In this document: positions 1-26,380 of the stretch, piece by piece
Numbering within the stretch: position 1 is the first letter of the stretch
Layout: each line of letters opens with the position of its first letter
IMG/VR virus record: IMGVR_UViG_3300030012_000908
Span: 1 to 26,380 of that record
Source of the DNA: a virus
Length of the DNA stretch: 26,380 nt
Direction: 5' to 3' (one strand)
Position numbers and translations under genes: made by a program
The notes under the pieces: model-generated
Database searches by the model: none
What the model saw: only the letters and a program-made list of their open reading frames with translations
What the model was told of the DNA's origin: nothing

Positions 1-41
1 TGTTACGCTGACGCACTAAGTTAAGATTGCAAACACCCCTA

Positions 42-302
42 CTATTTATTTTTTTTTTGTAATATATATAGCTCATTTTTTAAATGTTCAATTGCTTTCA
101 TTATACACTCATCTGGTTTATTATGTTTTCTACTAGCTCTGAGGATGTAGCTCAAAGCTGTTCCACAATTATAATTTAATTTATAGTCTTCTATAATATC
201 AAAGGCTTTAAAACCATATACTTGACCAATATAATAGTGTGGAGTACTACCAACTGGCTTGTTTCTTTCAGTATTGTAATAATATTTACTTTTTTCTGAC
301 AT
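42..302 (-). CDS. DUF3310 family protein (T7 gp1.7-like)
   Basis: This 86-residue protein matches the DUF3310 pattern as I know it. It has an N-terminal HYY near residues 22-24, then AFDIIEDYKLNYNCGTALSYI (residues 33-53) and a C-terminal helix with KAIEHLKNEL. T7 gp1.7, a nucleotide kinase, is the best-known relative, so a role in nucleotide metabolism is possible. Short members of the family are mostly uncharacterised. It is the last gene of the early module and overlaps the preceding HNH gene by 17 bases. About 40 bases downstream of its stop remain in the window, with no obvious terminator. Family assignment is fairly sure and function is not. Confidence 0.75.
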   Translation of the reverse strand: MSEKSKYYYNTERNKPVGSTPHYYIGQVYGFKAFDIIEDYKLNYNCGTALSYILRASRKHNKPDECIMKAIEHLKNELYILQKKNK

Positions 303-621
303 AATTTTTTATTCCTTTTCTATACTCTATTGATTCGTAATTAGATTTTTTTGCATGACAACTATTGCATAAGCTTTGTAAGTTGCTGTTATGTAACATT
401 AAGCCACCTAAACTAATTTGCTTAATATGATCTACCATTTGTGCGGCTGTTGTTTTACCCTTACGTTTACACATCTCACACAATGGATTGTCTTTAATAT
501 AAAACTTGCGTGTCATCCTCCATGCCTTACTATGATAAAATGCTGAGTTATCATGTTGCCTTATTTGCATTGGCATTTTTTTTATCCAGCCTCTTTTTCT
601 TGATTTAGGTAGCGTTGGCAT
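286..621 (-). CDS. HNH endonuclease
   Basis: This is a 111-residue HNH protein with a complete motif. Zinc ligand pairs are C48-x2-C51 and C85-x2-C88, the catalytic D64-H65 lies in VDHI, and N80 and H89 fill the remaining positions. Small HNH proteins like this usually sit next to the terminase genes of HK97-type phages and take part in DNA packaging. Here it lies at the opposite end of the window from the terminase, which would make sense if the genome is circular and the ends join. It overlaps the upstream 88-residue gene by 17 bases. It could instead be a homing or recombination nuclease, but its size and context favour packaging. Confidence 0.85.
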   Translation of the reverse strand: MPTLPKSRKRGWIKKMPMQIRQHDNSAFYHSKAWRMTRKFYIKDNPLCEMCKRKGKTTAAQMVDHIKQISLGGLMLHNSNLQSLCNSCHAKKSNYESIEYRKGIKNYVRKK

Positions 622-871
622 AATATTTAGCTTCTTTAATTATATCTTGATTCTCTTTTATTTTTTTTCCAAGTATCTTAAAAAACAATTCCATTTCTTC
701 TTTGTAATCTTTATGACTAAAAACATAACCGATTGTTGATAACATATAAATAGTTTTTATATATTCATCCTCATTTTCCCATTTATACTCTTTACTTATT
801 TCTTTTAAAATATTTATAGTTTGCTCTAAACATTCCATTGTACAATAAGTTATTTCAAAATCTTTAGACAT
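605..871 (-). CDS. Hypothetical protein, 88 aa
   Basis: I do not recognise this protein. It is mostly helical and charged, with a high Lys/Glu content and a hydrophobic centre around residues 40-52, and has no metal-ligand or nucleotide-binding motif. It is wedged between two HNH-type genes and overlaps both (8 bases upstream, 17 downstream), so it is probably translated and belongs to the same early operon. Confidence 0.6.
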   Translation of the reverse strand: MSKDFEITYCTMECLEQTINILKEISKEYKWENEDEYIKTIYMLSTIGYVFSHKDYKEEMELFFKILGKKIKENQDIIKEAKYYANAT

Positions 872-1199
872 TCAACTCAGTTATTAAATAATAATATTCT
901 AGATCAACTTCTTTTATATATGCTAAGTTAGTAAAATAATCTAAAAGTTTATGTCTATCTTTTGCCGATTCCCATAGTGTATGGCAACCAGTTCTTTCAC
1001 CGATAGATAAACAATGCAAGGTTATGTTGCGTCTATCAGTTACTAAATCACCTCTTCTTGACCTTGGTATTATATGAGAAAAACTTAAAGGAACAGCATT
1101 CCCATGTTGACCGCAACCAGAGCAACTGTTGCGTTCTAACAATATCTCATGATATATTTTATTTAATTGTCTTTTGATTTTGTCTTGTTTTTTGCTCAC
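864..1199 (-). CDS. HNH/NinG-like zinc-binding nuclease
   Basis: This 111-residue protein carries C26-x2-C29, then S41-H42 followed by IIPRSR, N58, H62-C63 and C72-H73. That is the layout of an HNH/treble-clef nuclease in which the usual DH pair is SH. Lambda-type NinG recombination proteins and small phage HNH proteins share this order. It starts with GTG, which overlaps the TGA stop of the VRR-NUC gene (GTGA), so translation is probably coupled. Neighbouring NinB-like and VRR-NUC genes support a recombination or DNA-processing role. Loss of the first acidic residue leaves catalytic activity uncertain. Confidence 0.65.
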   Translation of the reverse strand: MSKKQDKIKRQLNKIYHEILLERNSCSGCGQHGNAVPLSFSHIIPRSRRGDLVTDRRNITLHCLSIGERTGCHTLWESAKDRHKLLDYFTNLAYIKEVDLEYYYLITELNV

Positions 1200-1531
1200 C
1201 TTAAATAATTATCTATTTCATTTTTACATTCTTCAAAGCCTTTGCATATAACAGCTTTGTAGCCTCTTTTATTTAGTGCTTTTATCCAATCTCTTTGGTT
1301 TTTTGTTGCTCTTCCAGTTTCAGTTTTAATCTCTATAAATAAACCATAGTAGTTATGATTTGGCTCTGTTATTTGTAGGTCTGGAAAACCAGCCCAGTAG
1401 CCAGTTCTTTTAGCTTTACGAGCCTGAGAAATTGATGTCCTAATTCCACCTAAACTTGCACAAAACCTAGCCTTTGGATATTGCATTCTAATATAGTTCA
1501 CTACATGCATTTGTAAATCAGTTTCATTCAT
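1196..1531 (-). CDS. VRR-NUC domain nuclease
   Basis: This is a 111-residue, single-domain PD-(D/E)xK nuclease of the VRR-NUC type. Visible catalytic elements are E3 near the N-terminus, D51 in GFPD, E67-x-K69 in LFIEIKT, and the conserved Q79 in KNQRDW. Full-length eukaryotic FAN1 carries this domain at its C-terminus. Phage versions are stand-alone and are thought to cut branched or structured DNA. The gene overlaps the upstream NinB-like gene by 8 bases and is coupled to the downstream HNH-like gene. Family call is confident, while the substrate is inference. Confidence 0.85.
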   Translation of the reverse strand: MNETDLQMHVVNYIRMQYPKARFCASLGGIRTSISQARKAKRTGYWAGFPDLQITEPNHNYYGLFIEIKTETGRATKNQRDWIKALNKRGYKAVICKGFEECKNEIDNYLR

Positions 1532-1907
1532 AAGTTGGTAGTGTTAAATCTAATGTTGTTGAACTCCAATAACTAATGTTATTCATTAAATCATTAAACT
1601 CTTTTTTTGTTAGTGTTGATGTGCCTTTTAAATATACCTCAGTAAAGCCTTCTTCATTTTGTCTTTCTCTACGCAAAAACTTATAAGATATAAGCTCCTT
1701 TGTTTCTTCTTTGGTGTAACCAGTTTCTTTGCTAATAATATCAATCCATTTCCAAAACAAACTATTTTGGTCTTTAGTTCTATTATTATTCCTTTCAACA
1801 ATTTTGATTACAACTTCTTTGCCTTCATATTGTTGTAACTGGTCATCAAAAAGCTGTTTGTTATTCAACTTCAAGATTCCCTTTTTTACTCTTCCAAAGT
1901 GTTTCAT
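1524..1907 (-). CDS. NinB-like recombination protein
   Basis: This 127-residue protein resembles lambda NinB (Orf), a DNA-binding recombination mediator. The best match is the block at residues 33-52, where an IKIVERN stretch is followed by KDQNSLFWKW; NinB has an equivalent ERNRSLDQNRKLW. A later STLTKKEFNDLM stretch parallels NinB's STS-x-EF segment. The lambda protein is slightly longer (about 146 residues). The downstream VRR-NUC and HNH-like genes fit a phage recombination set. Assignment is from remembered motifs, so moderate. Confidence 0.65.
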   Translation of the reverse strand: MKHFGRVKKGILKLNNKQLFDDQLQQYEGKEVVIKIVERNNNRTKDQNSLFWKWIDIISKETGYTKEETKELISYKFLRRERQNEEGFTEVYLKGTSTLTKKEFNDLMNNISYWSSTTLDLTLPTYE

Positions 1908-1995
1908 GTGTTGCTATTGTTATTGCTCCAATTAATAAAATTATCATTAACGGAGTTATTAATATTGATGTTATAATTTTTAATATTGTTTTCAT
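1861..1995 (-). CDS. Small membrane protein, 44 aa
   Basis: This short ORF starts at ATG 1995 and ends at TAA 1861. Its N-terminal two-thirds is a single hydrophobic stretch rich in Ile/Leu (about residues 4-28), followed by a hydrophilic Lys-rich tail, so it looks like a one-pass membrane protein. Its ATG overlaps the TAA of the upstream 93-residue gene as TAATG, and its 3' end overlaps the NinB-like gene by 47 bases. Without it there would be an unexplained 87-base gap in an otherwise gapless operon. Function unknown. Confidence 0.55.
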   Translation of the reverse strand: MKTILKIITSILITPLMIILLIGAITIATHETLWKSKKGNLEVE

Positions 1996-2276
1996 TAGAT
2001 TAATCTTATTACTACAAGTTTTTTGCAGTTTCTTTCATATAACTTTAAATGTTCATCAGTCAGATCAGTATGCCATATATCTTTTATTTCAACTCCAGTT
2101 TTTTCATACCATTCATTTATTTGTTTTTTTGTTCCAACTAAACGAATGTCTTGACTTACTTTTTGATAGTCGGCAATATATCCACCATTTTTGCCTTTGT
2201 CATAACTCCAAACAGATGTTGGCAATAAAGATGGTTTTAGCCACCAATCCTCACAAATGACCTCATTTTCATTCAT
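1995..2276 (-). CDS. Hypothetical protein, 93 aa
   Basis: Not recognised. The protein has a Trp-rich N-terminal half (WW at residues 11-12, W23) and a basic, hydrophobic C-terminus. No cofactor or metal motif is visible. It overlaps the coiled-coil gene upstream by 8 bases and hands over to the small membrane protein by a TAATG overlap, so it is part of the early operon. Confidence 0.6.
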   Translation of the reverse strand: MNENEVICEDWWLKPSLLPTSVWSYDKGKNGGYIADYQKVSQDIRLVGTKKQINEWYEKTGVEIKDIWHTDLTDEHLKLYERNCKKLVVIRLI

Positions 2277-2502
2277 TGTCCTCTATCTCTTTCATTTCAC
2301 CAGTTTCTATGTTAACTTGCATTTTACCATATTTGTCCTCAAATTCATCTGTTATATATTTTACTTGTTTTTCAAAGTTTGCAGTTTCAATAATCATTTG
2401 TTGCTTTTGCATTTCAATTCTACCTAAATTGTTTAAAGCATTGTTTAATTGTGTAACTTTTTCTTGTAAATTTTCAAGTTCTTTTTTTGTAAGTTTTTTC
2501 AT
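2269..2502 (-). CDS. Small coiled-coil protein, 77 aa
   Basis: This is a short, highly charged protein with strong heptad-like spacing across roughly residues 5-55 (LTKKELENLQEKVTQLNNAL and onward), predicting a coiled coil, and an acidic C-terminus. Similar small coiled-coil proteins occur in early regions of Bacteroidetes phages, as I recall, without assigned function. It starts just after the stop of the 118-residue gene. Confidence 0.6.
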   Translation of the reverse strand: MKKLTKKELENLQEKVTQLNNALNNLGRIEMQKQQMIIETANFEKQVKYITDEFEDKYGKMQVNIETGEMKEIEDNE

Positions 2503-2503
2503 T

Positions 2504-2860
2504 TTATGATTTATTAGTTATTAATTTTGATTCAGTTCTATATGCAAGACGTTTATCTTTTTGGTGGTCTGCAACACCCTCGTTATTCCATATTATACTA
2601 CGCCAGAGTTTAAGCCACTTATAATAAGTTTTTGCATTTATGCTAAAATCCTCTGTATTGCGAACACCATTCCAAAAGCTCATTTCAACATCCCTCCATA
2701 AAAGTGATGAAAAGGATTTTTTTAAATCTGATGCTAAACTTTGAGCCATCAAAACTTTTGTTTTTGCATCTATATTATGCTGACCTAAATCTAAATAGGT
2801 TTTAGATAACAATTCAACACACATTTTTGTAAGTTCAGCTTCACTAATTTTTTTTATCAT
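2504..2860 (-). CDS. Hypothetical replication-module protein, 118 aa
   Basis: This is a mostly helical protein with an aromatic-rich middle (SFWNGVRN followed by KTYYKWLKLW, about residues 61-88) and a basic C-terminus. It directly follows the winged-helix replication protein and overlaps it by 17 bases. Such a partner next to an initiator-like protein could be a helicase-loading or accessory replication factor, but nothing in the sequence proves this. No Walker motif is present. Confidence 0.55.
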   Translation of the reverse strand: MIKKISEAELTKMCVELLSKTYLDLGQHNIDAKTKVLMAQSLASDLKKSFSSLLWRDVEMSFWNGVRNTEDFSINAKTYYKWLKLWRSIIWNNEGVADHQKDKRLAYRTESKLITNKS

Positions 2861-3497
2861 TATCTTGAATTTGTTTTAATATTTGCATTGCTTCATTATG
2901 TGTTTGTAAATGTTTATCAACCTTGCTTATTCCAACACTATTTAAAGCCCATTTTGATTCGTTTTTAGCCCATGTTTTTAAACGTCTTGACGTTGACCAT
3001 GTTTTCATTGTATCTTTTTTTAAAACACCTTTTTTTGTTGGCTCTGACCAATATTCAAAAAAATCAGTAAGCATTTCTTTTGAGTAATTATCAAAAGCCA
3101 TAACCTCATTAAAAAATTCATTTTTACTGTTATCTTTATTTAATTGATTATTTATTATATTATTATTTAATTGTGTTTGGTTTTCCATATTTAGGTTTTC
3201 TAACTTTGGGGATTCAAAAACTACATAATTAATTCCTATGTAAACACCTTTATTATCTTTAACCCTCTCTCTTTCAACATAACCACATTTTATTAGTTCG
3301 TTCATTGTTGATCTAATTGACACTTTTCCCTCTTTTAAAATAGCATATAAACCGCTAATTGATAATTTCCATGAATCACTAAAACTAAGTAACATGGCTA
3401 ATAAACCTTTAGCTTTAAGAGACAATCTTTTATCCTTAAAAATACGATTACAAATTGTAGTGTAATCTTTGCTTTTTATTACTCTAACTATATCCAT
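2844..3497 (-). CDS. Phage replication protein, N-terminal winged helix
   Basis: The 217-residue protein has an N-terminal domain (about 1-100) typical of phage replication initiators of the DnaD/RepN-like helix-turn-helix class. It opens with a short strand, then RLSLKAKGLLAMLLSF and a recognition-helix region SIRSTMNELIKCGYVERERV. An Asn-rich linker follows (about 105-122), then a helical C-terminal region with a DFFEYWSEP segment as in phage replication proteins that contact a host helicase or loader. It overlaps the methyltransferase stop by 14 bases. Role in origin recognition is inferred from family and position. Confidence 0.7.
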   Translation of the reverse strand: MDIVRVIKSKDYTTICNRIFKDKRLSLKAKGLLAMLLSFSDSWKLSISGLYAILKEGKVSIRSTMNELIKCGYVERERVKDNKGVYIGINYVVFESPKLENLNMENQTQLNNNIINNQLNKDNSKNEFFNEVMAFDNYSKEMLTDFFEYWSEPTKKGVLKKDTMKTWSTSRRLKTWAKNESKWALNSVGISKVDKHLQTHNEAMQILKQIQDNDKKN

Positions 3498-4545
3498 GTA
3501 ATAAATTTTTTAATATTGCCTCCATAACATTAACAGTAATTGTATTGCCACATTGTTTATATCTTTGTGTATCACTAACACCTTCTGTATGATTATCAGG
3601 AAAACCCTGTAATCTTTCACATTCTATTGGAGTCAATCTTCTAATTTTATTTTGTTTTTGAATAGCTTGAGCATTTCCAGTATCTAAACAATATGATGTC
3701 CCATCTGATTTACTTAAATGCCCAGTACCACCCTGTTTTGGATTTCCTGATCTAGGATATAATGAATGGCTTATAACATAATTATCAGTATCAGCTCTGC
3801 CCATTTTATGAACTCTTGCATTAATACATTTCGCTATATCAGTATTAAAAGTCATTTTTCCAGAATTCCAATTTCCATTTGAAGGAGTAGTAATATTTTT
3901 AATCATTTTTTTACTTAAATAATATTTATCATTGACATTATTTTGTAGTAAATCTTTTAATTTTATTTCTAATGGTATTTCTTTTGAAAATCTAAAATTA
4001 TTATCTTTATCATCTCTTATTCCTACAATAAATATTCTCTCTCTGTTTTGTGGAATACCAAAATCTTTTGTATTTAAAACTTTATAATATACATGATACC
4101 CTAAATTATCAAAAGGCATTAAAGTCATTTGTTTGTTAACAGTTAACGCTAAACAATCTATTATAGTTTGAAATGTTTTTCCAGAATCATGTGAAATTAA
4201 ACCTTTTACATTTTCAGCTATAAAATATCTTGGCTTATGTTGTTTTAAATATCTTAAAGCATCATAAAATAATGTGCCTCTTGTATCTTCAAAACCTTCT
4301 CTTTTTCCAGCCATAGAAAATGCTTGACATGGAAATCCAAAAACTAATAAATCAACATAAGATAAATCTTTCATATCTAAAGTTGTTATATCTTCATACA
4401 TTTTTTTGCAGTCAAAGTTTTTTAAATATGTTTGTCTTGCATATTTATCAATATCACAAGCAAATTCTATTTCATGTTTTATGCCAAGATTAAGCAATGC
4501 TTGTTCTGGACTACCTATTCCACTAAAAAATGTTCCTACTTTCAT
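3484..4545 (-). CDS. DNA (cytosine-5) methyltransferase
   Basis: A complete C5-cytosine methyltransferase, 353 residues from the ATG at 4545. Motif I is FFSGIGS (6-12). Motif IV is GFPCQ with catalytic Cys73. Motif VI is ENV (111-113) and motif VIII is QNRER (166-170). After a variable target-recognition region, motif IX/X includes RRLTPIECERLQGFPD and a final GNT. The reading frame extends to a TTG at 4551, but ATG 4545 forms an ATGA overlap with the stop of the upstream HTH gene and is the better start. No restriction endonuclease is nearby, so it is an orphan enzyme that probably protects phage DNA or marks its origin. Target sequence cannot be read from the protein. Confidence 0.93.
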   Translation of the reverse strand: MKVGTFFSGIGSPEQALLNLGIKHEIEFACDIDKYARQTYLKNFDCKKMYEDITTLDMKDLSYVDLLVFGFPCQAFSMAGKREGFEDTRGTLFYDALRYLKQHKPRYFIAENVKGLISHDSGKTFQTIIDCLALTVNKQMTLMPFDNLGYHVYYKVLNTKDFGIPQNRERIFIVGIRDDKDNNFRFSKEIPLEIKLKDLLQNNVNDKYYLSKKMIKNITTPSNGNWNSGKMTFNTDIAKCINARVHKMGRADTDNYVISHSLYPRSGNPKQGGTGHLSKSDGTSYCLDTGNAQAIQKQNKIRRLTPIECERLQGFPDNHTEGVSDTQRYKQCGNTITVNVMEAILKNLLHGYS

Positions 4546-4820
4546 CCCCAAATAATTGTTTGCTGTTCATATTGAACTGGCATTTTATATTCGTACTTTG
4601 CAATTGTTGTTTTATTTCCAAACCTATTTTGTTTTTGTATTAAGTTTGTTTTTATGTTATATCCCTCATGTTTAAGCTTATATATGATATCTGAAAGCCT
4701 TGTTGCACCATATTCCTTGATTGCCTCCCAGCTTGTTATGTTACCAAATGTTTTAAGATGCCACATTATAGCCTCTCTTTGGGTTTTTACTTGATCTTTA
4801 GTTATTTTTATTCTTTTCAT
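4542..4820 (-). CDS. Helix-turn-helix protein (HTH_39-like)
   Basis: A 92-residue DNA-binding-type protein. The segment TQREAIMWHLKTFGNITSWEAIKEYGATRLSDIIYKLKHEGYNI, about residues 13-57, is the winged-helix pattern seen in small phage proteins of Pfam HTH_39 (family name from memory). It overlaps both neighbours by ATGA, which ties its translation to the DnaA-like protein before and the methyltransferase after. It may regulate early genes or assist replication. Confidence 0.75.
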   Translation of the reverse strand: MKRIKITKDQVKTQREAIMWHLKTFGNITSWEAIKEYGATRLSDIIYKLKHEGYNIKTNLIQKQNRFGNKTTIAKYEYKMPVQYEQQTIIWG

Positions 4821-5194
4821 TTGTTTATAAAATCAATTAATTCTTGTTTTAGTTTTTCGATTTCTTTTCTTTTTTCTTTATATCCATTTCCATAAACAGA
4901 GTAAAGGTCCATTTTTTGCATAAATTTTTTAAATATTTTATTTACATTTGGGTCATTATCTAAATCTTTGTTAAATTGTTTTACATGATAAATACTAGAT
5001 GCATGATTAAAACCAATTATATAATTTTTGACATCTACATAAGATACTTCTAAAAAACTGTATATATAATAAACAAACATCCTCTTAGCTTTTACATTAT
5101 TTTTTAATCTAGATGAATTATTTCTAACTTTTTCAATATCAGCATTCCAAAGTAAACATGACACTCTTAGTGCCTCTTCTATCAATTCTTTCAT
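4817..5194 (-). CDS. Stand-alone DnaA domain IV-like protein
   Basis: The central part of this 125-residue protein (about residues 34-80) looks like the DNA-binding domain IV of DnaA: KAKRMFVYYIYSFLEVSYVDV, then GFNHASSIYHVKQF, which parallels DnaA's DHSTVxHAxRKI signature. There is no AAA+ ATPase domain. Stand-alone domain-IV proteins in phages may bind DnaA boxes and either recruit or block host initiation. The coupling to a replication module supports an origin-related role. The resemblance is by eye. Confidence 0.6.
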   Translation of the reverse strand: MKELIEEALRVSCLLWNADIEKVRNNSSRLKNNVKAKRMFVYYIYSFLEVSYVDVKNYIIGFNHASSIYHVKQFNKDLDNDPNVNKIFKKFMQKMDLYSVYGNGYKEKRKEIEKLKQELIDFINK

Positions 5195-5571
5195 TATGGT
5201 TGATGTTTTATTTCGTCCTCAGAATAAGTATTTGTTAAACCAATAGTTTGCACAATACAACGAGCTTTTGCTCTTTTTTCTGCAATCTCAACTTTAAAAT
5301 GTTGTATGCAATTTTTATCAGTTGCACTACCAAAAGTTTCAATTTGTTTAAGCCATTCACCATCTTGATCCAATAAAAAACTATTTGCTTTTATAACTAC
5401 ATTATCTTTTTCGCATTTAATTACATCAAATTCAATTTTTATGTTTTGATTAAATTGTATTTTTTCAATGCCAGACCTTGTTATAATTATAAAGCCTCTT
5501 CTATCTTGAAAAATATCGTCTTTTGATAAATTATAGTCTTTGTATATTTTTGTTAATTCTTTTTTTGTCAT
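5194..5571 (-). CDS. Phage protein with EKRA motif, unknown function
   Basis: The 125-residue protein begins with a helix (KKELTKIYKDYNLSKDDIF) followed by strand-rich sequence and a conserved-looking C-terminal segment, FGSATDKNC then EIAEKRAKARCIVQTIGL and a SEDE tail. I recall many phage proteins with this Y/F-x-VxMAEKRAxxRxxLKLxGL-x-YSEDE ending encoded near recombination or replication genes, usually unannotated. The KRA helix is reminiscent of single-strand annealing proteins, but that link is speculative. TAATG overlap with the DnaA-like gene; ATGA overlap with the gene before. Confidence 0.55.
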   Translation of the reverse strand: MTKKELTKIYKDYNLSKDDIFQDRRGFIIITRSGIEKIQFNQNIKIEFDVIKCEKDNVVIKANSFLLDQDGEWLKQIETFGSATDKNCIQHFKVEIAEKRAKARCIVQTIGLTNTYSEDEIKHQP

Positions 5572-5786
5572 AACTTATCCATTAAAGAGCCTAACATCAA
5601 CAAAGCAATTGATGCTAAAGCTACTGTTAAAAATGCAATTATGTTACCAACTACTTTTTCTAAAGTTAATTTATCTTTTATTGTATAGTTTGTAATATCT
5701 TGTTTTTCAAAAAACTTTACAACTTCTAAATCATTTAATTGATATTGTTTTTTGTTAAATTTATTTGTTACTATATGTTGTTTCAT
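5568..5786 (-). CDS. Small C-terminal membrane-anchored protein, 72 aa
   Basis: A hydrophilic N-terminal half is followed by one strong membrane helix (about residues 47-68, GNIIAFLTVALASIALLML). It is the first gene after the terminator and putative promoter region, so it is probably the first gene of the early transcript. It overlaps the next gene by ATGA. Function unknown; an early host-membrane interaction is possible. Confidence 0.6.
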   Translation of the reverse strand: MKQHIVTNKFNKKQYQLNDLEVVKFFEKQDITNYTIKDKLTLEKVVGNIIAFLTVALASIALLMLGSLMDKL

Positions 5787-5810
5787 AATATTGTTTTTTA
5801 AAATTTAATG

Positions 5811-5818
5811 TAAAAGTA
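5811..5818 (-). promoter_or_regulatory. Possible Bacteroidetes-type promoter for early genes
   Basis: On the minus strand this is TACTTTTA, one base off the Bacteroidetes -7 consensus TAnnTTTG. It lies about 25 bases upstream of the first early gene and downstream of the terminator at 5893-5917, where a promoter is expected. I do not see a clear TTG at -33, so this is a weak candidate. Confidence 0.25.
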
Positions 5819-5892
5819 CATAATCTTTTTAACATAAAAGAATAAAAATGTAAAAAACTTTATATTTATTTTATTTTCTAGATATAATAAAT

Positions 5893-5917
5893 AAAAAAAG
5901 CCTCTATGTAAGAGGCT
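5893..5917 (-). terminator. Rho-independent terminator ending the late operon
   Basis: Read on the minus strand, AGCCTCT and AGAGGCT form a perfect 7-bp stem with a 5-base loop (5906-5910), followed directly by a run of seven T. It lies in the 189-base gap after the metallophosphoesterase gene and before the early operon. The rest of that gap is AT-rich with no convincing gene. Confidence 0.85.
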
Positions 5918-5975
5918 CTTTAACAAGTTATTACGAAACAAATCTAATTTTAAAAACGCACAAATATATAAAAAT

Positions 5976-7202
5976 TTATATAACAATTTTAAATACTGTT
6001 TGTTTTTTGTGTGTTTTGTCTAAACTTTTTGCATTATAAGCTGAAAGCTCTTTATTTATTGCATAACCATTAAATCCTTTTGTATGTTGCAAATCAATTC
6101 TTATATCATGCCTTTCATTGTCTTTCATAATATATATGTTTTGAGCCGCCCTAGAGCTTAATAATAAAGCATTTTCACTATAAGCATTAGCTCCAACTAA
6201 TGAACTTGATCTTGCAAACATATCTGTTATCTTTGTTTCATGTAAATGACCACACATCATAAAATCGAGTATTATACCATTTCTAGCATATTTACTAATT
6301 ACTTTTGCAATTTTATCATTTTGCATGTTACCGAGTTGATGACCATGAAGAAGAAGGCAATTATGACCATTAACCTCAACAACAAGTTCTAAGCCTCCAG
6401 ATGTAATAAAATTAATATTTGGCAATAACATTCTTAGTATTTCAAAAATAGTAAAATCGTAATTGTCAGTTGCAACCATATCAACCCAACCTAGCTCATA
6501 AGCTCTTGATTCATTTCCAGAAACACATCCAACACTAACATTTGCAATGCTGTTTAAATCTAAAATAAAATGTTTTAAAAGGTGAACACCTAAAAAAGTA
6601 GCTTTTGCCCTATTAGTTGACATTGCTAATTTTTCATCTAATCTTCTATCTGAATTAAGTAAATCCCCAGTTATTGCAATAAATATTTCATTTACATTAT
6701 AAAAAGTAGCATATTCTTTTATATGATGTGCAAACTTTTGCAACCTCTTTGATGCTACCTCAAAATCATATTTATTATGTTTTAAATCAACAAGTTCATT
6801 AAAATGTGTGTCAGCAATTTGACAAATGATTGCTTGTTTGCCTTTAGATTTATGCTGTTTTATTGTTGTTTTAAGGCTCTCTGTTTTAAGAATATCAATC
6901 AAAGCCTTATTGTATTCAACCAAAGCATTTTCGAGCCTTACATGCTCTCTAAATGATTTATTCTTTATTCTGTTTAAGTCAGCTTGTTTTTGGCTTTTTT
7001 TAGCTAGTTTTAAGTTTTCCTCTATTACTTCTTTGTCAGCTATCTCATATTGAATTATATCTTTAATTCTATGTCTTAGAGTTGTTTTTTTTACATTTAA
7101 ATTATATTTTTCTATTAAATGTTGAGCTATGCTTTGATAGCCATTTCCATTCCAAAAGTGTTCTAATATTTCGTCAAGATATTCTAAATACTTTGATTCC
7201 AT
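5976..7202 (-). CDS. HTH-metallophosphoesterase fusion protein
   Basis: 408 residues. The N-terminal 50 look like a helix-turn-helix (YQSIAQHLIEKYNLNVKKTT then LRHRIKDII), followed by a charged helical linker (about 55-120) and a calcineurin-like metallophosphoesterase domain. Metal-site motifs are D131-x-H133, G179-D180, G229-N230-E231-S232, H286-G-H288 and G318-H-L-H321. The third motif is GNES where the family normally has GNHD/E, so the catalytic His is missing although the metal-binding Asn is kept. Phage relatives of this fold include nucleases and phosphatases, and an HTH on the same chain suggests a nucleic-acid substrate. It is the last gene of the late operon, its ATG abutting the endolysin stop, and is followed by a terminator. 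Confidence 0.75.
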   Translation of the reverse strand: MESKYLEYLDEILEHFWNGNGYQSIAQHLIEKYNLNVKKTTLRHRIKDIIQYEIADKEVIEENLKLAKKSQKQADLNRIKNKSFREHVRLENALVEYNKALIDILKTESLKTTIKQHKSKGKQAIICQIADTHFNELVDLKHNKYDFEVASKRLQKFAHHIKEYATFYNVNEIFIAITGDLLNSDRRLDEKLAMSTNRAKATFLGVHLLKHFILDLNSIANVSVGCVSGNESRAYELGWVDMVATDNYDFTIFEILRMLLPNINFITSGGLELVVEVNGHNCLLLHGHQLGNMQNDKIAKVISKYARNGIILDFMMCGHLHETKITDMFARSSSLVGANAYSENALLLSSRAAQNIYIMKDNERHDIRIDLQHTKGFNGYAINKELSAYNAKSLDKTHKKQTVFKIVI

Positions 7203-7562
7203 TTAATAAGTCCAAATTACACATTGTGTTTTATCCTCATCTAAATCTACATGTATAAAATTATGACCAATGCCAAATCTGTTAAATCCAGCGTTCATCA
7301 AAGCTCCAAGAATTACAGCTCTTTCTCTACTATTTTTTACTAATATGTCGGCTGCTAGTCCTTTAATGTGTGAGCTTGTTGGTTTACTGACTGGGTGATT
7401 TTCGCATCTGTAACCGCTAGTAATTATAAAAGGTACATCTGAGCCATCTTCATTTTTTGAAAAAGCTCTAGCGGCTTCTAATACTTTTAAAAAAGTTCTA
7501 TTAATTTTGTTTTTGCCACATCCACAATTGCATACAAATTCTCTTAACTTAAAGTATTTCAT
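7203..7562 (-). CDS. Endolysin, peptidase M15 (D-Ala-D-Ala carboxypeptidase-like)
   Basis: 119 residues, the usual size of a bare Peptidase_M15_3 domain. Zinc ligands are H65 (in SSHIKGLAAD), D72 and H104 (in FIHVD), and the SGYR signature lies at 49-52. An N-terminal FxCxCGC segment (9-16) is typical of this group. It has no signal peptide or cell-wall-binding domain, so export depends on a holin, and holin-type genes lie just upstream. It would cut peptidoglycan cross-links at lysis. Confidence 0.9.
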   Translation of the reverse strand: MKYFKLREFVCNCGCGKNKINRTFLKVLEAARAFSKNEDGSDVPFIITSGYRCENHPVSKPTSSHIKGLAADILVKNSRERAVILGALMNAGFNRFGIGHNFIHVDLDEDKTQCVIWTY

Positions 7563-7677
7563 AACACATATAGATTTTACAACCTTTTATTTCTTTATGT
7601 AAAACTTTTTTATATTCTTTTGTTTTTTCTTGCTTTTTATATTTTGGATTTGTGCTGTTTAGTTTTCTTTTTTTCAT
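7549..7677 (-). CDS. Tiny Lys-rich ORF, 42 aa
   Basis: ATG 7677 to TAA 7549. The product is strongly basic (many Lys, one pair of Cys near the end) with no recognisable domain. It fills the gap before the endolysin and overlaps that gene's first 14 bases. It also overlaps another 42-codon ORF (7637-7765) in a different frame, so at most one may be real, or the two may be linked by a frameshift. AT-rich DNA makes Lys-rich chance ORFs common. Confidence 0.3.
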   Translation of the reverse strand: MKKRKLNSTNPKYKKQEKTKEYKKVLHKEIKGCKIYMCYEIL

Positions 7678-7765
7678 ATCTTTTTTTTACACTCTTTGCA
7701 ATGCGACCAAATTGCATTTCTAAACTGTTAACTTTATCTGGGTTATATAGTTTTGTTTTTGCCAT
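7637..7765 (-). CDS. Tiny basic ORF, 42 aa
   Basis: ATG 7765 to TAA 7637. The start overlaps the end of the holin gene by 23 bases, as tightly packed phage genes do. The N-terminal half has mixed composition (KLYNPDKVNSLEMQFGRIAK) and the C-terminal half is Lys-rich. The less biased first half makes it slightly more credible than the overlapping ORF at 7549-7677. Function unknown. Confidence 0.4.
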   Translation of the reverse strand: MAKTKLYNPDKVNSLEMQFGRIAKSVKKRYEKKKTKQHKSKI

Positions 7766-8144
7766 TGTTTATTTTTTCAAAAGAACGTCCACCAAAGTAA
7801 GCTGTAAAAACTGTAATTAACAAAATTCTATATGTATCAATAAATTCTGTTTGTATTTTAAATTGACCTATATTTCCGCTAAATATTGATATAATCACAA
7901 ACATAAAAGTTAAAAATGCTAAGGCTATTGGTCTGATATTTTTGGTTAATAAACCACCTTGATTATCACTCAACCATCTACTTGTAACTTGCTCTTGCAT
8001 TTTACTTTCATAACTAAGTAAAACTTCCTTAAGCTTCTTTTTTGCCTCTAGTTTTTCTTCTTTTGTTGTAGTTAGATTATCTACAACATCACCAACATTT
8101 TTAACTAAATCACCAGAATCAAATAATTTTTTTATAAAACTCAT
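7743..8144 (-). CDS. Holin of the 3TM (GTA-like) superfamily
   Basis: 133 residues. An amphipathic, charged N-terminal region (1-60) is followed by two clear membrane helices at about 72-89 and 103-118, and a GGR-SFEK segment (118-124) with a basic tail. This layout, including the RP before the first helix and the GGR after the second, matches the Holin_3TM family (Pfam PF11351, from memory). It sits immediately upstream of the M15 endolysin. An ATGA overlap joins it to the preceding 53-residue membrane protein. Confidence 0.75.
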   Translation of the reverse strand: MSFIKKLFDSGDLVKNVGDVVDNLTTTKEEKLEAKKKLKEVLLSYESKMQEQVTSRWLSDNQGGLLTKNIRPIALAFLTFMFVIISIFSGNIGQFKIQTEFIDTYRILLITVFTAYFGGRSFEKINNGKNKTI

Positions 8145-8302
8145 TTTTTAAAGTTCCAATAATATATTTTATAAATAGATATGCTTATTGCCAAAACCAA
8201 AGAAACAAAAGTTAAGTATTCGTTACAATCTGTAATACTAAAACCAATTGCTGTTCCATTTGCAGCCAATATTTCTATTGTATCTTTAACTTCTCCTTTC
8301 AT
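8141..8302 (-). CDS. Small membrane protein of the lysis cassette, 53 aa
   Basis: ATG 8302 to TGA 8141. A polar N-terminal segment is followed by one membrane helix (about residues 29-48, LTFVSLVLAISISIY) and a short basic tail. It is coupled on both sides by ATGA overlaps, to the 114-residue gene before (stop 8299) and the holin gene after (start 8144). The perfect fit in the gap supports it as a real gene. It may be a second holin, an antiholin or a spanin-like helper. Confidence 0.7.
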   Translation of the reverse strand: MKGEVKDTIEILAANGTAIGFSITDCNEYLTFVSLVLAISISIYKIYYWNFKK

Positions 8303-8643
8303 GACACCCAAGGCAAAGGCAAAGTTATTATTGGAGGATTTATTTGTTCATCAATATTTTTTGACAAAGTTTCATCTAAAAAAGCAACAGTCGGATCTGT
8401 CATTGCATTTAACCAACCCTCTACATGTTCTTTGGTCAAATCTTCATAAGGAACAAATTCATCTGGGTTAACTGGTCCAACTCTTAAATCACTGTATATG
8501 TCAGCCATATAATAGTTTTCTTCACCCTCAGTTCCAACAGAGCATTTACGTCTCCAATGTACTGTTATAACCACATCATTTAAATTATCCTCGACTGGCT
8601 TACAATCCATGCTTGTTATTATCCATTCATATTTTTTTTCCAT
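8299..8643 (-). CDS. Conserved small phage protein, 114 aa
   Basis: It begins with the pattern YEWIITSMDCKP, continues with DVVITVHWRRKC and ends with a Pro-rich PPIITLPLPWV segment. I recall this pattern from small uncharacterised proteins of many marine phages, encoded beside tail-fibre or lysis genes. No enzyme motif is visible. Its position directly after the giant fibre gene suggests a fibre-associated or virion accessory protein. Confidence 0.6.
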   Translation of the reverse strand: MEKKYEWIITSMDCKPVEDNLNDVVITVHWRRKCSVGTEGEENYYMADIYSDLRVGPVNPDEFVPYEDLTKEHVEGWLNAMTDPTVAFLDETLSKNIDEQINPPIITLPLPWVS

Positions 8644-8660
8644 TTTTTTATTTATTTTAA

Positions 8661-11600
8661 TTATTCAAAAGTTGCAATTGTTCTTGTAACAACTGTTCCC
8701 TCTATATTTATTTTAACTTTTATGTTACCGTCAGCTGAATCCATATAAATTGACGATTTACCTTCATCTGGATTTGGTGGTGTTGAAATTGCATTCAAAG
8801 TTAATACGTTATCTAATTCTAATACATCTTGAACTTGAGCCTTACCAGCAATGTCTATTTTATAAGCTGTATCTGGGTTTGTTGTTCCAACACCTACGGT
8901 TTTTTGTAAGTGTATTTGTCCAGCACTACCATCTAAAGTAATATAAGGCGTGTGACCACCTGACCCATCATCACATCTAAAAACAATATCCTCATCATCT
9001 ACAGTTTGTACAATCTGTAAAGTGCCATTAAAGTTTTCTATATTAGAGTTTGTTCCATTATGATATATTCTTAAATCATTAGATGTTCCAAGTCTTAGCT
9101 CTATGGTATCTAAAAATCTAACGTTTTTCTCAAAAATAGTTTGTGTAACACTACCATCTAATTTGAAATAAGTTGTAACTCCTCCGCTTCCGTCATCACT
9201 TTGAAAAATAATATCTTTATCATCAGCTGCGTTTCTAATATATAAATCGCCTGTAAAATTTCTAATAAAACTATTACTACCATCGTGTTTAATTTTTAAA
9301 TCAAGACCAGTACCCCACATAGATTCTACACTATCTTGATGTAATACATTTACAAAAAATCTATTTAAAACTTCACTACCATCTAATTTAAAATAAGTAG
9401 CAACACCTCCACTACTATTATCACATTCAAATATTATATCTTTGTCGTTAGCATTTTGCCTTATAGTTAAATCACCAGTTTCATTTATAATAAAACTTTG
9501 AATAGTATTATGTAATAATTGCAAATCATTTCCATTTCCTACTAATAAATATACGTTGTCTATAATTTTTAAATTTTTTGAAAACTCTACTCTTGAATTT
9601 CCACCATCTAGTCTAAGATACTCTGTTATCCCTCCACTTCCGTCATCTGATTTGAATATTATATCACCATCATTTGTGTGGTTTATAATTTCTAAATTTC
9701 CAGTTGCATTTTCTATAAAAGTATTCGTGCCATTATGATAAATACCCATGTTATTGCCATTCCCCAAATACAACGCTTCACCAGTAACAATTTGTATATT
9801 TCCATTTACTTGCAGCTTTTCTCCACTATCAGTTGTTGTTCCAATAAGTACGTTACCTCCATTAAAATAAGAACTACCATCAGCGTTTAATTTAACATTT
9901 TGATTGCTACCAGAATAAATACTAAATGCCTTGTGGTCTCTGTGAAATCTAAATCTATTATCTGAGCCAGTTTTATCTCTTGTGATCCACAAATCTGAAT
10001 TAGCTACACCAGCTCCAGTATTACTATCACCAGTTGATAGAAACCAATTACCTCCATTAGTGTTAAAATTAATAGCTGCATATCTAATTGTTGAATTATT
10101 ATCTTTTATAAGAATTATTGGGTTATCTGATTCTACTCTTAGTTTATCACCATTGTCACTTGTTGTACCTATAAGAACGTTTCCAGAAGATTTAATTCTC
10201 ATTGCCTCACTAAAACTACCATTTAAAAATATTTTATCACCTCCAATAAAATTTAATGTTCTTGTATCATTACTAATAGTTGCGAAATTAGATTCATTTC
10301 TAATAGAAAAATTGACAGTATCACCAGTATCACCAAGATATATGTATTGCGTTGCAGTTAAAGTATTAAAGACTTCAACTTCACCACTATCATCTATTTG
10401 TAACCTTGTATGTTGTGTGCCACCTAGACTTGCAGCTTCCTTAATTTGCAGACGCCCACTAGAATCTATTTGCATATTCCAAAGTTGCCCAGTTCCACTT
10501 CTATATATTTTAAAATTAGGTGCAGATGAATTTTGTACTAAAACATCCCCTGTAACATCTAATTTATTTCCACTATCAGTTGTTGTTCCAATGAGTAGGT
10601 TTCCATTATGTAACAACCTCATGTGTTCTACACTTCCTGAATCATTTTGCCATTTAAACCCTCTTTGACCTTGTAAAGTTGCTGTATTAGCAAAACCAAA
10701 ACTTGTTAAAAAATCTGTATTAGCATCAGCTCTTATTCCAGTTCCATAACCTAAAGCAATTTGTCTTTGTGTTCCAAATGTTAATCTTATGTTACCAGCA
10801 ACTTCTAAAGCTTCATTAGGACTTGTCGTTCCAATACCTACGCCAGTACCACCTGAATTCAAAACTATGTTTTTACCACCAACACTTCTTAAACCAATAT
10901 AAGTACTTTCATTGTCAATAAATCCACTACCAGTTAAAGTTGCACTTGTTAATCTTAAATTCCCATTAACACTAAGTTTATCACCAAAACTACTCGTTGT
11001 TCCAATTAGTAGGTTACCTGCATTAGTTATCCTAGCAAGTTCTGTACTAGCAAAGTTTTTAAATTTAATTGGCTCACCAGTTGCAGCTGGTTTAAAAGCA
11101 TCAGCCATTGAATCACCAGTTACTATTGCATCACCAACAACATGTAGCTTCTCTGTGGGATTTGCAACACCAATTCCTACGTTATTTGCCTCTACATTTC
11201 CACCAGCATCGACACCTAAAAGAATATTAGAGCCGCTTGTAGCTTCATTATATATTCTTAAATCGTTACCAGCATGGTTAAAATCCCAAAAATTAGAGTT
11301 ATCAGCCCTTCCTAATCTTAATGATAAATTATTTCCATTCGGTGATATGCTTTGCAGCCTTGTTCCATTATTGTTTGTTGTTCCAATAAGTAGATTTCCG
11401 TCAGATGTTAAACGCATTAATTCACTTGACCCATTTTTAAACATATAATTTCCAACATCACCTATAAAAAGATTAACACTTCCTAGTAAAATACTACCAT
11501 AAGCGCCATTAGACGTATGTCTGAATCTAGCAACTCCAGAATCAGCATTCCCATAAACTTCTAAAGCATTATTTGGACTTGCTGCATTTCCAATAGTTAT

Positions 11601-14600
11601 ACTATTTGTTGTTGTGTTTCCATTATCAGTAACCTCTTGCAATGTATCAGCCGAGCCAACTTGAGTGTCAACGTAAGCCTTTATGCTTTCACTTGTTGCT
11701 AAACTTGTAGCACTTGCAGTTCCAAAACTATCATCATCTATATAACTACTAATCGCAACACTTCCAGAATCAATACTTGTTGCTGTAATATCAAAGCCAC
11801 CAACTGTTCCTTTTGTTTTGTTTTGGTATTGAGCCGCTAAGTCTTCTTGATTTATTAAAATATACGACTCTTCAACTATGTCATCAAATAAAGGTAGAGA
11901 TTGAACACTAATGGATGTATCACTTGCTCCTTGATTTGCTGTTGCAGTTAATTTAATTATTTGATCTTCATTATCATTAATAACATTAAAAGTATCACCA
12001 GCTTTAATAACAGCACTTCCAATAGCATTAATAGGCAAAGATGTTAGTGTTTTTTGTTCTTTTATTGTGATATGTGTTATGTTACCATTAAATGTTGTGC
12101 CAGCTTGAAATTTTATTTGTGTATTTCCTAAACACTGAACATATAAACTATAATTTCCACTTGTACTAACAACAACAGTTGAACTTGTTGTTCCAGCCTT
12201 TACTGACAAAGTTCCAGATGTAACTTCAACTTTAAAATTAATTTGATATGTTTTTTCTATTTCTAATACAGATTGAACTAAATCACTTGTTGAACCAGTT
12301 GCGGAAAATTTAGCTTTACTTTCAGTTGTATCTATTGTCCAACCAGTTCCCAAAGACCAATCACTTGCTGTTGTAAAGTTACCATTGACAGCAACGTTAC
12401 TTCCAACTGATGGGACTGGCTGTCTTAAATAAGCTATTGGACTATTCTGAGCTAAAGATTGACTTATTTTATTTTGCAATGGTGCGGAACTAGCTTGTGC
12501 ATTAACTTGAGAACCCCCAAGATTTCCCATGTTATTTGTTTGGGTTGTTGTTGTTGGTGTGTTTCTTATTATTTGATAACCCTCATAGTCCCATTCATCA
12601 AGCAAAGTATAAAAAGCACCTCTTCTGAAAAAATATTCTGGGTCAGTTGCATTGCTTCTTAGTTCTCTTAATTTACCAATAGGATTTACATATCTTGGTC
12701 TTGTTGTTGTTCCTCCACCAGTTGCAGAGCCAGTTTCATTTTTATTTGCAACTCCAACACCTAATCTCATTGTTGGACTTATTGTTATTTTTGTTTGTCC
12801 ACTTAAAAATTCGTCAATTAATAATTGTGTAAATGTTTTTGTTCCAGATAAGGTTCCTCTACCCCATAAACCATTCGGATTTGTATTAACAAAATTTGTT
12901 CCATTATCAACTTGCAAACTACTTCTGGCATAACTAACAGAATCACCCCATAAAAGAGTTCCCATGTCAAAAATTTCACTATTTGCTTGAGATGTAGTTG
13001 TTGTATTATTATATACATTGAGTGTTGAACCATAACTTGAGCTTTGTCCACTTTTTATAAGCTGTAATTTACCAACAAATGGTGAGCTAGTGTCAAATTG
13101 TATGTCATCAGTTGCTGTTCCAGCATTAAAACCAGCTGGATTTACAGTATTACTTGTTACCAAAATTCCTTGGGGGTCTTGTAACGTATTTGACCAGCTT
13201 ATTGTTCCAGAAAAATTTCCAGACCCAGCTGGAACTTGGATTCTAACATTCGGATTTCTCATTCTTTGTGGCACTCCACCATATCCAGAATTGTTTAAAT
13301 AAAAAGAACCTGGATTTGAACCGCTTGTTCCATAGTCTTCAATGTCTATAAAAAATGACCATGCACCATCCATTGTTATTGGATTTCCACTAGAATCCTC
13401 AAATGGAATAGATGCTTCAAAACCTACATAAGCTGTTTCAGTTATATTAAATGACCTAACAACATATCTTGGCGAAGTGGCACCCAAAGGCGACCAGTTT
13501 GCAGCATCAACCCAAAAATATTTTCCAGTTGATGTTCTATATTGTAAATAAAAATAAGATAAATTTCCAGCTCCGTCATCTTGGACAGCATAAAAATTAA
13601 ATTTGATTTGCATCCACCAACCTTGAGTTGGACTAAAAGAAGAACTTGCTTGACTTAAATCCCATGCCCAGTTTGTTGGTATTGACACAAATAAAAAATC
13701 AGCATTAGAAGGATTGTTCAATGTTCCTTGAAAAACCTCTTGACTTGTTGCATTAGGACCAAATGGAAAACCACCAAACTTATTTTCTCCAGTAAATGAT
13801 AAAAAGTTTGCATTTATCTGTTTTAATATTGGTAGATAATTATACTTAGTTCCAACTAATTTACTGATTCTAGTATTCGAAATAGTTTGAAAGTATCTAG
13901 TCCAAAATGTGCTACCAGTATGATTTTGACTACCAGAGAAAGAGCCGCTTTCATTATATATTCTAGAATTAATATTTATTGGTGCATCTATTAAACCAGT
14001 TTCAGCTGTAATATATTCTGGAATTTGAACTATGTAAAAACGGTGTTTCCAATAAGTAATTCTAGCACCCCAATGCCTCAACAATTCTTTTAAAACATTA
14101 TAACAATTTTCTGGATAAAAAACATCTTGATCGTCTTTTGTGTGAAACATAGAAACAACACATTTTGTTTTTTCTAAAGGGTCTTGGCTTTGACCAAGAG
14201 AATCCATATCTCCATTATACCAATTAACAGAAGTTGATATTTTATAATCTTGAGTAGCACCATTAGATGTTAAGGCGGCTCCACTTTTTCTCAAAATTTC
14301 TCTAAACCAGAAAATGTAAGACGCTGGTCCAAAATACATGTTTTTTACAACATAATTCCCTTGCACATTGTTTTCAGACAATGGGTCACTTAAATCTACA
14401 AAATCAATATTTTTTAGCAAAGACAAACCATCAACAAAAACAAGTTCTTGAACATAAGGAAATGATTTATCTTGACCCTCACCAATATCCATTAACATAA
14501 AGCCAGACCACAAAGGAGCCACTGAGGCATATCCAGATTGACTCTCTCTGTAAATATGCACATAGATTTGTCTTTCTTGAAAATCTGTTCTTAAAGAATC

Positions 14601-14831
14601 AATAAATTGTGATTCGATTACATTCTCAACTAAAAAAGGTATTCTACATTGTGAAGTTAATATAGGTGAGAATCTATCTTCGGTATCAGTTTCATATTGA
14701 ATTACTGGTCCTCCTTCTCCTAATCGTTTTTCATAAGCTGGGTCTGTTTGACCAAATACCCATATTTCCAAATAATAGTCATAGCCATTATTGCTTTTAT
14801 ATGACGAAAAATATTTTTTTCCAAAAGACAT
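8661..14831 (-). CDS. Giant tail tip/fibre protein, 2056 aa
   Basis: Receptor-contacting tail protein and largest gene of the window. The N-terminal part (about 1-300) is mixed alpha/beta, as in tail-tip or baseplate attachment domains. Residues about 300-800 are rich in Gly/Ser/Thr/Asn with aromatic patches, suggesting beta-rich, possibly carbohydrate-binding, modules. From about residue 1080 the protein becomes a repetitive shaft. One motif, NxLIGTTxDxGxKLxVxGx and variants (such as VGIGTTSPNE), occurs about eight times, and a 75-residue unit occurs four times near residues 1680-1980. The C-terminus (PPNPDEGKSSIYMDSADG) resembles fibre ends. I see no S74-type self-cleaving chaperone. It shares TAATG with the tape measure gene. 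No separate Dit or Tal gene is visible, so the N-terminus may replace them. Confidence 0.85.
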   Translation of the reverse strand: MSFGKKYFSSYKSNNGYDYYLEIWVFGQTDPAYEKRLGEGGPVIQYETDTEDRFSPILTSQCRIPFLVENVIESQFIDSLRTDFQERQIYVHIYRESQSGYASVAPLWSGFMLMDIGEGQDKSFPYVQELVFVDGLSLLKNIDFVDLSDPLSENNVQGNYVVKNMYFGPASYIFWFREILRKSGAALTSNGATQDYKISTSVNWYNGDMDSLGQSQDPLEKTKCVVSMFHTKDDQDVFYPENCYNVLKELLRHWGARITYWKHRFYIVQIPEYITAETGLIDAPININSRIYNESGSFSGSQNHTGSTFWTRYFQTISNTRISKLVGTKYNYLPILKQINANFLSFTGENKFGGFPFGPNATSQEVFQGTLNNPSNADFLFVSIPTNWAWDLSQASSSFSPTQGWWMQIKFNFYAVQDDGAGNLSYFYLQYRTSTGKYFWVDAANWSPLGATSPRYVVRSFNITETAYVGFEASIPFEDSSGNPITMDGAWSFFIDIEDYGTSGSNPGSFYLNNSGYGGVPQRMRNPNVRIQVPAGSGNFSGTISWSNTLQDPQGILVTSNTVNPAGFNAGTATDDIQFDTSSPFVGKLQLIKSGQSSSYGSTLNVYNNTTTTSQANSEIFDMGTLLWGDSVSYARSSLQVDNGTNFVNTNPNGLWGRGTLSGTKTFTQLLIDEFLSGQTKITISPTMRLGVGVANKNETGSATGGGTTTRPRYVNPIGKLRELRSNATDPEYFFRRGAFYTLLDEWDYEGYQIIRNTPTTTTQTNNMGNLGGSQVNAQASSAPLQNKISQSLAQNSPIAYLRQPVPSVGSNVAVNGNFTTASDWSLGTGWTIDTTESKAKFSATGSTSDLVQSVLEIEKTYQINFKVEVTSGTLSVKAGTTSSTVVVSTSGNYSLYVQCLGNTQIKFQAGTTFNGNITHITIKEQKTLTSLPINAIGSAVIKAGDTFNVINDNEDQIIKLTATANQGASDTSISVQSLPLFDDIVEESYILINQEDLAAQYQNKTKGTVGGFDITATSIDSGSVAISSYIDDDSFGTASATSLATSESIKAYVDTQVGSADTLQEVTDNGNTTTNSITIGNAASPNNALEVYGNADSGVARFRHTSNGAYGSILLGSVNLFIGDVGNYMFKNGSSELMRLTSDGNLLIGTTNNNGTRLQSISPNGNNLSLRLGRADNSNFWDFNHAGNDLRIYNEATSGSNILLGVDAGGNVEANNVGIGVANPTEKLHVVGDAIVTGDSMADAFKPAATGEPIKFKNFASTELARITNAGNLLIGTTSSFGDKLSVNGNLRLTSATLTGSGFIDNESTYIGLRSVGGKNIVLNSGGTGVGIGTTSPNEALEVAGNIRLTFGTQRQIALGYGTGIRADANTDFLTSFGFANTATLQGQRGFKWQNDSGSVEHMRLLHNGNLLIGTTTDSGNKLDVTGDVLVQNSSAPNFKIYRSGTGQLWNMQIDSSGRLQIKEAASLGGTQHTRLQIDDSGEVEVFNTLTATQYIYLGDTGDTVNFSIRNESNFATISNDTRTLNFIGGDKIFLNGSFSEAMRIKSSGNVLIGTTSDNGDKLRVESDNPIILIKDNNSTIRYAAINFNTNGGNWFLSTGDSNTGAGVANSDLWITRDKTGSDNRFRFHRDHKAFSIYSGSNQNVKLNADGSSYFNGGNVLIGTTTDSGEKLQVNGNIQIVTGEALYLGNGNNMGIYHNGTNTFIENATGNLEIINHTNDGDIIFKSDDGSGGITEYLRLDGGNSRVEFSKNLKIIDNVYLLVGNGNDLQLLHNTIQSFIINETGDLTIRQNANDKDIIFECDNSSGGVATYFKLDGSEVLNRFFVNVLHQDSVESMWGTGLDLKIKHDGSNSFIRNFTGDLYIRNAADDKDIIFQSDDGSGGVTTYFKLDGSVTQTIFEKNVRFLDTIELRLGTSNDLRIYHNGTNSNIENFNGTLQIVQTVDDEDIVFRCDDGSGGHTPYITLDGSAGQIHLQKTVGVGTTNPDTAYKIDIAGKAQVQDVLELDNVLTLNAISTPPNPDEGKSSIYMDSADGNIKVKINIEGTVVTRTIATFE
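8895..9795 (-). repeat. Four tandem 225-bp (75-residue) repeats in the fibre gene
   Basis: The block DDGSGG (or DNSSGG) followed by a Y-x-LDGS segment recurs with its first Asp codon ending at plus-strand anchor positions 8955, 9180, 9405 and 9630. That is exactly 225 bases apart each time. Each unit also contains a NDLxIxHNGTNSxI-like strand and a TGDLxI...DIIF strand. The protein is conserved while DNA identity is only partial, so the copies are old and kept in register. Repeat edges are approximate. Confidence 0.85.
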
Positions 14832-16693
14832 TAGACAGTTCTTATTCTATTTATTGAGCCTCTTTGATTACTAATAAAAATATCATTTCCACTTATACGA
14901 CCAAACACTTCAACTTGTTGAGTTCCACCTCCATTAATCATTGATTTTAAGCGATCAAGAGGAGCTACGACCTCTGGATTTGAGGCATTTGTTCCAGCTC
15001 CTTCACCAATCAATCCTAATGTTGGACCAGTTACTAAACCTCCTTGAGCAAAAGCTGGAATCAAAGAATTGAAAGCACTTCTCGCAAGACCAGCAGCCAA
15101 TCCAGCAATTACTGGAATTAGAAAAGGTGCTATTTTTAAAGCTGGATTTGACAAAGCATTGCTTACAGCTGCTGCAACTCCTTGAGATATTAAAGCCCCT
15201 ATTGTTTCTCTTATTGCATTTTTTGCAGTTGTAGCAAACTCTTTCATATTGTTTGCTCCTTGTTGTAACTGTTGACCTAAAGATTGACCCATTTTTAGAA
15301 TAGATTGCTCAGTCATTCCAAAAGCTTCGGCTAGTTGTTCTGTTAAAGTTTTTGTTTTAAATAATTCTTCATTTGCTTTTTTGAAATCCTCAAATGAACT
15401 AAATGCTGGTTCTACGTCACCAACTATTGTATCTTTATTTTCTGAATCTGGTGCTGTCGGTGACCCCAAACTCAAAGGATTACTTAAAAAACCTAAAGCT
15501 TTTGCTAGTTCGGATGCTTGATTTTTTATTGCATCTGCAAAACTAGTAAATTCTGTTTCGTAATCTTTAGATTCTTTTTTAAATTCTCTAATTGTGTCAC
15601 CAATTCCTAAAGCTATGGCAAATCTACCGCCTAAAATTTCTGTTAAATCTGCTGCTGCTTCAATCAAAGCATTTCTCCACCATGACCAATCAGATAATCT
15701 AACTTTAAAAGCTTTATAATTTTCTCTAACAAACATAAACCCAGCAACCATAGCCGCTAAACCCATCAAAATAATACCAGTTCTACTAAATAGATTTGAA
15801 AATAATCTTAACAAACTTCCAGAAACAGACAATAATGGACCAATAGCAGCTGCTAACAAAGTAAAATTTCCAATACTTTGTTTTATTTGAGGATTCATAT
15901 TTTGTATATTTTGTAAAAAACCTTTAGCCCAGTTTAGTATTTTTTGAGCTACTGGTAGCAACATAGTACCTATTTCTACACCTAAATCATTCAAATCACC
16001 TACTAAAATTCTAGTTTGATTTGCAAAACTTCCAGATGTTCTGTTAAAATCACCAATTGCTTTTGTGCTTTGTTGAGCTGCTAGTTGAAAAGTCAAAGTT
16101 GCTTTTTCTACTCTCGTTAATTCTTTAAAAATTAGACCTTGTTCTAAAGCAAAAGTTTTCAAATCTGCTTCGGTTATTGCAATTCCTAAAGATTTTATTG
16201 ATTCTCTTTCACCTAATAAGGCTTTTGTCAAAGCTAAAGATGCTCCCTCAGCACCTCCAGAAAAGTTTGTAAATGAGGCTAAATCGACAGCCAATTCATT
16301 TACTTGTTTAGATAGGTTTAAAGCTTCTTTTTCAGTAAAACCAAAACCAACTAATAAATCACCAGTGTCACCAAGCATTTGTTTTGCAGCCTTACTTGAT
16401 AGACCAAAAGAATTTTTGAAAGTGTGTGCTGTATTTTCAGCTTGTTTTTGTATGCTACTAAAAACTGTTTTGAATTTTGAATCTGTTTCCTCAAAATCAC
16501 TAGCCATTTTTATTGCAGCGGCTCCTAAACCAAGGACTGGTAAGGTGATATTTCTTGTAAGAGTTTGACCAGTACGTTCCATTTTAGCACCAAACCTACT
16601 GACACTTTTTTGAGCCTTTTTCATTGCTCTGTCAAAGCCTTGGAAATCAGCTCCAAACATAACAGTTAATTTTCCAACAAGTCCTAACGCCAT
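14831..16693 (-). CDS. Tail tape measure protein
   Basis: 620 residues. The N-terminus (GLVGKLTVMFGADFQGFDRAMKKAQKSVSRF, then ITLPVLGLGAAAIKMASDFEETDSKFKTVF) is characteristic of TP901/phage minor tail tape-measure proteins. Long helical stretches follow, with two hydrophobic segments (about 308-327, GIILMGLAAMVAGFMF, and about 535-555) as expected for a protein that enters the membrane on injection. The C-terminal PEVVAPLDRLKSMI segment is also typical. From the usual 0.15 nm per residue, the tail would be about 90 nm, which is short for a siphovirus. It directly follows the chaperone genes. Confidence 0.9.
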   Translation of the reverse strand: MALGLVGKLTVMFGADFQGFDRAMKKAQKSVSRFGAKMERTGQTLTRNITLPVLGLGAAAIKMASDFEETDSKFKTVFSSIQKQAENTAHTFKNSFGLSSKAAKQMLGDTGDLLVGFGFTEKEALNLSKQVNELAVDLASFTNFSGGAEGASLALTKALLGERESIKSLGIAITEADLKTFALEQGLIFKELTRVEKATLTFQLAAQQSTKAIGDFNRTSGSFANQTRILVGDLNDLGVEIGTMLLPVAQKILNWAKGFLQNIQNMNPQIKQSIGNFTLLAAAIGPLLSVSGSLLRLFSNLFSRTGIILMGLAAMVAGFMFVRENYKAFKVRLSDWSWWRNALIEAAADLTEILGGRFAIALGIGDTIREFKKESKDYETEFTSFADAIKNQASELAKALGFLSNPLSLGSPTAPDSENKDTIVGDVEPAFSSFEDFKKANEELFKTKTLTEQLAEAFGMTEQSILKMGQSLGQQLQQGANNMKEFATTAKNAIRETIGALISQGVAAAVSNALSNPALKIAPFLIPVIAGLAAGLARSAFNSLIPAFAQGGLVTGPTLGLIGEGAGTNASNPEVVAPLDRLKSMINGGGTQQVEVFGRISGNDIFISNQRGSINRIRTV

Positions 16694-16696
16694 TTT

Positions 16697-17355
16697 TTAT
16701 TTAGTTTTGTGTTCCGATAATTTTTTAATATACTCAGCTTTCTCTTTCAACTTTTTGTAATCTATTTCTTTTTGTTTCTTATCCCACTCAAATTCAATCA
16801 GATCAGTTGGCTTTAACTTTTTACCTTTTGCTAATTGTATGTTCAATAACAATGTTGTTTGCCATCTTGTTCTTTCCCAGTTTGCCCTTTCTTTTATATT
16901 TTCTATCTCATAAAAACCATCCAACTTATTCCAAAAATGTTTAGGTAGGTAGTCATAAAACTCATCAACTCCCATTCCTAAATATCCAAAAGCAATTTTT
17001 TCAAGTTTACGCCAAGAAAGTTTTTCTTTTACTTCTTGGCTTTTTGCTTTTTTTCAGTATCACCGCCCATTTGCTCTGTAAGAATTTCCATAGCCCTTGC
17101 AATAGAATCATAATCATTATCTATCAAGTCAGCCAAGTCGTCTATTGTTATTTTGCATTCTTGCTTTGCAGCTCTGTAACCATCCTCTATTCCGCAATAA
17201 ATTAAATTCAAAGCATTGTCTAAAGTCATATTGTTACCTAGTTTATCTAAATCTTGCAAAGTTGTATTAGTTTTAGATGAATATTTTCTTAAGGCGTTAA
17301 AACCAAATTTAATTGGATGTTTTTTATTATCTATTTTTATAAAAGTATAATTCAT
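16697..17355 (-). CDS. Tail assembly chaperone GT fusion (by -1 frameshift)
   Basis: The downstream frame stays open above its first ATG (16975) up to a TGA just before the slippery site. That upstream part encodes a good protein (KEKLSWRKLEKIAFGYLG) which continues into GVDEFYDYLPKHFWNKLDGFYE, the typical T-domain signature. A -1 shift at the A AAA AAG heptamer (17047-17053) joins 103 residues of G to 116 of T, giving about 219 residues. Fusions of this type coat the tape measure protein and recruit tail tube subunits. Starting independently at ATG 16975 would cut off the most conserved-looking part, so the fusion is the better model. Confidence 0.85.
17011..17053 (-). promoter_or_regulatory. 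Programmed -1 ribosomal frameshift signal
   Basis: Slippery heptamer A AAA AAG (17053-17047), in the 0 frame at Lys102-Lys103 of G and the same sequence as in E. coli dnaX. It is followed by a 6-base spacer and a hairpin with perfect 8-bp arms GCCAAGAA (17040-17033) and TTCTTGGC (17018-17011). The stop codon of the 0 frame (17031-17029) lies in the loop. Confidence 0.85.
17029..17355 (-). CDS. Tail assembly chaperone G
   Basis: 108 residues, the unshifted product. It is mostly helical after an N-terminal strand pair (YTFIKIDNKKHPIKFGFNAL) and ends in a Lys-rich tail, as G-type chaperones often do. It lies between the major tail protein and the tape measure gene, the invariant place of this gene in long-tailed phages. 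Its start codon lies at the end of a 12-base arm of an inverted repeat (17355-17366), so translation may be regulated by RNA structure. Confidence 0.8.
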   Translation of the reverse strand: MNYTFIKIDNKKHPIKFGFNALRKYSSKTNTTLQDLDKLGNNMTLDNALNLIYCGIEDGYRAAKQECKITIDDLADLIDNDYDSIARAMEILTEQMGGDTEKKQKAKK

Positions 17356-17414
17356 TTTTGTTTAGTTTAAAAGGCTCATAGCTAAGACACTAAACAAAAA
17401 TAGTGTCAAAGCTA
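17355..17414 (-). promoter_or_regulatory. Competing hairpins in the leader of the tail chaperone gene
   Basis: The minus-strand RNA can form hairpin 1, with 5-bp stem TAGCT/AGCTA (17414-17410 with 17383-17379), a TT/TT internal loop, 7-bp stem GACACTA/TAGTGTC (17407-17401 with 17392-17386) and an 8-base loop. It can alternatively form hairpin 2, perfect 12-bp arms TTTTTGTTTAGT (17400-17389) and ACTAAACAAAAA (17366-17355), whose last base is the A of the start codon of G. The two share bases 17389-17392 and so exclude each other. Neither has a U tail, so a simple terminator is unlikely. Confidence 0.6.
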
Positions 17415-17427
17415 ATCACCTAAATTA

Positions 17428-17859
17428 TTAAGATACTGTTTGAGTTAAACTTCCAGTTCCCTCTATACTAAGAGAATAAGTTGCAGTGTCCTCTGTACCT
17501 CCAGTAAAGCTCATTGATGTAATAAAACCACTACCAGCATAACTAACATCACTGGTTGAGGCAGTATCACCAAATATAAAATCAACTTTTAATCTATTTG
17601 CTAATAGATTAGTTTGCAATAAATCGTCAGCTCCATTTGTTAAAGCCGAACCACTTGCATCAGTCCAAGCGTATGCACCATCAATATCAACTGAGAAATC
17701 TCTGACACCCTCTAATATTTCTTTAAATCCAGCACTTTCTTTGTTAGTAATTTCTCTTGGTGAATGATTGAAGTTTAACGTACAGTTTTGAGCAAAGGCA
17801 ACAAGATTTGTTGTTCCAGAGCTATAAACTTTTATTTCTGTTCCATTTAAAATAGCCAT
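17428..17859 (-). CDS. Major tail protein (tail tube subunit)
   Basis: 143 residues. The N-terminus (AILNGTEIKVYSSGTTNLVAF, then CTLNFNHSPREITNKESAGFKEILEGVRDFSVDIDGAYAW) and C-terminus (GSGFITSMSFTGGTEDTATYSLSIEGTGSL) match TP901-1/phage major tail proteins with the beta-sandwich tube fold. It sits directly upstream of the chaperone genes. The leader is A/T-rich without a Shine-Dalgarno sequence. A hairpin begins 13 bases after its stop and may stabilise this presumably abundant message. Confidence 0.9.
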   Translation of the reverse strand: MAILNGTEIKVYSSGTTNLVAFAQNCTLNFNHSPREITNKESAGFKEILEGVRDFSVDIDGAYAWTDASGSALTNGADDLLQTNLLANRLKVDFIFGDTASTSDVSYAGSGFITSMSFTGGTEDTATYSLSIEGTGSLTQTVS

Positions 17860-17879
17860 TTTCTTTTATTTTTTATTAA

Positions 17880-18068
17880 TTAATTATTTTTTTCGGCATC
17901 TACTTTTTTGCCTTTTTTTTCTTTTTTTTCTTTTTTGTCTGTTTCTTTAAATACATATCCGTTTTCTTTTAAAAATTTTAATGTTTCTTTGTTATTTATT
18001 TCCATTTCAGTTCCAGCCATTATTACTTGACCAGCAAACCTCCAATTTTTATTTAATTTTATTTTCAT
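17880..18068 (-). CDS. Small Lys-rich head-tail region protein, 62 aa
   Basis: A folded-looking N-terminal half (MKIKLNKNWRFAGQVIMAGT, then KETLKFLKENGYVF) is followed by a tail made almost entirely of Lys/Glu. Small proteins of this type occur between the connector and major tail genes of Bacteroidetes phages, as I remember, with unknown role. Gaps to both neighbours are short (5 and 20 bases). Confidence 0.6.
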   Translation of the reverse strand: MKIKLNKNWRFAGQVIMAGTEMEINNKETLKFLKENGYVFKETDKKEKKEKKGKKVDAEKNN

Positions 18069-18073
18069 ATTAT

Positions 18074-18484
18074 TTATGTTGTTGGTTTAATTTGTCTAAT
18101 TTCAAAATCTAAAGCCTTTCTATAAATACCAGAATCACCGCTAGTATCATCAAATATATCATTGTAACTTTGAAATTGACTTGATTGTATTATTTCACCT
18201 CCATAAGTTCCCTCATTAATTCTATCCATTGCAACTCTAATTTTTTGTGCTAAATCAGATGCCTCAGAATATGTCTCACTATAACAAGAAATCATTACGT
18301 CATTAGTGTCAAGTGTACTTGCACCATCCTTTGTGTCATTAGGGTCAACACCAGTTATATCATAAATTATAAATGGAAATTGAGTTGTTTGCGGTGCTAC
18401 ATTTGGAAATATTCTAGTTGATACAATATCTGTTATTGTGGCATCATTACTTAAAATGTTATATATTGCTTTTCCTAATTGCAT
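18074..18484 (-). CDS. Tail completion protein (DUF3168-like)
   Basis: 136 residues. MQLGKAIYNILSNDATITDIVSTRIFPNVAPQTTQFPFIIYDI followed by a later SETYSEASDLAQKIRVAMD helix is the DUF3168 pattern of tail completion/terminator proteins, which cap the tail and join it to the head. Position between the gp10-like gene and the major tail gene agrees. It is separated from the gp10-like gene by one base. Confidence 0.8.
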   Translation of the reverse strand: MQLGKAIYNILSNDATITDIVSTRIFPNVAPQTTQFPFIIYDITGVDPNDTKDGASTLDTNDVMISCYSETYSEASDLAQKIRVAMDRINEGTYGGEIIQSSQFQSYNDIFDDTSGDSGIYRKALDFEIRQIKPTT

Positions 18485-18485
18485 A

Positions 18486-19052
18486 TTAACTGTAACCTAA
18501 TGTTCCAAATTTAACTAATTTTTTTGATTCTCTCAACATCACTTTTCTTGCATCAACTAGCATGTTAGTCATTAACATTCTTTTTGTTTTGTCAAAAGCT
18601 GGTTTTATGAATGGTCTAGCTGGTCCCCATTTATAAGTTGGTTTATCAGCATCTCTACCCATTTCTATCCAAGCACCATAAAAACCACTTCTACCGCTTT
18701 TATTATTAAAAGCTCCTTTAGCTCTTAAACCAACGTAACCACCCCCAACTCTTCTTGTTGCAGTTGTTGTTATAAACCCAACTGACTTTTCTAATATACT
18801 AGAGCCAATACTTTCATTTTTAAACTTCATTCCACTTATATTAGATTTTATTTCTTGTTGTAAAGGCTTTGAGTTTTCCCTAAATATTCTTGTCATATTT
18901 TTAGGAGTGTTTAATTGCCTAGGAAAATCTCTAAAAAAACTTTGTAGCTCTTTTATTCCAATAACATTTACTCCAACTCTGTTTTTTGTTCCAGTTGTTC
19001 CAGCTAATCTAGCCGCTTGACTTCCACTTCTATTTCCAAATGTTAGTGCCAT
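18486..19052 (-). CDS. HK97 gp10-like tail/neck protein
   Basis: 188 residues. The core, GIKELQSFFRDFPRQL, then a helical arm, GGYVGLRAKGAFNNKSGRSG, WIEMGRDADKPTYKWGPARPFIKPAFDKTKRMLM, has the E-x-G and ARPFIKPAF features of the HK97 gp10 family. The first 25 residues are a basic extension. It shares TAATG with the head-tail adaptor. These proteins help connect the tail to the head. Confidence 0.85.
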   Translation of the reverse strand: MALTFGNRSGSQAARLAGTTGTKNRVGVNVIGIKELQSFFRDFPRQLNTPKNMTRIFRENSKPLQQEIKSNISGMKFKNESIGSSILEKSVGFITTTATRRVGGGYVGLRAKGAFNNKSGRSGFYGAWIEMGRDADKPTYKWGPARPFIKPAFDKTKRMLMTNMLVDARKVMLRESKKLVKFGTLGYS

Positions 19053-19378
19053 TAATCTTTATTTTCGCATATTATTTCTAAAAAAGCTGTTCTACCATCT
19101 ATCTCATTAATTACTTTAGGAAAATAACTTTTTGATTCATATATTATTTTAGATTGTAGAGTTAAACTTGAAACATCTAAATTTCTTATATAAATATGCA
19201 ATCTAGTCATTCCAGTAATTTTACTAGATTCGTCTGTTTTTTCTGATCCGCCTTTCCATTCGATTGCAGCCCAAACTGTTCGAAAAAGGCTATAAGACCT
19301 TGTTAGTTCACCATAGCTATTTGCTGAGGTGCTAACATTGTGAATCTCAACTCTTCTATCTAGTTCGCCAATCGTCAT
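19052..19378 (-). CDS. Head-tail adaptor (Phage_H_T_join-like)
   Basis: 108 residues of mainly beta sequence. IGELDRRVEIHNVSTSANSYGE, FRTVWAAIEWKGGSE and a C-terminal INEIDGRTAFLEIICE are typical of SPP1 gp16/HK97 head-closure adaptors. It overlaps the connector gene by ATGA and the gp10-like gene by TAATG, which fixes the start. Confidence 0.85.
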   Translation of the reverse strand: MTIGELDRRVEIHNVSTSANSYGELTRSYSLFRTVWAAIEWKGGSEKTDESSKITGMTRLHIYIRNLDVSSLTLQSKIIYESKSYFPKVINEIDGRTAFLEIICENKD

Positions 19379-19950
19379 CCTACAATTTGTACTTTATAAG
19401 TATTTAAAAGCCACTTAACATTTTGAGGCAATTCTGTTGCTATTCTACCTATTACAACACTAGACCTATTTTCATAAAAGTTTCCGATTGTCAAAAGGAT
19501 AGCTTGTTTAATGATTTCTGGAACGTCACTTGCATCTCCATAACCAACTGTATAATTTACTTCAACAGCATCATTTCTTTTTGTAATACTTGGAAAACTT
19601 TGTCCATGAGCTAATTGTATTTGAGCTGGTTCATAATTTATTAGAGCATTATAAACAGTAGCACTTAATGTTTGTAAATTATTATCACTATCATAATATT
19701 TAACATTAGTAACATTATTGACCTTACTTTTGAATAAAGTTTCTATCTCTGCAAAACTACTAGCTTGTTGTTTTAATGATGTTAAAATAAAAAATCTATT
19801 AGTGTACTCTTCACTAAGTTGAGTTGCAGCTTTGATTAAAGATTCAATATAAGTGTCATCCGCAGTTGTATCAACTTTTAAATGTGCTTTTGCCTCAGTT
19901 AAACTTACTGGAAATGTACTAGCGGCTGTAATTACTTGATATGTTTTCAT
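19375..19950 (-). CDS. Head-tail connector protein (gp6-like)
   Basis: 191 residues. The helical N-terminus PVSLTEAKAHLKVDTTADDTYIESLIKAATQLSEEYTNRFF is the standard opening of Phage_connect_1/HK97 gp6-type proteins (LxEAKxHLRVD, DDxYIxxLIxAA). These form the ring below the portal. It is the first gene after the terminator behind the major capsid gene, so it is transcribed by read-through or from a promoter I cannot identify. Confidence 0.85.
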   Translation of the reverse strand: MKTYQVITAASTFPVSLTEAKAHLKVDTTADDTYIESLIKAATQLSEEYTNRFFILTSLKQQASSFAEIETLFKSKVNNVTNVKYYDSDNNLQTLSATVYNALINYEPAQIQLAHGQSFPSITKRNDAVEVNYTVGYGDASDVPEIIKQAILLTIGNFYENRSSVVIGRIATELPQNVKWLLNTYKVQIVG

Positions 19951-19963
19951 ATTATTAAGTTAT

Positions 19964-19999
19964 AAAAAAAGGAGTGATGGTTAGTCCACCACCCCTTTT
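19964..19999 (-). terminator. Rho-independent terminator after the major capsid gene
   Basis: On the minus strand GGGGTGGTGG (19995-19986) pairs with CCATCACTCC (19980-19971) as ten uninterrupted pairs, two of them G-U, around a 5-base loop. An A4 run precedes it and a T7 run follows. The wobble pairs show that the structure is formed by the minus-strand RNA and not the other. Confidence 0.9.
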
Positions 20000-20017
20000 C
20001 TGAATTAAGTATTAATA

Positions 20018-21235
20018 CTATGCTTCTAAGTTCTTTTGGAATTTATCCGCACGAACAGCACCAGCATCTACTAGAGATGTTAATACATATCTTGGCTCAC
20101 CAGTTCCAGCACCAGAGTATATATCATAAATCACATCCAGACCTCCAAACTGTGCTATATGCACTTGAGAAAAATCTCCATATAAAGCAGCAGTTTTTGC
20201 AGCAGTTCCACCAGAATTTAGGTTTGATGTAATAAATGAAAAATATCCATTTAATGTCTTATCTGTTCTATCATATAGTGGAGTAATATTAGAAACAGCT
20301 ACTAAATCTTTAACAGCAGCATAAGCAGCTGGATTCATAATATATGCTAATCTAGACCCCTCCATTGGAACATTAGCAGCCAACAAATCAGTTTCCATTT
20401 TCTCAACGTTAGCAACTGAAATAGCAGATGTTGCAACTGATGTCGCATCTTTAAATAAAGATGTTGGAGCAGCAGTAACGTCATCATTTCCTAAAAATGC
20501 AGATTCCATAGTGGATGCAACACTTGCAGCCATATTTCTTCTCAAAGCAGCTTCAATAGATGCGTTTTGTGTTACAGCCTCAGCAGATACATTTACAATA
20601 GAAATACATTTCTTTGGGCTTAAAGTTAAAGATGAAGCTGTTCCATTTGCATCTGGAGCAGTACCACCACTTTCAGTAACAAATCCAGAATTGATTGATG
20701 AAAAAACTCCAAACTTCATGTTGTTTACACCAGAGTAAAAATTAGCTCCAGCACTTGCTAAAACTAAGTTTGCCTCTAATTGGTCAGTCCATGACATAAA
20801 TTGAGTTGCATTTCCAGCAGCAGTTCCAACCGCAGCTCTTGTTAAAACACTAGATGGGATAGCAATACCTTTGTAAGATTGACCAGTATATCTAGATTCA
20901 TTTCTTGCTTCTTGGTCCATTTCTTTCACAAGTCCTTCAATTCTACCATTTGCAGCTTGTGCTAAAGCATCTTGAAAAGAGTAATCTCTCACTTCTTTTT
21001 CTACTTTTGTGCTTGTAACTCCAGAAACAACCGCAGCGTTACGCTTGATAGTTTCCATTTTTTCAGCTCTTTCAATCTTAGCATCTAGGTTATCTATTTC
21101 AGTTAGTAACCCATCCACTTGACTGTTTTCGTCAGAGGTCAAATCTCTTTCCTCAGTTGTAGCAACATCTTTAATGTTTTCCAACTGAGAAATAATATCT
21201 GATCTTTCCTCCTTTAAAATAATTGATGTTTTCAT
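20018..21235 (-). CDS. Major capsid protein, HK97 fold
   Basis: 405 residues. The N-terminal region (about 1-105) is a charged coiled coil, the delta/scaffold domain that the prohead protease removes. The capsid part contains IAIPSSVLTRAAVGTAAGNA, TQNASIEAALRRNMAASVASTMESAFL and a C-terminal LDVIYDIYSGAGTGEPRYVLTSLVDAGAVRADKF, all typical of Phage_capsid (HK97 gp5-like) proteins. Portal and protease genes lie upstream, and a strong terminator follows within 20 bases. The leader is A/T-rich with no Shine-Dalgarno sequence. Confidence 0.95.
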   Translation of the reverse strand: MKTSIILKEERSDIISQLENIKDVATTEERDLTSDENSQVDGLLTEIDNLDAKIERAEKMETIKRNAAVVSGVTSTKVEKEVRDYSFQDALAQAANGRIEGLVKEMDQEARNESRYTGQSYKGIAIPSSVLTRAAVGTAAGNATQFMSWTDQLEANLVLASAGANFYSGVNNMKFGVFSSINSGFVTESGGTAPDANGTASSLTLSPKKCISIVNVSAEAVTQNASIEAALRRNMAASVASTMESAFLGNDDVTAAPTSLFKDATSVATSAISVANVEKMETDLLAANVPMEGSRLAYIMNPAAYAAVKDLVAVSNITPLYDRTDKTLNGYFSFITSNLNSGGTAAKTAALYGDFSQVHIAQFGGLDVIYDIYSGAGTGEPRYVLTSLVDAGAVRADKFQKNLEA

Positions 21236-21251
21236 TTTATAATTTTTAAAT

Positions 21252-21863
21252 TTATTTTCTCTTTTTTAATTCAATATTTAATGAGATAAGAGAATTTCTC
21301 ACTAAACTGTTTTTCTTTTGTTCTTTAGTTTCTTCAACTAAACTTTCTTGATATTCTTTTAAACCTCTCTTAGCAACTACTAAATCACTTTCAGCCATAT
21401 TGTAAGCTGGATATGTTACTGGGCTTACATCATAAAGCCTATCAATCTTTTTTATTGTTCTAATATTGTTACCATCAGCATCAGTTGACCAGTCATCCTC
21501 CGCAACAGTAAAGGCAAATGAGCTTTGTGTAATATCACCTCGTTTCATTGAAATAGCTAAATCTTTTCCATAAGATGTTTCTGGCATTTCAAATTCGTAT
21601 TTTAAACCTCTTTCATCCGCTGTTAGCTTAAGAGTTCCAGATGTGTTTCTTGCAAGTATAAGATTTGGGTCATGATTTATTAAAGCTCTAACATCTGAAT
21701 TTGCAATTAGTTCCTCAGTAAATGCACCTCTATCAATAAACTCATAAAAGCCACCAAGATTATTTGACCTTGAATCATAAACACTAGCATGTCCAACAAC
21801 TAAATCTTTTCCCTCTTCATTAGTGTCAACTCTTGTTTCTATATTAAAAATTCTTTTTTCCAT
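21252..21863 (-). CDS. Prohead protease from a probable internal start
   Basis: An in-frame ATG at 21863 (Met327 of the fusion) begins a 203-residue protein, the size of a stand-alone HK97 prohead protease, and starts exactly where the protease domain begins (MEKRIFN). The 17 bases before it are nearly all A and T, like the start regions of the other genes here. An independent product is therefore likely but not proven. Confidence 0.5.
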   Translation of the reverse strand: MEKRIFNIETRVDTNEEGKDLVVGHASVYDSRSNNLGGFYEFIDRGAFTEELIANSDVRALINHDPNLILARNTSGTLKLTADERGLKYEFEMPETSYGKDLAISMKRGDITQSSFAFTVAEDDWSTDADGNNIRTIKKIDRLYDVSPVTYPAYNMAESDLVVAKRGLKEYQESLVEETKEQKKNSLVRNSLISLNIELKKRK

Positions 21864-22841
21864 ATTATTATTTTTTATTGTTCTGTTATTCATAACGTCC
21901 ATAATTTCTTCATGTGATTCAAATGCCATATATACCTCCTTTGAGTCCAATTGATGCGAGTGAAAACCATCACCTTGACCATCCCACCCCATTTCTTTAG
22001 CTTCATTGATTGCCTCTTCTTTAGTATCATATAAATTCATTTCAATGCCATCAGTAATCATTGTGCCTACTTTTTTTCTATAATTTTTTTCTTCTTTCAT
22101 TTTTTTTACTACTGGGTGATTATCTGGTAGCAAATCAGTATCATGTTTGCCTCCTCTAAATTTTCCATTTTTTACTGCATAGAGAAAAGAGTTTACTCTA
22201 GCCAACGCCCATTGCTCTGGACTTTTTACAGTTGGACGTACACTTTGAGGATTTGTGTTGTAAGCTCCAACCCCTCTATCAAAAACTTTTTCAAGTTTTG
22301 CATAAGTGACTTTTGTATTCCAATCTTTTTTTGAATCCTTAACGTCCTCATTATGGTCCTTAACTTTATTCTCTAAAGCTGTTTTTATTTTTTTTGTCAC
22401 TCTCTCTTCCTCTTCCTTTTCTAATTGATTTCTTTTTTTCTCACTCCAACTAAATCCAGCATCACCACCCCACAAAGCAATTGCAATTCTCCCAGCACTT
22501 GGATAACCTTTTTCTCCAACTTTATAACCCTCAGCATCTTTGTCAACTTGGTGTCTTGAATGAAACGCAAACATTTTTTTTACCCTATCCTCAGTCATTG
22601 AGTTGCTTAAAATCATATTTGCAGTTTTTAAACCAACCTCAGTTCCACCTCTTCCAAACTCTTTTCTCCATTCTTTTCCTTTTGCAGCCTCTTCTTTCAT
22701 TCCCTCAGTAACATTTAAATTTACATCACCCTCAGCTCTGTAATCACTATTGGCGTCATCAGCTTCTTTTTTAGAATCATAAATACATGAGCCATTTTCA
22801 CCCCATTTCCATTTACCATTGTCACATTGTATGCTAGGCAT
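21252..22841 (-). CDS. Prohead protease fused to an N-terminal phage domain
   Basis: 529 residues from ATG 22841; the frame opens further to a TTG at 22850, but the ATG gives the usual 8-base overlap with the portal gene. Residues about 1-30 hold a short Trp-rich motif (MPSIQCDNGKWKWG). Residues about 58-130 hold KEFGRGGTEVG and GEKGYPSAGRIAIALWGGDAG. Residues about 205-245 hold WALARVNSFLYAVKNGKFRG and HDTDLLP. I recall these blocks from other phage proteins encoded near portal genes. From Met327 onwards lies a normal U35-type prohead protease, with a catalytic-type His in ALINHDPN and Ser in TQSSFAF. The protease cuts the capsid delta domain. It may also be made alone from Met327. Confidence 0.85.
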   Translation of the reverse strand: MPSIQCDNGKWKWGENGSCIYDSKKEADDANSDYRAEGDVNLNVTEGMKEEAAKGKEWRKEFGRGGTEVGLKTANMILSNSMTEDRVKKMFAFHSRHQVDKDAEGYKVGEKGYPSAGRIAIALWGGDAGFSWSEKKRNQLEKEEEERVTKKIKTALENKVKDHNEDVKDSKKDWNTKVTYAKLEKVFDRGVGAYNTNPQSVRPTVKSPEQWALARVNSFLYAVKNGKFRGGKHDTDLLPDNHPVVKKMKEEKNYRKKVGTMITDGIEMNLYDTKEEAINEAKEMGWDGQGDGFHSHQLDSKEVYMAFESHEEIMDVMNNRTIKNNNMEKRIFNIETRVDTNEEGKDLVVGHASVYDSRSNNLGGFYEFIDRGAFTEELIANSDVRALINHDPNLILARNTSGTLKLTADERGLKYEFEMPETSYGKDLAISMKRGDITQSSFAFTVAEDDWSTDADGNNIRTIKKIDRLYDVSPVTYPAYNMAESDLVVAKRGLKEYQESLVEETKEQKKNSLVRNSLISLNIELKKRK

Positions 22842-24012
22842 CCTCACCAATTTTATCTATTGTAGTCATATTCATTTGCATAAAATGTTTATCACCGCCC
22901 TCAATAGAGTTCATATTTTCTTTTTGTCTAACTTCATTTATTGTCATGTAGCCATTTGTTATTGCACTTCTATAAGCCTCTGTTCTTGACTTAACATCAC
23001 CCCTCAATAAACCATTGACATTAAACTCAACAAACTTTGATCCAAGCTCATTTGTTCTAAATAGTTTTAGATTCATCTCTTGCTCCAACCTATTAATGTA
23101 AGGCATGAGTGTGTACGTTAAAAATTCTTGAGATTGCATTTCGATATTATTGAAACTTGATTTACTTAAATCTTTTAGCATGTGCGGTGGGATGTTAAAT
23201 ATACGAGCCACCTCTTCTATACTGAATTGCCTACTAGATAAGAACTGAGCTTGTTCTGGGCTTATTGAAATAGGCTTAAATGTTAGCCCCTCTTCTAAAA
23301 CAATTGTTGAATTACTGTTTTTTAATTTACCATAGTTATTATTAAAACTTGTTTTTAATCTTTGTAAAGCGGTATCACTTAAAGCTCTATCTGTTTGCAA
23401 AATAGAACTTGGCTTTGCACCATTTGAAAAAAATGTGTTTCCAAACTCTTGCAAATTTTCAGAATATTTTAGAGCCTTTGCACATTGGTCAATAGGACTA
23501 ATTCCATTTATGCCATCGTCTGTAAGCGTTTTGAAATGTAAAATGTCAGATGAATCTAAGACCCCACCATTGTCAACTTGATAAAATAATTCACCACCAT
23601 TTATTACAACTGTAACATTTTCTGGATTTAAGCATATCAATTCAACTGGTGTTCCAGAATTGTTTCTTACTATTTGCACATAACTATTCCCCTCAGTACA
23701 AATACAGAGCATTATATATTCAAAAAATGTTATTTTATTTTGATAAAAATTTGGTTTGAATTTTATTAATTTGTATATTGGACTTTTTACATCCTCAAGT
23801 TTATCACCATTAGTTTGTTTTGAATAAACAGAAATTGGTAGGGATGAAACACTTTCAGCCAATAATCTTATTGCACACCAAACCGCAGTAAGTGTCAAGG
23901 CTTTGTCAGTATCAAAAGAATTTGAATCTGGAAATAATGTGTTTAAAGATAAATCTCTTTTTTGAGTTTTTGCTGGGATGAATACGTTTGTAATTCTCTC
24001 TAGTAAAGTCAA
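22834..24012 (-). CDS. Portal protein, HK97 family
   Basis: 392 residues, a normal length for HK97 gp3-type portals. Signature segments are ALTLTAVWCAIRLLAESVSSLPISVY (about 38-63), HFKTLTDDGINGISPI, the FSNGAKPSSILQTD region and FNIPPHMLKDL, followed by helical stem and crown sequence. The dodecameric portal is the docking site for terminase and connector. No ATG exists between the upstream in-frame stop and the conserved core, so a TTG at 24012 is the likely start. A 6-bp inverted repeat (GTGAAA/TTTCAC) ends two bases before it. Confidence 0.9.
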   Translation of the reverse strand: MTLLERITNVFIPAKTQKRDLSLNTLFPDSNSFDTDKALTLTAVWCAIRLLAESVSSLPISVYSKQTNGDKLEDVKSPIYKLIKFKPNFYQNKITFFEYIMLCICTEGNSYVQIVRNNSGTPVELICLNPENVTVVINGGELFYQVDNGGVLDSSDILHFKTLTDDGINGISPIDQCAKALKYSENLQEFGNTFFSNGAKPSSILQTDRALSDTALQRLKTSFNNNYGKLKNSNSTIVLEEGLTFKPISISPEQAQFLSSRQFSIEEVARIFNIPPHMLKDLSKSSFNNIEMQSQEFLTYTLMPYINRLEQEMNLKLFRTNELGSKFVEFNVNGLLRGDVKSRTEAYRSAITNGYMTINEVRQKENMNSIEGGDKHFMQMNMTTIDKIGEDA

Positions 24013-24088
24013 GGTGAAATAATTATTTTCACAATAATACTACACTATTCGTTTTTTAAAAAATAATTTGTAATATTTTTTTTAACAA
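24013..24088. other. AT-rich gap between terminase and portal
   Basis: This is the only sizeable gap in the packaging and head block (76 bases). It is nearly all A/T and holds a GTGAAA/TTTCAC inverted repeat (24014-24032) just before the portal TTG start, and a longer A/T-only inverted repeat near 24055-24080. I see no ORF, and no GC-rich terminator. Confidence 0.5.
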
Positions 24089-25633
24089 TTATAAAACCAG
24101 TATATCTCTTTGGTCATAAATACTATCGCCATTCTCAGTTGTAAGATGACAACCCAAAGCCATTACTAGAGCAACAACTGGGTCGATGCGGTCCACACTT
24201 TTGTTTTTGCTTGGCTTTATATTCCCAGCTGGGTCTTCTTGCAAAGCAATGTTACTAACACACCAATTCATGCATGGGTTGTTATTATGAATTATATTTT
24301 TAGCAAGTATCTCAGCCTCTAAAGTTTTTGTTGGCATACTCATTGATTTAAAACCTTGACCAAATGGGTCCATGTTCGCCCCATCATTTTGTAAATCAAT
24401 AACTAATTGACTAGCATTCCACCTATCGTAACAAATAGATTGTATTCTATATTTTTTTGATAGCTCATTTATTTTAGCTTTTATAAAATTATAATCAGTT
24501 ACATCACCACTTGTTCCATAAACATGACCATCCCTCAGCCAAGCAACATAATCAACCCCATCCCTTTCACTTCTTTTCTTTGCATTATCCTCTGGAATAA
24601 ATATGTATGGAATAAATACAAACTTGCCATCTACATTAAATAATAAAACAAAAGCAGTCAAGTCCCTAGTTGAGCTTAAATCTAAACCGCCCCAAGCCTC
24701 ACAATTATCTAGCTTTGTATAATCAAATTCTTGATGACACGCATTCCATTCGCCAGATGTAAGCCATGCCGAATGAGATTCAGTCCATTGGTTTAACATT
24801 AAACGTCTAAAAGTGTTTTGATATGAGGGAACGTCAATTGCTCTTTGACTTTCTCTTTTCATATATTCTTTTTTTAAGCTAATACCATAATTTGGATTGG
24901 CTTTTTTCCAAGTAGATTCTAGAGTAATATCGTCATCAGCATCAGCTTCATATATAACAGAGTAAAAACTTTCATCTTTTATTGTGCCATCATTTACTTT
25001 TTTTGCATAAGAATATAATTCAAAACAAATTGTATTTTTATCATAACCAGCTGTTGTTATTGCAATTATTAGAGGCTGTCTTCTTGCTCCAGTTGAGGTT
25101 AATAAGGTGTCAAATAAATCCCTAGATTTTGCGGTGTGAACTTCGTCATATATGACACAATTAGCTGAGAATCCATGTTTGGTATTTGCATCAGCACTTA
25201 TTGCTTGAAAAAAATTTCCTTTAGATTCATTGACAATTGAGTTTCTATACACTTTACCTCTATCAGATAATTCTTTATTTTGTAAAACCATGCTCTTAGC
25301 TATTGAAAATAAAATCCCACTTTGATTTCTGTCAGATGCCGCACAGTATATTTCAGAGCCTCTTTCGGAATCCATGTATAACATTAAAAGAGCAATTGAA
25401 GAGGCAAGTGTCGTTTTTCCGTTCTTTCTACCTAGCTGAATGTAAACTGTTTTAAATTTTCTAAGATTTGTTTCTTTATGTTTCCAGCCAAATATATCAC
25501 CTACAATTTTACTTTGCCATTTTTCTAGTTTTAAAGGCTCACCAGTTTTTTCTCCTTTTGTATGTGTGCAAAAAGTTTCAATAAAACCAATAGCTTTTTG
25601 TGCGGCTTTTTTATCAAAGTAATATTTACTCAA
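24089..25633 (-). CDS. terL: Terminase large subunit
   Basis: 514 residues. The ATPase half has Walker A GRKNGKT (68-74), Walker B CVIYDE (159-164) and coupling motif ITTAGYD (about 195-201). The nuclease half has the acidic GGLDLSSTRDLTA, ICYDRWNAS and a final DPVVALVMAL. It is of the Terminase_1 (HK97/P27) type and pumps DNA into the prohead and cuts it. The start is a TTG at 25633, which overlaps the small-subunit gene by 8 bases. No ATG lies between the upstream stop and the conserved start. Confidence 0.95.
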   Translation of the reverse strand: MSKYYFDKKAAQKAIGFIETFCTHTKGEKTGEPLKLEKWQSKIVGDIFGWKHKETNLRKFKTVYIQLGRKNGKTTLASSIALLMLYMDSERGSEIYCAASDRNQSGILFSIAKSMVLQNKELSDRGKVYRNSIVNESKGNFFQAISADANTKHGFSANCVIYDEVHTAKSRDLFDTLLTSTGARRQPLIIAITTAGYDKNTICFELYSYAKKVNDGTIKDESFYSVIYEADADDDITLESTWKKANPNYGISLKKEYMKRESQRAIDVPSYQNTFRRLMLNQWTESHSAWLTSGEWNACHQEFDYTKLDNCEAWGGLDLSSTRDLTAFVLLFNVDGKFVFIPYIFIPEDNAKKRSERDGVDYVAWLRDGHVYGTSGDVTDYNFIKAKINELSKKYRIQSICYDRWNASQLVIDLQNDGANMDPFGQGFKSMSMPTKTLEAEILAKNIIHNNNPCMNWCVSNIALQEDPAGNIKPSKNKSVDRIDPVVALVMALGCHLTTENGDSIYDQRDILVL

Positions 25634-26102
25634 AGTAATTATTTATTTGTGTATTATTATTTGTAACTGGAGCTGATATGTTTGCTCTTGCACTTGGTGT
25701 AATTCCAAAGTTTGCTGCAAGTTTCAAAGCATTATTCAAAGCATCATTTTTCATTTTTACAAATGGCTTGGCTTGAGTTCTAATTATATCACCATTAGTA
25801 TTTTTGAAAGTGTCAACTCTACCAGTTTTTTTTAATTCAGTTTCGCATTCTATGTAGGTAGCCATCTCATTGCAATATGCTAAAATTAAACTTAAGTCAA
25901 CATGATGTAACATTTTTAAATTGAATAATTGACTTGTTATTTTATACCATTCAACAACACCTATTTCTGATAACATTTCTGGTGGCTCTGGTAGTTTTAA
26001 AACAAGATCAGCGGTCATTTCATTTACGACCAATCTATCAGCTCTGGCAGTGCCTTGCATTTCTTTTAATACAGTTGGTGTTTTTTTACGTCCTCTAGCC
26101 AT
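25626..26102 (-). CDS. terS: Terminase small subunit, P27 family
   Basis: 158 residues. The start ARGRKKTPTVLKEMQGTARADR, the LPEPPEMLSEIGVVEWYKI segment, the helix pair with LILAYCNEMATYIECE and the closing FGITPSARANI are the Terminase_4/P27 pattern. It recognises the packaging start site on phage DNA. It is coupled by TAATG to the zinc-ribbon gene and by an 8-base overlap to terL. Confidence 0.9.
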   Translation of the reverse strand: MARGRKKTPTVLKEMQGTARADRLVVNEMTADLVLKLPEPPEMLSEIGVVEWYKITSQLFNLKMLHHVDLSLILAYCNEMATYIECETELKKTGRVDTFKNTNGDIIRTQAKPFVKMKNDALNNALKLAANFGITPSARANISAPVTNNNTQINNYFE

Positions 26103-26293
26103 TATTTTTTAGTAAGTGTTGGCTCTGTTCTAATTAAATAAGGAACACCAAATTCTTTTTGCACCTCAACCATGTACTCACCACAATTATTACACTCACT
26201 ATTTTTTGTAACAACTTTAGATTCAACAATTTGCAAAATTGCTTTTTCTAATTTTTTTTCTGTTTTACATTTTACACAATGAAATATGAACAT
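26102..26293 (-). CDS. Small zinc-ribbon protein, 63 aa
   Basis: Two Cys pairs, CVKC (6-11 region) and CNNC (about 34-37), frame a short strand-rich protein, a classic zinc ribbon. It is the gene before terS and shares TAATG with it. Small zinc-ribbon proteins at this place may aid packaging or regulate transcription, but no specific role can be read. Confidence 0.7.
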   Translation of the reverse strand: MFIFHCVKCKTEKKLEKAILQIVESKVVTKNSECNNCGEYMVEVQKEFGVPYLIRTEPTLTKK

Positions 26294-26322
26294 GGTTTTT
26301 TGGTTTTAGTTTGAACTTAAAC

Positions 26323-26344
26323 TGATATGATATTGATATTGATA
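26323..26344. repeat. Short tandem TGATA(T) repeat upstream of the packaging operon
   Basis: Four consecutive copies of TGATA, spaced by 0-1 T, lie about 30-50 bases before the first packaging gene. A 5-bp inverted repeat (AGTTT/AAACT, 26308-26323) adjoins it. This could be an operator or a TerS-binding site. The 87 bases from 26294 to 26380 hold no gene. Confidence 0.35.
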
Positions 26345-26380
26345 CCTAAACATTTAATTTTGACAGCGAAAACAAAAAAT

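Follow-up and report, generated by a model that had tools for sequence, protein, structure and literature searches.

The window examined here, a marine phage record of 26,380 bases analysed at its full length, carries a siphophage head-tail module on its minus strand with the gene order terminase, portal, capsid, tail terminator, tube protein, chaperone, T-like open reading frame (ORF) and tape measure. The tail tube (major tail) protein gene (17428..17859, minus strand) matched phrog_1407 (E 3e-25) and Pfam Phage_tail_2 (E 8e-10, above its cut-off) and ends in a stop codon at 17430-17428. A gap of 72 nt separates this stop from the ATG, at 17355, of a G-like tail assembly chaperone gene (17029..17355, minus strand), the presumed target of the element described below, which matched phrog_2115 tail protein (E 4e-7) and showed a weak match to Phage_TAC_12, below its cut-off. 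After the chaperone gene lies the T-like ORF (16975-16697, minus strand).

In the chaperone frame, a slippery A AAA AAG at 17053-17047 (minus strand) is followed by a hairpin of GCCAAGAA (17040-17033) with UUCUUGGC (17018-17011), and the next ORF, starting at 16975, is open in the -1 frame across both slippery site and hairpin. The region 17053-17011 is predicted to direct a lambda-like G/GT programmed -1 frameshift, and the predicted site is also kept in relatives. After the tape measure gene, a 2056-residue ORF (8661-14831, minus strand) with many near-repeated GNLLIGTT-like units probably encodes a tail-tip or fibre protein.

Three queries of the named phages in INPHARED returned no chaperone relative, and the tube protein matched none but distant named phages, mostly phages of Firmicutes. 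The sole cellular relative was one Flavobacteriales MAG contig, and 51 further genomes of that MAG's family yielded no relative. Flavobacteriales are therefore the most likely hosts of this phage group, as judged from that one match.

Overlapping repeats in the tube-chaperone gap

A sequence-only reading had placed two overlapping inverted repeats in the gap between these genes, and both were recovered on the minus strand, as a hairpin (17421-17372) and a 13-base complementarity (17389-17401 with 17354-17366). The hairpin agrees with the described 5 + 7 bp structure with a symmetric internal loop: in folding, P2a pairs UAGCU (17410..17414) with AGCUA (17379..17383), P2b pairs GACACUA (17401..17407) with UAGUGUC (17386..17392), and a UU/UU internal loop separates them. 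An outer stem had gone unmentioned; this stem, P1, positioned from the sequence, begins 6 nt after the tube-gene stop codon and pairs AGG (17419..17421) with CCU (17372..17374). At the P1/P2 junction of many subfamilies, including the window (17422-17372, minus strand), there is a small symmetric purine-rich internal loop (UGA/UGA, GGA/AAA, GA/AA), as in tandem G-A pairs.

The 8-nt apical loop, UUUUUGUU (17393..17400), forms the core of a 13-nt anti-leader (17389..17401) complementary to the chaperone leader (17354..17366), which runs from position -11 into the start codon and takes in its first two bases. The long repeat has perfect arms 22 nt apart, as had been described, and covers the leader; its arms, however, measure 13 rather than 12 nt and reach the second, not just the first, base of the ATG. 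It is the longest perfect inverted repeat of the window among repeats within 60 nt. Bases 17389-17392 of the P2b 3' arm are shared with the anti-leader as had been noticed, and 17401 is shared as well.

Comparison with shuffled sequence had been proposed as a check, and the minus-strand fold proved far more stable (-23.3 kcal/mol versus -11.3 +/- 2.6; z -4.57), with none of 200 shuffles as good; the plus-strand fold was weaker (z -2.77). The window's best fold also pairs the region of the tube-gene stop with chaperone codons 2-4, a contact that was set aside as it is not kept in L001 and others.

Conservation of the hairpin and of leader pairing

Loci were collected by scanning with the chaperone and with alignments headed by various relatives, which gave 245 loci with a located chaperone start and 158 distinct upstream regions; members of the L270 subfamily and L394 came from an additional scan. 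The set used for statistics comprised 157 distinct relatives in 19 sequence clusters; L107 was left out as its stop was misassigned by script, and its sequence shows the same hairpin. The gap from tube stop to chaperone start was 67-105 nt in 157 of the 158 upstream regions, L107 being the exception. The first paired base lies a median of 6 nt past the tube stop (5-95%: 2-14), though the end of the tube gene varies. When L051 is compared with the window, the start of the tube protein is very alike, yet hairpin, loop and leader are of a different type, and element and chaperone thus seem to move as a unit, separately from the tube gene.

Covariation in relatives, the other check that had been set, was strongly positive. 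Within the window subfamily (46 distinct rows), 99.6% of cells were paired and 7 of the 20 pairs, 8 of which belong to the loop:leader helix, had changed on both sides. Shuffled alignments never did as well (0 of 500), whether judged by pairing, double changes or covariation score, and slid controls were far lower. Changes on both sides are seen in P1, P2a and P2b: P1 is kept in relatives with a GC to AU double change in L069, L071 and L080, both arms of P2a show UA/GC double changes, and P2b shows CG/UA and GC/AU double changes. RNAalifold analysis of two other large groups again recovered stems, with 5-6 compensated pairs each. The three stems contained 254 G-U cells and no A-C cells, which identifies what is conserved as mRNA-strand RNA, and in the loop:leader helix the G-U gain was 70 versus an A-C gain of 16. 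A DNA-level inverted repeat, such as an operator or recombination site, is ruled out, as the G-U pairs follow the mRNA sense. The earlier suggestion of an mRNA-strand RNA element directed at the start of the chaperone gene is supported, and the hairpin and loop:leader structure is strongly supported.

In 157 relatives the apical loop can pair with the leader bases that immediately precede the chaperone ATG, and this complementarity is conserved in all 19 clusters while the sequences themselves differ completely between subfamilies. In the window subfamily the loop and leader sequences are mostly fixed; where L069, L071 and L080 changed from UUUAG/CUAAA to UUAGG (or UUGGG)/CCUAA, pairing was retained. 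Loop UUUUUUCAGGU is found with leader ACUUGAAAAAA in L049, UUGUUAUUGAG with CUCAAUAACAA in L050, UGUUAUUGG with CCAAUAACA in L051, UCUUUUCUGA with UCAGAAAAGA in L052, CUUGUUUGU with ACAAACAAG in L177, UUCGGUGAGU with ACUUACUGAA in L270 and UUCGGUAGAU with AUUUAUCGAA in L394, a neighbour of L270.

The mean loop:leader pairing score was 22.8, whereas 955 other genes from these loci averaged 12.8, and 97% of elements scored at least 18 compared with 6.7% of those other genes. Permuting leaders over the 19 clusters never reached the observed sum (0 of 100,000). Leaders were also swapped among nine representatives, hand-chosen for unlike loops although L050/L051 and L270/L394 are still related, and the identity alone of 362,880 permutations reached the true pairing, whether pair score or duplex energy was used; the best non-identity permutation (210 versus 212) exchanges related neighbours or nearly so. 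Other genes of these loci do not share the arrangement: a loose hairpin-plus-loop test was passed by 8 of 873 of them, and at least two of these cases lie where the gene following the chaperone begins. In 2.9 million viral contigs, a search for exact matches to the window-type pattern found 74 cases before this chaperone gene as recognised by a strict motif, 15 more in which that motif had missed the chaperone, and otherwise nine scattered unrelated matches with no start codon after them.

In the L052 group the main complement lies approximately 14-30 nt upstream of the AUG, with a second copy near it. The leaders of L052, L094 and related loci possess two loop-complementary stretches, CAGAAAAGA further upstream and ACUUAGAAAA adjoining the AUG, which are perhaps two registers of a switch. 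L153 keeps only the AUG-adjoining stretch and L154 only the upstream kind.

This co-evolution also bears on readings in which the hairpin serves the tube gene or the message at large, as a terminator, an mRNA stabiliser, a processing site or a readthrough or frameshift signal. The position of a stable hairpin immediately behind a gene for which high expression is expected would suit such roles, but none of them needs a loop that co-evolves with the leader, and the processing site or stabiliser considered earlier likewise leaves that co-evolution unexplained; we regard the whole group as extremely improbable. An intrinsic terminator was rejected on the lack of a U-tract and of any call in a terminator scan. 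Readthrough or frameshifting of the tube gene was rejected as well, as in the window all three frames close within approximately 20 nt of the stop, before the upper stem, and the spacer occurs in all three phases in relatives and is not kept modulo 3.

A probable pseudoknot and its proposed effect on chaperone initiation

The repeats had been described as two mutually exclusive hairpins, which would make P2 the on state and the long hairpin the off state. The bases common to anti-leader and P2 are in keeping with such a strict alternative, as are L006-like relatives, in which the hairpin 5' strand repeats the leader's CUAAA, which puts hairpin and leader in competition for shared bases and would make strand exchange nearly symmetric. 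In nested folding, however, the long hairpin has a probability of about 1e-4 at a cost of about 7 kcal/mol and would therefore hardly form as a strict alternative. Moreover, in 148 of 157 relatives the leader complement falls inside the apical loop, allowing +/-3 nt, and in L049-, L175-, L190- and L192-type elements the anti-leader sits almost entirely in a long loop, 88-100% of it being left unpaired by the hairpin fold, so that exclusion is not needed. Strict exclusion was thus too strong a claim, and we consider it quite improbable.

With the leader complement placed in the apical loop, the hairpin need not be lost when loop and leader pair, and the two helices together would make a pseudoknot, which is the likely form of the element on the sequence comparisons above. 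In the window subfamily approximately 64% of the anti-leader is unpaired in the hairpin and the remainder overlaps the top of P2b, so that only the top 2-4 hairpin pairs would be traded. Loop:leader duplexes reach -8 to -15 kcal/mol in most types, and the window's 8 loop bases alone only -3.8 kcal/mol, therefore strand exchange into P2 would be needed there. The loop would accordingly act as a toehold, the leader displacing only the top pairs where the loop is short. A full P1 and P2 stack leaves a short linker to the leader, and opening of P1 may be needed.

Far more tube subunits than chaperones are needed in siphophage tails, with both genes on one message, and to our knowledge the setting of the tube:chaperone ratio in dsDNA phages is mostly unexplained. 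Flavobacteriales hosts do not use Shine-Dalgarno sequences. We propose that the element is probably a cis-acting translational brake that masks the A-rich initiation region of the chaperone gene. During transcription the stable hairpin would fold just after the tube-gene stop and expose its unpaired U-rich apical loop. Once the chaperone leader becomes available, the loop would capture 8-13 bases lying immediately before the AUG, often touching it, and so form the pseudoknot; in the window subfamily the leader would also displace the top 2-4 pairs of P2. The A-rich region used by Bacteroidetes ribosomes without a Shine-Dalgarno sequence would become hidden, and the chaperone would be initiated less often than the tube protein from the same message. 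The short linker, the weak pairing of the window's loop bases alone and the more distant main complement in the L052 group count against this reading.

Among the elements, the helix covers positions -10 to -4 in 84-88%, -3 in 77% and the A of the AUG in about a third. In Flavobacterium johnsoniae, A at -3, -6 and -12/-13 together with low structure around the start promote initiation (PMC6847099), and masking of start-proximal adenines should therefore lower chaperone synthesis. The reverse effect, in which the pseudoknot keeps the leader available close to the tube stop for ribosome entry or re-initiation, would draw on the element bridging stop and start codons and on pairing that could in principle support a standby site instead of repressing. 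It is highly unlikely in our view, as the helix covers the very adenines that promote initiation and structure at a start usually inhibits (PMC6847099).

Instead of a fixed brake, the element could be a gated switch, opened or locked either by ribosomes that reach the tube-gene stop or by a phage protein (the tube protein or the chaperone, for example), so that chaperone synthesis responds to tube translation or protein level. The first paired base, at its median distance from the tube stop, would be close enough for a ribosome terminating there to contact it, a full pseudoknot seems difficult to reconcile with P1, and T4 gene 32 provides a phage precedent for a protein-bound leader pseudoknot (PMC535899). 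The short distance may, on the other hand, reflect compactness only, and no protein- or ligand-like sequence core is conserved across subfamilies; gating in this broad sense is possible, if doubtful. A specific version, in which terminating ribosomes keep P1 open and free the linker so that the loop captures the leader, tying chaperone synthesis inversely to tube translation, appears rather unlikely; if true, it would be a switch of a new class, with tail stoichiometry wired into the mRNA without any protein.

With respect to the proposed brake, we infer that the pseudoknot forms in cells, that its sign is repressive and that it has a role in the tube:chaperone ratio; the earlier suggestion that the element could set this stoichiometry is plausible. 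A compact covarying RNA device is present at the tube/chaperone junction across a whole group of uncultured phages, and if its loop, evolving together with an A-rich leader, serves to conceal that leader, initiation would be tuned in a distinct manner.

Comparison with known systems

The cis-acting RNA is real and conserved, and apparently undescribed. Rfam at curated scores gave no match for the window or for 14 divergent loci, near-hits being noise far below gathering scores, in line with the earlier statement that no described element like it was known at this locus. Nor did a literature search of chiefly open-licence papers turn up a comparable element, which supports novelty only weakly.

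Two properties place the element among known kinds of control RNA. Pairing over the initiation region is conserved by covariation, as in leader-sequestering control RNAs, and the hairpin loop is complementary to a downstream strand with both helices kept in evolution, as in pseudoknots. In the E. coli rpsO (S15) leader a hairpin loop pairs beside the start codon, an alternative hairpin form exists and S15 traps the ribosome on the pseudoknot. The present element is alike in loop pairing next to the start and in its alternative hairpin, but has no sequence relation to rpsO and, as far as known, involves no ribosomal protein. In IncI/IncB plasmid repZ/repA control, the loop of an upstream hairpin pairs near the downstream start, translation of the upstream frame matters and an antisense RNA targets the loop. 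The pairing of an upstream loop close to a downstream start is alike; the plasmid pseudoknot, however, activates, which lends some precedent to the translation-aiding reading above, and for the present element an antisense RNA is not known.

Translational riboswitches with pseudoknot expression platforms likewise have their initiation region sequestered by upstream RNA, in contrast to which the element has neither ligand-pocket nucleotides conserved across subfamilies nor an Rfam match. A riboswitch was rejected on the absence of a conserved ligand-binding core, hardly any nucleotide being common to the subfamilies. The T4 gene 32 operator resembles the element as a pseudoknot upstream of a start codon in a phage mRNA, which in T4 lowers the translation of one gene, but differs in being a pseudoknot of approximately 28 nt far upstream of the ribosome site that serves as a binding nucleus for gp32 (PMC535899, PMC3014915). 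Here the predicted pseudoknot helix is the initiation region itself, lies between structural genes and has no known bound protein. The predicted architecture, a loop:leader pseudoknot at an initiation site, is thus of a known kind, and the family, its location and its co-evolving loop are new as far as open-licence papers and RNA libraries were checked.
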